Virus record (IMG/VR): IMGVR_UViG_3300031521_000030
Coordinates: 33,129-97,128 of that record
Origin: a virus
DNA length: 64,000 bases
Strand: one strand, 5' to 3'
Part shown: one piece after another, positions 1 to 64,000 of the stretch
Position numbering within the stretch: position 1 is the stretch's first letter
Layout: the number at the start of each line of letters is the position of its first letter
Position numbers and translations under genes: made by a program
Notes under the pieces: model-generated
Told to the model about the DNA's origin: nothing
Seen by the model: only the letters and a program-made list of their open reading frames with translations
The model's database searches: none

Positions 1-2
1 GG

Positions 3-227
3 CGCATCCGGGTCTGCGGGACATGCAAGCATTTGAGGCGGGCGTATCCGGGGGCGGCCAATGGGTTGTGCCACCATGCCAACGGGGGCTTCGCAATACC
101 GGCCCTGACCGAGCACAAGGCATGCTGGGAAAGCCATGATGCTTCCGATGTTGGCCCGTCCCCAAAACCACTGCAACAAGTTGCACTAAAACTCAAACCG
201 AAGGGCCGTGTCATTGACATGGGTTAG
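3..227 (+). CDS. zinc-ribbon protein, 5' end outside window
   Basis: The reading frame is open from the left edge, so the gene is 5'-truncated here (a TTG at 33 is only an internal candidate). It shows a CxxC pair (V-C-G-T-C-K) and two later cysteines (LCHH, ACWES), the layout of a four-cysteine zinc ribbon. The next gene has the same pattern, and both end in the near-identical tail KPKGR(V/I)IDM, so the two look like paralogues. Function is unknown; a nucleic-acid or protein adaptor role is a guess. It ends 3 bases before the next gene. One copy of the dispersed 14-bp dyad lies inside the coding sequence and encodes LQQVA. Confidence 0.7.
   Translation, partial: RIRVCGTCKHLRRAYPGAANGLCHHANGGFAIPALTEHKACWESHDASDVGPSPKPLQQVALKLKPKGRVIDMG
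172..185. repeat. dispersed dyad site 1 (AA centre)
   Basis: Exact TGCAAC-AA-GTTGCA inside the truncated first gene. Confidence 0.85.
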
Positions 228-230
228 CAA

Positions 231-809
231 ATGGAAGTATTCATCCGAGAGGTTGATGGGAGGCAGCATTATTGCACCGTCGTTGACAATAAATACCCGG
301 CGGCGGTTGAGGCATTAGAGGATGTCCACAATGATCTGTCCCGGCGGGGGCTTCAACACAAGTGGATCAAGGAGAGTGACCCAATAAATGGAGTGACCCT
401 CCTCATGGTGCCCCTGCAAACCAAACGCCCTCTATCCCTTGCCAATCTAACCGGCCCGGCCCCAACCCAAACGCCAACCCGCCCAAATGGGGAGCGGTTT
501 AAATGCGCCACCTGCACTTGGTGGAGTTTCTCCTCCCGCGATAATGAGGGGTATGCAACCTGCCGGAGCCCTCATGCCAAGCAAACCGTTGTCCCCAACT
601 TGAGGGGGGACCCGGAGCGCGGGTTGGATGTTGGCATGCAATACCACGCCCTCGGCGATTGCCTTGCAACCTTGCCAATCGCGGGGTGCTCCCATTGGGT
701 GCTGGATGCGGGGGCAATGTTTGGCCCGGCCACCAATAACAACGCGGTCCAGCCCTTGGCAAAGACAACCAAGCCCAAACCAAAGGGGCGCATCATCGAC
801 ATGAGCTAA
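231..809 (+). CDS. zinc-ribbon protein with KGR-x-I-D-M tail
   Basis: A 192-residue protein. Residues 1-75 form a region without a recognised family. A zinc-ribbon-like section follows (C92xxC95, C111, and C144 or C153). The C-terminus is Lys/Pro-rich and ends KPKGRIIDMS. The four-cysteine layout and the tail match the truncated upstream gene, which suggests duplication. The stop overlaps the start of the next gene (TAATG), so the two are probably translationally coupled. I do not recognise a specific function; metal binding is inferred from the cysteine spacing only. Confidence 0.8.
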   Translation: MEVFIREVDGRQHYCTVVDNKYPAAVEALEDVHNDLSRRGLQHKWIKESDPINGVTLLMVPLQTKRPLSLANLTGPAPTQTPTRPNGERFKCATCTWWSFSSRDNEGYATCRSPHAKQTVVPNLRGDPERGLDVGMQYHALGDCLATLPIAGCSHWVLDAGAMFGPATNNNAVQPLAKTTKPKPKGRIIDMS

Positions 810-1069
810 TGCAAGCACGCCTTACATCCGGCAACACGGGCGACGTTTGGTTGGTCCTTGTGCCCGACAACCGGGAGGAGTCGGACGTTGACCTTGGCAA
901 CATGGCCGTGCGCTTTATCCGCGATGGGGTTGACCACCAAATCATAGACGATGGGTTGTATGGGCAAATCGCGGTGCGGCTGGCCTTTAAACCAACAACA
1001 ACCCCGACCACCCAACCGGCTGGCCCCCTATTAGACGCGCCAAGGGTTCGTCTGCTGGACATGGGCTAG
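809..1069 (+). CDS. small hypothetical protein
   Basis: An 86-residue protein with an acidic N-terminal half and a Thr/Pro-rich linker. Its end (VRLLDMG) resembles the RVIDMG and RIIDMS ends of the two genes before it. The start overlaps the preceding stop by one base. No family is recognised. The shared tail on three consecutive genes suggests a common binding partner or common processing. Confidence 0.7.
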   Translation: MQARLTSGNTGDVWLVLVPDNREESDVDLGNMAVRFIRDGVDHQIIDDGLYGQIAVRLAFKPTTTPTTQPAGPLLDAPRVRLLDMG

Positions 1070-1094
1070 GGAATAGCATATCACTCCCCCCATT

Positions 1095-1205
1095 ATGAAC
1101 GCGCCAGCCAACAACCCCGCCAAAACCGAACTTGCAACCCTCTGCCGCATCGCCGAGGTAGCCCTTGCCACCCTTGCATATTTGTTAGAAACAAGTTGCC
1201 AATGA
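1095..1205 (+). CDS. possible 36-residue peptide
   Basis: The open frame starts MNAPANN and has an Ala/Leu-rich hydrophobic second half. Its TGA stop lies inside the next promoter (TTGCCAATGA). No ribosome-binding site is visible. It fills the otherwise empty 150-base gap between two accepted genes. Support is only positional. Confidence 0.35.
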   Translation: MNAPANNPAKTELATLCRIAEVALATLAYLLETSCQ

Positions 1206-1224
1206 TTCGGTTAAGGGTTAGGTG
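1196..1224 (+). promoter_or_regulatory. promoter P1, leaderless type
   Basis: -35 TTGCCA at 1196-1201, a 17-base spacer containing ATGATTCGGTTAA, and -10 TAGGTG at 1219-1224. The ATG at 1231 begins 6 bases after the -10, where transcription should start, so the mRNA is predicted to be leaderless. The same block recurs at P2 and P3 almost unchanged. Confidence 0.75.
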
Positions 1225-1230
1225 TCAGGC

Positions 1231-1509
1231 ATGCAAGCAACCGCAACCCACCAACCGAAGGCCAAAACCAACAAGCAACTCGTCGCCGAATATAAGGCGT
1301 TGAAGAAGGCATACTTTGCCATTGGCAACAGCCGGGAAAACATAGCCAATGTCCGCCGGGCGGTTGGGGAAGCCGGGGCCAAGGATGATTACAAATGGGC
1401 CAAACGCATGGAGGAACTCTGGGTTCAAGAAGCCAATGGTTATACTCGCCGTCTTGCAATTGTTTCCCTCCTAACCGCAAAGGGCATCAACATTTACGAA
1501 CTCGTCTAA
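1231..1509 (+). CDS. hypothetical helical protein
   Basis: A 92-residue protein rich in Lys, Ala and Glu and probably helical throughout. An upstream GTG at 1222 is in frame but lies inside the -10 box of P1. I chose the ATG at 1231 because it sits at the expected transcription start and matches the ATGCAAGC starts behind P2 and P3. No family is recognised. It begins an early operon in which the next gene starts 2 bases downstream. Confidence 0.7.
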   Translation: MQATATHQPKAKTNKQLVAEYKALKKAYFAIGNSRENIANVRRAVGEAGAKDDYKWAKRMEELWVQEANGYTRRLAIVSLLTAKGINIYELV

Positions 1510-1510
1510 T

Positions 1511-1720
1511 ATGCCAACCCCAAGCAAAGCCCTGCCCTTTATAGGGGACGCCCGCTCGCTAATGGCAACCGCCGACCTTTGCACAACTAGCAAGCAGCAA
1601 GCCAGCAACCTTTATGCGCAAGCGGCCCGCATCCTTCGCGCCATCCCGAGCGCCGACCTAACCCCCCATGAATGGGTGCAGGTTGTTAGCCTTTGGGAAG
1701 AATGTGATGCCGCTATTTGA
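1511..1720 (+). CDS. small hypothetical protein
   Basis: A 69-residue protein, probably all-helical (ATADLCTTSKQQASNLYAQAAR). It follows the previous gene after 1 base and precedes the next ATG by 4 bases, which suits an operon. No family is recognised. Confidence 0.6.
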   Translation: MPTPSKALPFIGDARSLMATADLCTTSKQQASNLYAQAARILRAIPSADLTPHEWVQVVSLWEECDAAI

Positions 1721-1724
1721 TCTT

Positions 1725-1973
1725 ATGGCCGCCAACAAAGTCAAAGCCAAGGTGCCCAACAACAGGCACACCACTCTCAAGGATGTTAATGCCATCCTCG
1801 GCCAAAAGATGCCGGGCGTGCTCCTCTATAAAGGCAAGGGCTACTTCTACTTCGCGGGGGAGGGCGCTGATTTCTGGCCCGAGACGATAGTTATAACAAC
1901 CCGCCTCGGCATCATGTCCCCATGGTCTTGGTATAAGGAGGCCCTGCGGCTTTCAACGTCCCACCAACCATGA
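1725..1973 (+). CDS. YFYF-type small phage protein
   Basis: An 82-residue protein. Its core, KGYFYFAGEG followed by a hydrophobic strand and PWSWYKEA, resembles the core of the gene at 2629-2919 (DGYFYFTD ... LERWVQDA). The two look like distant paralogues of a small accessory family common in phages; the family function is not known to me. An in-frame ATG at 1707 would overlap the upstream gene. I preferred 1725, directly after the upstream stop. Confidence 0.6.
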   Translation: MAANKVKAKVPNNRHTTLKDVNAILGQKMPGVLLYKGKGYFYFAGEGADFWPETIVITTRLGIMSPWSWYKEALRLSTSHQP

Positions 1974-2185
1974 CCCTCACCAACCACCAACGGCAAGTCG
2001 TGGACCAACTCAAAGGGTGGGACCAAACCCGTCGCCCTATTATGACGGGCATCGCATTGCACCGCATCCTTGGGTGGCCGGTGCAAACCCTCCAACGCAC
2101 CATCCGTGAACTTGAGGGCAAGGGGCTCGCCTATTACCGGGGCGGTTGCATCCATTGGCAACCATGGCAACTCCACCCCCTTTGA
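1970..2185 (+). CDS. small winged-helix-like protein
   Basis: A 71-residue protein. The order helix (HQRQVVDQLKG), helix (MTGIALHRIL), recognition-like helix (PVQTLQRTIRELEGKGL) and wing (AYYRGGCIHW) fits a compact winged helix as in MarR/DnaD-type phage regulators. The start overlaps the previous stop (ATGA). It is a candidate small DNA-binding regulator, possibly of the dispersed dyads, but nothing in the sequence ties it to them. Confidence 0.6.
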   Translation: MTLTNHQRQVVDQLKGWDQTRRPIMTGIALHRILGWPVQTLQRTIRELEGKGLAYYRGGCIHWQPWQLHPL

Positions 2186-2213
2186 GGTTTCTGCAACTCA
2201 TTGCAGATTCATA

Positions 2214-2242
2214 TTGCCAATGATTCGGTTAAGCATTAGCTT
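2214..2242 (+). promoter_or_regulatory. promoter P2, leaderless type
   Basis: TTGCCA at 2214-2219, the conserved spacer and TAGCTT at 2237-2242, with ATG at 2249, again 6 bases after the -10. A one-arm-mismatched dyad (TGCAACTCATTGCA, 2192-2205) sits 8 bases upstream of the -35. Confidence 0.75.
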
Positions 2243-2248
2243 CACGGC

Positions 2249-2395
2249 ATGCAAGCAAACAACAAGCCAGCCGCCAAGAAGAACACCGCCAAGGTTACGC
2301 CCTTTGAAAAAGCAATCGGGACCATGTGCTACCCAACCCGCCGGGCCGCCAAGCCCGTTGCTCGCTCCTTTGGCCGCCAGTCCTACGTTGACTAA
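2249..2395 (+). CDS. small basic protein
   Basis: A 48-residue, strongly basic protein (KPAAKKNTAKV at the start; RRAAKPVARSFGRQ near the end). It starts exactly at the predicted transcription start of P2 with ATGCAAGC, as behind P1. It is followed by a GC hairpin and a T-rich stretch, so promoter, gene and terminator form one compact unit. Its charge would suit binding DNA or RNA; no family is recognised. Confidence 0.65.
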   Translation: MQANNKPAAKKNTAKVTPFEKAIGTMCYPTRRAAKPVARSFGRQSYVD

Positions 2396-2403
2396 ACCCA
2401 ACC

Positions 2404-2429
2404 GGGGGCCAAAAGCCCCCAACCCTTTT
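2404..2429 (+). terminator. GC hairpin with T-rich tail
   Basis: GGGGGC, loop CAAAA, GCCCCC, then AACCCTTTT. It directly follows the small basic gene. A similar hairpin in the same context (TAAACCCAACCGGGGGC) follows the gene at 2981-3187. Confidence 0.5.
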
Positions 2430-2435
2430 CCCATT

Positions 2436-2627
2436 ATGGCAACCAAAGCCCCCCGCCTCTCCAAAGCCCACCGCCGGGCGCACCGCTACCTTGCCAACAA
2501 TGGCTACGGGGCCGATGCGGTGGCCGAGTTGGACAAGCTCATTGCGCGGGATGTCCTTGAATGGGATGCGTTGTCCCGCGTGGCCGACCTCATCCCCGAG
2601 GATGCGCAATGGGAAGTCTGCGATTAG
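2436..2627 (+). CDS. small hypothetical protein
   Basis: A 63-residue protein with a basic N-terminus (SKAHRRAHRYL) and an acidic helical C-terminal part. The reading frame extends upstream, but the first plausible start after the hairpin is ATG 2436. It ends one base before the next gene. Function is unknown. Confidence 0.6.
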   Translation: MATKAPRLSKAHRRAHRYLANNGYGADAVAELDKLIARDVLEWDALSRVADLIPEDAQWEVCD

Positions 2628-2628
2628 C

Positions 2629-2919
2629 ATGGCCATGACAAAGCAACGCATCAATCGCGCCATCAAGCACCTCAACTTGGAAATCCAAGGCAACCGGCGG
2701 GATGGTTATTTCTACTTCACCGACCTAACAACCGGGGCGCAAGTTGGGGAGAGCATTATGGTTTGCTACCTCAACCAGCAACCATTGGAGCGGTGGGTCC
2801 AAGATGCAACCTCGGCCAATGCAACCCGCGAGCCCTCCAAGGATGATGGCAAGTGTTGGGAGGATGTCATGGGCTTCCCCTTGCCTACCTACCCGGACGA
2901 TCAATCCTTCCCCCTTTAG
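2629..2919 (+). CDS. YFYF-type small phage protein
   Basis: A 96-residue protein with the core DGYFYFTDLTTGAQVGESIMV and then LERWVQDA, like the gene at 1725-1973. The N-terminal helix is basic. ATG 2629 is preferred, with ATG 2635 as an alternative. Small proteins with this core are common in phage accessory regions and I know of no established function. Confidence 0.65.
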   Translation: MAMTKQRINRAIKHLNLEIQGNRRDGYFYFTDLTTGAQVGESIMVCYLNQQPLERWVQDATSANATREPSKDDGKCWEDVMGFPLPTYPDDQSFPL

Positions 2920-2923
2920 GTGG

Positions 2924-2937
2924 TGCAACTTGTTGCA
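2924..2937. repeat. dispersed dyad site 2 (TT centre)
   Basis: Exact copy 4 bases after a stop codon and 8 bases upstream of the -35 of promoter P3, an activator- or repressor-like position. Confidence 0.85.
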
Positions 2938-2945
2938 GAAACCTG

Positions 2946-2974
2946 TTGCCAATGATTCGGTTAAGGGTTAGGTG
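2946..2974 (+). promoter_or_regulatory. promoter P3, leaderless type
   Basis: TTGCCA 2946-2951, conserved 17-base spacer, TAGGTG 2969-2974, ATG at 2981. It is identical to P1 from -35 through -10. Confidence 0.75.
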
Positions 2975-2980
2975 TTGTGC

Positions 2981-3187
2981 ATGCAAGAAACCACACTCAG
3001 CAAAACCCAAAAGCAAGCCCTTCTGATCTTCGGGGGGAAGGCCCCGGCGGACTCCCTGCAAAGCAATCACTTCCTGAACGGTTTTTCCGCCCTGATTCGC
3101 AAAGGGTTTGCCCGGCAAGAATACGTGGGTATGAGTGTGAAATCCGAACTGACCGAAGCCGGGAAAGCGTTGCTCGCCTCCCTCTAA
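2981..3187 (+). CDS. small winged-helix-like protein
   Basis: A 68-residue protein. An N-terminal helix (KTQKQALLIFGG), a helix-turn-helix-like centre (NHFLNGFSALIRKGFA) and the ending SELTEAGKALLASL resemble the C-terminal part of MarR/PadR-type winged helices. ATG 2981 is chosen over an upstream TTG because it lies at the predicted start of transcription. With a dyad and P3 directly in front, it is a reasonable candidate for an autoregulated DNA-binding protein; this is inference. Confidence 0.6.
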   Translation: MQETTLSKTQKQALLIFGGKAPADSLQSNHFLNGFSALIRKGFARQEYVGMSVKSELTEAGKALLASL

Positions 3188-3198
3188 TAAACCCAACC

Positions 3199-3219
3199 GG
3201 GGGCTGGCCAACGGCCCCC
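3199..3219 (+). terminator. GC hairpin after small regulator gene
   Basis: GGGGGC, 9-base loop, GCCCCC, without a T-run. The flanks copy those of the hairpin at 2404, so it is probably the same module; it may be a terminator or an RNA-end stabiliser. Confidence 0.4.
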
Positions 3220-3238
3220 CAACCCAAACGCTAAAGCT

Positions 3239-3547
3239 ATGCCAAACGAACCACGCCTCCTCATGCCACCCCCACACGCGGACAACCCCTACAAGCGGGT
3301 TGCTGCTATGCTGCGGGGCCTTGCCGCCAGCGCCAAAGCGCACGGGCTAACCATTGCCCTCAATATCCCAACCACCCCGCCGGTTGACTTCCCCCCACTT
3401 AACATTGGCGGGGGCAAAGCATTCACCTCCCCAATGATGGTGGTGCTAAAGAACCGCAGGGACCCCTTGGCACGGTTGGGTGGCCTCATTGAGCATCCAA
3501 TCACCTATTCCTTCCAAATAACCAAAGCCAGCAAACTCAAACCATAA
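3239..3547 (+). CDS. hypothetical protein
   Basis: A 102-residue, Pro-rich protein with a central amphipathic helix (YKRVAAMLRGLAASAKAHG). It runs in one operon with the two following genes (gaps of 3 and 2 bases). No family is recognised. Confidence 0.6.
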   Translation: MPNEPRLLMPPPHADNPYKRVAAMLRGLAASAKAHGLTIALNIPTTPPVDFPPLNIGGGKAFTSPMMVVLKNRRDPLARLGGLIEHPITYSFQITKASKLKP

Positions 3548-3550
3548 GCC

Positions 3551-3967
3551 ATGAAGATCATAATTAGCCCCTCGCGCAAAAAGCCTCTCCGGTTAGCCCC
3601 GGCCAAGCCAACCCCGGACCCCGTTGCATGGCAAGCGAGGCGGGCGATGCGGTTCCTTGCAACCCATCCCCATACATTCATCATGCCGGTGAACTTGCAG
3701 TTGAATATGGGTTGGGATGAATCCATGCGGGTGGGGGCCATTGACTACCTCATTAAGAACGAGGGCATGCGGCTCGCTAGGACGGGCTGGTTGCATTGGA
3801 CACAGGATGACCTCATCTCCCTCCTTTGCTCATTTGACCACTCCGCTATTGAACGGGGCTTCCTCGCCGAAACCATAACCGTTGACCGCCGGACCTTGAT
3901 GGAGATTATGTCCGACTCATCGGCGGGCATCATGGAACGCCTCATTAACCTCATCGAACCCGCCTAA
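3551..3967 (+). CDS. hypothetical protein
   Basis: A 138-residue protein. A basic, Pro-rich N-terminus is followed by a region that could fold as a winged helix (SMRVGAIDYLIKNEGMRLARTGWLHW) and an acidic helical C-terminus. The wing-like LARTGWLHW resembles the ending of the gene at 1970-2185. Function is unknown. Confidence 0.6.
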   Translation: MKIIISPSRKKPLRLAPAKPTPDPVAWQARRAMRFLATHPHTFIMPVNLQLNMGWDESMRVGAIDYLIKNEGMRLARTGWLHWTQDDLISLLCSFDHSAIERGFLAETITVDRRTLMEIMSDSSAGIMERLINLIEPA

Positions 3968-3969
3968 CC

Positions 3970-4506
3970 ATGCACACCGAAACCGTTTGCACCACGTTGC
4001 CCAACCTTGACCCCGTTAAGGCCATCAGGGCCATCCACCAAGCATACCTGCAACTTGTTGCACTAAACGAGGCCAGCATGGGGCAACCCGCAACCGGGCA
4101 CTTTGACAACCAGCCCTCTATCAAGGCCCTTGCCGAATGTTTGCATGATGCCGGGCACCCCGCCTTTGCCGAAGCCCGCATCCCAAACCGGGACTATATC
4201 CTCCAACGCATCCTCACCCATTGCGCCAAGCATAGCAGCCCAATTTCCGGGCGGGGGACAACCAGCTTGCCCATATTGGCGGTGGCCCTCAATAGTTCGG
4301 TCGCCGCATTGCAAGCCCCCGTGGACCTGTTGGTTGCGGCCCATGTCTTTGACTATATCACCGACCTCATCATTTGCTGGGATAAGGAATCCCTTGCCTA
4401 TGACATCCCCCGCGTGTTTGCCCCATCCAAGAAGCCAGCGCAAGCCCAACCCCCCGCAACCGGGGGAACTCATGCTTGTTCGGCTGGGCAAGGATGGCTG
4501 GGTTGA
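3970..4506 (+). CDS. hypothetical protein
   Basis: A 178-residue, mainly helical protein. The start follows the previous stop by 2 bases. The last 12 codons overlap the next gene in another frame. A dispersed dyad lies inside it and encodes part of YLQLVAL. No family is recognised. Confidence 0.55.
   Translation: MHTETVCTTLPNLDPVKAIRAIHQAYLQLVALNEASMGQPATGHFDNQPSIKALAECLHDAGHPAFAEARIPNRDYILQRILTHCAKHSSPISGRGTTSLPILAVALNSSVAALQAPVDLLVAAHVFDYITDLIICWDKESLAYDIPRVFAPSKKPAQAQPPATGGTHACSAGQGWLG
4049..4062. repeat. dispersed dyad site 3 (TT centre)
   Basis: Exact copy within the 3970-4506 gene. Confidence 0.85.
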
Positions 4507-4750
4507 TATGGTCATCCCCACCCATAGCTCTTTGTGGCGCGGGGGGAAGGCAATCTCCCTGCCTATTGTGGAACTGAATGGCCGCCGGGGCCTTTGGTGG
4601 CTTGTTATGCCCGTGCGCTTTATGCGGGCACTAAAAGATGGGCTGCATTTGCCCAATGATGCTGTATCCATTCCGGCTTGCCAAATGTCCGTCCGTCGCC
4701 CGGCGGGTTGGCCAAGGGAAGGCCATGACATCCAATTCCACCTCCTTTAG
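4472..4750 (+). CDS. hypothetical protein
   Basis: A 92-residue protein rich in Trp and Arg (KDGWVDMVIPTHSSLWRGG, RRGLWWLVM) that looks like a small beta-rich fold. It overlaps the preceding gene by 35 bases. The reading frame is open further upstream, but no sensible start exists there. It ends just before the dyad that holds the next start codon. Confidence 0.5.
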   Translation: MLVRLGKDGWVDMVIPTHSSLWRGGKAISLPIVELNGRRGLWWLVMPVRFMRALKDGLHLPNDAVSIPACQMSVRRPAGWPREGHDIQFHLL

Positions 4751-4764
4751 TGCAACATGTTGCA
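4751..4764. repeat. dispersed dyad site 4 (AT centre)
   Basis: TGCAAC-AT-GTTGCA is a perfect palindrome here, and the ATG start codon of the next gene is its centre. Binding would block initiation or early elongation. Confidence 0.85.
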
Positions 4765-5059
4765 GCAACATAACATCCACCAACACCGGCACATCACGGA
4801 CCCCGAGGAAGCGTTGGAGCACCTGCGGCTTGCCGGGCGGCTGACCAACCGGGGCGGGCACTATTTCAACCATGGCCAGATGCCCTACGCTTGGAGCATA
4901 ACCCACGCAACGATGGAGGTGTTGGTGGTGCGTGGGGTTGCCAAGGCGGTAATGAGTTGCCGGGGCGGGGCCATATACGTGGTGGCCTACATCCCAACCG
5001 GGAAGCTAATGCGGAAGATTGAAATGAATCCTGTTGCCAATGACATAGTTAAACCATAG
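4757..5059 (+). CDS. hypothetical protein
   Basis: A 100-residue protein. Its start codon lies in the centre of a dyad palindrome. The middle (WSITHATMEVLVVRGVAKAVMSCRGG) may form a small beta sheet. The last eight codons contain promoter P4, and the TAG stop is the beginning of its -10 box, so coding and promoter share sequence. No family is recognised. Confidence 0.6.
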   Translation: MLQQHNIHQHRHITDPEEALEHLRLAGRLTNRGGHYFNHGQMPYAWSITHATMEVLVVRGVAKAVMSCRGGAIYVVAYIPTGKLMRKIEMNPVANDIVKP

Positions 5060-5062
5060 GTT
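5034..5062 (+). promoter_or_regulatory. promoter P4, leaderless type
   Basis: TTGCCA 5034-5039, spacer ATGACATAGTTAA plus 4, TAGGTT 5057-5062, ATG at 5069 (6 bases on). It lies entirely within the 3' end of the preceding gene. Confidence 0.7.
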
Positions 5063-5068
5063 CACCCC

Positions 5069-5311
5069 ATGGCCACGATTACAGCGACAAACCCATTAGA
5101 CGAAACCGGCGAAACCGAACTCGAAGTTGAGTTTGAATACTACCCCGGCAGGGTTAGCCACGACATAGAGCAACCCGATGACCCCGAGGAGTTGGAAGTC
5201 TTGGGGGTCCGGGACGCAACCGGGGCTGACATTTCCGGCCAACTCAACGACCGGGAACTCAAGGAACTCAAAGCCGCATGCTGGGCCGAGGTTCGCAAAT
5301 CCAAAAACTAA
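5069..5311 (+). CDS. small acidic protein
   Basis: An 80-residue, very acidic protein. The order FEYYPGRVSHDIEQPDDPEE, ELEVLGVRD and LNDRELKELKAACWAEV matches a small protein often found in phages and mobile elements, annotated only as hypothetical. It starts at the predicted transcription start of P4. Confidence 0.65.
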   Translation: MATITATNPLDETGETELEVEFEYYPGRVSHDIEQPDDPEELEVLGVRDATGADISGQLNDRELKELKAACWAEVRKSKN

Positions 5312-5315
5312 GACC

Positions 5316-5684
5316 ATGCCAAAGACCAAGTCAACCGGAGACACCCTCGAAACCCTGTTTAACATTTCAAGGCTCGTCCTCCTATGCAACCAGCGGGGCA
5401 TCCCGCCTTTCCTAAAGCATAGGGCAACGGAGGCAATCCGGGACATCGCGGGGGAGGCCAAGCTAAAGGAGATCGAGGAAATTGCAGCAGCCATGCAAAT
5501 GGACAATGTGGAGGCCAGCGCAGCCCCAACCGGCCACCTCGGCAAGCGGTTGAAAGCGTTGGAGGATCGGGTGCAGGAACTCGAAAACAAAGCCGATGAC
5601 CACGATGAACGCCTTGACAGTGTGGGCCGGGACATCCAAGCCATTGAGCGCAACGTGGAATCAATAGGAAGGGAGAACGCATAA
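5316..5684 (+). CDS. coiled-coil protein
   Basis: A 122-residue protein. The C-terminal 50 residues (LGKRLKALEDRVQELENK onward) have the heptad pattern of a coiled coil, and the N-terminal half is helical. ATG 5316 is the first start after the upstream stop. The end overlaps the next start by one base (TAATG). Probably oligomeric; role unknown. Confidence 0.65.
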   Translation: MPKTKSTGDTLETLFNISRLVLLCNQRGIPPFLKHRATEAIRDIAGEAKLKEIEEIAAAMQMDNVEASAAPTGHLGKRLKALEDRVQELENKADDHDERLDSVGRDIQAIERNVESIGRENA

Positions 5685-5821
5685 TGCCAAAATTCACTTG
5701 CCCGTTCGGTAAAGGATGGGCCTACGTCACCGTCACAATGCGTTGTATGGGCGGGGTGCAAGTGCAGCACCGTCTATGGCGCAACACCAAAACCAAGGAA
5801 CTCCGCTGGGAGACTCTCTAA
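5684..5821 (+). CDS. 45-residue protein
   Basis: A small open frame with the start overlapping the upstream stop (TAATG) and the stop 3 bases before the next gene. It has two cysteines (FTCPFG, MRCMGG) and a basic C-terminus (HRLWRNTKTK). The tight fit into the operon is the main evidence. Confidence 0.5.
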   Translation: MPKFTCPFGKGWAYVTVTMRCMGGVQVQHRLWRNTKTKELRWETL

Positions 5822-5824
5822 GCC

Positions 5825-6166
5825 ATGAAAGCAACAATCAAAAACCTCTGGGCCTTCCTAGCCCGCCCGCTCGTATTCCGCCCGGCCATCAACCAAGCAA
5901 CCATCGCGGGGCTCTTTGTTGGGACCCCCGACAAGCCCTTGGACCTCCATTGCGCGGAGGTTAAGAACCTTCCCCCCGAGTTGTTCAAGGGTTGGCGGCC
6001 TTTGTGCATCCCCTTGGAGCAGCTACGGCGCGATGCCCGCTACCTCGCCAAGATCAAGAACAGCGCGATTGTTTATGGCACCTCCTTCCCGACCTTGCCC
6101 AAATCGGTTCGCAACCGCCGGGCGCAACAACGCGAGGCGCAAGCCGGTCGGAGGTTGTTCGCATGA
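5825..6166 (+). CDS. hypothetical protein
   Basis: A 113-residue protein. A hydrophobic, basic N-terminus (KNLWAFLARPLVFRP) precedes a segment GLFVGTPDKPLDLHC that resembles small beta-rich phage proteins. The C-terminus is strongly basic. It overlaps the next gene by 4 bases (ATGA). Function is unknown. Confidence 0.6.
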   Translation: MKATIKNLWAFLARPLVFRPAINQATIAGLFVGTPDKPLDLHCAEVKNLPPELFKGWRPLCIPLEQLRRDARYLAKIKNSAIVYGTSFPTLPKSVRNRRAQQREAQAGRRLFA

Positions 6167-6546
6167 AGCTCCAAAGCATTGTTTTCAGGCCGGTGGCCGA
6201 GGTTTACTTCACCATGCCAGAGATTGCCTTGATGACCCTTTGCAGCCGACGCCATTATGACGCCCATTGCAAGGAGGCAAGCAAGCACGGTGGATTCTTG
6301 TATGGGATGCGCAATGCCAGCGGGGCGGTTCGCAATTATGTCCATACGTTGACATGGGGCCAACTGGACACCCTTGCGAAGATCATGGAGGTAGGCAGCC
6401 ACTTCCCTTGCCCCCACCAAGCCAGCCGGGCCTTTGCCCTTGGCCTATTTATCCACTCGGCCATGCGCCAACTCATTGAGGCAACACCCCCGGCGGTCCA
6501 GATAGCCCGCACGCTTCTAAACCCAAGGGATAAGGAGGGCCGGTAA
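6163..6546 (+). CDS. hypothetical protein
   Basis: A 127-residue protein with several Cys and His residues (LCSRRHYDAHC, HFPCPHQ). Zinc binding is possible but the spacing matches no finger I know. The reading frame is open upstream; ATG 6163 is chosen for the ATGA overlap with the preceding gene. Confidence 0.6.
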   Translation: MKLQSIVFRPVAEVYFTMPEIALMTLCSRRHYDAHCKEASKHGGFLYGMRNASGAVRNYVHTLTWGQLDTLAKIMEVGSHFPCPHQASRAFALGLFIHSAMRQLIEATPPAVQIARTLLNPRDKEGR

Positions 6547-6725
6547 TGCTTTCCTCCTTCCTCTGCCGTCCAACCTCGCACAAGGACATCTTTTATATCC
6601 GGGGGCTGCCCATTGCCCGGTCGTTTTATTGCCCCAACCCAAACCCCCGGCGGGAGAACAACCCGTTGCATGCCCCCTTCTATCGCCACCTCGCCCGCTA
6701 TAAGATCAACCACCGCCGACCATGA
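6546..6725 (+). CDS. small basic protein
   Basis: A 59-residue, basic and aromatic protein (FYIRGLPIARSFY; HLARYKINHRRP). Start and stop overlap both neighbours (TAATG and ATGA), which is the main support. Confidence 0.5.
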   Translation: MLSSFLCRPTSHKDIFYIRGLPIARSFYCPNPNPRRENNPLHAPFYRHLARYKINHRRP

Positions 6726-6895
6726 CCGAACAACAAAAGCAAACCCTCGCTGAACTCCGCGCTGCGGGGTATGCGGTTATCACATTCTCCCCCGGCGAAC
6801 TATGTGGGGCAACCCCCACCGACATTGAGGCCCAGCTTGTCAAGGATGGCAATGAGTTGCTCGACCGGATTTATGGTGGAGGCGAACGGGACTAA
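6722..6895 (+). CDS. small phage protein (SPGEL type)
   Basis: A 57-residue protein. The sequence AGYAVITFSPGELCGATPTDIEAQLVKDG resembles a small accessory protein common in phages (a V-F-T/S-P-E-E-L then G-A pattern). No function is established to my knowledge. It is last in its operon, with a dyad and promoter P5 following. Confidence 0.55.
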   Translation: MTEQQKQTLAELRAAGYAVITFSPGELCGATPTDIEAQLVKDGNELLDRIYGGGERD

Positions 6896-6900
6896 ATCGC

Positions 6901-6914
6901 TGCAACTTGTTGCA
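6901..6914. repeat. dispersed dyad site 5 (TT centre)
   Basis: Exact copy 5 bases after a stop codon and 15 bases upstream of the -35 of P5. Confidence 0.85.
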
Positions 6915-6929
6915 GAACGAAAATAGCTG

Positions 6930-6958
6930 TTGCCAATGACATAGTTAAGCGTTAGGTT
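6930..6958 (+). promoter_or_regulatory. promoter P5, leaderless type
   Basis: TTGCCA 6930-6935, spacer with ATGACATAGTTAA, TAGGTT 6953-6958, ATG at 6965 (6 bases on). A dyad lies just upstream. Confidence 0.75.
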
Positions 6959-6964
6959 CACGGC

Positions 6965-7204
6965 ATGCAACAAGCCGAATTTGAAGCGATCAAAACCGAA
7001 GCCTACAGCCGCTTCGCCGACGCAACCGTTCGGATGGGCGAGGATGAGATCATCCACGTTTACCTCTTCCCGACCGGGGTGTTTGAATCCCGCTCCAACC
7101 CACTCTCAACCATGACCACCTCGGAGACATTCTTCGGCGACAACGACCAAGACGGGGTGGCCGAACTATACCGCGACCTAATCGCCCGCCGGGCGGCCAA
7201 ATAA
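6965..7204 (+). CDS. hypothetical acidic protein
   Basis: A 79-residue protein, first in the operon driven by P5. The predicted mRNA is leaderless. A short gap of 1 base leads to the polymerase-like gene. No family is recognised. Confidence 0.65.
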   Translation: MQQAEFEAIKTEAYSRFADATVRMGEDEIIHVYLFPTGVFESRSNPLSTMTTSETFFGDNDQDGVAELYRDLIARRAAK

Positions 7205-7205
7205 T

Positions 7206-8354
7206 ATGAGCGAAGATCAATGCCCAACCGGGGGGCCAAACCCGGACAAGCCAAAGATTGCCATGATGGGTGTTACGACCGGGCGCATTAGTTGCTCGGC
7301 GGGGCTAAACTTCTCCAACATCCCCCGCGAACTGTTTGGCCCCCCGGCCCGCCAAATCTTCATCCCAGACCCGCAGCCGGTCATCATTGAATGTGACCTT
7401 GCCAACATTGGCCCGGACCCGGTGCGGTTGACCGCAACCCTTGCAAGCAACACCGAGGACGCCTTGGAGTTAATGCGGGCGGCGGTGCTCCGGGGGGAGG
7501 AGGAAGATATGAGCGCCGACATGTTGAAGTGGGAGAGGGGGGAGAGGTTGGCCTATATTGCCTTGGTCGCCCAACAAGACCGGGACGAGGCCGCCGACAG
7601 GGAGTTGGCGCTTAGAACCGGCAACGATGTCCTCCGGGAAGGCTACGCCTATGCGTGGGTCCTTTATGGGTTTGGCACTAGCCTTTGGGGCAGCCTTGCT
7701 ATTAGCCCCTCGTTTGTCAACTTTGCCAAGTGGCCCCGCTCCGAGGAGGGGGAGGAGGTTGACCATTGGCTCCCCTTTGAATGTGACAACCAAGGGGGCA
7801 ACGGGCTGGACACAACATGGGTTGAGGGTTTCTACCGTGAGGAGGTGGCGCGACAGATCATGGGCCATGCCAACATCGCCCCCAACCAACGCATCCTCTA
7901 CCGGGTTGACCCCCCGGTTTATACCACCGACTATTGGGGCGAGGGTGATGCGGAGTATGATTGGCGCGAGGTTGGCCGGGTTAAAGTATCCGCCCGCGCA
8001 ACCAAGTGGCGGTGGGTTGAGTTTGACCGGGACAATAAGCGCATCAAGCGCATCCGGGCGCATAACAGGCGCATCCTCCAACGCAAGGTCCTCACCGAGC
8101 TTGATAAGCTCCACATCATTTATTCCCACCGTTGCGACACGGGTTGCATGGGGCCGGTGACAAGCCGCACGGCCCGCCTATGCAGCAACGCCCGGCACTT
8201 GGGGCAGCATAGTTACACGGACCTTTGCAGCGTGACCATCCATGCCAACTGCAACTTCGACCTCCTCAAGAAGAACCTCGCCCGCAAGGCCCACGCCCAA
8301 TACCCGCACATCTCAAGGGTGTTGGTTGAGGGTCTGCATGGCCGCTATTACTAA
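7206..8354 (+). CDS. degenerate DNA polymerase A-like protein
   Basis: A 382-residue protein. Residues 24-67 read TTGRISCSAGLNFSNIPRE, then FIPDP, then VIIECDLANIG. This matches the family-A signature TGR-x-S...N-x-Q-N-I-P...F-x-P...D-Y-S-Q (motif A), with the catalytic Asp kept as D64. A possible O-helix follows (R144, then Y154-G155), but the conserved Lys is missing and the spacing is two residues short. No clear HDE motif C is present (only a doubtful IHANCNFD). The exonuclease and thumb domains are absent and the C-terminal half is unrecognised. It is therefore likely an inactive or repurposed relative, not the replicative polymerase. Confidence 0.6.
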   Translation: MSEDQCPTGGPNPDKPKIAMMGVTTGRISCSAGLNFSNIPRELFGPPARQIFIPDPQPVIIECDLANIGPDPVRLTATLASNTEDALELMRAAVLRGEEEDMSADMLKWERGERLAYIALVAQQDRDEAADRELALRTGNDVLREGYAYAWVLYGFGTSLWGSLAISPSFVNFAKWPRSEEGEEVDHWLPFECDNQGGNGLDTTWVEGFYREEVARQIMGHANIAPNQRILYRVDPPVYTTDYWGEGDAEYDWREVGRVKVSARATKWRWVEFDRDNKRIKRIRAHNRRILQRKVLTELDKLHIIYSHRCDTGCMGPVTSRTARLCSNARHLGQHSYTDLCSVTIHANCNFDLLKKNLARKAHAQYPHISRVLVEGLHGRYY

Positions 8355-8357
8355 ACC

Positions 8358-8540
8358 ATGGCCCGGCCCACCAAATGGTGCGGAACGTGCAAGGGCAACA
8401 AGCCCCTCGCCGACTTCACCAAAGACAAAACGAGCAAGGATGGGCTCGCCCGACATTGCAAAGGTTGCCTCAATAAACGCCAAAACAAACTCCGCCAACG
8501 CCACCGAACACACTCCGGCTTTGGCACCTATGCCCCATGA
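8358..8540 (+). CDS. zinc-ribbon small protein
   Basis: A 60-residue protein with CGTCKGNKPLADFTKD and then HCKGCLNKRQNK. This is the CxxC...CxxC zinc ribbon with the KPLxxF core that is common in phage small proteins and in front of some HNH domains. The basic C-terminus suggests nucleic-acid binding. It overlaps the next gene by 4 bases. Confidence 0.75.
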   Translation: MARPTKWCGTCKGNKPLADFTKDKTSKDGLARHCKGCLNKRQNKLRQRHRTHSGFGTYAP

Positions 8541-8731
8541 CATTATCAGCATACAACCAGATGGAGGATGGCATACTAGCCAACCTCCAAGAACGAGCCT
8601 ACAACGGTGACAATGGGGCGGCGGCCACCGCCCTCGCCCACATCGTTAATGCCAAACGCCAAATCGGCGACTGGCAAATAGCCAAGGACAAGGAGAAGCG
8701 GAAAGCCGCAAGGGATGGAGGTGTTGAATGA
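8537..8731 (+). CDS. small hypothetical protein
   Basis: A 64-residue helical protein with a charged C-terminus (KDKEKRKAARDGG). It overlaps both neighbours by 4 bases, which supports translation. No family is recognised. Confidence 0.6.
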   Translation: MTLSAYNQMEDGILANLQERAYNGDNGAAATALAHIVNAKRQIGDWQIAKDKEKRKAARDGGVE

Positions 8732-8931
8732 TCCTTCGCAACCGGGACGGCCATTGGATAGGCAAGGTCAGCGGGTTGGGGACGGACATTTGCTCCATCA
8801 ACATGGAGTCCGACATCCTCAAGGCCGAGGACTTCACCGAGGAGCAAGCCAAGTTCCTTGAGCGGATTGAACGGGAAAAATATGACTGGTTCATTGCAAG
8901 GCCCGTTCTTTTTAGGAAGGGGGCCAGATGA
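8728..8931 (+). CDS. small hypothetical protein
   Basis: A 67-residue protein with an acidic middle (KAEDFTEEQAKFLERIE) and a C-terminal strand. ATGA overlaps at both ends. Function unknown. Confidence 0.6.
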   Translation: MILRNRDGHWIGKVSGLGTDICSINMESDILKAEDFTEEQAKFLERIEREKYDWFIARPVLFRKGAR

Positions 8932-9395
8932 TCTTTACCCCCGAGCAATCAGCGGCAGCCCTCAACGCCTCCGTCGCCCGGCAAGAGGCGGGGAATTTTG
9001 AGGTTTACACGCACCTCTTCGATATGGGGAGCCATGAAGTAACATGGGACATCCATGGCATCAAGCACACCATGGCCCGCCGGGCGGCCCTGCACCCCGA
9101 GCGCATGGTTGACCTTCCCCCGGCTGCGGTTGCCATGTTTTACGGCATGCGGACGGAATGGGATGACGGCGACCACCTCTACGCCATGGGCGTGGACCTT
9201 GCCAATCCAATCATCATCATCGACCACCCCAGCAATGGCCGCCGGTTTGCCGAGCCCGGCTTCCCCCCGTTCCTCATCATTGATGGTTGGCACCGCATTA
9301 TCCGGGCCTTTGGGGAGGGGAAAGGGTTGCGGGGTTTCATTTTAACAGAGGAGGAAGAAAGGTTGCATAGGCGGCAGGATGTCATCATGGTATAG
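8928..9395 (+). CDS. ParB/sulfiredoxin-fold-like protein
   Basis: A 155-residue protein. Residues 115-130 read FLIIDGWHRIIRAFGEG, which fits the ParB N-terminal/sulfiredoxin signature (D-G-x-H-R-x-x-R-A). NPIIIID before it and GFILTEEEE after it suit the strands of that fold. In phages this fold occurs in modification or DNA-binding proteins of varied role. The usual helix-turn-helix of full ParB is absent. It is last in the P5 operon and is followed by a strong terminator. Confidence 0.6.
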   Translation: MIFTPEQSAAALNASVARQEAGNFEVYTHLFDMGSHEVTWDIHGIKHTMARRAALHPERMVDLPPAAVAMFYGMRTEWDDGDHLYAMGVDLANPIIIIDHPSNGRRFAEPGFPPFLIIDGWHRIIRAFGEGKGLRGFILTEEEERLHRRQDVIMV

Positions 9396-9418
9396 GCCAA
9401 ACGAATTTTGCATAGGGA

Positions 9419-9450
9419 GGGCACTTGGGGAAACCTGAGTGTCCTTTTTT
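9419..9450 (+). terminator. intrinsic terminator
   Basis: An 11-bp stem with some G-U pairs (GGGCACTTGGG / CCTGAGTGTCC) is closed by a GAAA tetraloop and followed at once by six T. It ends one base before promoter P6, so it separates two transcription units. Confidence 0.85.
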
Positions 9451-9451
9451 G

Positions 9452-9480
9452 TTGCCAATTATACGGTTAAGCATTAACGT
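9452..9480 (+). promoter_or_regulatory. promoter P6
   Basis: TTGCCA 9452-9457, spacer ATTATACGGTTAA plus 4, TAACGT 9475-9480. The first ATG is 8 bases after the -10 and opens an 11-codon leader frame. Confidence 0.75.
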
Positions 9481-9488
9481 GGCCTTCT

Positions 9489-9524
9489 ATGCGAACCATC
9501 TATAAACTGCGGGGGGCCTTTTAA
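9489..9524 (+). CDS. 11-residue leader peptide frame
   Basis: ATG to TAA, reading MRTIYKLRGAF, at the 5' end of the P6 transcript and ending one base before the next ATG at 9526. Its position suggests it lets ribosomes load on a leaderless mRNA and re-initiate on the following gene. No sequence homology is claimed. Confidence 0.4.
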   Translation: MRTIYKLRGAF

Positions 9525-9525
9525 C

Positions 9526-9930
9526 ATGGACGGATACGATGAGGAGGAGCAATCCATCACCATGGCCAGTGTCCTGCTCGATATGGCACGGAGGGGGTTG
9601 CCTTGCCAATCCATGGTCCTCACGCCAAACGTGGAAACCGGGCGGGAGATGTTTACCACCATCTTCCTGCTTGGCCCTGATGCGTTGAAGCGGGCGGGGG
9701 CCTTCCTCCCCTTGTTCATGCACTACCAACAACCCCCCGGCAAATTCATGCTGCAACTCGCGGCAAGCGACCCCATCATATTCATCTGCGAGTGGATGAG
9801 GGAAACCCGCCACCCGTGGTCCAAGGTTGTAACCATCTTTGGGGGCACGCCGTTCATCCACCTGTCCTTCTATGGGGAGTCCATTGCCAAGGAAGCCCTT
9901 GGTATCTTCGCAAACATTGTGGAGCTTTGA
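9526..9930 (+). CDS. hypothetical protein
   Basis: A 134-residue protein with an acidic N-terminus and hydrophobic strands (FTTIFLLGPDALKRAG; DPIIFICEWM). It is the only gene of substance between P6 and P7. No family is recognised. It probably depends on translational coupling to the 11-codon leader. Confidence 0.6.
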   Translation: MDGYDEEEQSITMASVLLDMARRGLPCQSMVLTPNVETGREMFTTIFLLGPDALKRAGAFLPLFMHYQQPPGKFMLQLAASDPIIFICEWMRETRHPWSKVVTIFGGTPFIHLSFYGESIAKEALGIFANIVEL

Positions 9931-9939
9931 TGAAATCCC

Positions 9940-9968
9940 TTGCCAATTAGTCGGTTAAACCCTATCCA
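9940..9968 (+). promoter_or_regulatory. promoter P7
   Basis: TTGCCA 9940-9945, spacer ATTAGTCGGTTAA plus 4, TATCCA 9963-9968. An ATG follows 6 bases later at 9975, exactly as at P1-P5, but opens only an 8-residue frame. Confidence 0.75.
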
Positions 9969-9974
9969 TTCGTA

Positions 9975-10001
9975 ATGCTGCAACAAGTTGCAGTAAACTA
10001 A
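9975..10001 (+). CDS. leaderless 8-residue frame spanning a dyad
   Basis: MLQQVAVN followed by TAA, starting at the predicted transcription start of P7. Codons 2-6 are the dyad TGCAACAAGTTGCA. It may be a regulatory leader or an operator that happens to be open. Confidence 0.35.
   Translation: MLQQVAVN
9979..9992. repeat. dispersed dyad site 6 (AA centre)
   Basis: Exact copy just downstream of the predicted start of P7, where a bound protein would block transcription. Confidence 0.85.
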
Positions 10002-10020
10002 AAACCAAAGGCCAACAACC

Positions 10021-10275
10021 ATGACCGCCACAATCCAAGACATCACAGACCACCTTGAAAACAAAGTGGAGACACTAACCCCAAACGACACCGTTGTGCT
10101 TACCGCGTTGCGGAAGTTTGAGCCGGACCATTTGGCGTGCATCCGGGAGTTGCCGGGCGGCAAGCTGGAAATCCTCACCATGCCGCCAACCAAACAAAAT
10201 ATCAGGCAAGCGGACTTGTGGGCTATGGCTTTCGGGTCTGTGCTGGGTATGCCCTATACGCCCCAACCCCTATGA
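10021..10275 (+). CDS. hypothetical protein
   Basis: An 84-residue protein, first substantial gene of the P7 operon. It has a helical N-terminus (IQDITDHLENKVETL). It overlaps the next gene by 4 bases. No family is recognised. Confidence 0.6.
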   Translation: MTATIQDITDHLENKVETLTPNDTVVLTALRKFEPDHLACIRELPGGKLEILTMPPTKQNIRQADLWAMAFGSVLGMPYTPQPL

Positions 10276-10610
10276 GTGAACTTCCCGCCGTAACCGTTGT
10301 GGCGCGGACAAGGAGCCGGGTTGAGCCAACCCCCGTCCCCGTCGTTGCCGTCCCAACCGTTGCCGTCCGCGTCCGAACCCGACCGGCACCCCCGGTGGTT
10401 GCCCGCATTACCAACAAGCCCCGCAAACTTGGGGACCCCCGCAAGCCATTGTGGGAGATTTGGGGAAGGCCCCCCGGCAAGACCGGCCCGGTTATGTATT
10501 GCGCGGAATACCATGCCGACACCGAAGCCGGGGTTAGGGCGCTGTGGGTCAACAACTTTGTCGATCAAGATTATGAAATTCTATCCCTCTGCCTTGCCAA
10601 ATCCAAATGA
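10272..10610 (+). CDS. hypothetical protein
   Basis: A 112-residue protein. The N-terminal half is a low-complexity Val/Pro/Arg stretch (VAVPTVAVRVRTRPAPPVV) and the C-terminal half is folded-looking (PVMYCAEYHADTEAGVRALW). ATG 10272 is chosen for the ATGA overlap. Unknown function. Confidence 0.55.
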   Translation: MSELPAVTVVARTRSRVEPTPVPVVAVPTVAVRVRTRPAPPVVARITNKPRKLGDPRKPLWEIWGRPPGKTGPVMYCAEYHADTEAGVRALWVNNFVDQDYEILSLCLAKSK

Positions 10611-11173
10611 GCCAACCTATGCCCTTTGATGCCCAAAAAGCCGTCCTTGATATGGCGGAAGCAATCTTCGAGGCATCCTACCCCGAAATCCCAAAGCACA
10701 AGGGATGCGTCTTTTGGGCGTCCGCCATGGCCCAATCACTCACAACCTTTGGCGTGCAAGCCCGACTTTGCGCGGGGTCCGCCCAATGGTTGTTCCGGCC
10801 CCTGCCACCGGGCGATGGCCCCAATGCCTTCTCCTACGTGTTTGATACGAAGGAGGCATTCGCCCAACTTGAGCGGGGGATGCTCCCCGAGATGCACGCA
10901 TGGGTTATCCTTGGGACCGAGCATAGGGACTCGTCGAAGGTCACCATCGTTGATGCAAGCAGCAAATACCAACCGCAACAAGCCAAGGAGATGTGCGGTT
11001 ACGATTGGCACCCGGACTACATGCCACCGGCTTGGCTTTGGATGACTTTGCCGGAGATGGCCAAACAAGAGCAGGTCCTCTATATGCCGGACATGACTGC
11101 CACAACTATGGTCCGAGGCTTCCTTCAATCCTACCACCTCAGAAAATATGGCAAGTCTCCCAGCATTTATTGA
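10607..11173 (+). CDS. Cys-His-Asp (papain/transglutaminase-like) protein
   Basis: A 188-residue protein. The order C34 (HKGCVFWASAMAQSL), H97 (MHAWVI) and D116 (VTIVDAS) has the spacing and local sequence of papain-like or transglutaminase-like proteins. There the Cys starts a helix, His lies in a H-A-W strand and Asp in the next strand. No secretion signal is visible. Substrate is unknown. The end overlaps the next gene by 26 bases. Confidence 0.55.
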   Translation: MSQPMPFDAQKAVLDMAEAIFEASYPEIPKHKGCVFWASAMAQSLTTFGVQARLCAGSAQWLFRPLPPGDGPNAFSYVFDTKEAFAQLERGMLPEMHAWVILGTEHRDSSKVTIVDASSKYQPQQAKEMCGYDWHPDYMPPAWLWMTLPEMAKQEQVLYMPDMTATTMVRGFLQSYHLRKYGKSPSIY

Positions 11174-12161
11174 ATTGACCCGGACGGTCCTCTATAACCG
11201 CCAACCCGGCCACGATAAGGTTTATGTCGTTGCCCTGATGGCAAGCACGGTTATCCACCAAGGGGAGCCCCGAGCCTTCACGGTGCAATGCTCCAACGGT
11301 CGCCGGAGCGTCTATGATGCGGGCAACGAGTTGACGGGGGCCAAAATCCAAGCGTTCCCCGTTGGGTGGGCCGGGGGCCAAGGGGCCTTCCGGGAGGCGG
11401 TGGGATTCTTCGATAGGACGATCAATGACAAGGTTCTGACAAAGCAATACACAGCCCGCCCCGATGGCCTAACCCCAATGATGCCCCTCGCATGCGATGC
11501 GGGCTTGTGGCGGTTTGTAGCTTTGGACGACCCCCTCTATGGTGCCACCCTATTCAATGCGGTCTGCCTCAAGATCATTGCAACCGTCCGGCAGATGAAC
11601 ACGGAGCGCATTGCCGCCCAAACCGCCCTTGATGATCCCATGAACGAGGCGGGGCTTGTGACCGGCAACGAAAACCATGACGTAAATTGCTCATGCGCCC
11701 AATGCCGACTCATCCATCAGTTCTCCCATTGGGACAAGGATGATAGGAAGGTGCTGCCAACCTCACCCCATAACGTCCCCAACCGGGAGCAACTGGCCGA
11801 AATCCAACGGGCCACCCGCCTTGCTGAAATCCTCAAAGAAGCGGCAGAGCCCTTGCTAAACAAGCCGGGCATGTCACGTGCCCGCCTGTTGCAGTTGACC
11901 CAAGAGGTCCGGGACATGGTTGAGCGCCCCACCCGCCTACGCAACTTCCTCCTCCCCTTGCAATTGTTTGTGGAGGACCGGGGCTTGGAAGCAAGCATCC
12001 CCTTGCTGCGGGTTTTCGATGAGGCCCTGACCAAATATATGTCGGGGAACTCCGATTGGGCGGTCATGCCCGAGGCGGTCATGCGGGCCGAGGCTATGGA
12101 GATCATCCGGGTCCATAGGAACCCGGCCATGTTCCCCCGCAAAAGGATGATTGAGATGTGA
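11148..12161 (+). CDS. hypothetical protein with R-M-I-E-M tail
   Basis: A 337-residue protein. It has a possible zinc site in the middle (NHDVNCSCAQCRLIH) and a long helical C-terminal half. It ends FPRKRMIEM, close to the PRKGRSIEM and PKGRVIDMG tails seen elsewhere in the window. ATG 11148 overlaps the upstream gene; a later start cannot be excluded. No family is recognised. Confidence 0.6.
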   Translation: MASLPAFIELTRTVLYNRQPGHDKVYVVALMASTVIHQGEPRAFTVQCSNGRRSVYDAGNELTGAKIQAFPVGWAGGQGAFREAVGFFDRTINDKVLTKQYTARPDGLTPMMPLACDAGLWRFVALDDPLYGATLFNAVCLKIIATVRQMNTERIAAQTALDDPMNEAGLVTGNENHDVNCSCAQCRLIHQFSHWDKDDRKVLPTSPHNVPNREQLAEIQRATRLAEILKEAAEPLLNKPGMSRARLLQLTQEVRDMVERPTRLRNFLLPLQLFVEDRGLEASIPLLRVFDEALTKYMSGNSDWAVMPEAVMRAEAMEIIRVHRNPAMFPRKRMIEM

Positions 12162-12166
12162 GGGTT

Positions 12167-12185
12167 TCCCCAATGAGTCGGTTAA
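12167..12185 (+). promoter_or_regulatory. degenerate promoter copy
   Basis: TCCCCAATGAGTCGGTTAA keeps the spacer of the promoter family. The -35 is damaged and no TA-rich -10 follows at the correct distance. It lies 67 bases before the intact P8. Confidence 0.4.
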
Positions 12186-12233
12186 AGAAAAGCCGGTTGT
12201 AGGGGAAAAACGGGTGATGGGGTAAGAAACTCC

Positions 12234-12262
12234 TTGCCAATTAGTCGGTTAAACCATAAAGC
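12234..12262 (+). promoter_or_regulatory. promoter P8
   Basis: TTGCCA 12234-12239, spacer ATTAGTCGGTTAA plus 4, TAAAGC 12257-12262. The gene starts at 12282, leaving a leader of roughly 13 bases. Confidence 0.7.
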
Positions 12263-12281
12263 ATCAGGTAGTTACAAACTT

Positions 12282-12689
12282 ATGCCATACCGAATCCTCC
12301 ACCTCTCAACCGGCACAAAGCTCCCCGTAGAGCCCACCGAGTTGGGGGCGCAATCCGCCGCTACGGCGTTCCTGCAAAAGCAACTCGAAAGTTCCCTCCG
12401 GGGCCGGGCTCTACTTTCCAACCTCAAAAACAAGCGCGTCTCATGGGCCTACGCCAAACGCTTCATCCTTGTTGAGAGGATCAAAGCGGGGTGGGTCCAA
12501 ACCCGCAACGGGCGCATCGTCCCGGACATGCGGGACCTCTCCGACGCCGACGACTGCCTCCTATTTGTGGTAGGGGACAACAACCGCCACCTCGGCACCT
12601 ATGACACAACCGAGGAAGCATTCATCGACGCCAAGAATTTCAAGTCCTACGACGCCAGCCGCGTTTCCAAGTTTCTTATCATCCCATGA
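12282..12689 (+). CDS. hypothetical protein
   Basis: A 135-residue protein. ATG 12282 is the first start behind P8; an upstream in-frame TTG lies inside the promoter itself. A helical, basic first half (QKQLESSLRGRALLSNLK) is followed by a strand-rich region. It overlaps the next gene by 4 bases. Confidence 0.6.
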   Translation: MPYRILHLSTGTKLPVEPTELGAQSAATAFLQKQLESSLRGRALLSNLKNKRVSWAYAKRFILVERIKAGWVQTRNGRIVPDMRDLSDADDCLLFVVGDNNRHLGTYDTTEEAFIDAKNFKSYDASRVSKFLIIP

Positions 12690-12934
12690 ACCAACCAGCA
12701 TATATCATCAAAGTTGCCCCCAAGGGGGAAGCCACGCACACCATTGACACCCTCAACCCTCGGGTCCGGGGTGAACGCAAATGGGAGCCCCAACGCTACC
12801 TCAATGTCAACGGGGAGGTGGGCCAAGCCGGGCTGCAATCCTTTGCAATTGTCAACGGGTTGGCAAGCGGGCGGGACTTTGAACGCAGCCGGGTCCGCAT
12901 CGCCCCCATCGTTTCCCGCCCGAGGGCCTACTAA
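12686..12934 (+). CDS. hypothetical protein
   Basis: An 82-residue, basic, strand-rich protein. It overlaps the upstream gene (ATGA), and the next start follows its stop directly. No family is recognised. Confidence 0.55.
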   Translation: MNQPAYIIKVAPKGEATHTIDTLNPRVRGERKWEPQRYLNVNGEVGQAGLQSFAIVNGLASGRDFERSRVRIAPIVSRPRAY

Positions 12935-13042
12935 ATGAGGGCACCAAAACCAACCGCGTGGGAATGGGCCAAGGAGATCACCGGGGCAATTTGCTTTTTC
13001 ATCTTCCTTGCCGCCTTCCTGTTTGCGATGTGCGCCCTATGA
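12935..13042 (+). CDS. single-span membrane peptide
   Basis: A 35-residue protein with one hydrophobic segment at residues 15-34 (ITGAICFFIFLAAFLFAMCA) after a short charged N-terminus. It starts right after the previous stop and overlaps the next gene by 4 bases. It is probably a small inner-membrane protein; the role is unknown. Confidence 0.55.
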   Translation: MRAPKPTAWEWAKEITGAICFFIFLAAFLFAMCAL

Positions 13043-13434
13043 ATCCCGCAACAACCAGCTTCCCCCCGGTGGGGCTTGATTGTGCCGATTGTGGTCAACC
13101 CCAATACCAAACCCCGAGTGGCCCATGCTGCATCAATGGGCACGGCGGGGCCGATGGGATTCCCCATGGACCCCAAACCCCGAAGGATAATGCCGCCCAA
13201 CTCAGCGACCTTGAAATGGATGCCATGATTGAGGCCGTCTATTGGCGCTGGCGCTTATGGGGGGCCGCCGAGGTGCTAGAGGGCAATGCGGAAAGTATCC
13301 CCATGCAGTTCACAACCTTGGAGCCTATCATCGAGAAGACCCTTGATGCTTTGCGGCTTGACCTTGGCCCGGTAGAACGCGCCCGGTTCGTGCATAAGCT
13401 CCAAGTCCGAGCCCTCTTTAACTCCCCCGTCTAA
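13039..13434 (+). CDS. protein with N-terminal Cys cluster
   Basis: A 131-residue protein. The start has LDCADCGQPQYQ and then CCINGHGG, a compact zinc-ribbon-like site. An acidic helical domain follows (LSDLEMDAMIEAVYWRWRL). ATG 13039 is chosen for its overlap with the membrane peptide gene. Function unknown. Confidence 0.6.
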   Translation: MNPATTSFPPVGLDCADCGQPQYQTPSGPCCINGHGGADGIPHGPQTPKDNAAQLSDLEMDAMIEAVYWRWRLWGAAEVLEGNAESIPMQFTTLEPIIEKTLDALRLDLGPVERARFVHKLQVRALFNSPV

Positions 13435-13709
13435 TGCTCACCCAACGCGACAAGTGGCTTGTCTTTGGCCTTGGCATCAAAACCCTCAAGGGCGGGATGC
13501 GATCCTATGAGGTGACCCAAGACATAGTGCCCGCCCCCACCAAGGAGGAGGCATTGGAGAGAACCTTTGATGCCCGCAGCAAGGAATACCCGGAGTTCAT
13601 TCTCCAAGACGCCGAGTTGCTCATTGATACCATGTGGACCCAGCGCAAACTTTATGATGAAAAAGTCGAAGTAACCGAGCACCGCTTTGCAACCCGAACA
13701 CAATGCTAA
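13434..13709 (+). CDS. hypothetical protein
   Basis: A 91-residue protein whose start overlaps the upstream stop (TAATG). It is followed directly by a dyad. The sequence KWLVFGLGIKTLKGGMRSYEV suggests a small beta sheet. No family is recognised. Confidence 0.6.
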   Translation: MLTQRDKWLVFGLGIKTLKGGMRSYEVTQDIVPAPTKEEALERTFDARSKEYPEFILQDAELLIDTMWTQRKLYDEKVEVTEHRFATRTQC

Positions 13710-13714
13710 CCCGC

Positions 13715-13728
13715 TGCAACTTGTTGCA
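13715..13728. repeat. dispersed dyad site 7 (TT centre)
   Basis: Exact copy in the 39-base gap between two genes. Confidence 0.85.
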
Positions 13729-13748
13729 GTAAAAACCAACGCCAACTC

Positions 13749-14276
13749 ATGCAGATATTCATTCCCGACATCGGAACCCAACTCCAACTCATCCAGTCAT
13801 GGGCCTTTGTAATCCATCTGGAAAGGCGCAACGCCCCTCTCCTCCTAGCCAGCGGCCTAAGCAAGTTCATCACCCTTGGGTCCGTCCCCGGCTACGATGA
13901 GGACTCCCGCAAGCAACGCGAGGGACAAATCCAAACCACCGGGGACGGTTGGTATAGCCACCATCCGGTTTCCTTCCGGGGCCGGTGCATGTCAAAGCAA
14001 TCCCACGCCCATTATTTCAGTCTCGAAACCACGGCGCTGGAACTCATTGCACTCCCCAAAGGTGCCGTTCTAACGGTTGACCGCATTTATATCCGGCGGG
14101 GGATGTCGGCATACTCCTCGATTTCCTTCCGCATTGCAAAAGGCACCATGAGCACCATTGCCCATGCAACGGGAACCGAGCCCTTTGCCTCCAAGAAGGT
14201 GGTTCGGTTTTGGGCAAAGCTCGCCGATGTCAATACCATGCAAGCCATTGCGCTTTCAGAATGGGAGGCCAAATGA
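13749..14276 (+). CDS. hypothetical protein
   Basis: A 175-residue protein. The central part (LELIALPKGAVLTVDRIYIRRG ... ISFRI) resembles small beta-rich phage proteins that recur in accessory regions. It overlaps the HD-domain gene by 4 bases. No function assigned. Confidence 0.6.
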   Translation: MQIFIPDIGTQLQLIQSWAFVIHLERRNAPLLLASGLSKFITLGSVPGYDEDSRKQREGQIQTTGDGWYSHHPVSFRGRCMSKQSHAHYFSLETTALELIALPKGAVLTVDRIYIRRGMSAYSSISFRIAKGTMSTIAHATGTEPFASKKVVRFWAKLADVNTMQAIALSEWEAK

Positions 14277-15607
14277 GCCTCGGCATTAACCCCCTCCAAA
14301 TAACCCTCGAAGAGATGGGTGTCACAGCCAGCCAATTCACCCACCACACCCCCGCGCATGGGGCCGGGCATGTCAATCGGGTCATCTATTTGTCCCTCCT
14401 CCTCTGCAAGACGATGGGTTGGCCGGAGCTTATGCCCGCTGCATGGGCCGCTGCCTATATCCATGACCTCTCCCGCCGGGGCGATGGCCCCGACCCGGAC
14501 CATGGGATGCGGGCGGTTGAGGAGCAAATTATCCGGCACCTCACCCTCTTTCGCAAAGTGGGGGTCCGGCGGGAGGACTACTTTGACATTAGCGAGGCGG
14601 TTTCACTCCATTGCACCAAGGCGGAAGGGGATAACCGGATTCTGCGAATCCTCAAGGATGCCGATGCCCTTGACCGCGTGCGCTTCGACGCCCCCGATGC
14701 CTTGGACCCTAAGATGCTTCGGCTAGAGCACTCGCCCTACTTTGTGCAGCAAGCCCGCCGGTTGTTCGTGGAAACCCACACCGAAAATGGGGACCAACAG
14801 TTTCCAGCGGTTTGGGATAAGGCGGTGCTTGAGTTCAACCCCCACATCGGGTTGGCCGCCACCATGCCGGACGAATGGGATGAAGAGGAAACCCCGGCCA
14901 ACCGGGCGATGCGGAGGGCGTTGCAAGGCCAATATGGTAGCCGCATCATCCCCCATTTGATGAGCGCACCTCTTTGGCTTTTGGTTGAGCAATGGTTTGA
15001 CGCCGTGCCCGGCCTATGCAACCACTTCCCCAAGGTCCCCGAACTTCTCGCGTCCATGCCGGACCCATTGGCCAACCATGCCTACACCTTCATGCGTGAG
15101 GAGAGCTATGTAAAGTTCCTCCAAGATGGGCAATTCCAGTCCCTTTGGGAACTCCGGGCCAACGCATGGCATTCCTGCTACAATGACTTCCCCAAGGATG
15201 GCCGGGCGTTTACCGAGCGGAGGTTATACGGGGAAAAGGCATTGCATCTCACCTGCGGGGTTTTGCTGGACCCCAACAATTTGGAAGCAATGTCTGAAAA
15301 GTCCACCGCCCTTGCCCGCATGTATGGCACCCGGCGGATTGAGTGGGATGATTCCGTCCTCAAGGGGGCAACCTTTACCCTCGGGGATAGCCAGAGCAAT
15401 GCGTCCGTCATGCCTTACTCCCATAGCAACCTGCAAAAGGTAATGACCCTGCGGTTGGTCATGCAGATGGCCGTAACCAAGGGCTTGGACTATAAGCGGC
15501 TGGAAGGTTGGCACCCCTACCTCATGCCCCTCAACTTTATTGAAACCCAAATCCACGCCCGCCTAACCCCCGGCGACGTAGCCGATTCCACCCTCCTCCA
15601 TGGTTAG
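14273..15607 (+). CDS. HD-domain metal-dependent phosphohydrolase-like protein
   Basis: A 444-residue protein. The first 140 residues carry the HD-domain set: H33 (AGHVNRVIYL), H64-D65 (AYIHDLSR), H113 (VSLHCTK) and D131 (DADALDRVR). HD proteins usually cleave phosphoester bonds in nucleotides or cyclic nucleotides, using a metal pair. The 300-residue C-terminal part is unrecognised. ATG 14273 is chosen for the overlap with the preceding gene. Its position shortly before thymidylate synthase and RNase H suits nucleotide metabolism, but the substrate is unknown. Confidence 0.65.
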   Translation: MSLGINPLQITLEEMGVTASQFTHHTPAHGAGHVNRVIYLSLLLCKTMGWPELMPAAWAAAYIHDLSRRGDGPDPDHGMRAVEEQIIRHLTLFRKVGVRREDYFDISEAVSLHCTKAEGDNRILRILKDADALDRVRFDAPDALDPKMLRLEHSPYFVQQARRLFVETHTENGDQQFPAVWDKAVLEFNPHIGLAATMPDEWDEEETPANRAMRRALQGQYGSRIIPHLMSAPLWLLVEQWFDAVPGLCNHFPKVPELLASMPDPLANHAYTFMREESYVKFLQDGQFQSLWELRANAWHSCYNDFPKDGRAFTERRLYGEKALHLTCGVLLDPNNLEAMSEKSTALARMYGTRRIEWDDSVLKGATFTLGDSQSNASVMPYSHSNLQKVMTLRLVMQMAVTKGLDYKRLEGWHPYLMPLNFIETQIHARLTPGDVADSTLLHG

Positions 15608-15610
15608 TCC

Positions 15611-15639
15611 TTGCCAATGACAGGGTTAAGGCCCATTCT
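15611..15639 (+). promoter_or_regulatory. promoter P9
   Basis: TTGCCA 15611-15616, spacer ATGACAGGGTTAA plus 4, CATTCT 15634-15639. The gene starts at 15668, giving a leader of about 22 bases. The -10 is weaker than at P1-P7. Confidence 0.6.
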
Positions 15640-15667
15640 CCAAAAACAACAAAAACCAACCGCCAAC

Positions 15668-16240
15668 ATGAACGAAACAACCGCAAAACCAAACGCAATC
15701 TTCCGGGGCATCAAGCACGCATTTCCCCTCCGGGATGTGACTATCATCAACCAGTTCCCCGAGCACTTCAATGTCTATGCCAACATCGTAGGGCAAGAGG
15801 GCCGGGGGGCCATTATCCTTGGGTTGGAGGAAGGTGCCCGCCTCCACGCCGAATGGGAAGCCTTCCGGGGTGCCAATGACCTGCCCCCAATGGTTGACCT
15901 TGAAATGGAAACCATGCTCGGGATAGTCATGGCCGAGCGGGACGAGTTCGCCGCCGAGCTTGCCCACGGGCACAACTGCCCCGTCTACCAAGAGGGCTCC
16001 CCAAGCAATGGGATGTGCTCTTGCACCCCCGCCGGGAAGGAAGAAGCCACCCAAATCCGCCGGGAAGCATACGACGCCCTAACCCGCCTCCACCTTTCGG
16101 CCCCGGTTGATGTCGCCGCAACCACCAACAACTCAGTCCGGGCCTACCTTGATTTCCTGCAAAGCCAAGTCGTCGCACAAGTCCGACTCCGCGTTGCCGC
16201 CGAGGAAGCCCTCGCAGCTATTAAATCCACCACACCATGA
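15668..16240 (+). CDS. hypothetical protein
   Basis: A 190-residue protein. A strand-rich N-terminal half (VTIINQFPEHFNVYANIVG) is followed by a helical, acidic middle and a His/Cys group (HGHNCPVYQ ... GMCSC). It is first behind P9 and overlaps the next gene by 4 bases. Related proteins are common as hypotheticals in phages. No function assigned. Confidence 0.6.
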   Translation: MNETTAKPNAIFRGIKHAFPLRDVTIINQFPEHFNVYANIVGQEGRGAIILGLEEGARLHAEWEAFRGANDLPPMVDLEMETMLGIVMAERDEFAAELAHGHNCPVYQEGSPSNGMCSCTPAGKEEATQIRREAYDALTRLHLSAPVDVAATTNNSVRAYLDFLQSQVVAQVRLRVAAEEALAAIKSTTP

Positions 16241-16704
16241 ACCCACCCATCGTCCTCAACGCCACAGTTTTTAACCCAAACACCCCGGAGAAAGTCCGGG
16301 ACATCATTGCGGGCAACATTGACTCATCTGCCCGCTTCCGGGTTGACTTTGGCGACCCCGCCACCGGATTTGGCGCGGGGGCAACCCATGGCAATGAGGG
16401 TTACTTCGCTCGCATTGGGGACGGTATGCCCGCGCTCCGGGCAACCAAGACGGCGGCCCCTCGGGGCATCATGGCCTCCCAAATCTTGGCCATCTGGTCA
16501 TCCGGGGGCAAGTTGCTGTTCCAAGTTGCGGGCTACCAACCCCGCTATGACTATGAGCGTTCAGTGATCCGCACCCGCAACCACAACCATGTTGTCCAAG
16601 CGTGGGACATCGTTGAGGGGAAGATGGTCGGCGTAGGAACCTACGCGGATAAAGGGCAAGCAATTCGCTGGCTTACCCGGATGAAGAAATTCAAATCGGA
16701 ATAA
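16237..16704 (+). CDS. hypothetical protein
   Basis: A 155-residue, strand-rich protein with many Gly residues in its first half. It overlaps the preceding gene by 4 bases and is the last gene before the structured thymidylate synthase leader. No family is recognised. Confidence 0.55.
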   Translation: MNPPIVLNATVFNPNTPEKVRDIIAGNIDSSARFRVDFGDPATGFGAGATHGNEGYFARIGDGMPALRATKTAAPRGIMASQILAIWSSGGKLLFQVAGYQPRYDYERSVIRTRNHNHVVQAWDIVEGKMVGVGTYADKGQAIRWLTRMKKFKSE

Positions 16705-16844
16705 GGCAGAAACGGGAGCGATGGGGCCAACAATCCATCGCCCCCGCCCTGTGAGCGAGCACGAACGACGCCAACGTATCGCTCCCCCCCGGCAACCACA
16801 AGTTCAAACTGCAACAAGTTGCAGCGCAACAACCAAAAGCAAGC
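16705..16844 (+). promoter_or_regulatory. structured leader of thymidylate synthase
   Basis: This 140-base gap has two mutually exclusive stems. GCGATGG 16718-16724 can pair with CCATCGC 16735-16741 (10-base loop). Alternatively GGGAGCGAT 16714-16722 can pair with ATCGCTCCC 16778-16786. Both use GCGAT. Such alternatives are typical of attenuators or riboswitch-like switches. No T-run terminator is visible; a dyad follows at 16810. Confidence 0.5.
16810..16823. repeat. dispersed dyad site 8 (AA centre)
   Basis: Exact copy 21 bases before the thymidylate synthase start codon. Confidence 0.85.
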
Positions 16845-17648
16845 ATGAAACAATACCACGACCTACTCAAGTTGGTCCTCGACCAAGGCAAATTCAAGCC
16901 CGATAGAACGGGCACCGGAACCTACTCAGTCTTCGGGGCGCAAGCCCGGTTCGACCTAAGCCATGGGTTCCCCCTCCTAACCACCAAAAAGCTGCACCTC
17001 AAATCAATCATCCACGAACTGCTTTGGTTCTTGGCCGGGGAAACCAACGTGCGCTCCCTCCAAAAAGAGGGGGTCCATATTTGGGACGCATGGGCCGACC
17101 CGGATGGTGAGCTTGGTCCCGTCTATGGGAAGCAATGGCGTAGCTGGACCTACGAGGGTGGCAACATTGACCAAATCGCGGGTGTGATTTCGGAGATCAA
17201 GCGCAACCCGGACTCCCGCCGGTTGCTAGTCTCCGCGTGGAACCCGGCAGAGGTGGACGAGATGAAGCTCCCCCCATGCCACCTCCTCTTCCAATTTTAT
17301 GTCTGCAACGGGCGTCTATCCTGCCAGCTTTACCAGCGCAGCGCGGACCTCTTCCTTGGCGTGCCTTTCAACATTGCATCGTATGCCTTGTTGACCATGA
17401 TGATTGCTAAGGTTACCGGCTTGATCCCCGGCGATTTCGTCCACACGTTTGGGGACCTACATCTCTATGCCAACCACATGGAACAAGCCAAGGAACAACT
17501 CGCCCGCGAGGTGCGACCCTTGCCCCTCATGGCAATCAATTACCCGCTGAGTTGGGCCACCAAATCCATAGACGACTTCGTTTATGAGGACTTCACCCTC
17601 CTTGGCTATAACCCGCACCCCTCAATCAAAGCCCCCATCGCAATCTGA
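16845..17648 (+). CDS. thyA: thymidylate synthase
   Basis: A 267-residue enzyme that converts dUMP to dTMP with methylene-tetrahydrofolate. Landmarks: [11 protein letters not shown] (residues 21-31), the catalytic C145 in [30 protein letters not shown] with the dUMP-binding Asn at 176, and the HLYANH segment. Length and spacing match bacterial ThyA (264 residues, Cys146 in E. coli). It supplies dTMP for phage DNA synthesis. A possible RNA switch and a dyad in its leader suggest regulation separate from the genes before it. Confidence 0.97.
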
Positions 17649-17652
17649 TTTT

Positions 17653-18180
17653 ATGGCACTCAAATTCAAAGTAGGCGAAGTGGTAACCAAGCAAGGCGGG
17701 GACTATTCCTTTGCCGGGCCGGTGGTTGCCGCCTTCCATAAAGCATCCGGGGCCGACCGTTATGTTGTCGAAGATGACCGGGGCATCCTCCACATCTTTG
17801 GGCCGAGCAACCTTGTGCTTGCCCCCCTCCAACCCACAGGGGAACCGGCCACGGCCCAGCCCCCTATCCTTGACATTTACCGGCGGGTTTGGGACCGGCT
17901 CTCCGATGCCCAAAGGCAAGGAACCCTGCATGCAATGCGCACATGGTCCCCAAGGGAGTTTGAAGCCCTTGACGCCGAGCTTAAAAGCCGGGAAGGTGTC
18001 CGCACGGAAAACCCGTTCATGGTAACCAGCATGGTATGGGCGGGCGGCATGCCGCCAACAGTAACCGGCCCCATCCACAAGATTGTTTGCCAAGCCGGAT
18101 GCACGTATAGCAGGGGCATTAACCAACCCGTCCCCCGCCTATGCACCCATTGTGGCAAACCGGAGGGGACAAAGGCATGA
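17653..18180 (+). CDS. protein with C-terminal Cys site
   Basis: A 175-residue protein. The N-terminal 65 residues (VGEVVTKQGGDYSFAGPVVAAF ... YVVEDDRGILHIFGPSNLV) look like a small SH3-type beta barrel, as in many phage and host hypotheticals. The end has VCQAGC and LCTHCG, a possible zinc site. The start follows the thymidylate synthase stop by 4 bases. Confidence 0.6.
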   Translation: MALKFKVGEVVTKQGGDYSFAGPVVAAFHKASGADRYVVEDDRGILHIFGPSNLVLAPLQPTGEPATAQPPILDIYRRVWDRLSDAQRQGTLHAMRTWSPREFEALDAELKSREGVRTENPFMVTSMVWAGGMPPTVTGPIHKIVCQAGCTYSRGINQPVPRLCTHCGKPEGTKA

Positions 18181-18479
18181 AGCCAACCAAAAAGCCAGTC
18201 AAGAAGGCCAACGACAAGCACTACCGTTTTTACTACCGGGGCTTGAGGATTGACCCATACCGCATCATGCGGATTTACCGCAACATCCGGGACCCTGAGC
18301 ATCAGCATGCCGTCAAAAAGTTGCTGCGGGCCGGGGAGTCGGATGCCAAAGGTTTGGAGCAGGACATTGATGAGGTGATTATGTCCCTCAACTGCTGGAA
18401 GAAAAACTTGGCCGAGGATGCCAAGGATGCGGCGCGGGCCGCCCGGTTGGCCAAACCAAAGACCCAAGCAGCGGCATGA
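18177..18479 (+). CDS. small phage protein with QHAVKKLLRAG motif
   Basis: A 100-residue protein. The core GLRIDPYRIMRIYRNIRDPEHQHAVKKLLRAG followed by QDIDEVI and a Trp resembles a widespread small phage protein. The H-A-x-K-K-L-x-R-A-G part is also seen in DUF3310-type proteins. Function is unknown. The C-terminus is an Ala/Lys helix. It overlaps both neighbours by 4 bases. Confidence 0.6.
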   Translation: MKPTKKPVKKANDKHYRFYYRGLRIDPYRIMRIYRNIRDPEHQHAVKKLLRAGESDAKGLEQDIDEVIMSLNCWKKNLAEDAKDAARAARLAKPKTQAAA

Positions 18480-19669
18480 GCGAAGCACCCGACGACTCCG
18501 ACGACATTGTTGCCCACACCGATGGGTCCGGCAACACCACCTCATCCCATGCGGGCTGGGCCTTTAACATTGTCCACGCGGGCCGCATCATTTGCCGCTT
18601 CGGCTTCCGGGCCGGGGCAAGCAATAACGAGGCGGAACTCACGGCGGTTGTCCGGGTGCTTCAATTCGTCCGGCCCTCCAAACACCCGCTTGTCATCTAC
18701 ACCGACAGCGAATACGTGCGGGGGGCCGCCAACGAGTGGTGCGACAATTGGGAGCGCCAAGGTTGGATGACAGGGACGGGCAAGCCGGTGAGCAACGTGG
18801 AACTCATGCAGGAAATGATGAAGCTCCTTCGCTGGCAACGATCCTTCCGGCGGGTTACCATCCATTGGGTGCGCGGCCATGATGGCAACAAGCACAACGA
18901 GATGGCCGATGCCGTCGCTAAGTCAGCCCGTCTATCGCAGACGACCAATTGGCTTGTGCCAACGCACCTCCCCGCATGGGCTAACCCGGTTCTCATGCAA
19001 CAGGCCAACCCAACCATCAAAGCCATTACAGCAAGGGTGAGGCGTCGTATCGGGCCGCCCCCGGAGCCCAATGCAAGGGAGACAATCATCTCTCCCTGCG
19101 GCAAATACCGCTACATCCTTTGGCGGGAATGGGACCCGAGCAAACCCCATGCGGTCTTCGTGGGCCTCAACCCTTCGACGGCAGACGGGGAAAAGGACGA
19201 TGCCACCATTAGACGGTGCGTGGCCTTCGCCAAGCGGTGGGGCTACGGTGCGCTTTGCATGGTCAACCTCTTTGCCTTCCGGGCAACCCTCCCCGGCCAC
19301 ATGCTCGCGGCAGAGGAGCCCATTGGGTTGGACAACGACAAGTGGTTGCTCCAAGCGGTTGAGGGCGCGGGCGTTGTGGTTGCCGCTTGGGGGCCGCCGG
19401 GCGTCCACATGAAGCGGGACCGGGCAGTTATGCAGTTGCTAGAGGGCAAGCTATCCTCCCTCCAACTTAGCAAGCACGGATTCCCCGGCCACCCCCTCTA
19501 CCTAAAGGCTGACCTCACCCCGGTCCCCTTTAACCCGCTGCAACAAGTTGCAGAGAATTGCCCCAATTGCGGTGCCCAATCCATAGGGGGCATCTGCCAA
19601 AACTACGGGTGCGAGGGTGATTTCCATGGAAGGAACACCATTGGCGGGGCAAGCGTCCTTTCTGTTTGA
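18476..19669 (+). CDS. RNase HI-DUF1643-zinc ribbon fusion
   Basis: A 397-residue protein with three parts. Residues 10-155 are RNase HI with D16 (HTDGSGN), E54 (NNEAEL), D77 (YTDSEYV), H135 (VRGHDGN) and D145. Such enzymes remove RNA from RNA-DNA hybrids, for example primers. Residues about 205-345 match DUF1643 (ISPCGKYRYILWREWD; VGLNPSTADGEKDD), whose function is unknown. The end has CPNCG and ICQNYGC, a zinc ribbon. This fusion is unusual. A dyad is embedded in the region encoding LQQVAE. All RNase H catalytic residues are present, so activity is likely. Confidence 0.9.
   Translation: MSEAPDDSDDIVAHTDGSGNTTSSHAGWAFNIVHAGRIICRFGFRAGASNNEAELTAVVRVLQFVRPSKHPLVIYTDSEYVRGAANEWCDNWERQGWMTGTGKPVSNVELMQEMMKLLRWQRSFRRVTIHWVRGHDGNKHNEMADAVAKSARLSQTTNWLVPTHLPAWANPVLMQQANPTIKAITARVRRRIGPPPEPNARETIISPCGKYRYILWREWDPSKPHAVFVGLNPSTADGEKDDATIRRCVAFAKRWGYGALCMVNLFAFRATLPGHMLAAEEPIGLDNDKWLLQAVEGAGVVVAAWGPPGVHMKRDRAVMQLLEGKLSSLQLSKHGFPGHPLYLKADLTPVPFNPLQQVAENCPNCGAQSIGGICQNYGCEGDFHGRNTIGGASVLSV
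19549..19562. repeat. dispersed dyad site 9 (AA centre)
   Basis: Exact copy inside the linker region of the RNase H fusion gene. Confidence 0.85.
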
Positions 19670-19704
19670 CGGGGACTCTGCCGGTGGATTAGGGTTGGCG
19701 TCCT

Positions 19705-21348
19705 ATGAGTGAAGCGCCAGCCCCGACCCAAACCCTCACCCACAAATCTACCGCTCGGGTAATCTCCCGAGGGACCTATGATGGGGAATATGGCACCGTC
19801 CTCAAAGCGATGTCCGAATATGCCACCCGGCAAATGGAGGACCCGTTCAAGGATACCTACATTAGCGGGACCGGCCCCGGCAGCGGCTTTGGCATCATTG
19901 CCCCGCCCTACAACCTTTATGAGCTAACCCGGCTCGTTACCCTCTCCAACTGCCTCGGCCAATGTATCGCGGCCATGGCAACCAACATCGAAGGCTTCGG
20001 CTACACGTTGGAGTATATTGGGGCGGAAGGCGCTCAAGAAAGCCCGGTGGCACTAGCTGAGAAGCAGCGCATTGATGATCTCTTTGCCCAACCGAATGGC
20101 GATTATGACTTCACCACTCTGCGCAAGAGGGTGCGGACGGATTTTGAAACCGTAGGCGATGGCTACTTTGAATGCGGGCGGGATGAAAAAGGCAACATTT
20201 CCTTCATCTACCATGTCCCCTCCCAAACCATCCGGCTCACCAAAAAGGAACCGGAGTTCACCACCATTTCCAAGTGGCTCAACCGGGGTGGCAAACTCAC
20301 CGAGGTCAAGATTAAGAAGCGGCTTCGGCGGTTTGTCCAGTTGGTTGGTGCCAAGCGCGTCTATTTCAAAGAGTTTGGCGACCCCCGCGTAATTAGCTCG
20401 GAGACGGGTGAGGTATGCAATGGCCTCCCGCCGGACCAACAAGCCACGGAAATCCTTTGGCTATCCCGCTACGTGACCGGGGAGACATACGGCTTGCCCC
20501 GCCATATCAACAACCTGCCCGCTATCCTTGGCTCCCGCGAAAGCGAGATGACCAATTTGCGGTTCTTTGAGGACAATGCAATCCCCGCGATGGCGGTGTT
20601 GGTTAGCGGCGGCTACTTGACGGAGGAATCCGTAACGGCCATCGAAGGTGCCTTCAATATGAAGGGCCGGGAATCCATGAACCGCGTGCTTGTCTTGGAG
20701 GCCCAAAATAACCAAGACGCCAGCGTTGTGGAGGGTCAAAGCCCCGTCCCGAAGATGGAATTGAAACCCCTAACCGCCGACCGTCAAGGGGATGCACTCT
20801 TCCAAGAATATGACTCCAACAACCAAGCAAAAGTCCGGGGCAGTTTTCGCCTCCCACAAATCTTGGTTGGGCGCTCCGATGACTATAACCGCGCAACCGC
20901 CGAGGCCGCATTAGACACCGCCGAGCAACAGGTGTTCGGGCCGGAGCGCAACGAGGTGGATAATGCCATCAACCAGAAGCTCCTTTTGTTTGAGGGGAAG
21001 CCAACGGTGTTCTGGCGGTTCCGCTCAAACCCCGCCCGCTTGGTTGCCAACGATGTCAAATTGGCCAGCATTGAGAAACTCGACAAAGCCGGGGCCATGA
21101 CCCCCAACCTTGCCATCGAAATGTCCAACGAGATGTTCGATAGGCACACTGAGAAGATCAAGGAACCGTGGGGCGATATGCCCTTCGCATTCATCACGGC
21201 GCTCATTGCAGCGGGCAAGCTCAAACCAAAGGGCCTTCCTAGCCCGGAGGAACTCGCGGGGAGTCTCTCCTCGTCAACAATGGAGGTGCCACCCGCCCCC
21301 GTTGAGCCCGCAGCCAAACCAGCAAAAAAGCCAAAGCCAGCCAAATAA
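19705..21348 (+). CDS. portal protein (PBSX/XkdE-like)
   Basis: A 547-residue protein at the head of the virion module. Landmarks of the PBSX-type portal family are NLYELTRLVTLSNCLGQCIAAM, the GDGYFECGRD strand pair, YGLPRHINNLPAILGSRES, and the long segment after GRSDDYNRATAEAALDTAEQQVF. The portal forms the ring through which DNA enters and leaves the capsid. A Pro/Lys-rich tail ends the protein. The neighbouring MuF-type gene supports the call. Confidence 0.93.
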   Translation: MSEAPAPTQTLTHKSTARVISRGTYDGEYGTVLKAMSEYATRQMEDPFKDTYISGTGPGSGFGIIAPPYNLYELTRLVTLSNCLGQCIAAMATNIEGFGYTLEYIGAEGAQESPVALAEKQRIDDLFAQPNGDYDFTTLRKRVRTDFETVGDGYFECGRDEKGNISFIYHVPSQTIRLTKKEPEFTTISKWLNRGGKLTEVKIKKRLRRFVQLVGAKRVYFKEFGDPRVISSETGEVCNGLPPDQQATEILWLSRYVTGETYGLPRHINNLPAILGSRESEMTNLRFFEDNAIPAMAVLVSGGYLTEESVTAIEGAFNMKGRESMNRVLVLEAQNNQDASVVEGQSPVPKMELKPLTADRQGDALFQEYDSNNQAKVRGSFRLPQILVGRSDDYNRATAEAALDTAEQQVFGPERNEVDNAINQKLLLFEGKPTVFWRFRSNPARLVANDVKLASIEKLDKAGAMTPNLAIEMSNEMFDRHTEKIKEPWGDMPFAFITALIAAGKLKPKGLPSPEELAGSLSSSTMEVPPAPVEPAAKPAKKPKPAK

Positions 21349-21349
21349 C

Positions 21350-22297
21350 ATGACCGCCAAACAACTCGCTCCCTACCTCGACCGGGTTAGCAAGGTGGAA
21401 CTCCCGCCTACAACGTGCGGTTGTGCCCATTGCATGAAGGCGGCCAAGCAACCCGGTGGGGAAACCGTCCCCAAGGATGACCATTTCATCAAGGAGGAGC
21501 TTGCCCTTGCCGCCTTATTGCTGGCCTTGTGGGAAGCCGCTGTGGCTTCGACGGGCATTGAAGCGACCATCAAGGCTGCCGGGGCTACGCGCAACGTCAA
21601 CGTGATTGACACCACATTGGAAAACGCCGACGAGGACATGGCCAAGGCAACCTTCACCGATGAGGGTAAAAAGGAATCGGAGGATACCCTCCACAAGTCC
21701 TTTATGGTTGGCTTCCTATTGGCCGGGGCCGCTGCCGCTGCTGCCGCTCGCATGGCCGCCTCCATTAAGCGCACCCTCTTTGGCTACAACTCTCAGGTCG
21801 GCTATTGGACCAACCATTACTTCGCCCGCATCGCGCACCCGGCTCTTATGGAGGCCGTGCTTGCCGATGGGGTTAGCATCACCGGCACAAATGATTTGGA
21901 GGCCGTGCTAGAGGCGGTCATGGCGAGGGTTATCAAAGGCACCGAGGTTTATTGGCGCATCGTGGCCAACCAAACAATGAGCCGGGCGCACCATTATGGC
22001 ATCCTTCGCGGGGCGCAAGAGCAAGGGAAGCTGGGCTACCGCCTTGTGGCCGTTATTGATCTTCGCACCACCGACCTTTGCCGAGGGTTAGACGGGAAGG
22101 AGTTTTGGGTTGCCGATGCCATTGAGCATCTGGAACGGGTTGCAGAAACCGACCCCGCCGACATCGGCAAGGTTGCCCCATGGGTCAAGTGGGATGATGT
22201 AAAGGGCAAGTCGAACGCTGAGTTGTCATCCTTGGGGGTGCTTTGCCCTCCCTTCCATAGTTTTTGTCGGACGACGCTTGTAGCGTTCTCGACTTGA
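21350..22297 (+). CDS. MuF-like head morphogenesis protein
   Basis: A 315-residue minor capsid protein. The C-terminal MuF signature is clear: VIDLRTTDLCRGLDGKEF (236-252) and CPPFHSFCRTT (299-309). The N-terminal part holds a CGCAHC cluster and Ala-rich helices. MuF proteins sit inside the head near the portal. ATG 21350 follows the portal stop by 1 base. The final ten residues (CRTTLVAFST) are echoed at the end of the adjacent HNH gene (GRTTLVPFTT), so the end of this gene may have been replaced. Confidence 0.9.
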   Translation: MTAKQLAPYLDRVSKVELPPTTCGCAHCMKAAKQPGGETVPKDDHFIKEELALAALLLALWEAAVASTGIEATIKAAGATRNVNVIDTTLENADEDMAKATFTDEGKKESEDTLHKSFMVGFLLAGAAAAAAARMAASIKRTLFGYNSQVGYWTNHYFARIAHPALMEAVLADGVSITGTNDLEAVLEAVMARVIKGTEVYWRIVANQTMSRAHHYGILRGAQEQGKLGYRLVAVIDLRTTDLCRGLDGKEFWVADAIEHLERVAETDPADIGKVAPWVKWDDVKGKSNAELSSLGVLCPPFHSFCRTTLVAFST

Positions 22298-22322
22298 CAA
22301 CATGGATGGGGTAGGGCATTAT
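22294..22322 (+). promoter_or_regulatory. promoter of the HNH-AP2 gene, leaderless type
   Basis: TTGACA 22294-22299, 17-base spacer, CATTAT 22317-22322, ATG at 22330, 7 bases after the -10. The -35 contains the TGA stop of the MuF gene. It lacks the CGGTTAA spacer of P1-P11, so the mobile gene has its own promoter. Confidence 0.6.
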
Positions 22323-22329
22323 TTGCCGC

Positions 22330-23013
22330 ATGTTCAAACTACCCCTTCGCCGTAGGAAAAAGCTCTGTGGAAGACACTCCCTTGTTGATTTGGCTGATTT
22401 GGGTATAATCCTCAATACGGCTACAAATTGGGCTCTGTCTGACCATGGTTACGCCGTGGCCACAATAGGGACCCGCATGCTTTACCTGCACCGTCTATTG
22501 ATGGGGGACATCGTTGAGGGAAAACAGGTTGACCACATCAATGGGGACAAGCTGGACAACCGCCGGGAGAATCTTCGGGTATGCACGGCAAGGGAAAACC
22601 AAGCCAACACGGCCAAGCAAGCCCGCCCAACCTACTCAAAGTTCAAGGGGGTTTGCCAATCGGCGGGCCATTGGCGGGCATATATTGCAACATCGGATAA
22701 GCAGACCCACCTTGGCAGCTTTGCAACCGAAGGGGAGGCGGCCTATGCCTACAACCTTGCTGCCATAGAACGCTTCGGAGCATTTGCAAAATTAAACGAT
22801 GTTCCCGAGGTTCCTCTCAACCGCCTCGACAATAGGCAACCGGGGGCAACCGGCTTCAAAGGGGTAAAGGCACGCACAAATGGGACGTTCATTGCGCGTG
22901 CTAAAGTTAAGGGCAAGGAGGTTCATATTGGGACATTCCCAACCGCAGAGGGGGCAAGCAGAGCCCGCGCCCGCTACATTGGCCGGACAACATTGGTCCC
23001 CTTCACAACCTAA
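22330..23013 (+). CDS. HNH endonuclease with two AP2 domains
   Basis: A 227-residue free-standing homing-type endonuclease. The HNH core is H54 (YLHRLLMG), D68-H69-N71 (VDHINGD), N77 and N81. Two AP2 DNA-binding domains follow, at about 104-155 (FKGVCQSAGHWRAYI) and 174-214 (FKGVKARTNGTFIAR). The last ten residues, GRTTLVPFTT, repeat the MuF ending CRTTLVAFST with different codons. The gene probably entered at the 3' end of the MuF gene. Codon use is less GC-rich than that of its neighbours. Confidence 0.9.
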   Translation: MFKLPLRRRKKLCGRHSLVDLADLGIILNTATNWALSDHGYAVATIGTRMLYLHRLLMGDIVEGKQVDHINGDKLDNRRENLRVCTARENQANTAKQARPTYSKFKGVCQSAGHWRAYIATSDKQTHLGSFATEGEAAYAYNLAAIERFGAFAKLNDVPEVPLNRLDNRQPGATGFKGVKARTNGTFIARAKVKGKEVHIGTFPTAEGASRARARYIGRTTLVPFTT

Positions 23014-23017
23014 TCTC

Positions 23018-23031
23018 TGCAACAAGTTGCA
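23018..23031. repeat. dispersed dyad site 10 (AA centre)
   Basis: Exact copy 4 bases after the HNH-AP2 stop. It is probably the ancestral spacer between the MuF and protease genes. Confidence 0.85.
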
Positions 23032-23074
23032 GTTTTGACTTGCCGTGGATTGTGACCATGAGATGAGTCCGTCC

Positions 23075-23608
23075 ATGTTCCGTGTTTGCAAAACCGACGA
23101 CGACCAGCAGATTGCCCCCATCGTGGGGCACCCCAATTATTTTGTGGGCTCTGATGGTCGCGTCTATTCCTGTGCCCCACTGAATGGCCGGGGAGCACCT
23201 CTCCCCTTCTCAAGCAAACGAGAGCTACTCATCCAGCACACCCCCAAGGGTTATTGCACCATAATGGTTGACCGGAAGACTGTGGCGGTCCATTCCCTTG
23301 TTCTTAACCACTTCGTTGGGTCCCCTAAAGAGGGCCAACAATGCCGCCACTTGAATGGCAACAAGGACGATAATGCCATGGGGAATCTTGCATGGGGCTC
23401 CGGGCTGGATCAGCACAATGACCGCGTGCGGCATGGGACAGCACTCATGGGAGTTAGGCACCCCCAAGCAGTTCTGGACCAGATCAAAGTTTGCCTTGTT
23501 CGTCGCCTTCGTGCTCGGAAGTGGTCCCTTCGGGAAATTGCAAAGGCCCTTGGGGTAAGCACTACTCCTATTCGCCATGTTTTCAACGGGGGGTATGCCC
23601 ATGTTTAA
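23075..23608 (+). CDS. HNH endonuclease with protease-like N-terminus
   Basis: A 177-residue protein. Residues 1-13, MFRVCKTDDDQQI, copy the start of the following protease (MFKVCKMDDDQQI). The HNH core is H73 (AVHSLVLNHF), R91-H92-N94 (CRHLNGN), N100 and N104. A helix-turn-helix follows at 150-170 (SLREIAKALGVSTTPIRHVF). ATG 23075 is chosen because it matches the protease start. In-frame starts further upstream exist. The stop TAA lies inside ATGTTTAAG, the start of the protease gene, so the junction is exact. Confidence 0.88.
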   Translation: MFRVCKTDDDQQIAPIVGHPNYFVGSDGRVYSCAPLNGRGAPLPFSSKRELLIQHTPKGYCTIMVDRKTVAVHSLVLNHFVGSPKEGQQCRHLNGNKDDNAMGNLAWGSGLDQHNDRVRHGTALMGVRHPQAVLDQIKVCLVRRLRARKWSLREIAKALGVSTTPIRHVFNGGYAHV

Positions 23609-24158
23609 GGTCTGCAAAATGGATGACGATCAGCAAATCGTCGAAGGCGAAGTCTATGCCCCCAATACTCTCGACACCCATGGCGAGATGATGACGGCGG
23701 ATGCGGTGGAGACTATTTGCCACCGCTTCATGCAAATCCACTCCCTCAAGGAGACGATTGATACGCAGCACAACAATCTTCCCGCCGAATGCTACCCCAT
23801 TGAATCCTTCATTGCCCGCAAAGGCGACCCGGACTATACCGAGGGCGCATGGGTGCTGGCCGTTAAGGTAGAGGACCCAACTTTGTGGGCCTCCGTTAAA
23901 AAGGGGGAACTCAATGGCTTCTCCTTCGAGGCATACGTGAGCAAGCAGCAAGCGATTGTCGAGTTGCAGGTTTTCCCCCAGAGCATAGGGGAAACGGAGG
24001 AGGCCGAGGGCCATGCTCACTTCTTCATTGCCGAGTTGAATGCCGATGGGAAAGTTGTTTCCGGGCGCACAAGCGAGGCCGCCGGACACTCCCACATGAT
24101 AACCAAGGGCACCGCCACGTTGGAAAGTGCTGGACATGCCCATCGTTTTGTCGTCTAA
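23601..24158 (+). CDS. prohead protease, XkdF-like
   Basis: A 185-residue protein. EGEVYAPNTLDTHGEMMTAD, the IDTQHN motif, ESFIARKGDPDY and WASVKKGELNGFSFEAY match the XkdF family of putative phage serine proteases. Such proteases cut scaffold and capsid proteins during head maturation. The C-terminal part has three His pairs (GHAH, GHSH, GHAH). ATG 23601 overlaps the end of the HNH gene by 8 bases, with GGGGGG upstream as a weak ribosome site. ATG 23595 is an alternative. Its first 13 residues are duplicated in the HNH gene. Confidence 0.85.
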   Translation: MFKVCKMDDDQQIVEGEVYAPNTLDTHGEMMTADAVETICHRFMQIHSLKETIDTQHNNLPAECYPIESFIARKGDPDYTEGAWVLAVKVEDPTLWASVKKGELNGFSFEAYVSKQQAIVELQVFPQSIGETEEAEGHAHFFIAELNADGKVVSGRTSEAAGHSHMITKGTATLESAGHAHRFVV

Positions 24159-24165
24159 CAAGATT

Positions 24166-25626
24166 ATGACTCGCAACCCCATCACCGTCCAAAAGGTCGT
24201 CACCCTTCTATCCGACGCGCATCCAACTTTCGTCTCTCTTGTTGGGCATGGGGCTAATCAGACCCCTTTCAAGTCCGTCAAGGTAGCCGAGCTTCCACAA
24301 ACTCAACCCATTGCAGACACCACTATGAGCAAACCCGCCGAACCCGTTACCAAGGGCGCAGTCGGGGCACCGCCAGCCGGAACCGAGATCAATAAGATCG
24401 TGTTCGCGGGTGAGCAGTTCCCGACCGATGCCGCCGTCACTACCTACCTTACCGCCAAGGGTTATTCCAACTTCGCCGTCGAGGCCGTGGATAGCAGCTT
24501 CGTGGTAAAGGCCATGGACGAAAACGCATTTGAATCCATCACGCCAATTGCGGCTACGGATGCGGGTGTTACCTTTTTTGTCGGTAAACTGGCCGCCGGG
24601 GCCGATCCCATTGCCACAGCCGTTATTGCCGCCCCCGTGGTTGCAACCAAGGCCGAGGTTCCCGTTGTCGTTGTCGCCCGCGAGCGCACGAAGGTTAGCA
24701 AGGCCGAGGTTCGCCGCAACCAGTTCAAGGTTACCAAAGCCGACGAAACCCCGGACCAACTCGTCCAGAAGTATTGCGACTATTATTGCTGCTGCGGGCC
24801 GGAGGTTGGGGAGCTAACGCTTGCCGACGCCATCGCCGATGTCAATTGCGGTCTGCCAGTTGGGTATTGGGATGTCAATGATGCCTTCCGCCAAGCCCTC
24901 CGCAACCGCATCCTCACCGGGGACGTTGCTGGCATTGCTGCCCTTGCAACTCAATTTGGTGAAATACTTGTCAAACTCTGCAACATCTGTTCCACTACCA
25001 CCATGAAATCCGAAGACAACCAAGCCGCTATCGACGCACTCCTCCCGAGCCGCAAGGACTTCGGAACGCAGGTGCCCAAAGTTGTAGCCATCCCCGCCGG
25101 GACAACTGACCCAATCATTGCGCAGCCCGGCACCATCCCGGCAACCCCCGGCACGATTGCCCTGCCAACCGGCGGCAACACCCTGCCCGTTATTAGCCAA
25201 CCCGGAACCATTCCGGCGGTTGTAGCTGGCGCGGTTGTAGTCCCCGGCGGTGCGGGCTCCCCGGCGGAACCCTTGGCCCAACCCGGAACTCTTCCCGCCG
25301 TGCCCGGTGCGGTAACTTTGCCAACCGGCACCGTGCCCGTTGTGCCCTCCGACCTTGGCTCCCTAGCCACGGCGATGACCACTTTGCAGAATACGCTGAA
25401 CACCCTCATCCAAGGGCAAACATCCCTCGCAACCAAAAGCGACATTTCGGAAGTTTCCGAGAAGGTCACCAAGGCAGAGGGCCGCTTGACCGTGATTGAA
25501 GAGGTCCGGCAGATTCGCAAGAGCGCGGACTCCGACGACGCTACCGTCAACGGGGGCGCTGGCAGCCCTGCGGGGGAAGCCCCGAAGTTGACCAAGACTC
25601 AGAAAAACATTCTTGGCATCCAGTAA
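24166..25626 (+). CDS. scaffold-like capsid assembly protein
   Basis: A 486-residue protein between protease and major capsid gene, the usual place of a scaffold. Residues 18-36 (AHPTFVSLVGHGANQTPFK) match the start of many XkdF-type proteins, so the ancestral protease may be split over two genes. A central Cys-rich segment (YCDYYCCCGPEVG) is followed by Pro/Gly repeats of the type QPGT(I/L)PA, PG and LPTG. The C-terminus has a coiled coil near TTLQNTLNTLIQGQ. The exact role, core scaffold or decoration, is inference. Confidence 0.6.
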   Translation: MTRNPITVQKVVTLLSDAHPTFVSLVGHGANQTPFKSVKVAELPQTQPIADTTMSKPAEPVTKGAVGAPPAGTEINKIVFAGEQFPTDAAVTTYLTAKGYSNFAVEAVDSSFVVKAMDENAFESITPIAATDAGVTFFVGKLAAGADPIATAVIAAPVVATKAEVPVVVVARERTKVSKAEVRRNQFKVTKADETPDQLVQKYCDYYCCCGPEVGELTLADAIADVNCGLPVGYWDVNDAFRQALRNRILTGDVAGIAALATQFGEILVKLCNICSTTTMKSEDNQAAIDALLPSRKDFGTQVPKVVAIPAGTTDPIIAQPGTIPATPGTIALPTGGNTLPVISQPGTIPAVVAGAVVVPGGAGSPAEPLAQPGTLPAVPGAVTLPTGTVPVVPSDLGSLATAMTTLQNTLNTLIQGQTSLATKSDISEVSEKVTKAEGRLTVIEEVRQIRKSADSDDATVNGGAGSPAGEAPKLTKTQKNILGIQ

Positions 25627-25695
25627 GGCGAACCCAAAGGAAAACCAAAACCCTCGCAAGAGGTAACGCAAACCAAAACTAACCCAGCAAATAAT

Positions 25696-26613
25696 ATGTC
25701 TCAGGAACTCATTCAACGTGCGGATTTGGTCTTGGCGAACCTGCAAACCAACGGCGGTATCCTTAACCCGGAACAAGCCGACCGTTTCATTCAGGTCCTC
25801 GTCGATGAACCCACCATCCTCAATGTCGCTCGCACCGTCACCATGGCGGGGCCAACGATGGAACTCAACAAGATCGGCTTCGGTTCGCGCATCATGCGTG
25901 CTGCCGTTGAAAACACCCGCCTTGCGGCTGCTGATCGCGTTAAGCCAACCACAAGCAAGGTTTCCCTCGCCACGAAGGAAGTCATCGCTGAAATCCTTCT
26001 GCCTTACGCGGTGTTGGAAGACAACATCGAAAAGGGCAATCTGGAAAACACCATCCTCACCCTGATCGCTAAGCGTGCGGCCACCGACTTCGAAGAGTTG
26101 GTTATCCTCGGCGACCAGTCGCTTGCAGGGACCGACCCTTACCTTGGGTTGCTGGACGGCGTTGTGAAGCGCATCACGGCCCATGAGGTCGATGCACTCA
26201 CCACCGGCATTTCGGCCAACACCTTCAACAACGCCCTCAAGGCGCTGCCGAAGAAATACCGCCGGAACAAAAACCTGCTCAAGTTCCTCTTGGGTTCGGA
26301 CGCCGAACAGGATTGGCGCAACAAGATCGCTGCCCGGCAGACCATTCTTGGTGATAGCACCTTGGTTGGCTCCGCTCCAAGCACGGTCCACGGCGTTGGC
26401 ATTCTGCCCGCAGCCCTGATGCCTGATGGCGTTGGTATCCTTACCAACCCGCAGAACATCATCATCGGTATCCAGCGGAATTTCCGCTTGGAGTCCTTCC
26501 GCATGATCGGCGAGCGCCAGTATCAAATCGTTCTGACCGCCCGCGTGGATGTCCAGATCGAGGAGACGGATGCCGCCGTCAAGATCGTCAACTTCGAGGA
26601 CATCGAAGCGTAA
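25696..26613 (+). CDS. major capsid protein, HK97 fold
   Basis: A 305-residue protein. FIQVLVDEPTILNVARTVTM, FGSRIMRAAVEN, LPYAVLEDNIEKGNLENTIL and the RQYQIVLTARVDVQIEETDAAVKIVNF ending match XkdG/P2-type major capsid proteins. A conserved middle is DFEELVILGDQS. It builds the icosahedral shell. It has codon use suited to high expression and a 69-base A-rich leader, with a GC hairpin after the gene. Confidence 0.92.
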   Translation: MSQELIQRADLVLANLQTNGGILNPEQADRFIQVLVDEPTILNVARTVTMAGPTMELNKIGFGSRIMRAAVENTRLAAADRVKPTTSKVSLATKEVIAEILLPYAVLEDNIEKGNLENTILTLIAKRAATDFEELVILGDQSLAGTDPYLGLLDGVVKRITAHEVDALTTGISANTFNNALKALPKKYRRNKNLLKFLLGSDAEQDWRNKIAARQTILGDSTLVGSAPSTVHGVGILPAALMPDGVGILTNPQNIIIGIQRNFRLESFRMIGERQYQIVLTARVDVQIEETDAAVKIVNFEDIEA

Positions 26614-26635
26614 GCCATAGGGCAAGACCACTCAT

Positions 26636-26663
26636 GCCCCTTCCCTTTAACCGGGGGAGGGGC
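26636..26663 (+). terminator. GC hairpin after major capsid gene
   Basis: GCCCCTTCCC pairs with the following GGGGGAGGGGC around a short loop with TTTAACC. There is no T-run, so it may be an RNA-stabilising or partial terminator structure. Confidence 0.4.
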
Positions 26664-26698
26664 CTTCAACCAAAGCAGCACGCAACTCATTTATTTTT

Positions 26699-26983
26699 AT
26701 GGCCGAAGACATTGCATCCACCGACGAAACCCCCGCCCCCAAAGTGGCTGGGCTCACCGCAACCCTCGTCTACGGGGAAACCTACTACCTTGGTAACAAA
26801 CGCTTCGAGGTCAAAAAGCCCGTATCCGTTACCGAAGCAGAGGCCGCAGCCCTCAAGCCGAAGGTTGTCTCGCGCACCATCATTGATGGGGACAAGCGGG
26901 ACTCCATTGACACCCCTCGCTTCAAAATCGAAGGGTCTGCCCCGGCGGCCCCTCGCGCACGCGCCCCTCGCGCAACCGCCTAA
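26699..26983 (+). CDS. small head-associated protein
   Basis: A 94-residue protein between capsid and connector genes. VYGETYYLGNKRFEVKKPV is strand-like. The tail is Pro/Ala/Arg-rich and probably disordered. The position suggests a head-completion or decoration role; no family is recognised. Confidence 0.6.
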   Translation: MAEDIASTDETPAPKVAGLTATLVYGETYYLGNKRFEVKKPVSVTEAEAAALKPKVVSRTIIDGDKRDSIDTPRFKIEGSAPAAPRARAPRATA

Positions 26984-26987
26984 TCGC

Positions 26988-27001
26988 TGCAACTTGTTGC
27001 A
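26988..27001. repeat. dispersed dyad site 11 (TT centre)
   Basis: Exact copy in the 31-base gap before the connector gene. Confidence 0.85.
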
Positions 27002-27014
27002 CCACTCATAACCT

Positions 27015-27704
27015 ATGCGTTCCCGTATTATTACCCCACCGGCCTCCGAGCCCATAACGCTCGATGAGGCGAAGGAGTATTTGCGGGTTACGCATGGGCA
27101 TGAGGACGCGACCATTACCCGGCAAATCCGGGCGGCCCGCGTGGCTTGCGAGCACCAAGCGCGTATGTCCTTTGTCACCCAAACGTGGGAGACTTCCTAT
27201 ACCATTCCCAAAGCGGTTATCCGCCCTCTATTGATGCCCTCAAGCATCTCCGACCCCGATGGTGTTTTGGGTGGTTTGCGGGTTATGCACAAGCCCGCTG
27301 CATCCGTTGTGAGCGTCTCGGCACTATGCCGGGGCAAGGCCCCAACGGTTGTCCCGGACACCGAGTATGTCCTTGACCTTGGGACGCAGAGGATCGAATG
27401 GGCTAACCGGCAAAACCTCTGCCAAGGTTATTTGAATGGCAACGACATTGTGCTTGCCCAATATGTTACGGGCTATTCGGTGGAGGACTTGAACCTCATC
27501 CACCCAAGCATCGTCGAGGCCATCTATATCGTTCTCAGCAACTTGTATGAGAACAAGGGCCTAAGCAGCCAAGTCTTGCCTCCAACGGCAATCGAACTTC
27601 TGGCCCCTTATTGGACCTCACCAACTTTCGACAAAACCCCAACCCCGGAGCAACCCTCTTATGAAATTTGGTCGCAAGGTCGTTGGTTTGACCAGTCGCA
27701 ATAG
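27015..27704 (+). CDS. head-tail connector protein (gp6-like)
   Basis: A 229-residue protein. The N-terminus (ITLDEAKEYLRVTHGHEDATI) and the following helices are typical of the HK97 gp6-like/phage connector family that forms a ring below the portal. The end overlaps the next gene by 44 bases in another frame. Confidence 0.85.
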   Translation: MRSRIITPPASEPITLDEAKEYLRVTHGHEDATITRQIRAARVACEHQARMSFVTQTWETSYTIPKAVIRPLLMPSSISDPDGVLGGLRVMHKPAASVVSVSALCRGKAPTVVPDTEYVLDLGTQRIEWANRQNLCQGYLNGNDIVLAQYVTGYSVEDLNLIHPSIVEAIYIVLSNLYENKGLSSQVLPPTAIELLAPYWTSPTFDKTPTPEQPSYEIWSQGRWFDQSQ

Positions 27705-28155
27705 TTACGAGAATGTTTCCGCTGGGGAACTTCGTAACCCAATCGTGCTACTCAAGTCCGAGCGCACGCCCGACGATAGCACGGCATTCATCCAAACCCT
27801 CACGCCCTACCACCCCGCATGGGCCAAGATCGTGGAGGCCGAGGAGTCCCGAGATAAAGGGGAGAATGAGGACAACAAAACCGCATTCAACTTCATCATT
27901 CGCAACCCCCGGTTCGGGGTAGACTCCGGCTCCTTTGTGAGTTGGGGCGACCGGCTTTTCCGGGTTAGCAAGACCAAGCAGTTGGGCCGGGAGTTGGAGT
28001 TCCTCCGCATCAAGGCATTCGAGCATGGTAACACATCCGGCCCGGCCTTCGGGCTTGGGGCAATCCAACACCCGGACGGTTCCCTTATTGCCCAAACCGA
28101 GCCTACCAATGATGGCTCAACCACTTCACCTTTCTGGCCGCCGGAGGAGGACTAA
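27661..28155 (+). CDS. head-closure/head-tail joining protein
   Basis: A 164-residue protein. SAGELRNPIVLLKSERTPDD, HPAWAKIVEAEESRD and the strand RLFRVSKTKQLGRELEFLRI fit the SPP1 gp16-like joining family (R-x-P-I-x-L near the start, W-A-x-I-x-P equivalent). ATG 27661 is the only start that covers the conserved region; the overlap with the connector gene is long. The C-terminal 40 residues look disordered. Confidence 0.75.
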   Translation: MKFGRKVVGLTSRNSYENVSAGELRNPIVLLKSERTPDDSTAFIQTLTPYHPAWAKIVEAEESRDKGENEDNKTAFNFIIRNPRFGVDSGSFVSWGDRLFRVSKTKQLGRELEFLRIKAFEHGNTSGPAFGLGAIQHPDGSLIAQTEPTNDGSTTSPFWPPEED

Positions 28156-28158
28156 GCC

Positions 28159-28611
28159 ATGGCCGCCGGGGACATTGCAACGCTTGATGAATCCCGCTAC
28201 GTGCGGGCTGGATTCTTGCGGGCCTACCTCCTTTCCGAAATGCGGCGGGTAACCCGGTCTAATGCTGAGCATATCCGCAACCACATGAAGGCGAACATGC
28301 AAGCCCCCAAGCATGGCCACACTTACATCCGGGCGGGCGGGCGCAAGCATGTCGCTTCGGCACCGGGGGAAGCCCCCGCAATAGACACCGGGAACCTTTT
28401 CAACTCATTGAAGATTGAATATGGAAGCGGGGCCGGATACCCTACGGGGGCCTTTGCGCATATTGGGACTTCCACAACCGGCTACGCGGGGTTCCTCGAA
28501 GGGGGCACAAGCAAGATGGCAAAGAGGCCGTTCGCTGACCCTGCGCGGGCTGCATTCCAAGCTCGGTTCATCAATGACATCCGGCGGGCCATTAGCCACA
28601 CACTTTCCTAA
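28159..28611 (+). CDS. neck protein, HK97 gp10-like
   Basis: A 150-residue protein with SAPGEAPAIDTGNLFNSLKI, FAHIGTSTTGYAGFLEGGT and KRPFADPA. This is the A-P-G-E-x-P-x-x-D-T-G-x-L and E-x-G-T-S-x-x-x-x-R-P-F pattern of gp10-type neck or tail-completion proteins. It sits between the connector and tail genes, as expected. Confidence 0.85.
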   Translation: MAAGDIATLDESRYVRAGFLRAYLLSEMRRVTRSNAEHIRNHMKANMQAPKHGHTYIRAGGRKHVASAPGEAPAIDTGNLFNSLKIEYGSGAGYPTGAFAHIGTSTTGYAGFLEGGTSKMAKRPFADPARAAFQARFINDIRRAISHTLS

Positions 28612-28613
28612 CC

Positions 28614-29435
28614 ATGATCTCCCTTTCCGAAATCGTTAAGCGCGTCCGGGTAACCTGCCCATCCTTTGCCCGCCGGGTTGGGGGGACGGCTGAGTTCTCC
28701 GAAGCATCAAAGGACGAGACTTCCGACCTTCCTTTGCCGCATGCTTTTGTGATTCCCATGTTTGGTGAGGACATGGGCCAACTTTCCCCCAACCCGGAGG
28801 TGGCATCCGAAAAGGTCAAAGAGTTCTACGCAGTTGTCGTTTGCATTGATAACCGGGTGAACCGGGCGGGGGCGGTCGGCCTATCCAAACTTGATCCCTT
28901 GGAGCAACTGGTTGCCATCCAAAAGGAACTCCGCAAAGCGTTCATCGGTTGGCGCATGGTCCCCCAATATGACCCCGTTCGGTATTCGCGGGATGCCCAC
29001 CTTGGCATGGACAACAAGAGGATGTGGCACCAATGGGAGTGGTCCATGCAAGCTATTGAGCAACCTGATGCCACCGATGCAAGTTATGCCGAAGTCTCCG
29101 ATTTCGTTAATGAGTTGTCCAGTGATAGCATGCCTTTGAGTGGACCAAGCAATGGGCTCAGAACCATCCATGTCAATGGCAGCGAAACCGGGGCAACCGG
29201 CGGGTCCAGCTACGATGATCTTTGGCCACAAACGGACCCACCAACTGAACCATCCGAGGAGGCGTTGGTTGCCGCCCGGTTGCGTGCCGACTTCTCTCTC
29301 CCCGTTTCCCTATTGGACCCAGCGCCCCCTAGCCCCGAAGAAATTGGGGGGGCCATCACCAAGGCACCGGACTATGTTTCACCCGATGAGGCGGGCCGCC
29401 TGATTGTTGATTCCAAGGAGGGGGCCACGGTATGA
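28614..29435 (+). CDS. tail terminator-like minor tail protein
   Basis: A 273-residue protein. The first 160 residues (FAVVIPMF-like strand HAFVIPMFGEDM; FYAVVVCIDNR; DPLEQLVAIQKELRKAFIGW) resemble Gp37/tail-terminator proteins of Mu-like phages, which cap the tube. The C-terminal 110 residues look flexible. It overlaps the spike gene by 4 bases. Confidence 0.65.
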   Translation: MISLSEIVKRVRVTCPSFARRVGGTAEFSEASKDETSDLPLPHAFVIPMFGEDMGQLSPNPEVASEKVKEFYAVVVCIDNRVNRAGAVGLSKLDPLEQLVAIQKELRKAFIGWRMVPQYDPVRYSRDAHLGMDNKRMWHQWEWSMQAIEQPDATDASYAEVSDFVNELSSDSMPLSGPSNGLRTIHVNGSETGATGGSSYDDLWPQTDPPTEPSEEALVAARLRADFSLPVSLLDPAPPSPEEIGGAITKAPDYVSPDEAGRLIVDSKEGATV

Positions 29436-30391
29436 GTTCCGGGCGTGGCCAAGCAAACGTGGGGGGAACCCAGCACACCAAATGGGACACCGCCGAACTG
29501 GCCTCCCGGATAGAGAACCTTATCCGCGTGGGCCGCATCCATGAGGTTGACTACACGGCCAAAAAGGCTCGGGTAATCTTTGGCAAGGAAGGGGAGTCAA
29601 CCGCCTTTGTCACGGACTGGCTTTCGTGGGCATCCTTGCGGGCGGGCAACAACCGGAAGTGGTCCCCACCGGAAAAGGGCGAGCAATATGCTGTCTTTGC
29701 CCCAAGTGGCCATCTGGAGAATGGGTTTGTCGGGCTGGCTATTGGCAGCGGCAACTACCCGCTCCTTGCCGACTCCCCGGACTATGAGATGGAGGACTTC
29801 CGAAAGGATATGGACTCCGAACAAGATGGTTATTACGAATACAACCGGGCAACCGGGGTGCGTCGTTGGGTCCTCAAAGCCGGGGGTTGCTACCGTTGGG
29901 AGGTTGGAGCAGATGCAAATATCATCATGGATGGCACCCATATCCAACTCCGGGTGGGGGAAACCCAATTGGTGGTTACCAAAGATGGTATCAACCTCCA
30001 TGTCCAAGGCACGGCAACCGAGTTGAAACTCTCCAAAGATTCCATTGTGGCCCACGTTGCCAATGCCGGGGTGCTTCAAATCCTCAAGGACAAGGTGGTT
30101 GCTGCCGTCAATGGGGCTAGTTTGCTCCGCATAACCGCACAGCGGGTTGTAGCGGCGGTGGCGGGGGCAATCATGGACCTTGGCCAAAGCAAGGCAACGC
30201 TCTCCGGGGGGGCAAGCTCCTTGGAACTAGCAACCACCGCAACCCTTACCACCCCATCCTTCTCCGGCATGCAAGGCGGGGCAACCGTGGCCTCCGAGCA
30301 AGAACAAGCACCGGCAGCCGAAACCCCGCACGAAACCTTGGTCGCACCGGAGCCCCCAAAAGGCGGGGCACCCTATCGGCCATCCAAGTAG
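29432..30391 (+). CDS. baseplate spike protein (gpV-like)
   Basis: A 319-residue protein. An OB-fold part comes first (GRIHEVDYTAKKARVIFG ... SPPEKGEQYAVFAPSG), as in P2 gpV. A repetitive strand region follows (IQLRVGETQLVVTKDGINLHV; LKLSKDSIVAHV), like the triple beta-helix of membrane-piercing spikes, and then a Pro/Glu-rich tail. It forms the central needle hub with the PAAR protein encoded next. Confidence 0.88.
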   Translation: MSSGRGQANVGGTQHTKWDTAELASRIENLIRVGRIHEVDYTAKKARVIFGKEGESTAFVTDWLSWASLRAGNNRKWSPPEKGEQYAVFAPSGHLENGFVGLAIGSGNYPLLADSPDYEMEDFRKDMDSEQDGYYEYNRATGVRRWVLKAGGCYRWEVGADANIIMDGTHIQLRVGETQLVVTKDGINLHVQGTATELKLSKDSIVAHVANAGVLQILKDKVVAAVNGASLLRITAQRVVAAVAGAIMDLGQSKATLSGGASSLELATTATLTTPSFSGMQGGATVASEQEQAPAAETPHETLVAPEPPKGGAPYRPSK

Positions 30392-30405
30392 TGCAACAAG
30401 TTGCA
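30392..30405. repeat. dispersed dyad site 12 (AA centre)
   Basis: Exact copy immediately after the spike stop codon and 5 bases before the PAAR start. Confidence 0.85.
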
Positions 30406-30410
30406 GCATT

Positions 30411-30674
30411 ATGGGAGCCATTGTTGTAAATGCTGATGTGGCCGGGGGACCCATTATTGCCATAGGGCAGATGTGGATGACCCTTGGCGGGCGGAATGTT
30501 GCCGTCCTTGGCGACCCCGTTACCGGGCATGGTATGTATCAGCATGCAGCGCCAACCATGGTGCAGGGTTCACCATGGTTCGCCATCAATGGCAAGCCGG
30601 TTGTGCGGCAAGGGGATAGTGCAAGTTGTGGGGACACCGCAACCGCATCCCAAACAACGTGGACGATTCCTTGA
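30411..30674 (+). CDS. PAAR-type spike tip protein
   Basis: An 87-residue protein. GDPVTGHGMYQHAAPTMVQGSP and GKPVVRQGDSASCGD carry the PAAR-like G-D-x-x-x-x-H-G and G-x-P-V-x-R-x-G-D-x-x-x-C-G-H/D repeats. PAAR proteins cap the spike, usually with a bound metal. Directly downstream of gpV, as expected. Confidence 0.88.
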   Translation: MGAIVVNADVAGGPIIAIGQMWMTLGGRNVAVLGDPVTGHGMYQHAAPTMVQGSPWFAINGKPVVRQGDSASCGDTATASQTTWTIP

Positions 30675-30708
30675 CCCCCTCCATCCCCTACGATATAAAC
30701 GAACTCGT

Positions 30709-31119
30709 ATGCCACTGATTGCCCCATTAGAAGGTAGCTCAATCCAACCCACATCCCTGATGAATAGGGTGACAGGGCAACGGATGACGGACTTTGAGCA
30801 TTTGCAGCAGAGCATCATTGATTTGCTCACCACCCCATTGGGCTCCCGTTGCGAGCAGCGCGACTATGGTTGTGGGCTTTTCCAGATGGTTGACCATAAC
30901 ATTGACAAGGCATTCGTCATGTGGGCCTACGTTACCATTGCGGAGGCCATAGGGAAGTGGGAGCCCCGGATCATCCTTACCAAAATCACACTGGATGCCA
31001 CGCAATGGCGGGACGGCATCCTCCTTCTTGACCTTTATGGGTTGTATCTGATCCAAGGCAACGCCATCCGAATTTCCAACCTTTACCTCGACTTCTACGG
31101 AAGCGCCCAGCCGCAATGA
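30709..31119 (+). CDS. baseplate wedge protein (gpW/gp25-like)
   Basis: A 136-residue protein. GQRMTDFEHLQQSIIDLLTTPLGSRCEQRDYGCGL is the hallmark of the gpW/gp25 lysozyme-like wedge family (I-x-x-I-L-x-T-x-x-G-x-R-x-x-x-x-x-Y-G). ATG 30709 is chosen because it precedes the conserved core. It overlaps the gpJ-like gene by 4 bases. Confidence 0.9.
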   Translation: MPLIAPLEGSSIQPTSLMNRVTGQRMTDFEHLQQSIIDLLTTPLGSRCEQRDYGCGLFQMVDHNIDKAFVMWAYVTIAEAIGKWEPRIILTKITLDATQWRDGILLLDLYGLYLIQGNAIRISNLYLDFYGSAQPQ

Positions 31120-32258
31120 GCACGTTACTAACACCTCTGGACCTCTCGCTTCTGCCAACCCCGGACATCATTGAGATGCCTTTGTTTTCGGCTGTCTATG
31201 ACGACACGGTTGCCCAATTCCAAGCATTAGACCCAGCCTACACCATGCTCCTTGTCACCGATCCAGTGGTCAAGTTGATGCAGGGATTTGCCTACCGCGA
31301 AATGATCCTCCGGGAGCGGGGCAATGAACTCTTCCGGCAGGAACTCCTTGCCTATGCAACCGGCACGAACCTTGACCATGCTGCCTCGGCCAAAGGGTTG
31401 GTCCGGCGGGTGGGGGAAACCGATGAAGCCCTCCGCTACCGCATCCAACAACGCAACTGCGCGGCAAGCAATGCGGGTGGGGCAGACCATTACAGGTTTT
31501 GGGCCATGGCCGCAGATGCCCGAGTGATAGATGCCGCCGTCTATTCCCCGGACCTCCCCGGTGGGTTTGGGACCGGCGGGCAAGTTTGCATCGCCATCCT
31601 CTCAAGCGAAGAGAACCTTGTGCCATCCCCGGCGGTGTTGGATGCCGTCAAAACATTGGTCGGGCGGGCGGACGTTCGCATGCTCAACGATCAAGTCCAA
31701 GTCATCGCTGCCTCCCCCCTCTTCATTGATGCCACGTTTGCCATTAAGTTGGTTCCGGGCGCTCCCTATTCGGTTTACCTTGGCATGACTCAAACCCTCG
31801 CTTCGGCATTCGCCCCGGTGCAAGCCCTCGGGCGCGATGTAACCCGCTCATGGCTCATGGGCTCCCTTCATGTTGCCGGGGTGCATAGTGTTGAAGGCGG
31901 GCCGCTGGCCGACATCATTGTTGCCCCGGATTGTTACCCAATCCTTCGGAGCATCTCTTTCACGTTTGCCGGTTATAGCGACACGGAAGGGTTTGGCGTT
32001 GTGGAGACATTGGAGCAAAAGGCCCGGCGGGAAGCGATGGAGGTCTACCGCACCTACGCCATTGCCAACCATAGGACGCACCCCCAAATCACGTTGGACT
32101 TGTCGGCTACCGACCGGGCCGGGGTTATTACCCCCACCACGGTCACGTTTGCCAAATACCTCAACCTTGTCGGTATCACGGATGCCGCCGGGGACTACCT
32201 GCCCAGCGATGAGATTTGCTACCTCATTTGGGTTGAAATCTCCAAGAGCTACATCTAA
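31116..32258 (+). CDS. baseplate assembly protein (gpJ-like)
   Basis: A 380-residue protein. The N-terminus (LDLSLLPTPDIIEMPLF), LLAYATGTNLDHAASAKGLVRR, DEALRYRIQQR and HYRFWAMAADARVIDAAVYSPDLPG are typical of P2 gpJ/Mu gp47 baseplate proteins, which form the wedge with gpW and gpI. Confidence 0.92.
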   Translation: MSTLLTPLDLSLLPTPDIIEMPLFSAVYDDTVAQFQALDPAYTMLLVTDPVVKLMQGFAYREMILRERGNELFRQELLAYATGTNLDHAASAKGLVRRVGETDEALRYRIQQRNCAASNAGGADHYRFWAMAADARVIDAAVYSPDLPGGFGTGGQVCIAILSSEENLVPSPAVLDAVKTLVGRADVRMLNDQVQVIAASPLFIDATFAIKLVPGAPYSVYLGMTQTLASAFAPVQALGRDVTRSWLMGSLHVAGVHSVEGGPLADIIVAPDCYPILRSISFTFAGYSDTEGFGVVETLEQKARREAMEVYRTYAIANHRTHPQITLDLSATDRAGVITPTTVTFAKYLNLVGITDAAGDYLPSDEICYLIWVEISKSYI

Positions 32259-32261
32259 GCC

Positions 32262-33185
32262 ATGGCACGCACCGGCACCGATTCACTCGTCAACATCCTG
32301 CCCCACAACTCCACAAAGTTGGAGCGGGATGTCTTGCGCGTTGCCCCATTCGACAACGTGTTGGAGCCCGCCTTTGTGGCCATAACCGGCGGGCGCGGGA
32401 ACCTTGTTGGGACGCCCCGACACGCCTTTGGCTCGGAGTTCGTAGCCCCCGCCAATGATTACACCCTCACAGACCTTTTGGGGAATGTGGCCCCTTGGCT
32501 TTGCATCGAATATGGTGTTGACCAGTTCGCGGAGTTCCTCCCGGACCCAATAGAGCGCCTTGCCAAAGGGTTGACCTTGCAGGGCCTCATAGGCACCCCG
32601 GCGGGGATGGCCTTGGCTATGGAGTTGCTCGGGTTGGCGGTTACTATTGTTGAGGAGGATGCCCCCACAATCCATTTCCCGGAGTATCAGATTCGGCTTG
32701 ATGCCATCCCGGTGGATACCTTAGCGGGCATCCAACGCATCCTTCGGCTTGCCCGCATTATGCAACCCGTCCGTAGCCGGTTGCGTCGTCTAATTTGTGG
32801 GTGGGACCAACCCCGCCTCCTACTAGACAACTCCCCTTTTGGTAGTCTTCTATCCGATTACTCCGGCCTCTACTTGGACAAGGTTATGCCCCCGGCCCCC
32901 GGCCAAAGGACTGACCTTCGCATATCATTCGCCCGGCACCGTGCAACTTGTTGCAGCGGCGTGGTGGTTCTGGCCGCCCATGAATACCACAAGGACAACT
33001 TGCACCAAACACGCATCTTGCCAAAGGGTTGGCCTTTGATGGATGGGGATTATTTGCGCAACTTCTACGACCCAGCCGATACGGCCAGTGGTGGATATAA
33101 GAGCCGGGTGGACTTCCTATTTGCCGAGGACAGCAACGGGGAGGTCATCGTGGACAACCTCGGGGTGCCAATAGCCACAACCTAA
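32262..33185 (+). CDS. tail protein I (gpI-like)
   Basis: A 307-residue protein. It lies directly after gpJ, and its first half (SLVNILPHNSTKLERDVLRV; LLGNVAPWLCIEYGVDQF; RLAKGLTLQGLIGTPAGMALAMELLG) fits the gpI family that links the baseplate to the fibres. The C-terminal half is longer than in P2. A dyad lies in its coding sequence and encodes ATCCS. Confidence 0.85.
   Translation: MARTGTDSLVNILPHNSTKLERDVLRVAPFDNVLEPAFVAITGGRGNLVGTPRHAFGSEFVAPANDYTLTDLLGNVAPWLCIEYGVDQFAEFLPDPIERLAKGLTLQGLIGTPAGMALAMELLGLAVTIVEEDAPTIHFPEYQIRLDAIPVDTLAGIQRILRLARIMQPVRSRLRRLICGWDQPRLLLDNSPFGSLLSDYSGLYLDKVMPPAPGQRTDLRISFARHRATCCSGVVVLAAHEYHKDNLHQTRILPKGWPLMDGDYLRNFYDPADTASGGYKSRVDFLFAEDSNGEVIVDNLGVPIATT
32942..32955. 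repeat. dispersed dyad site 13 (TT centre)
   Basis: Exact copy inside the gpI-like gene. Confidence 0.85.
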
Positions 33186-33241
33186 AGAAGCTGGACACCA
33201 ATCTACCAAAGTGATTTCATTCTCCCAACCACCCGCATCCC

Positions 33242-36070
33242 ATGCCCAAACCTATTGACGATTACCCATTGGCAGACCCCTTAACAGGGGTAGAAAATAT
33301 CATTCATAATCAGGGGGGAATCACCAAGAGGATGACCCCGGAGCAGTTGAAAAACTATGTGCTGACACCCTCCCCATCCGTGCTAACTAAGAGTGTGCCT
33401 AATCGCTTAGTGGCAGATCACACAGGATGGAAACTCGGGGATGTTATCCACCAACTCGGGGTAGCGGGGACTGTTGCCCGGACTATCCTTTACCCTCACG
33501 CACCAGCACCCGCCTCCGTATTGGTGGTTGTATTTACATGTAGTGCAATAGGGGATGGTAGTGATGGTGGTTATATGGGTGATCATTTCGACTGTTCGTG
33601 GAACACCCCGGATTATAACTACTCGGGTAATATTGGCTTTGATCTTTACGGACCACTTACAGCGGTGGAGGTAGCGGGGCAGCTTGCATCACAAATGCAG
33701 AGTAACTTTAATGCTACCGTCACAGACAACGGTAATGGGACAGTGACGTTTACTGGACCCGTTGAAGGTGACTTAGCTTTTAGTGCCTATTCCTACAATG
33801 GGTCAGTCAATTACAGCACTTCCGGGGGTGCCTCTGCCGACACTACTGCGGGGGTTACTGCTACTATTCACCCGTTAGGATCACAGAGCGTTGTAACTAC
33901 CATTATGTTCCCTGTTGGAAAGACGGCAGAGGAATGTTCAATTCTTTTTGCAACTGGGATCAACTTAGCTGCACCTTTCGTCAACGCTGTTGCAACTGGT
34001 TGCACCGTTTCGGTTACGTGGAAAACTAGCGGGGTAGTTGTGGGAACTGGGATTGACATTGTTTGCCTTGGACTCGACCCTCTCATCGTTGAATACATCG
34101 GGGATTTCGTGAATGGTTCGGAGACAGTATCGCCGGGATACTTTAGCATTCTGGATGTAAGCAAACTCGGCGCGGTCGGGGGTTATAGTTTGCTCACCGA
34201 ACCCGAGTATGTTGTGAAGTATACTGACTTCGTTGCCACGGCAGCAGGGTCGCCCTATCGTGTAGACACCTCCCCCGGCCCGGTAAGTGTAACGATTGAC
34301 CCACTACTTCGGGATGGGGAGTTTATTGACTTCGTGGACGCAATGGGAACGTGGGGTGCAAAACCTGTAACCTTCCTTCGCGGGGGCTTTACGTTGGAGG
34401 GGGCACCGGCTAACTACGTTGACTCTGTGCAGGGTGCAAGCATTCGACTTCTCAATGTTGGGGGTGCTGTGGGGATTCGCCTTATTGAGATTGGTGTTCC
34501 TCCTAACAACATTTTACCTCCCTCGGTGGTGGGGTCGAATGTAGGGGTTCCTTTGGTAGCTAACCCCGGCGTATGGACCGGCTCACCAACTTCCTACACC
34601 TACAAGTGGCAGTCACAAAATGGTGGGGTGTGGAGTGATATTGTGGGTGCAACAGCTTCGACGTATGTGGCAGACATCGCCCTATTACACAAATGCGTGC
34701 GGGTGATCATCGCAGCAAAGAATGCTAGTGGCTTGAGTGTTACTTCGACCAGTGGGCCAAGTGCTCATCTTACTGCTGTCCCTTTCCCTTCTGGGGCGAT
34801 TGCTTACTGGAAACTGGAAGAGGCCAGTGGAGTCCGTGTGGATGCTACTGGGCACGGATATAACCTTACAGATACCAATGGTCCTATGACATCGGCGGGC
34901 AAGATAGGGAGTGGTGCAACTTTTTCCAAGAGCAATACTAGCTCCCTAGGTATTATGGACGATGGGGATGTTTTTAACTTCCAATCTACGGTTAGTAAAA
35001 CTTTTGTCTTTTGGGTTAATTTTGCTCCTAATGCTGGGGATACTATCATAGGGAAGCATTGTTGGGACACTGGGGCTGATGAATGGTGGCTTGGCGATCC
35101 TGGCTACAACGGTCATTTGTGCATCTACCTATCCGGGGGCACGGTGGTTCAGTCATCATTTATAAGTGCCGATAATAACTGGCACTTTGTTGTCCTTAAA
35201 TGGGACCACACAACCGGCACAGCTTCTATTTCGGTGGATCGGGAGATTCCTGTTTTTGAGGGTGGTCTAAGTCCCGCAGAATACACCAACTCTCTATTCT
35301 CGTTGGGGGCATCTATTAACACCTCTTTTGACGGAACACTGGATGAGGTGGGCGTATGGAGTAGAGTCTTGACCGATGCTGAAATTAACATGCTCTACAA
35401 CAACGGGGCAGGGATGACTTACCCTACGGTGCAGGTAGCTGCCCACCCCGCTGATGATGCTGTTGCTTATTGGAAGCTCAATGAAACCACAGGTGTTCGT
35501 GCAGATACTATGGGTGGCTTGGGACTTACTGATCGTAATACTACCCCTAGTGTGGCTGGCATTCTAGGCAATGCAGCCTCCTTTAATTACAGTCAACGAT
35601 TAGACGGGGCTATTGCTGGTTCTGCATTATGGACGGGTGCCACGGTATCCGGGTGGTTGAAAACAACGGCGGGCCATGCTTCCAGCTATAACCAGTTCAT
35701 CGGAAATTGGGGTGCAGATTCACAGTTAAGTGGGCCTTCGTGGGTTTTTCAGATTAGTAATGCTGGAAAGTTTGCTGCCTCTTTTGGTGGGTCTACTATC
35801 GGGGATAACGTAGCTTTCCCGGTTGCAACTTGGACCTTCTTTTGTGTGCGTTGGAATGGCACTCAATTACTAGGGAGGATTGGAAACCGTGACCTTACTC
35901 CCTTGGGGACAACCTACCCTCCAGTTATGGAGATGTTCGCCCTTGGTGGTGGATACAACGGGGAGTATGGGCTTTATGGTGCTCTGGATGAGGTAGGAAT
36001 CTGGAACCGTTGCCTTACAGACGCAGAGGTAACAAAACTCTACAACGGTGGTGCGGGATTAGCTTTCTAA
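33242..36070 (+). CDS. tail fibre with Ig-like and two LamG domains
   Basis: A 942-residue protein. The N-terminus (PKPIDDYPLADPLTGVENI) is a short virion-attachment type. An Ig-like module is seen near PPSVVGSNVGVPLVANPGVW. Two concanavalin/LamG modules begin AIAYWKLEEASGVRVDATG and AVAYWKLNETTGVRADTMG, each ending LDEVGVW(S/N)R(V/C)LTDAE. LamG domains bind glycans, so this is probably the receptor-binding fibre. Codon use is visibly less GC-rich than in all surrounding genes, consistent with recent acquisition. No separate chaperone is recognised. Confidence 0.85.
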   Translation: MPKPIDDYPLADPLTGVENIIHNQGGITKRMTPEQLKNYVLTPSPSVLTKSVPNRLVADHTGWKLGDVIHQLGVAGTVARTILYPHAPAPASVLVVVFTCSAIGDGSDGGYMGDHFDCSWNTPDYNYSGNIGFDLYGPLTAVEVAGQLASQMQSNFNATVTDNGNGTVTFTGPVEGDLAFSAYSYNGSVNYSTSGGASADTTAGVTATIHPLGSQSVVTTIMFPVGKTAEECSILFATGINLAAPFVNAVATGCTVSVTWKTSGVVVGTGIDIVCLGLDPLIVEYIGDFVNGSETVSPGYFSILDVSKLGAVGGYSLLTEPEYVVKYTDFVATAAGSPYRVDTSPGPVSVTIDPLLRDGEFIDFVDAMGTWGAKPVTFLRGGFTLEGAPANYVDSVQGASIRLLNVGGAVGIRLIEIGVPPNNILPPSVVGSNVGVPLVANPGVWTGSPTSYTYKWQSQNGGVWSDIVGATASTYVADIALLHKCVRVIIAAKNASGLSVTSTSGPSAHLTAVPFPSGAIAYWKLEEASGVRVDATGHGYNLTDTNGPMTSAGKIGSGATFSKSNTSSLGIMDDGDVFNFQSTVSKTFVFWVNFAPNAGDTIIGKHCWDTGADEWWLGDPGYNGHLCIYLSGGTVVQSSFISADNNWHFVVLKWDHTTGTASISVDREIPVFEGGLSPAEYTNSLFSLGASINTSFDGTLDEVGVWSRVLTDAEINMLYNNGAGMTYPTVQVAAHPADDAVAYWKLNETTGVRADTMGGLGLTDRNTTPSVAGILGNAASFNYSQRLDGAIAGSALWTGATVSGWLKTTAGHASSYNQFIGNWGADSQLSGPSWVFQISNAGKFAASFGGSTIGDNVAFPVATWTFFCVRWNGTQLLGRIGNRDLTPLGTTYPPVMEMFALGGGYNGEYGLYGALDEVGIWNRCLTDAEVTKLYNGGAGLAF

Positions 36071-36076
36071 GATATT

Positions 36077-36625
36077 ATGAACATTACACAAATAAATGCA
36101 GCCGTTGACGCGGCTTTCATTGCTACAAGTGCCCTCGAAACCCCGATCATGGTTGCTTCGGCACCCTTGGATACCAACTGCACAATCCGCACGGATGTCT
36201 ACGAGGGACCACAGGGTAAAGGGTTCGTTGTCACAGCAATCCTCGACCTGACCTTTTGCAAGGTTGTCCATAGCCGCCAAAGTGGGCCAGAGACTTTCCG
36301 TGAGCGGGCTTTCCCGACACTCGAAGTTTTAGCACCCCTTATGCAGACCGGCTTTGACAACGCGGTTAATGCCGGGTTTGCCGATTCCGACCTTAATGTT
36401 ACCGTGGGAATTACTGAGGGGGATAGGGTGCAATTCGATGCCCTCTATTCACACCTTCTCCGTAAAGGGGCACCGGATGGCTTTGTGCTTACCCTCGCCA
36501 CCATTGACAGGATTCCCTTCGAAGTTACGGTTGTGGAGTTCAAGGGGTTGCTCGTTCGGGCTGGTGACTACTATGCCGGGTTGTGGGTCACCAAGCTGCA
36601 ACAGGATGCACTCATTCGGCAGTAA
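36077..36625 (+). CDS. fibre-associated hypothetical protein
   Basis: A 182-residue protein directly after the fibre. Strand-rich; residues 80-110 contain LEVLAPLMQTGFDNAVNAGF. It could be a fibre chaperone or second baseplate component; no family is recognised. Confidence 0.6.
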   Translation: MNITQINAAVDAAFIATSALETPIMVASAPLDTNCTIRTDVYEGPQGKGFVVTAILDLTFCKVVHSRQSGPETFRERAFPTLEVLAPLMQTGFDNAVNAGFADSDLNVTVGITEGDRVQFDALYSHLLRKGAPDGFVLTLATIDRIPFEVTVVEFKGLLVRAGDYYAGLWVTKLQQDALIRQ

Positions 36626-36631
36626 CTAAGT

Positions 36632-37078
36632 ATGAAACCGGGGTTCTATGGTGACCTTGATGTTCGCTGGCTAACCGTTAGCGAACTCAAGAGCCGTGGG
36701 CTCGACCCAGAGAAAAGCTGCGCAGTTCTGCTTGCCTCCTTCTATTACCAAACGGAAGGGGGTTTGCTTATCACGGTGCCCGTTGGCTATATCACTGACT
36801 TCGCCAGCGTCCCCCGCATTTTTTGGAGCATCTTTCCTCCCTTCGACCCCTACTATGGTGCCCCCGCTGTTATCCATGACTTCGGCTACTCGACACAAGG
36901 CACCTTCCTTTGTGGCGCTTCGTTCAATAGGGCAGCCGTGGATCGCCTATTCCTTGATGCTATGGTTGTCCAAGACACCGAGCGTTGGCGGCGGGATGTT
37001 ATTTACCGAGCCGTTCGGCTATTCGGGGGATCAACTTGGAGCGCCAAGCATACCCGAGCCAAAGACTGGCTGACATAA
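36632..37078 (+). CDS. DUF1353 protein
   Basis: A 148-residue protein. VPVGYITDFASVPRIFWSIFPP, then AVIHDFGY (H82-D83) and RAAVDRLFLDAM, match DUF1353. This family is frequent in phages, often near tail-fibre or lysis genes, and has no firmly known function. The conserved H-D pair suggests a metal or catalytic site. Confidence 0.88.
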   Translation: MKPGFYGDLDVRWLTVSELKSRGLDPEKSCAVLLASFYYQTEGGLLITVPVGYITDFASVPRIFWSIFPPFDPYYGAPAVIHDFGYSTQGTFLCGASFNRAAVDRLFLDAMVVQDTERWRRDVIYRAVRLFGGSTWSAKHTRAKDWLT

Positions 37079-37081
37079 AAC

Positions 37082-37095
37082 TGCAACTTGTTGCA
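37082..37095. repeat. dispersed dyad site 14 (TT centre)
   Basis: Exact copy 3 bases after the DUF1353 stop codon. Confidence 0.85.
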
Positions 37096-37145
37096 GCGGC
37101 TCTTTATCCTTTACGCAACCAACACCCTTACGATACCTTCCGACC

Positions 37146-37844
37146 ATGAGCAATGTTCTACTTTCCAATGCCGGGCGTGCCTTCATTGCGAGCACAGTCC
37201 AACAAGCCGACCTCTTCCTTGCATGGGGCTCCGGCCTAACCGCGTGGGATACCACCCAAACGGGCACCGGCACCTTCGGAGTGGATGAGCGCATCAGTGT
37301 GGGTCACCCCCATCTTGACCAATTTGTAGTCACTAGCGGGGCAACAACTTTTGTGCTGGATGTTGACTACTCAGTGGACCAACCCAATGGGGCTCTCATT
37401 CGCATTGTGACGGGGACCATTGCCCCTGCGGCCTCGGTTGCCTTCTCATACCGCATCCAACCCCCTCCCGTCCTGCCAACGGCCACCGGCCTGACCTCTG
37501 AGATTGGTCGCCACCCCATATTCAACAAACAGTTTGTCATCCCAAGTTCGGTAGGGGAGATTGTGGTTGGCGGGGTTGCCTATTCCCTATCCTTGACCCC
37601 TACCAATTTTTTAATGGTTGAGGTAGCCTTCCCAACGGATGCAGAATCCTCAGCGATCATCCGGGAAGCCGGTGTGTTCCTGGGGGGCACGGTTGCAAGC
37701 GGTGGGAGTATCCCCGCTGGGCAGCTTTACTTTCCCTTAGCGCAAGTCCTCACCCCCGGCATTCTTTTGCTCTCCGAAAACTTTGAAAATATCCAGCGCA
37801 CCCCGTTAAGCCGGGAAGTGTTCACCTACGTCCTTACCTTCTAA
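37146..37844 (+). CDS. baseplate/tail structural protein
   Basis: A 232-residue, strand-rich protein. LFLAWGSGLTAWDT, the DYSVDQPNGALIRI pattern and SSAIIREAGVFLGG resemble small baseplate-associated proteins found before DUF4815 genes. The exact family is not certain. It starts a second baseplate set that includes the two following genes. Confidence 0.6.
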   Translation: MSNVLLSNAGRAFIASTVQQADLFLAWGSGLTAWDTTQTGTGTFGVDERISVGHPHLDQFVVTSGATTFVLDVDYSVDQPNGALIRIVTGTIAPAASVAFSYRIQPPPVLPTATGLTSEIGRHPIFNKQFVIPSSVGEIVVGGVAYSLSLTPTNFLMVEVAFPTDAESSAIIREAGVFLGGTVASGGSIPAGQLYFPLAQVLTPGILLLSENFENIQRTPLSREVFTYVLTF

Positions 37845-37850
37845 TTGACT

Positions 37851-39881
37851 ATGACGACATCAACCCGCTTCCCCGACGCTTACAACCGCGCATTGCCTAA
37901 TGACCGCATTGAGGAACTTATCTTCCGTGCGGGCCGTGGTTTGCAATCCGCCGAACTGAATGAGTTGCAAACCTACTTCCGGGCGCGGCATGACAACCTC
38001 GCCAACGCCTTGTTCAAAGACGGGGATATTGTTTCCGGGGCCGATTGTGTAATCCTGCCAAATGGGGACCTGACCGGCACCGCAACGCTCACCGAAGGTA
38101 AGGTATTCCTCCGGGGCCAAGTTTACTCCATCCCCGGTGAGGACCTAACCTTCCCAACCGATCAAAAGGTTTTTGTCGGCATCCGGCTCAAGCGCATCGA
38201 ATTGGATGAGGTGGATGACCCTTCCTATCGGGACCCGGCGGCGGGCGCTCGCGGCTATGGTGAACCCGGTGCGGCCCGCGCAAAGATTGAATTTTATTGG
38301 GGCTGGAAGTCGGACGATGGCAACTCAGATGTTCGTGCGGATTGGGAGTTCTACTCCATCTATGAGGTGGACCATGGCGTGCTAATCATCAAGGCGGGTA
38401 AGGCGGTTGCCGACCCATACTTGGACCTAATGGCCCGCTATGACCGGGAGGCCAATGGCAACTACGTTGTCAGCGGTTTGCTTGTCACCTTCGTTAAGGA
38501 TGCCAACAGCAAATACTACCTCAACATCTCCGAGGGCTCGGCGGACGTTCGTGGCTACAAACTAGAGCGGCGAACTGGCACAGGCATGGCCATCGACAAG
38601 GTGGCTGATGCGCGGGCATCCGGTTCTGAACCTCAAACATTCACCGATGATGGCAGCGGCTCCGGCTACATTCTAACCAACAACGCCCCCATCGCGTCCA
38701 TCACCCAAATCACGGGAACCCGGTCCAAAACCGAAACTATCACGCACGGTATCCTTAGCTCTGCCGATGCCCTTTCGCATACCACGGTCGTCCAAATCAT
38801 CGGTATTATTTCTGCAACCGGCACCCCCCACACCTTCATCCCGGTTACTGATTTCAAGCTAACGCAGGGCAAAGTTGATTGGTCCCCCGCCGGGGCCGAG
38901 CCCGCGCAGGGCGATAGCTACACCGTGGAATACCAATATCTGGATGACACCATTGTTGCTGATACCATCGGCGGCAACTTCGTTGTCCTCTCCGGGCTGG
39001 TCCCCAACACATCGGTCATCCTTGAATATAACTACATGCTCCCTCGCGTGGACTTGGTGGTTATGGATGACAAGGGGGAACTCACAATCATGCGCGGGGT
39101 TAGCCAACTTCGCAACCCTTCCTCGCCTATCCCGGCGGGCAACCAGATTGCGCTTGCAACGGTCACCCACGATTGGGTAAACAACCCCATTGTCCGCAAC
39201 GTTTCCATCCGGGCTATCCCGATGAACGAGATCGAAACGATGCGCCAAAACATCAACAACCTCTACGACCTCATGGCGCAAGAGATGCTCCGGCATCAGG
39301 CCAGTGAATCGGACCCAACAAGCAAGCTGGATGTTTTTGTGGACCCCTTCCTTGGGGATGAACTCCGGGATGATGGGCGCACCCAATCGGCGGCAATTGT
39401 GAACGGTCAATTGATGCTGCCTATCCCGGTAACGGCGGAATCGCCCAGCAATGTTGCAATGACCTCGGTGGCCCAAACCCTTGACTTCACTTTGGAAATC
39501 GCGGTGCAGCAGCCCAACAAGACGGCGGGGATGAAGATCAATCCCTACCAAGCATTTGAGCCCATCCCGGCCCGTATCACATTGACCCCCGCCTTGGATG
39601 TTTGGACCGACCAAGCATACGTGAGCCTCTCACCCATCACATCAAGCATGCTCGTCGGTGCCTTTGCTCACTCGGGCAGCCGCCCCGATGGTCGCTTTGT
39701 CCAGTTGGGGAATACTTGGGGCATGCAATCTGTCTCCGTCCAGAGTGATTACAACACCTACTCCAATTCCGTGGCCGAGCAGTTCATTCGCCAGCGCCCC
39801 GTTGCGTTCCAGATCGAAGGGTTTGGGCCGGGCGAGACACTCATTAAAGTTACCTTTGACGGGGTTATCGTAACCCCATAA
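37851..39881 (+). CDS. DUF4815 baseplate/fibre protein
   Basis: A 676-residue protein. RFPDAYNRALPNDRIEELIF and RAGRGLQSAELNELQTYF match the DUF4815 start (L-F-x-x-G-x-x-L-Q-x-x-E-L-N-E-L-Q). Families of this type are virion proteins of large myoviruses and probably adaptors for fibres. An upstream TTG at 37845 is in frame; ATG 37851 is chosen. Confidence 0.8.
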   Translation: MTTSTRFPDAYNRALPNDRIEELIFRAGRGLQSAELNELQTYFRARHDNLANALFKDGDIVSGADCVILPNGDLTGTATLTEGKVFLRGQVYSIPGEDLTFPTDQKVFVGIRLKRIELDEVDDPSYRDPAAGARGYGEPGAARAKIEFYWGWKSDDGNSDVRADWEFYSIYEVDHGVLIIKAGKAVADPYLDLMARYDREANGNYVVSGLLVTFVKDANSKYYLNISEGSADVRGYKLERRTGTGMAIDKVADARASGSEPQTFTDDGSGSGYILTNNAPIASITQITGTRSKTETITHGILSSADALSHTTVVQIIGIISATGTPHTFIPVTDFKLTQGKVDWSPAGAEPAQGDSYTVEYQYLDDTIVADTIGGNFVVLSGLVPNTSVILEYNYMLPRVDLVVMDDKGELTIMRGVSQLRNPSSPIPAGNQIALATVTHDWVNNPIVRNVSIRAIPMNEIETMRQNINNLYDLMAQEMLRHQASESDPTSKLDVFVDPFLGDELRDDGRTQSAAIVNGQLMLPIPVTAESPSNVAMTSVAQTLDFTLEIAVQQPNKTAGMKINPYQAFEPIPARITLTPALDVWTDQAYVSLSPITSSMLVGAFAHSGSRPDGRFVQLGNTWGMQSVSVQSDYNTYSNSVAEQFIRQRPVAFQIEGFGPGETLIKVTFDGVIVTP

Positions 39882-39895
39882 CATCACCCACAGAT

Positions 39896-41182
39896 ATGTC
39901 ACTCCAAGCAAACCAAAGCGGCAGTATTACCGGCTCATTCAATATCCCTGCCAAAGTTCCCTCGGGGGTCAAGCAGGTGTTCTTTCAAGGCTCCGGGGGG
40001 ACTGTGGGCTTTGGCGTCTATACCGCGCAGGGCACTCTTGTCACCAACTTTTCCCAACTTGTCCAAACCACCGTGGTTCGGCGTTGGGACCCATTGGCCC
40101 AAACATTTACGCTCCCCGAGGCCCGCATGATTGGTGCCGTGGATATTAAGTTCACAACCTTTGGGGATAGGGCCAAACCCGTGTTTATCCAACTGCGGGA
40201 GACTGAGGTTGGCATCCCCAATCAAACCATTCTAGGGGAGGCCGTCATTGATATGGCCACGGCGGTTGCCAACGTGTGGACCCGCGCAAACTTCCCCCTG
40301 CCTATCCCGGTGGATATGAACAAGGAGTATGCCATCGTTGTCCTTACGGATGATGGCAACCACTCCCTCGCTATTGCCAAGCTCGGCGGTTACGTCCAAG
40401 CGGGTGACGGTGACCATGAGGGGTGGATGACCGCCCAGCCTTACCAGATTGGTGCGCTGTTGGCGTCCAGCAACGCAAGCACTTGGACACCCATGAATGA
40501 AGCCGACATGGCTTTCCGGTTGCTGGCTTGCAAGTTTGGCCCGGTCAATAAAACGGTTCAGCTAGGCAGCGTGGATTGTTCCGCCGGGGCCACCGACCTC
40601 CAAATCCAATCCATTGTTCGTCGCACCTCCGGGGACACCGAAGCAACATTCACCATGACGGATTCGGCAACGAACCAGATGTATCAGGCCGCCGAGTTGA
40701 CCCCGGTGCAGTTGCCCGACCGCATTGCCAGCCAAGTGGTTGTCCGGGCGGAATTGGAGGGGTCTGAGAAGATGTCCCCTATTGTTTATCCGGGGACCCA
40801 ACTGATTGTCGGCAATGCCAACAATTCTGCGGAGTATATCACTCGGGCAATCAAGGCATCCACCGCCTTCCATATTGCCTTGACCTTCCAAGTTTATAAG
40901 CCGGGCACAAGCACTATCATCCCAAAGGTTGAGGTGCAGCGGGTTACCGAGGGGGCTGATGTAATTGTTGACGGGGTTTACCAATACGATGTCCTTGCCC
41001 TTACCCTTGATACTCGCGTTCCCGTTGGGGATGGCTGGTATGAGGAGAAGTGGCTTGGCGGGGTTGCTGCCCCTAACCTTCGGGGTGTGGGACTCGACCG
41101 GGAAACCCGCATTGTTATCTCCCTTTCCGGGAGTGCAAAATTCCGCCCCCTTGCCCGCCAACTCCGGGCAATCATCCACTAA
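39896..41182 (+). CDS. tail/baseplate protein with DPLAQTF motif
   Basis: A 428-residue, strand-rich protein. RRWDPLAQTFTLPEARMIGAVDI is a motif seen in proteins encoded beside DUF4815 genes in myoviruses. It is likely a fibre or baseplate component working with the preceding protein. The middle and end are repeats of strands without a known domain. Confidence 0.7.
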   Translation: MSLQANQSGSITGSFNIPAKVPSGVKQVFFQGSGGTVGFGVYTAQGTLVTNFSQLVQTTVVRRWDPLAQTFTLPEARMIGAVDIKFTTFGDRAKPVFIQLRETEVGIPNQTILGEAVIDMATAVANVWTRANFPLPIPVDMNKEYAIVVLTDDGNHSLAIAKLGGYVQAGDGDHEGWMTAQPYQIGALLASSNASTWTPMNEADMAFRLLACKFGPVNKTVQLGSVDCSAGATDLQIQSIVRRTSGDTEATFTMTDSATNQMYQAAELTPVQLPDRIASQVVVRAELEGSEKMSPIVYPGTQLIVGNANNSAEYITRAIKASTAFHIALTFQVYKPGTSTIIPKVEVQRVTEGADVIVDGVYQYDVLALTLDTRVPVGDGWYEEKWLGGVAAPNLRGVGLDRETRIVISLSGSAKFRPLARQLRAIIH

Positions 41183-41184
41183 AC

Positions 41185-41198
41185 TGCAACAAGTTGCA
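41185..41198. repeat. dispersed dyad site 15 (AA centre)
   Basis: Exact copy between a tail gene and the HNH gene, ending 5 bases before the HNH ATG. Confidence 0.85.
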
Positions 41199-41203
41199 CC
41201 ACC

Positions 41204-41701
41204 ATGGCCCAGCAAATAGCGCAAACCGAAAAGCAATATCTCACATCCGAACGGGATGTTGTGGACCGCTCCAAGAAATGCACTTGCTGTAAAGTATGGA
41301 AGCCTCGAACTTCGTTCTGCAAAAATAGGGCGAAGTTTGATGGGCTCTCCGGGGAGTGCCGTGAGTGTAGCAAGGCAAGGGTGTCTGCATGGCAAAAAGA
41401 TAATCCCGCGCTAGTCACCGCAAGGAGCATCAAGTGGAATAAGGAGCACCCAGAACGTAGGAAAAGCACACGCCTACATTCCCGTTATGAAATTACCTTA
41501 GACCAGTTCAACTGGCTACTGGCTTCTCAAGGTGGTGGGTGTGCTATTTGCTCCCAAGTGGCCCCTAAAATGGTGGTAGACCATGACCACATCACAGAAA
41601 AGGTGCGCGGCATTTTGTGTCACTCTTGCAACATTGCCATCGGACACTTTCGGGATAATACTCTGCTTTTAACTAAAGCAATTGCCTACCTACAAAAATG
41701 A
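41204..41701 (+). CDS. endonuclease VII-type HNH with tail-protein-X N-terminus
   Basis: A 165-residue protein. Residues 6-22 are AQTEKQYLTSERDVVDR, nearly identical to residues 5-21 of the next protein. A Cys-rich ribbon follows (CTCCK ... FCKNR ... CRECSKAR). The catalytic domain is of recombination endonuclease VII type: CAIC (113-116), VDHDH (125-129), RGILCHSCNIAIGH (135-148). The stop overlaps the next start by 4 bases. The codons are less GC-rich than those of the neighbours, in keeping with a mobile gene. Confidence 0.9.
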   Translation: MAQQIAQTEKQYLTSERDVVDRSKKCTCCKVWKPRTSFCKNRAKFDGLSGECRECSKARVSAWQKDNPALVTARSIKWNKEHPERRKSTRLHSRYEITLDQFNWLLASQGGGCAICSQVAPKMVVDHDHITEKVRGILCHSCNIAIGHFRDNTLLLTKAIAYLQK

Positions 41702-42420
41702 CCATTATTGCCCAAACTGAGAAGCAGTATCTTACCAGCGAACGGGATGTCATAGATAGGGTGTGCTGGGACTTTTATGGATCAACGCAAGGGACCGCCG
41801 AGGCCGTTTATAGGCGCAACACATTCCTGTCCCGCTATCCCGCCGTCTTGCCCCCCGGTTTGGTTATCACCCTGCCGGTGGTGAGCTTGACGGCCCTTCG
41901 CCAAGTGCGGGAGTTGTGGGATTATGGCACCGTCAAGAAGTCGGATGCGGGCCGGGTTGCAGCGACGGTTGACAACCGCCTATCCGCCGCACAAAGCGCG
42001 TTGAACCATTACCGGGCAACCAAGTATTCTCTGCCCGCCTCCGAGGTTGTGGACGATGTAAAGGAACTGACCGAGGCCGAATGGTTGGGCGTCTATTACA
42101 AGACGGCCTCCGGCACTTGGAAACAGGCCCGCATGCACAAGAGCAACCTTCAATTCGAGGGCGATGCGGATAACCTTTCCGTGCGGGTCCAATCCTTGGA
42201 GGAGAGCCTAACCCGGTTCAACCTCATGGAGTTTGTCCCCGCCGGGGCCGCCCGGTTGGAGGTCCAAGATAGCGTCGTTCGCATGGTGTTCGACCGCTCC
42301 AAATTTGCAATGTCCGATGCGGAACTTGAGCAGGTCCTCCGGCCAATGTTCCCGCAATACACGCTTGAAACCTGCCAAGGCGACGTTCAGGTTATTGGCC
42401 CGATTCCCCGCCGGTTCTAA
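41698..42420 (+). CDS. tail protein X-like baseplate protein
   Basis: A 240-residue protein. RVCWDFYGSTQGTAEAVYRRN and RYPAVLPPGLVITLP match P2 gpX-type (LysM-like) tail proteins, but it is much longer than P2 gpX (about 70 residues). The extra C-terminal domain is unrecognised. The first 21 residues contain AQTEKQYLTSERDVIDR, duplicated in the upstream HNH gene with mostly different codons. This suggests the 5' end was replaced when the HNH gene arrived. Confidence 0.8.
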   Translation: MTIIAQTEKQYLTSERDVIDRVCWDFYGSTQGTAEAVYRRNTFLSRYPAVLPPGLVITLPVVSLTALRQVRELWDYGTVKKSDAGRVAATVDNRLSAAQSALNHYRATKYSLPASEVVDDVKELTEAEWLGVYYKTASGTWKQARMHKSNLQFEGDADNLSVRVQSLEESLTRFNLMEFVPAGAARLEVQDSVVRMVFDRSKFAMSDAELEQVLRPMFPQYTLETCQGDVQVIGPIPRRF

Positions 42421-42423
42421 GCT

Positions 42424-44388
42424 ATGAACTCTGGCTCCACCGCTCGTCTTATCCAGCCGGACAGCAAAGGCGTTTGCTGCGGTTGCCGCCCCGATTGGTC
42501 TGATTGTTACACGGTTCGCCCCTTTGACCCCTTCGACTTTATGTTGGTCGAGGTGCGTTGGGATGGGGACGGCGGGCAAGACTTGGATACCCGAATGTTC
42601 CTTGCCGATGCCGGGCATAAGGCGACCAACGCTCTCGAAGATTCCAAACGCACCATCGGTTGGTGCAAGGAGGACTCCGTTGGGGCCGATAGCAACCCCC
42701 TCATCATTTGGGGCTGCGATAACATGGGGACGGGGGCCGAGGCGATGTTGGTTATGCTCTGCAACTTGCGGGGCCAGCAACCCACCCCCAAGCCAATCAC
42801 CATCGACCTATCCGCCTTCTGGTATGGCAAGCGGGCCTCCGGGGATATTACCATCCGCATCCGAACCTACGCGAGTGATTGGGCATCGGGGTCCGGGCTC
42901 AAACCGGCCAACCTTCGCTACTACAACCCCCGGCTGGTTGAGGATATTCTCTTCATCGGCAATATCTTCGATGAGAGCCAAAGCTGCGGGGCGGGTGAGT
43001 TCCTCGGGTTTTTCCAATACCAACCCACAACCGGGCAAACAACTTTCGCAAGCAACCGCTGCGAGCTAAAAAGCCACGTCGTTGCAATCTGCGGCCTGAA
43101 CGACCCCGAGGGGGTTTCGGCCACTGTCACCGCAACCTACAACAACATAGGTTACGGGGCCGGTTGTGGGCCGGGATGGCATCTTTATGGATCATTAACC
43201 GCCCACGTCGCGGGGGACTTCCTATTGCCATCCTACGACAATAGCGAGGCAACCGGGCTCTCTAATGTTGGGGATATGGTTTGCAACCTGCACCATAACA
43301 ACTGCCGTCTATCCCTTGGCGTCTCGGCCTTTGTAAGCACCGAGTCGGCTTGTGCCTTGGCCGTCCGCCTATCGGCTGCGGTTGTCCCGGCGGCGGTTGG
43401 TGGCAAGCTGCTCTGCGGGGTTGAGGGGCCGGAATGCGCGGGCATGCTTTCACTGGATAAAGTCCTCAACCTCGACAACAACGCGGACCTCTTCGCGGGG
43501 CACCATCTTTATGAGGTCGTGGATGACTACGGTGGCACTTGGTCCTTCGACATCGTGCTTACCCCAATAGGCGGGGACGGGCATGATCGCTCGACCGACC
43601 TCTCCGTTGCCAACCAGTTCACCGCCGAGCATGGTTGGCAGTTCCTTGCCGGATGCGTCGGGCGCACCGGGGTCACCGTGGATATTCTCGACCCCTCGCA
43701 CACGGCTTGCCGCTTCCCCTCGGAAGGCCCCACCGGCATGGGCTTCCTTGTCCGGGTATCCCTTGTGCTTGGCATCAAGTCCCCCGCCGTGGACATCTCT
43801 GTAACCTTTGCTGGGCAAACCATTGTCATCCCCAAAGTCCGCTCTGGCTACACCGGGAGCTTGGCCTTTTCTGCAAGCGTATCCGCAACGGATACCCTCA
43901 CGGCAACCGTAACGGTGGTGGTTCTTGACCAAACATTTACCGGAACCGATAGTTGGACGCTACCCGCGTGCTATTGCCCTGAATGTGATTGCCCGCCGAG
44001 CAACGAGGGCCGCGATTCCCGGTGCGAGGCTTGCCCGGAATGCCCACACTTTTATTGCACTCCGGGGGTCTACGTCCTAACAAGCACACGAACCTGCACC
44101 GTAACAGGGCCATACGGCTGCAATGGTGCCTATGATTGTGCCGGGCTTGGTGAGACTCTGGATATGAGTGAGTTCACCGCCTCCGGTTGGGCAGGGTCTT
44201 GCAACCGCACACGAGGATGGACTCTGAAAGATGCCACCTACCCGGTGTGGGGTAGTGACGAGGGCTATCCAATACTGGCGGGGTCCGTAAGCTCGGGTGG
44301 CACATTGGAGGGACTCCCTTCTAGCTGGACGGACGGTAGCGGCCTCTGCTACGCATGCACACCAACACTACGACTCACCGTTTACTAA
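42424..44388 (+). CDS. Cys-rich tail-associated protein
   Basis: A 654-residue protein with an exceptional number of cysteines, from GVCCGCRPDWSDCY at the start to a dense cluster near CYCPECDCPP and CEACPECPHFYC. The rest is strand-rich. Its place in the tail region suggests a virion surface protein, such as an adhesin, stabilised by disulfides or metals. No family is recognised. It overlaps the next gene by one base. Confidence 0.65.
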   Translation: MNSGSTARLIQPDSKGVCCGCRPDWSDCYTVRPFDPFDFMLVEVRWDGDGGQDLDTRMFLADAGHKATNALEDSKRTIGWCKEDSVGADSNPLIIWGCDNMGTGAEAMLVMLCNLRGQQPTPKPITIDLSAFWYGKRASGDITIRIRTYASDWASGSGLKPANLRYYNPRLVEDILFIGNIFDESQSCGAGEFLGFFQYQPTTGQTTFASNRCELKSHVVAICGLNDPEGVSATVTATYNNIGYGAGCGPGWHLYGSLTAHVAGDFLLPSYDNSEATGLSNVGDMVCNLHHNNCRLSLGVSAFVSTESACALAVRLSAAVVPAAVGGKLLCGVEGPECAGMLSLDKVLNLDNNADLFAGHHLYEVVDDYGGTWSFDIVLTPIGGDGHDRSTDLSVANQFTAEHGWQFLAGCVGRTGVTVDILDPSHTACRFPSEGPTGMGFLVRVSLVLGIKSPAVDISVTFAGQTIVIPKVRSGYTGSLAFSASVSATDTLTATVTVVVLDQTFTGTDSWTLPACYCPECDCPPSNEGRDSRCEACPECPHFYCTPGVYVLTSTRTCTVTGPYGCNGAYDCAGLGETLDMSEFTASGWAGSCNRTRGWTLKDATYPVWGSDEGYPILAGSVSSGGTLEGLPSSWTDGSGLCYACTPTLRLTVY

Positions 44389-45071
44389 TGAACCTCCGAA
44401 CTATCCAAGATATGCACATGCCCTTCCTCTTTGAGAAGGGGGGCACGGTTGCAATGTTGTCGGGCCTCCATTGTGAGTTCGTGGCGAGTGAGGGCTGGCG
44501 CACCATTCTGTTCCCTGATGCCTTGCAAGGGGACTTCACCGATGTAGTTTGGCCCCACCCCGAAGCCATGGAGTGCTCGCCTATTATGGTCGGGGATAGG
44601 ATGCAGATAATTTGCACCATTGGCACCGATAGGAAGGTGATGGCTTCGGATTCCTGCCTCATTCTGCCCCCATGGGCTTCGGGCCACTTCGGTTGGTATG
44701 CCCCGGACATCTCTGTATGGTCCGTCTTTGGCCCCGAAGGGGAACCGATGATCGGTTGGGAGGTAGCCGGGCAACCATTGCAGACCCTCGGCTTTGGGCT
44801 AACCAAAGCATACCGCATCTACCGGGTTGTGCCGGTGACCGACCGCCCCCTCCATGCGTTGGTAACCCTGCTTGCCAACCAGAGGGACTACCATACTTTT
44901 CTTGTCTCCTTAGATGATGACCCGAAGGTGCATGAACTGCTCATAGACGGCGGGCCGGTTTATAAATCATCCCTGCTTGGCGGCCTATGCGCCCACGCCA
45001 TACTCACCGGGAGCACTCGGGAGGTTTGCATCTCGGATTCCTACTCCTTGGAGCCCCTTGCCCTGCCATGA
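44388..45071 (+). CDS. hypothetical protein of the tail region
   Basis: A 227-residue protein. Start overlaps the upstream stop (TAATG); end overlaps the next gene (ATGA). The sequence alternates short strands and Trp/Pro turns (WASGHFGWYAPDISVW), suggesting a beta-propeller- or sandwich-like fold. Function unknown. Confidence 0.6.
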   Translation: MNLRTIQDMHMPFLFEKGGTVAMLSGLHCEFVASEGWRTILFPDALQGDFTDVVWPHPEAMECSPIMVGDRMQIICTIGTDRKVMASDSCLILPPWASGHFGWYAPDISVWSVFGPEGEPMIGWEVAGQPLQTLGFGLTKAYRIYRVVPVTDRPLHALVTLLANQRDYHTFLVSLDDDPKVHELLIDGGPVYKSSLLGGLCAHAILTGSTREVCISDSYSLEPLALP

Positions 45072-45502
45072 GAGAACGCCTAATTAGCAACGGTAAACTG
45101 GTTGTCGATTTGATAGACGGCCAACCCGCCGCCATGCTCCCAACCGCCCCCCGCAAAACAACCGCTGCTGATGTCCGCCGGTTCATAAGCACGGTGGCAA
45201 GGGCGGCCATGACCCTCCAACCGTTGGAGTCTCAAGGGGAGGCCAACCGCCGGGCGCATATTTGTGCAACCTGCCCGCTTAACGTCCCCATTGAGGGGTG
45301 CGAGGTTTGCAAATCTGCTCTGCGCAAGGTCAGTGAATACATAGGCGACCGTAAGGTTGACGACTGCAACTTGTTGCAGGGATGCGGGGTTTGCGGCTGC
45401 GAATTGCGTTTGGCCGTATGGGTCAACCTCCGCGCACAGCAAGAAGCCATGGACCTTCCCACCAATGCCCTCTTCCCGAACCACTGTTGGAAGAAGAGGT
45501 GA
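45068..45502 (+). CDS. zinc-ribbon protein of the tail region
   Basis: A 144-residue protein. The second half has HICATCPLN, GCEVCKSA and DDCNLLQGCGVCGCEL, then NHCWKK, so two or more zinc sites are likely. Similar Cys-rich proteins accompany tail genes of some myoviruses without known function. A dyad lies in the coding sequence at the LLQ codons. The stop overlaps a small hairpin. Confidence 0.65.
   Translation: MRERLISNGKLVVDLIDGQPAAMLPTAPRKTTAADVRRFISTVARAAMTLQPLESQGEANRRAHICATCPLNVPIEGCEVCKSALRKVSEYIGDRKVDDCNLLQGCGVCGCELRLAVWVNLRAQQEAMDLPTNALFPNHCWKKR
45365..45378. repeat. dispersed dyad site 16 (TT centre)
   Basis: Exact copy inside the zinc-ribbon gene. Confidence 0.85.
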
Positions 45503-45513
45503 CCTCTCTTTTT
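45494..45513 (+). terminator. weak terminator before tail sheath gene
   Basis: AGAGG-TGA-CCTCT followed by CTTTTT; the stop codon of the zinc-ribbon gene forms the loop. The stem is only 5 bp. Confidence 0.4.
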
Positions 45514-45578
45514 GATTGCAAGCAAAAACCTAGCTGATATTTTCAAGCCTAACCTCTACAAAACCGAAGACACCACCT

Positions 45579-47138
45579 ATGAGCCTACAATTCCTTCACG
45601 GGGTCGATACCATTGAGGTAAACGACGAAACGCGGGTCATCCGCACCGCTAAATCCTCCGTAATCGGCATTGTCGGCACGGCAGGACAAGGCCCCATCAA
45701 CACGGCCACCCTCCTCACTGGTTCGACCCGTGCGGCAACCTCCACGTTCGGCCCGCTGCGGGACAACGGGTTTACCATTCCCCAAGCCCTTGATTCCTTT
45801 TTCAAGCAGGGCGACAATAGCGGGGCAACGGTGGTGGTCATCAATGTCTGCGACCCGGCGGTTCATAATGCCGACGAGGTTGATGATGTGGTCACTTTCG
45901 GCGTGGGCAACACGGCCAAACTCTCCCGGCAACACATCAGCATGGTTGCTCTGGATGCGGCTATTAGCGGCCCCGTAACGGCGACTGTGGCCGGTGCATT
46001 GCCCACCTTGCCCGTTGGTTGCACGGACATCGTTCTAACCACGGTAGCCGGGGCACCCGTCCTAGCCGCTGCGGTTGTGCTGGGGGGCAAGTATATCCTC
46101 AGTTATTCGGCAACCCTTATCGAAGGGGCAGACTTCACAGTTGATGTATCCAATGGGGTGCTCACCCGCCCGGTTGATGGTTCCTCCATCATCCCCAAGG
46201 CAACGGTGTCCGCAAGCTACACCTACGTTGATGCGTCTGCCGTAACCGAATCGGACATCATCGGCATGGTTGACGAGTTGGGCAACACCTCGGGTATCAA
46301 GGCGCTCTATGGTGCCAAGGCCAAGGTTTTTGTCCAGCCCCGCATTTTGCTGGCCCCCAAGTTCACTGGCACGAAACCAACCCTCGTTACCCGCAATGCG
46401 GTGGTAACCGAGTTGGAAGTTGCAGCCCTCAAACTCGGCGGCATCTACTGCGCGGATTGCCCGGACACCTCCAAGGAGGCAGCGGTTGCCCATCGCTCCG
46501 ACTTCGGCGGGTTGGGTTACTTCCATTACCCTGATTTCCTCACGCTCTCCCCGGAAGGCGATGGCACCTACACAACCCTCCTCGCTTCGGTCATCTTGGC
46601 CGGTGTCATGGCTGCGGTTGATCGGTCGGCCACCGAGGGCTTCCATGTTAGCCCATCCAACCACACCATCAACGGCGTGCTCGGGCTGACCAAGGATGTC
46701 GATTTCAACATCAACGATTCTGAAACCGCTGCCAATTACCTCAACGCGAACTTCGTTGCAACGTCCATCCACGTTGACAACTTTCTGCTTTGGGGCAACC
46801 GGCTCGCCAACGGGGAGTTCATCAACCGTCGCCGGACAGCGCAGATGGTCAACGAGTCTATCCTCTATGCCCATCTGTGGGCGGTGGATCGCAACATTGG
46901 CAAGGGCTACGTGGAGCAGGTTGTCAATGGCGTTAAGGAATACCTCCGGCAGTTGAAAAACCGGGAGGTCATCCTTGGGGGCACCGCATGGGCGGACAAG
47001 GAAATCAACACCCCTTCGGTTATTGGCAACGGGGAACTGTTCATCGACTATGATTTCGGTGGCCCAACCCCGGCGGAACACATCCACTTCCGGGCGCACC
47101 TCACGGACAAATATGTGGCGGCCATCTTCGACATCTAA
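45579..47138 (+). CDS. tail sheath protein (gpFI-like)
   Basis: A 519-residue protein. The start (FLHGVDTIEVNDETRVIRTAKSSVIGIVGTA) and the C-terminal domain (GVLGLTKDVDFNINDSETAANYLNA; RIDSNGF-like NGEFINRRRTAQMV; VKEYLRQLKNREVILGG) are typical of contractile sheath proteins. It forms the outer tube that contracts on infection. The 76-base gap upstream is A/T-richer and may hold a late promoter; no consensus fits well. Confidence 0.93.
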   Translation: MSLQFLHGVDTIEVNDETRVIRTAKSSVIGIVGTAGQGPINTATLLTGSTRAATSTFGPLRDNGFTIPQALDSFFKQGDNSGATVVVINVCDPAVHNADEVDDVVTFGVGNTAKLSRQHISMVALDAAISGPVTATVAGALPTLPVGCTDIVLTTVAGAPVLAAAVVLGGKYILSYSATLIEGADFTVDVSNGVLTRPVDGSSIIPKATVSASYTYVDASAVTESDIIGMVDELGNTSGIKALYGAKAKVFVQPRILLAPKFTGTKPTLVTRNAVVTELEVAALKLGGIYCADCPDTSKEAAVAHRSDFGGLGYFHYPDFLTLSPEGDGTYTTLLASVILAGVMAAVDRSATEGFHVSPSNHTINGVLGLTKDVDFNINDSETAANYLNANFVATSIHVDNFLLWGNRLANGEFINRRRTAQMVNESILYAHLWAVDRNIGKGYVEQVVNGVKEYLRQLKNREVILGGTAWADKEINTPSVIGNGELFIDYDFGGPTPAEHIHFRAHLTDKYVAAIFDI

Positions 47139-47175
47139 CCAACCGCCCAACGCAACCCAAATCTGACTTACCTAT

Positions 47176-47685
47176 ATGGCTGCTCAAATTCCAAAAATCA
47201 TCCGAAACTTCAACATCATGGTCGATGGTGTGGGTTGTGCTGGCCTCTGCGATGAGGTCGAACTCCCCGCCCTGACCATCAAGACCGACGACCACCGGGG
47301 CGCGGGCATGGACATCCCCATTGAGATGGACATGGGCATGGAGAAACTCACCATGAAAATGACCTTCGCCGAGCATCTGCAATCGGTTTACCGCCAATTT
47401 GGCCTCATCAATGGCAATGCCGTGGGTGTCACCTTCCGGGCGGCTAAGACCGATGGACAGACGGCAGAGGGCATTGAGGTTGTGGCTCGGGGCTCCTATA
47501 AGGAGATTCCCGGTGCCAAGGTCAAGGCGGGGGATAAATCCCTGCTAGAAGCCACCCTCAACCTGCGCTACTACCGCCTGACTATCGCGGGGCAAGTCCT
47601 CATCGAGATTGATGCGGAGGCCGGTATCCGTATCATCGACGGTGTGGACCAACTGCAAGCCGTCCGCGACCTCATCAGCATCTAA
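47176..47685 (+). CDS. tail tube protein (gpFII-like)
   Basis: A 169-residue protein. IPKIIRNFNIMVDGVGCAGLCDEVELPAL and EMDMGMEKLTMKMTFAEH are characteristic of P2 gpFII/major tail tube proteins. It forms the inner tube inside the sheath. Order sheath-tube-chaperone-tape measure is conserved. Confidence 0.93.
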   Translation: MAAQIPKIIRNFNIMVDGVGCAGLCDEVELPALTIKTDDHRGAGMDIPIEMDMGMEKLTMKMTFAEHLQSVYRQFGLINGNAVGVTFRAAKTDGQTAEGIEVVARGSYKEIPGAKVKAGDKSLLEATLNLRYYRLTIAGQVLIEIDAEAGIRIIDGVDQLQAVRDLISI

Positions 47686-47712
47686 GCCGACTGAGAAATC
47701 CAATTGTTGCAG

Positions 47713-47741
47713 GTTGCACCGGGCCATAAATCCGGTGCAAC
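47713..47741. repeat. 10-bp inverted repeat
   Basis: GTTGCACCGG, 9-base loop GCCATAAAT, CCGGTGCAAC. The right arm runs into dyad site 17, and another half-site (GTTGCA) lies upstream, so three half-sites are clustered. Either a hairpin in mRNA or a high-affinity operator. Confidence 0.6.
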
Positions 47742-47749
47742 TTGTTGCA
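47736..47749. repeat. dispersed dyad site 17 (TT centre)
   Basis: Exact copy overlapping the right arm of the inverted repeat before the tail chaperone gene. Confidence 0.85.
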
Positions 47750-47775
47750 GTTTAACCCAAAACGAGCACACGAAT

Positions 47776-48123
47776 ATGAGCGAAACAACATCGGCCCCCG
47801 AGGCCCCAAGCGCACGCAACCGCAGCAAAGCAACAACCATCCCCGCAACCGTGGACCCCATGGCAAGCGAGGCGGTGGTTAAGCTGGCCTTCCCTATCAA
47901 AGTGGCGGGCACCCTAACCTCTGAACTCACCGTCCGCCGTCCCAAGTTAAAGGACCGGCTGAATGTCTCCCTTAGCACCGAGATGACCGCCGACCAGCAA
48001 GAGGCGCTTATCATCGCCAACACGGCGGGGCTTTCCTTGGATGAACTCGAACAACTTGACCTCTCCGACTTCAACCGGGTGCAGGGGGTATTTCAGGTTT
48101 TTCTAAGTGCTCGTCCAAGCTAA
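47776..48123 (+). CDS. tail assembly chaperone, short form
   Basis: A 115-residue protein of the Mu gp41/gpE-like tail assembly family. LAFPIKVAGTLTSELTVRRPKLKDRL and GLSLDELEQLDLSDFNRVQGVFQVF are the family core. It coats the tape measure before tube assembly. As in most long-tailed phages, an extended form made by frameshifting is expected and its reading frame is present. Confidence 0.88.
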   Translation: MSETTSAPEAPSARNRSKATTIPATVDPMASEAVVKLAFPIKVAGTLTSELTVRRPKLKDRLNVSLSTEMTADQQEALIIANTAGLSLDELEQLDLSDFNRVQGVFQVFLSARPS

Positions 48124-48254
48124 TCAGGCGAATGGTGCTCCTCCTAACCGAAAACCGGGGAGGGCTTGAGCACTTCCTTGAGATGGACGAGCAAACATTC
48201 CTTGCATGGTGGGAAGATTGGCAGGACATCATGCGTGCAAGACATAAAAACTAA
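47776..48254 (+). CDS. tail assembly chaperone, -1 frameshift product
   Basis: The -1 frame is open before the short form ends and continues SKLIRRMVLLLTENRGGLEH, then FLEMDEQTFLAWWEDWQDIM, to TAA at 48252-48254. This is the expected C-terminal extension of gpE/gp41-type chaperones (M-x-x-x-x-F-x-x-W). Slip candidates are the T run in GTT TTT C (48098-48102) and the five G at 48084-48088. Stretches on both sides of the only in-frame ATG (48132) look like one domain, which favours frameshifting over a separate gene. Confidence 0.75.
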
Positions 48255-48347
48255 CTGACAAGGGCATACCTTTCGCCATAGACTGCCCGGCAATACTCGC
48301 TATGAATCAAACGTATGGGATGGAGTTTTAACCGACTTCATCCCATT

Positions 48348-49049
48348 ATGTTTTCCATGATCATCTACAAGGCAACCAACCTACTCAACGGTCGGGTGTA
48401 TGTTGGCCAAACCATAGGGACACTGGCCCAACGCAAGGGGCAGCATTACAAACAGGCCCGGTATGCAGCAAAGCGGGGGGCACGCCGTTCTGCATTCGCT
48501 AAGGCCCTTCTGGCTTCCCCTGTGGCCGCCTTTGCTTGGGAGGTGGTCGCAACCGCTGGTAACCAGAAGGATTTGGATGCCTTGGAGGACCAGTTTATAA
48601 CCAAGTTTGATTCCATGGTTGAGGGGTCGGGCTACAACCACCGCCGGGGTGGCAATGGCGGTAAAGCATCACCCACGGCAATAGCCAACATGCGTGCAGC
48701 CAAAGTAGGGAAGTGCCCCACTATGGCAACCAGAGACAAACTAAGCAGGGCCAAGAAGCGGCTCCGGGGAAGTCGCCTAAGTATGCGAGCTATGGCCGAA
48801 ATTCGTAGCAACCCTTTAGGACTCTCCCAAACGCAACTTGCTCGAAAACTTGGGGTTGATCCCTCCTACGTGAGCATTCTGCAACGCGGGGTTAAACCCA
48901 AACTTTGCATTTCCCAAGAGCTTAGAGATCGGATAGAGTTCGGCTATGTCAAGCAAAACCCCGAATGCCTAACCCAAGCCCAACTGGCTAAAAAATTCCA
49001 AACGAATACGACCGTGATTAGTTGGATACAGCGCGAGAGGATTATTTAA
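48348..49049 (+). CDS. GIY-YIG homing endonuclease
   Basis: A 233-residue protein. IIYKATNLLNGRVYVGQT is the GIY-YIG start, followed by the conserved Arg region (LAQRKGQHYKQA) and the Glu in LEDQFITKFD. A NUMOD3-like segment (SPTAIANMRAAKVGK) and two helix-turn-helix units (LSQTQLARKLGVDPSYVSIL; LTQAQLAKKFQTNTTVISWI) bind DNA. It sits between chaperone and tape measure genes and shows no terminal mimicry of either. ATG 48348 or 48357 may be the start. Less GC-rich codon use marks it as mobile. Confidence 0.9.
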   Translation: MFSMIIYKATNLLNGRVYVGQTIGTLAQRKGQHYKQARYAAKRGARRSAFAKALLASPVAAFAWEVVATAGNQKDLDALEDQFITKFDSMVEGSGYNHRRGGNGGKASPTAIANMRAAKVGKCPTMATRDKLSRAKKRLRGSRLSMRAMAEIRSNPLGLSQTQLARKLGVDPSYVSILQRGVKPKLCISQELRDRIEFGYVKQNPECLTQAQLAKKFQTNTTVISWIQRERII

Positions 49050-49050
49050 A

Positions 49051-51465
49051 ATGCAACAATCAGTCGTCGTTACAATTGGAGCGGTGCTGTCGGGCAGCTT
49101 GCTATCCGGCTTCACCAATGCAGATAAGAAGGTTTCCCTTCTGCGCGGAAACGTGCGTGGGCTCAACAAGGAGCTTCAAACCCTTGCCCGCATATCCAAC
49201 ACTCTCAGCAGTTCGTTTAACCACATTGCGGGCGTCTTAACGGGCGTCAACAAGGTTATGACCCGAACCACGGCCAACATTGGCCATTCGGCAAGGGCAA
49301 ACGACCAACTTGTTTCCGCCAATAGCAGGGTGGCCAAAAGCTACCGGAACCTCACCGATCAGGTCAACACCTACAACCGGGCATCCTCCCGGCGTCCTCC
49401 TATCCCAACCTTCCCCGGCGGGGGCAATGGGCGGCCCGGCATGGGCGGTGGTGGGGGCATGGGTGGTAATGGTGGGCTCGCACAAGCGGCCAACGGTTTG
49501 GGCCTCACCGCCATTGGGATGGGCGGCCTTTATATGGTTGGCGGGGGCCTCATGTCCGCTGCTCAGTTTGAGCAAGCGCAAACCCGCGTAAGGGTCCAGA
49601 ACATGAGGCCGGATGGTTCCTACGATCCCGACCTTCCCGCCCTCAAAAAGCAGCAGATTCGATTGGGCAACCAACTCCCCGGCTCCACCGAAGATTTTGT
49701 CAACATGGATTACACCTTGCGGGCCATGGGGTTCACCCTCAAGGACCTCATCGGTGGCATTAGTGAATCCACGGCTAACCTTGCCGTAGTGACCGGGGAG
49801 AATCCTGAGAATATGGCCCGTCTTCTTGGCTCCGGGGTCAATGCTTTCTCCATGTCCGGCAAGCCGATCACGGCAGCCGAAACCCCGGAGTTGGCCGACT
49901 TTGCCCAAAAGATGAACTTTGGTGCGGGTGTAACCCCCGAGGCATTGATGACCTCCATCAACCGGGCGGTGGGCCACGGTGCCTTGAAAACGGGCAACTA
50001 CAAGGGGATAGAGGGCTTTAAGGACTTGTCCTTTATGATGGCCCCTCTATTGAAGGCCAACCCCGGTTCCCATGAGTTGGTCGGCTCCAACGTGGGCCGG
50101 TTGCTCTCCGGTATTACCAATAAGGAGAAGATCGGCAATGCCAATGCGGACGTTCCGGGGGCAAACCTTAACTTCTTTTCCGGGGGCAAGGTTAAGGACG
50201 GGGTGGCCTTGGTCAAGGAGTTGCAAAAGTTGGTCAAGCTCCCCCTTGAAAAGAGGGCGGCATGGTTGGAAAAAGCGTTTGGCATGGGCACCGATTCAGG
50301 TTTTGCCGAACAACTTGGGAACCTTGGCCCGGATGCGTGGGCTAAAGTCAGGGACCAGATTCTTGAGCAAGCCAGCATTCACAAGAAGATGGCCCCTATC
50401 TTGGATACCTTTGCTAACCGGGTGGAGACTCTCGGAAGCAACATGGGCAACCTTGTCAAGACGGGGTTTACCCCCTTGATGGATACCTTGAAACCTACGG
50501 TGGTTAAATTGGGCCAATGGGTTGGCAAGGTGGAGTCGTTCTCCGAAAGTCATAAAAACCTTTCCCTTGCTGCAACCACAGCGGTAACCGCTCTCTTTGC
50601 CCTCGCCGCTGCCGCCGGGGTTGCGGCCATGGCCACGGTCGCCAAAAACAGTTTGCTAGGCAAAGCGTTCGCGGCCTCCAAGTTCAACCCCCTCAATGTC
50701 GCAAAGGGTGGCATCAATATGGTGAGGGGTGGGGCCGAGGTGGCCAAGGCGGGGGCAACCGGACTCATCGGTTTGGTGGGGGGCAAATTGGCCGAGAAGA
50801 AGGCTGCCGCCGAAGCCACCAAGTATGCCTCCGCATCTGCCTTTAAGATCAGCGCATCTGCCGCCGAGAAAGCAGCGGGCAAGGGAGGCGCTCTATTGGC
50901 CGAGCGCATTGCCGCGAAAGATGGGCTGGCTATTGCCGCAAAAGTTGGGGCGAAAGGCATGGGCAAAGCATGGGCCAAGCGCATCCCTATTTTAAGCCTC
51001 CTCCTTGGCCTCGGCTTTGGTGCTCAACGGGCGTGGGGCGGCGACTTTAAGGGGGCAGGATTGGAAGTGGCCAGCGGGGCCTTGTCAACTGCCGCCCCCT
51101 TTGTGGGTGCAACCGGCGTGGGCGCTCCCGCTGGCATTGGCATGTATGCTGGCTCTCTGGCTATTGATGCCGGGCTCATTGCTCGGGACATTAGCAAGGC
51201 CCGCGACGATGCCGCCAAACTTGCCGACGACCCCCAGCTTGCCAAGATAGCGGCACAGGTTGATGACATGGCCACTAAAGGGGGTCCGGGTGGTGGTGGC
51301 CCAACCACAACAACCATCAATGCTCCTATCACCATTCATGCGGCCCCCGGTCAAGCCCCGGAGATGATTGCCCGCGCAACCGTGGACCGGCTCAATGCGG
51401 TGAAGCGGGAAGAGGAGCGTGCCCAGCGCGAACTTTATGACAACCATGGGGTGGGGACCCCGTAA
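49051..51465 (+). CDS. tape measure protein
   Basis: An 804-residue protein. It has an N-terminal helical part (NADKKVSLLRGNVRGLNKELQ), a Pro/Gly-rich hinge (residues about 115-145), the phage tail tape measure core (AAQFEQAQTRVRVQNM), long helices and a hydrophobic Ala-rich section. Tape measure length sets tail length; at about 0.15 nm per residue this would give a tail near 120 nm, a rule-of-thumb estimate. The start follows the GIY-YIG stop directly. Confidence 0.92.
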   Translation: MQQSVVVTIGAVLSGSLLSGFTNADKKVSLLRGNVRGLNKELQTLARISNTLSSSFNHIAGVLTGVNKVMTRTTANIGHSARANDQLVSANSRVAKSYRNLTDQVNTYNRASSRRPPIPTFPGGGNGRPGMGGGGGMGGNGGLAQAANGLGLTAIGMGGLYMVGGGLMSAAQFEQAQTRVRVQNMRPDGSYDPDLPALKKQQIRLGNQLPGSTEDFVNMDYTLRAMGFTLKDLIGGISESTANLAVVTGENPENMARLLGSGVNAFSMSGKPITAAETPELADFAQKMNFGAGVTPEALMTSINRAVGHGALKTGNYKGIEGFKDLSFMMAPLLKANPGSHELVGSNVGRLLSGITNKEKIGNANADVPGANLNFFSGGKVKDGVALVKELQKLVKLPLEKRAAWLEKAFGMGTDSGFAEQLGNLGPDAWAKVRDQILEQASIHKKMAPILDTFANRVETLGSNMGNLVKTGFTPLMDTLKPTVVKLGQWVGKVESFSESHKNLSLAATTAVTALFALAAAAGVAAMATVAKNSLLGKAFAASKFNPLNVAKGGINMVRGGAEVAKAGATGLIGLVGGKLAEKKAAAEATKYASASAFKISASAAEKAAGKGGALLAERIAAKDGLAIAAKVGAKGMGKAWAKRIPILSLLLGLGFGAQRAWGGDFKGAGLEVASGALSTAAPFVGATGVGAPAGIGMYAGSLAIDAGLIARDISKARDDAAKLADDPQLAKIAAQVDDMATKGGPGGGGPTTTTINAPITIHAAPGQAPEMIARATVDRLNAVKREEERAQRELYDNHGVGTP

Positions 51466-51470
51466 ACTTT

Positions 51471-51962
51471 ATGGCTCAATATCTATACGCTCTTGGCCCA
51501 ATTATGTTCAACACGGACAAGCCCCTTACGGCCTTGGACCGCGATGATGAGTATCGTTGGGCAGAAATTGGTGTGCTCCAAAAGCGGCCCGGCCAGCAAT
51601 GGATTGGCCCCGGCACAAGCACAATGGCTTTCCAAGGGACCATCTTTGCCGCTTACCAAACCTATGGGGGAACCAAGGCGGTAGGCATCCGGCAAATTGA
51701 AGAGATGCGGGCAATAGCCGAGCAAGGCAACCCCCTCGTCTTGGTGGATGGGACGGGGAAGGTGTATGGCCGATGGGTCATTAAGCATATCCGGGAGCAT
51801 GCGGAATCCTTGCTATCCAACGGGGCACCCCGCAAGCAAGAGTTCACACTTACCATTGCCCGGTATGGGGAGAGCACCACCATTAGCCAAGAGGCAATCA
51901 ACAAGGATAATTCCAATGCCATTGAGGTTCCCCGCATGGCCTCGGGCACCGCCTACGCATAA
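51471..51962 (+). CDS. tail protein gpU-like
   Basis: A 163-residue protein. YLYALGPIMFNTDKPLTALDRDDEYRWAE and GIRQIEEMRAIAEQGNPLVLVDGTGKVYGRWVI match P2 gpU. In P2 this caps the tail tube or takes part in its completion. It lies directly after the tape measure gene, as in P2 (T-U-D order). Confidence 0.9.
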   Translation: MAQYLYALGPIMFNTDKPLTALDRDDEYRWAEIGVLQKRPGQQWIGPGTSTMAFQGTIFAAYQTYGGTKAVGIRQIEEMRAIAEQGNPLVLVDGTGKVYGRWVIKHIREHAESLLSNGAPRKQEFTLTIARYGESTTISQEAINKDNSNAIEVPRMASGTAYA

Positions 51963-51963
51963 C

Positions 51964-51977
51964 TGCAACAAGTTGCA
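51964..51977. repeat. dispersed dyad site 18 (AA centre)
   Basis: Exact copy in the 21-base gap between the gpU- and gpD-like genes. Confidence 0.85.
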
Positions 51978-51983
51978 CAAAGC

Positions 51984-53126
51984 ATGAAGCCAACATTCAA
52001 AATCACGGTAAGCAGCCCGGAAGGCGGGAACACCCAAGATATTACGGGGGCCATTGAAGAACGGCTCATTGAGGTATCCGTCCATGACCAGATTGGCATG
52101 CGGAACGACCGCCTGACCATCCATATTGATGACCGGGTTACTTTGGACGGGGGCCTCATTACCCTACCCCAAAAGGGATTCATATTTGATGTGGAGATGG
52201 GCTACATCCCGTCCGCCGGGCATGATAATCCCTATGACGGGACCGAATCCCTTGGCACCTTCGTCCTTGATGAGATGGAGTTGGAGAAGAGTGAGCGGGG
52301 CCGGACGGTTGCCATCACCGGGCATGGTTTGGACATGACCGCAAATAAGCTCAAGGAGCAGCACACCACGGCTTTTATGTTCACAACGCTTGGCAAGGTT
52401 GTGGATGCCGTTTGCAAGAAGTCAGGCATGGATGCCATTGTGGACCTCGGGCGCAAGGAGGTTCCCATTGCTCGGGCATACCAGATTTGTGAGAGTGACA
52501 TCTTTTTCCTTGTGCGGTTGGGCAAGCAATATGGTTGCACGGTCAAGGTCCAAGAGGGCAAGGTTTACTTCGCCCCGCAGGACACCATTGATGAGTTGCA
52601 GGACTTGGTTAAGGAGGACATCACCATTGATGAGACGGATACCACCGGCTTCCATTATTTGACCCAAGGGGCGGGGAAATTCTCCTCGGTCACCGCCCGA
52701 TACTTTGACTATGATTCGGCAGATGGCAGCGGCTATTCCACGGTCACCGTTGATGCCCCAACCGAAGAGGGGGATAAAAGCGATGGGCCGGTTGCCGAGT
52801 TGCAACGCCTCTACGCCAATTCAACGGAGGCAAGCGAGGCAGCGCAGACCCGCATTGATATTCTTGCCCGTTCCTTGGATACTTTCTCCTTCAACTGCTA
52901 TGGCAACCCCCTCCTCCTATCCGGGGGGACGTTGGACCTAACGGGTTTTCGCCCGGAGATTCCAACCGAGTGGAAAATTGTCAAAGTTGTGCATAGTTTT
53001 ACCTCCGGGGGATACCTCTGCGATGTGGACTGTGAATTGCCTAAATCGGGATACAAACATCGTAAAAGGACCAAAAAAGTTCGACTTGGGACCAAGCCCC
53101 TGTCTACCATACCCCGAGCCAAGTAA
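51984..53126 (+). CDS. baseplate hub protein (gpD-like)
   Basis: A 380-residue protein of the P2 gpD/gp27 hub family. RLIEVSVHDQIGMRNDRLTIHIDDR, GTFVLDEMELEKSERGRTVAITGHGLD, QICESDIFFLVRLGKQYGCTVKV and WKIVKVVHSFTSGGYLCDVDCE are the conserved points. It forms the hub on which spike and tube sit. It is the last clear virion gene. Confidence 0.92.
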   Translation: MKPTFKITVSSPEGGNTQDITGAIEERLIEVSVHDQIGMRNDRLTIHIDDRVTLDGGLITLPQKGFIFDVEMGYIPSAGHDNPYDGTESLGTFVLDEMELEKSERGRTVAITGHGLDMTANKLKEQHTTAFMFTTLGKVVDAVCKKSGMDAIVDLGRKEVPIARAYQICESDIFFLVRLGKQYGCTVKVQEGKVYFAPQDTIDELQDLVKEDITIDETDTTGFHYLTQGAGKFSSVTARYFDYDSADGSGYSTVTVDAPTEEGDKSDGPVAELQRLYANSTEASEAAQTRIDILARSLDTFSFNCYGNPLLLSGGTLDLTGFRPEIPTEWKIVKVVHSFTSGGYLCDVDCELPKSGYKHRKRTKKVRLGTKPLSTIPRAK

Positions 53127-53132
53127 TCCAAT

Positions 53133-53732
53133 ATGAGCGCACCACGGACTACACCTACAAAGCAACACCAATCCATGGACAAACAAGAAACCCCGACAAC
53201 GCAGCGCGTGGCCGTGCTAGAGCGCCAGTTTCAGGATTTTGCGGCAAACGTAACCACGTTTATCCAAAGCCAGCAAGCCGAGAACCAACGCCTTTACAAT
53301 GCCATCGGGGATAGCGGCAAGCAGTTGTTCAGCGCATTTGAAAAGTTACAGGGGGAGTTGTCCTCGCGGGGAAAGGTAACCGGGCAGTTTGTCCTTTCCC
53401 TGATTGCGGTTGGGGTTTCATTGTTGGTTGGCACATGTGGGTTTGTCCGGGCGTATGTGGCGGGGCAAGTTGAGCCGGTCAAAGCGGAGATGGTTCAAAA
53501 CTTCACCCACCTCATGCAGATAACGGAGGGGAACCTCCTCAAGATCAAAGAGGTTGAAGTTGCGGGCACCACCAACCGGCTGGCCATAACGGCCCACACG
53601 GCAGCCGATGAAGCCACAAAGCAATCCTCCGAGCGGGAGCTTACAAGGCTCCGCAAGGATGTGGATGATGCCCGCGATTATGAGATTTCATCCCTGCGGG
53701 CCTTCCGGGACAAAACCATCAAAACCCCATGA
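53133..53732 (+). CDS. coiled-coil membrane protein of lysis region
   Basis: A 199-residue protein. An N-terminal polar helix is followed by one membrane segment (about 84-104, GQFVLSLIAVGVSLLVGTCGFV) and a long C-terminal coiled coil. ATG 53175 is a possible later start. Its topology would suit an accessory holin- or spanin-related protein; this is inference from position. It overlaps the lipoprotein gene by 4 bases. Confidence 0.6.
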   Translation: MSAPRTTPTKQHQSMDKQETPTTQRVAVLERQFQDFAANVTTFIQSQQAENQRLYNAIGDSGKQLFSAFEKLQGELSSRGKVTGQFVLSLIAVGVSLLVGTCGFVRAYVAGQVEPVKAEMVQNFTHLMQITEGNLLKIKEVEVAGTTNRLAITAHTAADEATKQSSERELTRLRKDVDDARDYEISSLRAFRDKTIKTP

Positions 53733-54313
53733 AGAACCTTTTAGTTTTGGGCCTTGCCCTAACCCTTCTATCGGGCTGTGCCACTCGCCAGCCTTTGACC
53801 TCTGCCCGGCAAGTTGTTTCTATTGCCCCGCAGACCGCCCCGGTTAAACAAGCCGTGGCCAAAACCCGCGCAACGGTTGCCAAGGCTGCCACGGCTGCCC
53901 AGCAAGCCACGCAACGGGCCGATGAGGTTCAGACCATGGCCCAGCATATTGCCACCGTGGGGGTCATTGCCAATAGCGAGGAAGCCACCGCCATGGTTGC
54001 CAAGGCCGCCGAGGTTAAAGTCCAGTTATCCGATGTTACCGGGCAACTGCAACAAGCGCAGGTGGATATTGCCGAGAGTGAATCCCAAGTTGCCGTCCTA
54101 ACCTCCCAAGTCGATCAGCAAAGCAGGGAGCTTGTCCAAAGTGTGGCTGCCATCAACCAGTCCGTGGCCAATAGGGCGGCAGTTGAAAAGACCGCCATCC
54201 TTGAGGCCGATGCCGCCACACGTTGGCGCAAGGTTGCCACCGGGCTTGGCGTCCTATCCTTAACCCTTGGCGCGGGGCTTTACATTGCCATGAAATCCAA
54301 GCTACCCTTTTAG
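53729..54313 (+). CDS. lipoprotein with C-terminal TM, unimolecular spanin candidate
   Basis: A 194-residue protein. The signal peptide ends in the lipobox LLSGC (C17), which predicts lipid attachment and outer-membrane sorting. A long coiled-coil-rich middle follows, and a C-terminal membrane segment (about 169-188, VATGLGVLSLTLGAGLYIAM). An outer-membrane lipoprotein end plus an inner-membrane end is the layout of u-spanins such as T1 gp11, which fuse the two membranes at lysis. It is longer than T1 gp11. It implies a diderm host. Confidence 0.7.
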   Translation: MKNLLVLGLALTLLSGCATRQPLTSARQVVSIAPQTAPVKQAVAKTRATVAKAATAAQQATQRADEVQTMAQHIATVGVIANSEEATAMVAKAAEVKVQLSDVTGQLQQAQVDIAESESQVAVLTSQVDQQSRELVQSVAAINQSVANRAAVEKTAILEADAATRWRKVATGLGVLSLTLGAGLYIAMKSKLPF

Positions 54314-54316
54314 CTT

Positions 54317-54640
54317 ATGAATATTCCAATCCTATCGTTCCTCAAACGCTACTGGCTGCTCTTGGTCATGTTGGCGCTCGCCCTTGTCCTTTGCCTAACC
54401 GACCTCCCGTTCAAACTTGCGGGCATGTTCGTGTTCCTCCCCGCTCGCGGGTTGGGGGCAATCATCGTCGCCCTGCTCATTCGGCATCTGTTCTTCCGGC
54501 AAACGCTGGAACTCGATGTTGATAACGGGGATTTCGTTACATGGTGGAAAGCATTGGCCCCAAGGGACCGCGTGTTTGCCAACCTCGCCATCATGGCCGT
54601 TCTATTCCTTGGCCTCTGCCATATAGCCGCATCCCTTTGA
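54317..54640 (+). CDS. holin candidate, three membrane segments
   Basis: A 107-residue protein. Hydrophobic segments lie at about 10-30 (YWLLLVMLALALVLCL), 34-57 (KLAGMFVFLPARGLGAIIVALLI) and 86-104 (VFANLAIMAVLFLGLCHIA). Small size, three segments and a position between spanin and endolysin genes suggest a class I holin. No family signature is recognised. Confidence 0.6.
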   Translation: MNIPILSFLKRYWLLLVMLALALVLCLTDLPFKLAGMFVFLPARGLGAIIVALLIRHLFFRQTLELDVDNGDFVTWWKALAPRDRVFANLAIMAVLFLGLCHIAASL

Positions 54641-54641
54641 T

Positions 54642-55307
54642 ATGCACAACCCCACCCGCAATACCCGGCTCGCCTTTATGACCGTCCTGCTTGGGGTGCT
54701 TATCCTCCTCACCGCCTTCGTTGGCCACGCGGGCGTCCCGGACCAAGCAGCCCGGTGGGATTCGGCCAAGGTTCGCCATGAGAACCAGTCCAGCATAGAC
54801 AAGTCCCTTTGGCTTTATGGGCGCATCCATGGCCGGTATGAGGCCATTACCGCCCTGCGTAGCAATGGTGCCCCGGCGATTGTCCTCTTCTGCCTCCACC
54901 AAAGGGAGTCGGATGGGAGCTTTGCCCGGCATCCACATGAGGGGAGCCCTTTGATGCACCGCACCCGAGACGTTCCGAAGGGCCGGTTGCCAAGCCCGAA
55001 CCCCCCCTATTCATGGGAGCAATCCGCCGAGGATGCCTACTATGTCTGCGACCACTTGGATTTGGTGCCATGGCACAAGCTCCCGGCAGCCCTGCAAGCC
55101 ATAGAGGCGTTCAATGGCACCGGCTACCAACGCTACCACCCGGACGTGCCCTCGCCCTACCTATGGGCCGGGACAACGGTTTACCTCCGGGGCAAGTATG
55201 TTGAGGATGGCCGGTTTGATCGCTTCGCGGTTGATAAGCAAGTTGGTGCCGCCGCCATCTTGAAACGGGCCGCCGAGCGGGGCATTGCCCTGCCTTGGGA
55301 CCCATAA
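54642..55307 (+). CDS. endolysin with N-terminal membrane anchor
   Basis: A 221-residue protein. Residues 11-28 form a hydrophobic N-terminal segment (AFMTVLLGVLILLTAFVG) that could be a signal anchor. The rest (FCLHQRESDGSF with E89; PLMHRTRDVPKGRLP; AIEAFNGTGYQRYHPDVPSPYLWAGT) resembles a lysozyme-like family of phages and bacteria, in which the Glu after the first strand is the likely catalytic acid. It would cut peptidoglycan after export. One base separates it from the holin candidate. Confidence 0.75.
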   Translation: MHNPTRNTRLAFMTVLLGVLILLTAFVGHAGVPDQAARWDSAKVRHENQSSIDKSLWLYGRIHGRYEAITALRSNGAPAIVLFCLHQRESDGSFARHPHEGSPLMHRTRDVPKGRLPSPNPPYSWEQSAEDAYYVCDHLDLVPWHKLPAALQAIEAFNGTGYQRYHPDVPSPYLWAGTTVYLRGKYVEDGRFDRFAVDKQVGAAAILKRAAERGIALPWDP

Positions 55308-55332
55308 CTTTCCTACGGGGACTAGGAACCTG

Positions 55333-55360
55333 TGCCGGGGGCTTCGCTACCCTCCCGGCA
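55333..55360 (+). terminator. GC hairpin downstream of endolysin
   Basis: TGCCGGG / CCCGGCA with an inner G/C extension and a loop around CTTCGCTA. No T-run follows at once; a run of seven T is 44 bases on. Possible late terminator. Confidence 0.4.
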
Positions 55361-55381
55361 TGGGGCTCCCTTTGAGTTCGC

Positions 55382-55395
55382 TGCAACTTGTTGCA
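55382..55395. repeat. dispersed dyad site 19 (TT centre)
   Basis: Exact copy 26 bases upstream of the -35 of P10. Confidence 0.85.
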
Positions 55396-55421
55396 CCGGA
55401 CTCTTTTTTTGTGCAAAGTCC

Positions 55422-55450
55422 TTGCCAATTATTCGGTTAAACCCCATATT
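55422..55450 (+). promoter_or_regulatory. promoter P10 of the ycf46 cassette
   Basis: TTGCCA 55422-55427, spacer ATTATTCGGTTAA plus 4, CATATT 55445-55450. The coding start is at 55487, giving a leader of about 30 bases. It is the only intact, forward-facing family member right of 15.7 kb. Confidence 0.75.
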
Positions 55451-55486
55451 GAAACCCGCCCAAAGATAAAAGGGGCAACAACACAA

Positions 55487-57166
55487 ATGAGAACCATTGC
55501 AGCACAGCCAACAGCACAGTCCAACTCCACACTTCCACGAAGCAAAGGGCGGTTTATTTCCAGCTTTGACATTCTGGCCAGCGCGGGCGTTGGGGTAGTT
55601 TTAACCCATGCAAGGGAGCCACACCGCGTATGCGAGGCCCTCCGCGAATGGGCGTTTATGAAGGAGCGGTCTTACCGCGAATGGGATTGCGTCCGGGGCT
55701 GGTCGCTCTATACTGACAACCCCAATGACAAACCCAAGTCGGAGAAGATCGTGGAAGCCACATCTGCCCTGCTCCGCATCAATGATGTTCCGGGGGAGGG
55801 GAAAGAGGCGTGGCGCGAGGGTGTTTTTGTGATGCAGTATCCCCATTGGGTGCTTCCCAAGTCGCCGGTTTTCATCCAATGCCTCAAATCCTATGTTCGG
55901 GATTTCAGCGAAACCAAGCAGCGGCTCGTTTTGGTTGTGCCGGAGGGGTTCCAACTCCCGAAGGAGCTTGAGAATGACATCGTAATGATGGACTTGGACC
56001 TCCCAAGCCGCACCGAACTTTCCGACATCTACCGCCGGATTGCCGACGCATCCTTTGGCGATAACCAAATGCAAAAAGAGCTTTTCCCTCCGGGCGAAGT
56101 TGAGAGCATTATTTCCATCGGCTCCGGTATGACCGAGATGGAGTTTGAGACGGCGGTGGGTCGGGCCATGGTTTCCAATAAGGCAACCTTCCCCAACATC
56201 CCCCTCCAAGATTTCTGCCGGGTTGTCCGGGAGAGCAAGACGGAGGTTGTTCGCCGCTCCGAGGTTTTGGAGTTGATGAGCGCGGGCCGGATGGAAGATG
56301 TTGGTGGTTTGGACATCCTCAAAGGTTGGGTGGCCAAGCGGCGGGTTTGCTTTTCCAAGGACGCCAAGGCGTTCGGCGTTGATAAGCCAAAGGGCATCGC
56401 GCTGATTGGGCCTCCCGGAACCGGCAAGAGTGTTTCAGCAAAGGCCATTGCCGCTCTATTGGGCATCCCGCTCATTCGTTTTGACGTTGGCAAGGTCTTC
56501 AATTCCTTGGTCGGCGAATCGGAAAGCCGCGTGCGCTCGGCCCTTAAACTTATGGAAGCGATGAGCCCATGCGTGGCCTTCGTGGATGAGGTTGACAAGG
56601 CGGGCATTGATCCTCGCAAGGGCGGGGGTGATAGCGGGGTTGGTCAGCGCGTTATGGGCGCTCTATTGACCTTCATGCAAGAAAGCCAAGCGGACATCTT
56701 TTGGATTATGACTGCCAACCGGGTGGACTCCCTGCCCCCCGAGATGCTCCGCAAGGGCCGCCTCGACGAAGTGTTTGCGGTCTTGCCCCCTAACAACATC
56801 GAACGGCTGGAAGTGCTCCGCATCCACCTCCGCAACCGCAAGCAGGACCCGGATGCCATAACGGACCTCGCATTGGCCGTGGATGCCAGCAACGGGTTTG
56901 TGAGCGCCGAGTTGGAGGCAGCGGTTAAGGAGGCCATCGTGGATTCTTACCATGCCAATTGTTCGGCGGTGACCGGGGCCGCTATTGCCACGCACCTCTT
57001 TAACATGAAGCCCCTAAGCGTTGCCTTCCCCGAGGATTTCGAGAAGATGCGGGCATGGGCCGAGGCTAATGCCAAACCGGCAAGCAGCCCGAGCGCCGAG
57101 CAAGCATCCCGCCCCCGCGAGCGCAGCCGGGCCGGGACGGGTGGCCGCAAGGTTGAACTCAACTAA
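55487..57166 (+). CDS. AAA+ ATPase, ycf46-like
   Basis: A 559-residue protein. The N-terminal 270 residues match the Ycf46 layout (reading RVCEALREWA near the start; LVLVVPEGFQLPKELENDI before the ATPase). The ATPase has Walker A GPPGTGKS (308-315), Walker B VAFVDE (363-368), sensor-1 N411 and arginines R422/R425. Ycf46 occurs in chloroplasts and cyanobacteria and, with DUF1257 and DUF2997, in other bacteria and phages; its substrate is unknown. The C-terminus is a charged, disordered tail. A dedicated promoter precedes it. Confidence 0.88.
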   Translation: MRTIAAQPTAQSNSTLPRSKGRFISSFDILASAGVGVVLTHAREPHRVCEALREWAFMKERSYREWDCVRGWSLYTDNPNDKPKSEKIVEATSALLRINDVPGEGKEAWREGVFVMQYPHWVLPKSPVFIQCLKSYVRDFSETKQRLVLVVPEGFQLPKELENDIVMMDLDLPSRTELSDIYRRIADASFGDNQMQKELFPPGEVESIISIGSGMTEMEFETAVGRAMVSNKATFPNIPLQDFCRVVRESKTEVVRRSEVLELMSAGRMEDVGGLDILKGWVAKRRVCFSKDAKAFGVDKPKGIALIGPPGTGKSVSAKAIAALLGIPLIRFDVGKVFNSLVGESESRVRSALKLMEAMSPCVAFVDEVDKAGIDPRKGGGDSGVGQRVMGALLTFMQESQADIFWIMTANRVDSLPPEMLRKGRLDEVFAVLPPNNIERLEVLRIHLRNRKQDPDAITDLALAVDASNGFVSAELEAAVKEAIVDSYHANCSAVTGAAIATHLFNMKPLSVAFPEDFEKMRAWAEANAKPASSPSAEQASRPRERSRAGTGGRKVELN

Positions 57167-57178
57167 GGAGACATTACC

Positions 57179-57820
57179 ATGGGCGTTGCAATCAAAGTCA
57201 CAACCGGAAATGAGACGGTCGCACAAGCCACCGCCAAGGTTCACGTTTTCCACAGCCCCAACCGCGAGGAATGGGGCATGAAGGAAACTTACCTCTCGGC
57301 GGTTGCCCGGACCAACCCGGAGATCGTCCGCAAGATTGGGAGCCCCACGCAAATGGACGCCGTGGTTGGCTACATCTCGGAGATCGGGGGCAAGTGGTCT
57401 ACCCAAACCTTTGAGATGCGGGATGGGGAAATCCTCAAGGTATTTGCATCCAAAAAGGAGCGGTGGAACGAGGTCATCAAGACGGCTTGTGTGTTCCTCC
57501 AAATCCGCCCGGATGCCGCCTTCCGGGTTATGCGGGTCAAGCTGCTCAATATCAGCGGTCGGACCCGGATGCCCTTTGCGGAGATCGCTGGCCGGTTTGA
57601 CATTATCTCCCTCAACGATGCCATCGGTTTGGGTTGCACGGTCATGCCACAATTCTACGGCCTATTTACCCCCGCCATGGCAACCGGCCTCTTTGAGTTT
57701 GAGGTCCGGGAACCGGAGATCAAAGCAAAGGTCATCGTGGAGCAAAAAATCATCCACTCCGAAACCGGGGAGCGCCGAGTGTTCCAAGCCCCGCGCAAGG
57801 GCCGATCAATCGAAATGTAG
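57179..57820 (+). CDS. cassette protein with K-G-R-S-I-E-M tail
   Basis: A 213-residue protein with a strong ribosome-binding site (AAGGAGACATTACC before ATG), unlike most genes in the window. The middle is strand/helix mixed (KWSTQTFEMRDGEILKVFA; RMPFAEIAGRFDIISLNDAIG). The ending PRKGRSIEM resembles the KGR(V/I)IDM tails of the first genes. It lies between the AAA+ and DUF1257 genes, so it is probably part of the same complex or pathway. No family is recognised. Confidence 0.7.
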   Translation: MGVAIKVTTGNETVAQATAKVHVFHSPNREEWGMKETYLSAVARTNPEIVRKIGSPTQMDAVVGYISEIGGKWSTQTFEMRDGEILKVFASKKERWNEVIKTACVFLQIRPDAAFRVMRVKLLNISGRTRMPFAEIAGRFDIISLNDAIGLGCTVMPQFYGLFTPAMATGLFEFEVREPEIKAKVIVEQKIIHSETGERRVFQAPRKGRSIEM

Positions 57821-57828
57821 TCCAACCC

Positions 57829-57850
57829 GGCGGGGTTCAATCCCCCGCCA
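57829..57850. other. GC hairpin without T-run
   Basis: GGCGGGG, loop TTCAAT, CCCCGCC, followed by seven A. The A-tail on the + strand is not terminator-like. It resembles a tRNA T-arm in its loop, but no matching acceptor or other arms exist. Confidence 0.4.
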
Positions 57851-57866
57851 AAAAAACTCTCATTTG

Positions 57867-57895
57867 TCTGTTGCCTTTAACCGAACCATTGGCAA
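57867..57895 (-). promoter_or_regulatory. inverted promoter-like element
   Basis: The only minus-strand copy of the family: TTGCCA, spacer ATGGTTCGGTTAA plus 4, then AACAGA, a poor -10. Downstream on the minus strand only a short frame (MRVFLAGD) is open. It may drive antisense RNA against the 57179 gene or be a decayed copy. Confidence 0.35.
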
Positions 57896-57950
57896 TCATA
57901 CCCACGTTAAAACGATTTTCAAACCTTAAAAGAAAGAAGAGGATACTACC

Positions 57951-58457
57951 ATCAGCCACACCACTTCCGTAAAGACGGTCCCAATCAAAAGCCGCTCCGC
58001 ATTGCAAGCGGCGGTCAATGAACTGCAACTCAAGGGGGTCAAATGCTCCCTCCTAACGGATGCCAAACCCCGCATGTATTACAAGGACCAGATGCAGCGG
58101 CATCTTGGCCAAGCCAGTGAGGTTTGCCCGCTGGTCCTCCACCTCGATGATTGCGCTTATGATGTTGCTTTCATCCAAGCCGAGGATGGGGCACTAACTC
58201 CGGTCTTCGACGATTGGGTGCCAAGCTCCGGCGGCAAGGCCATCAAAGCGGTGCTTGGGGCCGCCTACAAAGGCAAGGTCGAGCATTGGTCCGGCAACCG
58301 GGCCGAAACCGAGCAAACCCTCCACAGCATTGGACGGCTCTTGCAGGGTTATAGCAAATACACGGCCATTGAGTCGGCCACCGCCGATGGCTTTATCATT
58401 GAAAGCTGCACCGAAGACGAGTTGGGCAACATCCAACTTCGCCTCACCAACTGCTAG
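57951..58457 (+). CDS. DUF1257 (Ycf35-like) protein with apparent ATC start
   Basis: A 168-residue protein. The N-terminus SHTTSVKTVPIKSRSALQAAVNEL matches the invariant DUF1257 start MSHF(T)xIKTxI...L..AL..L. The codon before SHTT is ATC, 9 bases after a good ribosome-binding site (AAGAAGAGGA). No ATG or GTG occurs between the in-frame stop at 57927 and the TTG at 58002, so starting there would remove the conserved end. AUC initiation or a recent ATG-to-ATC change is implied. DUF1257 accompanies ycf46-like ATPases and DUF2997 genes; its molecular role is unknown. Confidence 0.75.
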   Translation: MSHTTSVKTVPIKSRSALQAAVNELQLKGVKCSLLTDAKPRMYYKDQMQRHLGQASEVCPLVLHLDDCAYDVAFIQAEDGALTPVFDDWVPSSGGKAIKAVLGAAYKGKVEHWSGNRAETEQTLHSIGRLLQGYSKYTAIESATADGFIIESCTEDELGNIQLRLTNC

Positions 58458-58468
58458 GAGGAAACATT

Positions 58469-58516
58469 ATGAACGACCGAGCAATTCTCATTACGATTGA
58501 CAAGGCAACACCATGA
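58469..58516 (+). pseudogene. DUF2997 5' remnant
   Basis: A strong ribosome-binding site (AGGAGGAAACATT) and ATG open a 15-codon frame, MNDRAILITIDKATP, which stops at TGA. It aligns with the start of the intact DUF2997 protein downstream (MQDQRSILVTIDSVGRP). It looks like the original 5' end of that gene, cut off by the HNH insertion. Its stop overlaps the HNH start (ATGA), so its ribosomes may load the HNH gene. Confidence 0.7.
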
Positions 58517-58992
58517 AGACCCCGGCGAACCTTGCACAGTCCTTTTGGCCAAGGGTGGCCACCGAGGCCCCTGATAAATGTTGGGCTTGGCTCGGCCAGT
58601 TAAATGATCGTGGGTATGGCGTTACCCAAGTTGGTGGTCGCCTTGGCCTCAACACCCGAGCAAGCCGCATTGGCTTTGCCTTATGGCATGGGGTTACCCT
58701 TGAAACCATAGAGGGCCTTGAGGTTTGCCACACCTGTGACAACCCAAAATGCGTAAACCCTAACCACCTATTCATTGGCACCCACGCGGATAATGTTGCT
58801 GATATGGTAGCAAAAGGAAGGCAAGCACGGGGTATCAAGAATGGTTCAGCTAAACTTACTTGGCCCCTTGCCCGAGAGATTCGGGCGTTGCACAAAACGG
58901 GGGTATATAAACAAAAGCAGTTGTGCCAACGCTTTGGTATAACGCAAGGAACCCTTAACCCACTACTCAACCAAAAAACTTGGAAGGAATAA
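58513..58992 (+). CDS. HNH endonuclease inside the DUF2997 gene
   Basis: A 159-residue protein. HNH core: VCHTCDNPKCVNPNHLFIGT (H73, D76-N77, C80, N82-H85). The C-terminus has a helix-turn-helix (PLAREIRAL; KQLCQRFGITQGTLNPLL). It starts within the stop of the DUF2997 remnant and ends 4 bases before the intact DUF2997 gene. It is related in sequence to the HNH gene at 63301 (shared CDNPxCVNPxHL, AKLT/TKLT). Confidence 0.9.
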   Translation: MKTPANLAQSFWPRVATEAPDKCWAWLGQLNDRGYGVTQVGGRLGLNTRASRIGFALWHGVTLETIEGLEVCHTCDNPKCVNPNHLFIGTHADNVADMVAKGRQARGIKNGSAKLTWPLAREIRALHKTGVYKQKQLCQRFGITQGTLNPLLNQKTWKE

Positions 58993-58996
58993 ATAT

Positions 58997-59200
58997 ATGC
59001 AAGATCAGCGTTCTATACTCGTAACCATAGATAGTGTCGGAAGACCGAAAATTGAGGCCATTGGCTTTACCGGGGGCACCTGCAAGGAGGCAACCAAGAA
59101 CCTGCTGGCCGCCTTTGGCGGGGCCGGGGAAACGGTTGAAAAGCCCGAGATGGGCTATATTGAAATCGAAGGCGAGCAGCACGAACATTTGACGATGTAA
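58997..59200 (+). CDS. DUF2997 protein, regenerated 5' end
   Basis: A 67-residue protein. SILVTIDSVGRPKIEAIGFTGGTCKEATKNLLAAFG fits DUF2997 (I-x-x-T-I-x-P-D-G and G-x-x-G-x-x-C). A ribosome site (GGAAGGAAT) precedes the ATG and comes from the end of the HNH gene. Its first 17 residues parallel the remnant at 58469. DUF2997 proteins accompany DUF1257 and ycf46-like genes; role unknown. The acidic end may be flexible. Confidence 0.8.
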   Translation: MQDQRSILVTIDSVGRPKIEAIGFTGGTCKEATKNLLAAFGGAGETVEKPEMGYIEIEGEQHEHLTM

Positions 59201-59206
59201 CCCTTT

Positions 59207-59296
59207 GCGGGCGGGGCATTGAGGGCACTCCCTAAGAATGGGGTAAAGAGCAGGAATCGACCCCTGCCGGTGAGCGACCTGAACCCCGTCCGCCCT
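59207..59296 (+). ncRNA. structured leader RNA candidate
   Basis: A closing stem, GGGCGG 59209-59214 with CCGCCC 59290-59295, encloses AGGG-CACT-CCCT, GCAGG...CCTGC and GGT-GAGCG-ACC hairpins; GGGGT can also pair alternatively with ACCCC. TTTT follows the closing stem, and the next gene starts 8 bases on. It fills the whole 102-base gap. The class is unknown. Confidence 0.4.
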
Positions 59297-59302
59297 TTTC
59301 CT

Positions 59303-59647
59303 ATGAACCAACTCATTACAATCCGACCGGACGGCTCCATTACCGGCCTTGATTTCAAGCGGGCGGGCTTGGACCTCCGCAAGCTAGGCAAGGCCCAAAC
59401 GGAGCGCGTCTCCGAGGTTACCTTTGCCGAGGAGCGGCAGCAATGGTTGGTGCAATATGTTGCACTACCCGGTATGCAAGGCAACATGACCCTCTTCAAC
59501 GTCGCCCAAAGCAAGGCCGACCTTTCCAAGTTGACCTACTTCATAGGGGCACCCGCCAACACGCTTTACTTCCCCGACTATGAGGACGCGGTTGCCGCCG
59601 AGGTTGCGGTTATCCAAGGGCTGCGGGAACAGGGACTTTGCCTCTAA
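59303..59647 (+). CDS. hypothetical protein
   Basis: A 114-residue protein. The start ITIRPDGSITGLDF recalls the DUF2997 style (I-x-P-D-G), but the rest differs (EERQQWLVQYVALPGMQGN). ATG 59303 lies just after the structured RNA. The end overlaps the next start by one base. It carries a one-mismatch dyad (59451-59464). Confidence 0.6.
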   Translation: MNQLITIRPDGSITGLDFKRAGLDLRKLGKAQTERVSEVTFAEERQQWLVQYVALPGMQGNMTLFNVAQSKADLSKLTYFIGAPANTLYFPDYEDAVAAEVAVIQGLREQGLCL

Positions 59648-60102
59648 TGGCCATGCAACCACCGCCGGATGCCTCTAAGAGTCTCCCTCTATTGTGGAGG
59701 GGGTTGAAGTTGTCCCAAGGCATCTGCCATCTGGACGACCAACCCGCCGTAATTAGTTGCCGGAAGTGGCAGGGACAAACCTTCCCAAAGTTCGGCTCCA
59801 TTGCCATGGTTCGGCAGTTGGATGTTGGCCCCAAGCGCATCAAAATCCGGCGGGAGATAAGCATCCGGGTGTCCGACTTTGACCATTGGGCAACCACGAA
59901 GCAGACGGCGGTTTTGGTTAAGCTCCACTCCTTGCCCCAATACTTTGAACTGCGGTTATGCACCCCGGCAAGCATAGCCTTGCTTTGTGATATAGAGAAG
60001 CGGGACGACGCCGAATACCTCTTGGCACTATCCGGTTTCCAGTTCCCCTTCTTCACTTGGAATAATATGGCCCCCCAATTCCCCGAGCATGCCCCCAACT
60101 AG
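59647..60102 (+). CDS. hypothetical protein
   Basis: A 151-residue protein without a recognised family. Strand-rich, with basic stretches (PKRIKIRREISIRV). It overlaps the upstream stop by 1 base and the initiator gene by 14 bases, so it probably belongs to the replication operon. Confidence 0.6.
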   Translation: MAMQPPPDASKSLPLLWRGLKLSQGICHLDDQPAVISCRKWQGQTFPKFGSIAMVRQLDVGPKRIKIRREISIRVSDFDHWATTKQTAVLVKLHSLPQYFELRLCTPASIALLCDIEKRDDAEYLLALSGFQFPFFTWNNMAPQFPEHAPN

Positions 60103-61411
60103 CAAAATCCTTCCCTCCGATTACTGCCACATCGGGAGGCAACTGAACCGGGCATTATTCCCCTTGCTGGACCTGCATGAGCGGGCCGTGGTTCAATTCG
60201 TTTTTGATCGGACCATCGGTTGGGGAAAGCTCTTTGAAACCCTATCGGCCAACAACATCGTGGATGGCATGGTCAGCAAGCAGGGGACTTGGATTGCATC
60301 GCCCACCCCCATGTCGCTCCGCAAGGCATATACAACGCTCCGGTGCCTTGTGGCCAATGAAATCCTCCTAACCACCATTGGCTCCTTTGGCAAATATGGA
60401 GCCCCGGCCTATGGCCTCAACATCGACCCTGACACTCTTATGCTCCGCTTACCTAAAAATGCAATCAAACGGGACCCCGCCCTCCGGGCCAAGAAGGAGG
60501 AAACTGCAACAAGTTGCAGGGAATTAAGCCGAAATTACACGGTGACCCCTAGCACGCCGTGCCAGTCCCCCCTAGCACACGGTGCCACCCCCCCTAGCAC
60601 GCCGTGCCAGTCAGAAGATGAAGGGAAGAAAATAGGAACTGAATTAAAAAGGGAGCCGGGAGAGGAACCCGGCAGCGCAAAGGAGCGAGTAGAAGCAAAG
60701 GCCCATGAGTCCTCCTTGAAAACTCACTCCCTATTGCACAAGAAGGTGGTGGATGCCATGACCAAGGCACGGCCCAGCGGGGCCGAGGTTCAGGGGATAT
60801 GGAATGCCGCTCTAGCCGAGACATTCCCTAATGCCGATGTAATGGTCTGGACCAAGAAGGAGATTGTGCGGGTCAACCAGTTTTGTCGGCGTTACGGTAA
60901 TGGAATCCATAAAATGACCTTCGGGGCTTTTATTGATTGGGCAGTTAGGTCGTGGCGTTACGTTTTGGAGTCTAAGTTCCGCCGCATGGCAAGCCGGGAG
61001 GAGTTCCCCGTTATGCGGTTCCTCATTGCGTTTGAGGCCACCTTCCTTGGGGTTGCCAACCGTTGGGACGAATTGGCCAAGGAGGTGGTGATGCCGTCGC
61101 GGGATAGAGCCATTAAACACCTTGTGGAAGGCCGTATGCCCCTTAACATCGCCGAGCAAGAGGTTGACGCCCGTTCCGGGGTAACCAACGACCTGCGCAA
61201 GAATCAAAAGGTCCTTGCAGACATCAAGGTTGCAACCCTCAACTTTGAGCGCACCCGCCAACGGGAAGAGAATTTGGCACTCGCCCGGAAAGGGTTTGTC
61301 AAGGCCCCAACCCCACCGCCAACCAAGCTCCGCAAGCCGGAAGAAATTGCTGCTGAGTTTGCCTCGATAGAACCGGGCTTTGGCCCTTATATTTCCCCGG
61401 AGCACCGTTAA
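60089..61411 (+). CDS. replication initiator, O-like
   Basis: A 440-residue protein. The first 110 residues (QLNRALFPLLDLHERAVVQFVFDRTIGWGK; PMSLRKAYTTLRCLVANEILLTT) form the winged-helix start typical of phage replication protein O and related initiators. The middle (about 140-220) is polar and low-complexity and its DNA holds iteron-like repeats and a dyad. The C-terminal half is helical. As in lambda, an origin inside the initiator gene is likely. Loader-like and DnaB-like genes follow. Confidence 0.8.
   Translation: MPPTSKILPSDYCHIGRQLNRALFPLLDLHERAVVQFVFDRTIGWGKLFETLSANNIVDGMVSKQGTWIASPTPMSLRKAYTTLRCLVANEILLTTIGSFGKYGAPAYGLNIDPDTLMLRLPKNAIKRDPALRAKKEETATSCRELSRNYTVTPSTPCQSPLAHGATPPSTPCQSEDEGKKIGTELKREPGEEPGSAKERVEAKAHESSLKTHSLLHKKVVDAMTKARPSGAEVQGIWNAALAETFPNADVMVWTKKEIVRVNQFCRRYGNGIHKMTFGAFIDWAVRSWRYVLESKFRRMASREEFPVMRFLIAFEATFLGVANRWDELAKEVVMPSRDRAIKHLVEGRMPLNIAEQEVDARSGVTNDLRKNQKVLADIKVATLNFERTRQREENLALARKGFVKAPTPPPTKLRKPEEIAAEFASIEPGFGPYISPEHR
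60505..60518. repeat. dispersed dyad site 20 (AA centre)
   Basis: Exact copy inside the initiator gene, 27 bases before the first iteron. Confidence 0.85.
60546..60655. other. putative replication origin with three iterons
   Basis: Three repeats of 22 bp at 60546, 60569 and 60591. The first and third are identical (CCCCTAGCACGCCGTGCCAG, then TC), and the second differs at a few positions. Each has a dyad (GCACGCCGTGC or GCACACGGTGC). An A-rich, purine-rich stretch follows to 60655. This is the layout of the lambda origin. Confidence 0.7.
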
Positions 61412-61433
61412 TAGTTTCCCCCTCCTTTCCAAA

Positions 61434-61979
61434 ATGACAGACCAACAACAAAATCAGAAGGCAATGTTTGAAGCGGGCATCGACCGCGATTGCTATGACC
61501 GCAACATAGGCTTCGGCCCCCTCGGTGAAGGAGGCAAAACCGCCTACAACTGGTTAATGACTCAGGCATCGCAGGACATAACGGATGGCAAGGGCGTGGC
61601 GGTTGTGGGGAAGAATGCAAACGCTTACCTTGGGTTCCACCTCATTGCGCGGGGCTTGCTCCTTGGGTTCCACCAAAACGTCCGCGTCCTATCCATGCCC
61701 CGCCTCGTTGACTTCCTCGAAGCCAAGGAAGCCTACGAAGCCCTCGCCGAGCTTGATTGCCTCTTTATTGAGGGATTCTACTCCGACCATTACAAAACCG
61801 GCCCAGCGCCCTACAACAACGAGAAGATTTCGCAGTTGGAATGGTTGTTCCAATGGTTCACCAAAAAGGGTGGCCGGTTGTTCCTCCTAACCACGGACCC
61901 CCTGATAAACTGCCATTGGTGGACCCCCTTATTTATTGCCCGGTTGCAGCGGAAAACTATGGAGATCACCGTTTTATGA
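61434..61979 (+). CDS. DnaC-like helicase loader with lost P-loop
   Basis: A 181-residue protein between initiator and helicase genes. VAVVGKNANAYLGFHLIARGLL (55-76) aligns by position with a DnaC Walker A region, but the G-x-x-x-x-G-K-T/S residues are missing. CLFIEGF (109-115) replaces Walker B; LFLLTTDP resembles sensor 1. It probably keeps the AAA+ fold and binds the helicase without normal ATP hydrolysis. It overlaps the helicase gene by 4 bases. Confidence 0.55.
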   Translation: MTDQQQNQKAMFEAGIDRDCYDRNIGFGPLGEGGKTAYNWLMTQASQDITDGKGVAVVGKNANAYLGFHLIARGLLLGFHQNVRVLSMPRLVDFLEAKEAYEALAELDCLFIEGFYSDHYKTGPAPYNNEKISQLEWLFQWFTKKGGRLFLLTTDPLINCHWWTPLFIARLQRKTMEITVL

Positions 61980-63256
61980 GCCTCATCCACCAACTATTGC
62001 GGGCGGGGATTATGGCGGGCTCGCCCTCTATTTTCCGGGACATTGCAGCCCCACAGGTTTTGGAGGAGGAGGCAGCCGTTTGGACCTTTGCCCAAAACCA
62101 TTACCGACAATACGGGGTCCTCCCCACGGTTGAAACGCTTGGGGCCAATGGGCACCAAATGCAGTTGGCCTTGGAAACCCCGGCCTATTATGTCAACGAG
62201 ATTCGGAAGCGGTTTGCCTACCAACAGATTAGCGAGCGGCACCCCAACCTCACAAACGCGATGCGCAACTACCAACCGGAGGTCGCCTTGGCAACCATCC
62301 GGGAGATGCTCGCGGCGGTTGGACACTCGCTAAACCCCAACTCCGTTTCCAATCTCAACCAGCAACTCGGGCTCGTTTTGGAGGACTTTGATTATGCGAG
62401 GGAGCACCCCGGTTTGCGGGGAATCCCGCTCGGTTGGGACACCCTTGACCATGCAACCCTCGGAGCGCAGCCGGGCGACTTGATTGTCATTGCCGGGCGG
62501 CCAAGCATGGGTAAGTCATACCTCTTGCTCAAGGCGGCCCGAGCGGCATGGCTGGCGGGGCATAGCATAGCCTTCGTTTCAATGGAGATGAGCTTGATGC
62601 AAATTGCCCGGCGGTGGATTGCCATGGAAACCGGCATCAACCCTCGATTCATCCAGCAAGGCGCTCTATCACCGTGGGCGGAAAGCACCCTGCGGCACAA
62701 GGTTTCGGCCATATTAGAGGGCTCCGCACCATGCCACTTCCTAGCGGGGGACATGGAAAAGAACATCGCGGGGATTGAGGCGATGGTGGAGGAAACCAAC
62801 CCGAGCGCGATTTACATTGATGCGGCCTACCTCCTTTCCCCAAGCATCCGGGCCGGGGGCGGTTATGTTGCCAAGTGGGAGCAAATCTCCATGGTCATCA
62901 AGGAGTTGAAGCAGTTGGCCGTCAAATGGAACCGGCCAATCATCATTACGGTTCAGTTCAACCGCAACCTCAAAAGCAACGCAACCCGCGAGCTTGACAT
63001 GGGCGACATCGGCGGGTCCGATAGCATCCCGCAGGATTCGAGCGTGGTTATTGGCGCAAAGCGGGGGCCAAGCCCGCACCAAAACGTCCAGCGCATCCTT
63101 GAGATTATGAAAAACCGCGAAGGCGAAACCAAATCCTTCGCTTGCAACTTCCAATTTACCCCGATGGATTTCAACGAGATTCCCTATGTTGAGCCAATAG
63201 AAGGGGCGGCCCCCCAAGGACCAACCGATGTGAGTTGGATGGGCGGGAATACATAA
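61976..63256 (+). CDS. replicative DNA helicase, DnaB-like
   Basis: A 426-residue protein. The N-terminal 120 residues form a helical collar domain. The RecA-like domain has LRGIPLGWDTLDHATLGAQPGDLIVIAGRPSMGKS (Walker A 174-181), E204 in VSMEMS, YIDAAYLL and ITVQFNRN, then GSDSIPQDSSVVI in place of the usual G-x-I-E-Q-D-A-D. It unwinds DNA at the fork. ATG 61976 is chosen for the ATGA overlap with the loader-like gene. Confidence 0.9.
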   Translation: MSLIHQLLRAGIMAGSPSIFRDIAAPQVLEEEAAVWTFAQNHYRQYGVLPTVETLGANGHQMQLALETPAYYVNEIRKRFAYQQISERHPNLTNAMRNYQPEVALATIREMLAAVGHSLNPNSVSNLNQQLGLVLEDFDYAREHPGLRGIPLGWDTLDHATLGAQPGDLIVIAGRPSMGKSYLLLKAARAAWLAGHSIAFVSMEMSLMQIARRWIAMETGINPRFIQQGALSPWAESTLRHKVSAILEGSAPCHFLAGDMEKNIAGIEAMVEETNPSAIYIDAAYLLSPSIRAGGGYVAKWEQISMVIKELKQLAVKWNRPIIITVQFNRNLKSNATRELDMGDIGGSDSIPQDSSVVIGAKRGPSPHQNVQRILEIMKNREGETKSFACNFQFTPMDFNEIPYVEPIEGAAPQGPTDVSWMGGNT

Positions 63257-63265
63257 GGTTATTTA

Positions 63266-63294
63266 TTGCCCACTATGCAACATTCCATTACCCT
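63266..63294 (+). promoter_or_regulatory. promoter of HNH gene, leaderless type
   Basis: TTGCCC 63266-63271, 17-base spacer, TACCCT 63289-63294, ATG at 63301, again 6 bases after the -10. The spacer lacks CGGTTAA, so the leaderless geometry is not limited to the phage promoter family. Confidence 0.55.
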
Positions 63295-63300
63295 TCCGGC

Positions 63301-63807
63301 ATGAGTAAACCTGCGATTGCCGAGTTAGACCGCTTTCTACAAAAAGCGGGGCCACAACCAGAGGACACTATGGCTTGCTGGGAATGGCAAGGTAGGAGGT
63401 CCTCAAAAGGTTATGGCCAGTTTGTTAGTGCAACCGGACTATCAGAAAGGGCGCACAGAGCCAGCTTTCGCCTATTTATAGGCCCACTTCCAAAAGGGCT
63501 GCATATTCTCCATTCCTGTGACAACCCTTGCTGTGTGAACCCAAAGCACCTTCACCTTGGGACGGATGCCGAAAATATGAAGGAGAGGGATGCCCGAGGG
63601 AGGGGATGTTTTCCCGGTAATCCCCGTCACCCACAGACAAAATTAACCTACGACCAAGTTGCCGCCATACGATCTACCTATGCCGCCGGTCGGGCGTCGG
63701 GCAGGAAATACGGTCTGCTTGCCGAACTAGGACGCCAATATGGCATCAACCGATCATCCGTCCTTGCAATAGTGCAGAGAGGCACTTGGAAAGAGAACAA
63801 CCACTAA
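63301..63807 (+). CDS. HNH endonuclease with C-terminal HTH
   Basis: A 168-residue protein. CWEWQGRRSSKGYG (26-39), HSCDNPCCVNPKHLHLG (71-87) and TKLTYDQVAAIRS form the HNH core and the start of the DNA-binding part; LAELGRQYGINRSSVLAIV is a helix-turn-helix. It lies between the helicase and the next gene, and I find no copy of either gene's end in it, unlike the other four HNH genes. It is a homologue of the HNH gene at 58513. Confidence 0.9.
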   Translation: MSKPAIAELDRFLQKAGPQPEDTMACWEWQGRRSSKGYGQFVSATGLSERAHRASFRLFIGPLPKGLHILHSCDNPCCVNPKHLHLGTDAENMKERDARGRGCFPGNPRHPQTKLTYDQVAAIRSTYAAGRASGRKYGLLAELGRQYGINRSSVLAIVQRGTWKENNH

Positions 63808-63818
63808 ACCAGCAACCT

Positions 63819-64000
63819 ATGAGCACAACCGAGCTTCCAAAATCAGTCACCGATAATCTCAACATCATGGGCAGCCCTCTCGCCGAGGTCGTTGTTGTCT
63901 GCGATACGCCCCCCGCCAACGTGTGGGAGGCGGGCCAAGTCATGTCCGGCCAAGCCAGTCAACTCTTCGGGCGTTATGCCGAGGCCAGCGGGTTCACAAA
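63819..64000 (+). CDS. uracil-DNA-glycosylase-like protein, 3' end outside window
   Basis: The first 60 residues are visible. LAEVVVVCDTPPANVWEAGQVMSGQASQLFGRYAEASGF follows the family-4 UDG pattern (G-E-A-P-G then G-x-P-x-x-G-x-x-G-x-x-L), with C-D-T-P-P in place of the usual active-site stretch. In some phages such a domain precedes DNA polymerase. The call is tentative because the gene is cut by the window edge. Confidence 0.35.
   Translation, partial: MSTTELPKSVTDNLNIMGSPLAEVVVVCDTPPANVWEAGQVMSGQASQLFGRYAEASGFT

Follow-up and report, generated by a model that had tools for sequence, protein, structure and literature searches.

A putative homing endonuclease cassette with a recoded gene start in a phage tail protein X gene

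Described elements that replace gene ends

Mobile open reading frames (ORFs) of fungal mitochondria, which have been reported in atp6 of Allomyces and in atp6, atp9, cox2, and nad3 of Glomus, are the closest described systems (PMC3630166). Similar to the phage cases presented here, they consist of an endonuclease ORF inside a gene, one end of which is duplicated by a foreign version; the native copy beside the ORF matches that of sister species, and the inserted end is 64-81% identical in DNA with a nearly unchanged protein (PMC3630166). The same signature of a native end that matches sisters and a foreign working end was found in three phage loci (L185, L304, and L096), and the window analyzed here (64,000 bases, positions 33129-97128 of a 97,128-base virus record) has the corresponding layout. 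However, the fungal elements are mitochondrial and affect C-terminal ends only (PMC3630166), whereas the phage cases involve both 5' and 3' ends (those of the window being N-terminal), Endonuclease VII (EndoVII) or HNH nucleases, and overlapping start and stop codons.

Another related system is represented by the yeast WHO elements in FBA1, in which homing swaps a gene end and thereby makes a sensitive allele resistant; homology is provided by a duplicated piece of the gene on the far side, and cleavage resistance has been demonstrated experimentally (PMC7282813). These elements differ in having an intein-derived (HO/intein-related) nuclease with a zinc finger, a nuclear yeast gene as the target, replacement at the 3' end only, and non-overlapping genes (PMC7282813). 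The window nuclease, unlike WHO, is an EndoVII HNH enzyme in a phage tail gene.

The homing endonuclease gene (HEG) of the bypass cassette in phage T4 gene 60 is mobA. In this cassette, the spread of a phage HEG is likewise coupled to an alteration by which the target gene may be protected, but this protection relies on an insert of 50 nt that is bypassed in a split gene and involves no synonymous end replacement (PMC5009743). Free-standing phage HEGs are also similar in that, according to the accessible parts of the sources, an HNH nuclease adjoins its probable target gene (PMC2988022, PMC10448857), but they are usually intergenic and convert their flanks, and a captured recoded gene end is not mentioned in the accessible part of PMC10448857. 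The literature searched, the coverage of which was incomplete, yielded no report of cassettes that replace gene ends in phages, or of any that act at 5' ends.

The nuclease and tail protein X genes in the window

A putative EndoVII-type HNH homing endonuclease gene is located at positions 41204..41701 (+ strand), and its product matches Endonuclease_7 (PF02945) with E=4e-22 and 78.4 bits against a curated cut-off of 23.6. The zinc cysteines C113, C116, C139, and C142 as well as D126, H127, H129, and N143 are invariant in an alignment with related nucleases (alignment A1), with both the CxxC and the HNH residues intact. The working copy of the tail protein X gene (41698..42420, +; Phage_tail_X, PF05489, E=2e-12) follows directly, and the nuclease stop and the tail X start overlap as ATGA (41698..41701, +), an overlap also present in L096, L116, L185, and L235.

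The nuclease gene begins with an N-terminal arm (41204..41269, +) that is fused in frame and closely resembles the tail X start. The peptides IAQTEKQYLTSERDVVDR (arm, 41216-41269) and IAQTEKQYLTSERDVIDR (tail X, 41707-41760) are identical in 17/18 residues, and the codons comprise 11 synonymous changes, 6 identical, and 1 non-synonymous change. An earlier sequence-only reading had reported 16/17 residues and about 12/17 differing codons, for which 17/18 and 11/17 were found, and the TCC/AGC and CGC/AGG switches that it pointed out are both present. Given the codon usage of this phage, full synonymous saturation predicts 7.0 +/- 2.0 identical codons, compared with the 6/17 found, and the codon divergence between arm and tail X amounts to such saturation. 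Among 12,539 nearby ORF pairs from the whole 97 kb record, the pair ranked first with a score of 87, followed by a second pair of an HNH nuclease and a host gene (62) and by remaining + strand pairs of at most 50; the match is far above chance. Assembly error is unlikely because a second public contig contains the identical arrangement (100% identity).

Judging from the related nucleases in alignment A1, the nuclease's own domain starts right after the arm. Base composition and codon usage gave little indication of which copy is the older: GC3 at the tail X start (15/29 in codons 2-30) is lower than in the rest of the gene (154/210, p=0.03), yet is not distinguishable from that at other gene starts, and the codon usage of both 18-codon arms is not significant as a polarity marker (z -0.35 and -1.43). 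Moreover, searches of IMG/VR and phage records with tail X and DUF4815 queries returned only the identical contig and distant matches, and no HEG-less relative of the window phage. By analogy with L185, L304, and L096, the fused arm would be the original 5' end of tail X, now serving as the nuclease start, and the start of the working gene (41698..41760, +, perhaps extending a few codons more) would be the recoded replacement.

A second case with a similar layout was identified in the same genome, where a putative HNH_3 homing endonuclease gene unrelated to the EndoVII gene (23075..23608, +; PF13392, E=9e-6) is fused to the captured start of an XkdF-like prohead protease gene (23601..24158, +; PF14550, E=1e-23 on ORF 23577-24158). 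The arm, MFRVCKTDDDQQI (23075..23113, +), matches the diverged protease start, MFKVCKMDDDQQI (23601-23639), in 11/13 residues, 6/10 matching non-Met codons differ, and the nuclease stop and protease start overlap by 8 bases. The nuclease's own domain, as judged by eye, again starts right after the arm. In both window cases, the nuclease thus appears to use the old start of the host gene, because its own domain directly follows the arm.

The window genome also contains three other HEG-like genes, which encode an HNH_3 (22330-23013), a GIY-YIG with HTH (48315-49049), and an HNH protein (58513-58992), and an ORF screen detected no captured gene ends in the neighborhoods of 22330, 48315, and 58513. 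In addition, the near-palindrome TGCAACAAGTTGCA recurs approximately every 3 kb, with 47 strand-wise matches (at most 2 mismatches) compared with 0.66 expected; its sites are at window positions 172, 2924, 4049, 4751, 6901, 9979, 13715, 16810, 19539, 23018, 26988, 30392, 32942, 37082, 41185, 45365, 47736, 51964, 55382, and 60505. The sites inspected are intergenic, and one lies directly before each captured-start nuclease. This repeat resembles an operator, stoperator, or terminator element that is used throughout the genome.

Comparison with relatives that lack the nuclease

The gene behind the L185 nuclease belongs to a family of 74 relatives, including three nuclease bearers, in which the two starts could be compared with HEG-less alleles. 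The L185 nuclease arm shows 90% identity to the first 39 bases of HEG-less L287, whereas the working start shows 62% and the rest of the gene 92%. In L304, which also carries the nuclease, identity to the HEG-less sisters L298/L305 amounts to 97% in the arm, 99% in the upstream 100 bases, 69% in the working start, and 95-96% in the remainder of the gene. The arm is nearer than the working start in 70/74 relatives, and of the four exceptions, three are the nuclease bearers. The foreign tract comprises about 17 codons and has its edge at codon 18 (19/51 differences before vs 1/126 after, p=5e-11); codons 14-18, which lie past the insertion point, are also changed. Phylogenetic trees of the working starts placed L185 and L304 together (support 0.988), whereas those of the gene remainder assigned L185 and L304 to different HEG-less sisters (1.0 and 0.974). 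Furthermore, the foreign start was observed in nuclease bearers only and in 0/71 HEG-less relatives examined. At the level of sequence comparison, it is shown that the nuclease-fused copy in this family is the local native start and that the working gene carries a foreign one. A native left start, a cassette right start, and a sharp right edge are the expected trace of break repair from a cassette-bearing donor.

Polarity could also be assessed in GenBank phage PQ867848 (L096). Its nuclease starts with ATG GCT ACA CTA CTT GAT GTG GTA CAA, four HEG-less Vibrio Zobellviridae start with ATG GCT CAA (GTA or ATC) ACA CTC CTT GAT GTG GTT CAA or close variants, and its working gene starts with ATG ACC TTA TTA GAA GTT GTG CAA. 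Because the nuclease-fused start resembles those of the four HEG-less phages more closely than the working start does, the former is the original copy. The ribosome site before the nuclease also resembles that of the HEG-less Vibrio phages, consistent with retention of the native site. In both PQ867848 and the L185/L304 family, the HEG is present or absent at one site among close relatives.

The sequence-only reading had held that the downstream start was imported from a distant homologue and the upstream one original, and that separate phylogenies of the 5' part and the rest would reveal a donor lineage. The direction of replacement agrees with the L185/L304 family and PQ867848, and the phylogenies, run in the former, did yield different closest relatives for the two parts. 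On the other hand, neither a donor lineage nor a donor homologue of the replacement start was recovered, the nearest HEG-less match in that family reaching 72%. The idea of import was partly supported and right in outline, but it overlooked that the new start would form part of a homing cassette, that 3' ends are affected as well, and that the window contains a second such gene.

An origin without import, in which the gene start was tandemly duplicated at insertion and the downstream copy was then recoded by local synonymous drift or selection, appears unlikely. Constraint on both copies would also yield a matching peptide with different codons, and the missing donor homologue is in line with it; however, L185 and L304 share one common replacement start in spite of their different HEG-less sisters, and the sharp edge beyond the insertion point fits a copied tract. 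Tandem duplication and recoding might still be a possible origin of the first replacement start.

Survey of EndoVII genes

EndoVII loci were sampled from IMG/VR, GTDB genomes, and eight GenBank phages, which provided 223 unique nucleases, and nuclease ends were compared with neighboring gene ends, using mismatched pairs as the null. In approximately 14/223 unique EndoVII genes, the start or end of a host gene occurs on either side of the nuclease, mostly with diverged codons, and about 94% lack such duplication. Anchored N-terminal matches with scores of at least 32 were observed 7 times compared with 0.7 expected. Convincing N-terminal cases outside the window include L116 (MIYGSVCSGIEA, DNA methylase), L185, L096, and L025, with L235 being weaker; a short match in L080 was judged to be due to chance. 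In L116, comparison with relatives did not clearly separate the two copies, the downstream one being, if anything, slightly nearer to them.

C-terminal mirror cases, flush with the stop codon or at most 1 residue off, were found in L010, L126, L209, L063, and L180. For example, the host gene and the nuclease of L010 (2959-3348) both end in TYTITCT followed by the stop, and 7/8 codons differ when the stop is counted. These cases rest on a frame-free scan (3 observed vs 0.00 expected at scores of at least 42) and on inspection, because the anchored C-terminal null is inflated by related loci. Searches with the host genes of L063, L010, L180, L126, and L209 yielded no close relative without a HEG, nor did L096 TubA yield one in IMG/VR. 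Pooling 13 gene-end pairs, 118/133 residues are kept, and 71 of the 118 kept residues have a different codon.

In L034, L039, and L079, the frame-free scan also detected displaced ends that are not in the reading frame of the nuclease. In L079 (~2981-3511), the host-gene end YEKRGILMV, with its stop, overlaps the nuclease 3' end out of frame and shows few codon changes, and this locus is perhaps a young insertion. Besides these, L005, L006 (both ~2700-3790), and L007 (~1480-2610) contain an EndoVII gene between two diverged copies of a gene that we take to be DUF5664-like; they were left out of the case count and possibly reflect the same process on a whole small gene.

The survey bears on two further explanations. 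It is highly improbable that the N-terminal peptide was captured and kept as a functional nuclease part (leader, localization, or regulation): several in-frame arms do equip the nuclease with the host gene's start codon and ribosome site, but the displaced ends noted above lie outside its reading frame, the arms derive from unrelated proteins and from C-termini too, and they match local HEG-less alleles and hence look like leftovers. Hardly more credible is replacement of the tail X start by ordinary, nuclease-independent mosaic recombination: phages have mosaic genomes, in which HEGs are frequently found at the boundaries of exchange (PMC10448857), but the replaced tract begins right at the nuclease in families independent of one another, at 3' and 5' ends alike, and the foreign start of the L185/L304 family is confined to nuclease bearers.

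Proposed mechanism and implications

Taken together, it is quite probable that a homing endonuclease cassette has entered the start of an essential structural gene while carrying a recoded, presumably uncuttable replacement end. First, the nuclease would cut, near codon 22, a tail X gene that contains no cassette. The break would then be repaired with a co-infecting phage that bears the cassette as the template, so that the nuclease gene would be copied in together with the diverged tail X 5' tract. The old start of the recipient would stay on the left, joined to the nuclease, and would provide it with a start codon and a ribosome site. Sequence comparison shows this outcome in the L185/L304 family, and by analogy it may apply to the window. 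The replacement tract would restore a full-length tail X gene that overlaps the nuclease stop by ATGA, as the observed layout shows. With its target recoded, the restored gene would presumably no longer be cut and would recombine poorly with the arm. The element may thereby act as a natural cut-and-rescue element, both cleavage and resistance being predicted from sequence.

More broadly, these cases somewhat favor the existence of a recurrent class of phage homing elements that carry a recoded, cleavage-proof replacement for either end of the essential gene that they enter. EndoVII and HNH_3 nucleases would each have given rise independently to such a natural cut-and-rescue drive, and the versions known before were fungal and confined to 3' ends. 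Such a model explains the puzzling pattern of the same peptide encoded by different codons and implies that a resistant replacement end allows phage homing genes to invade essential coding sequence without the help of splicing, which makes them a natural counterpart of engineered gene drives of the rescue type. Moreover, phage structural genes can contain short foreign tracts at the 5' or 3' end, with consequences for both phylogeny and gene-start annotation.
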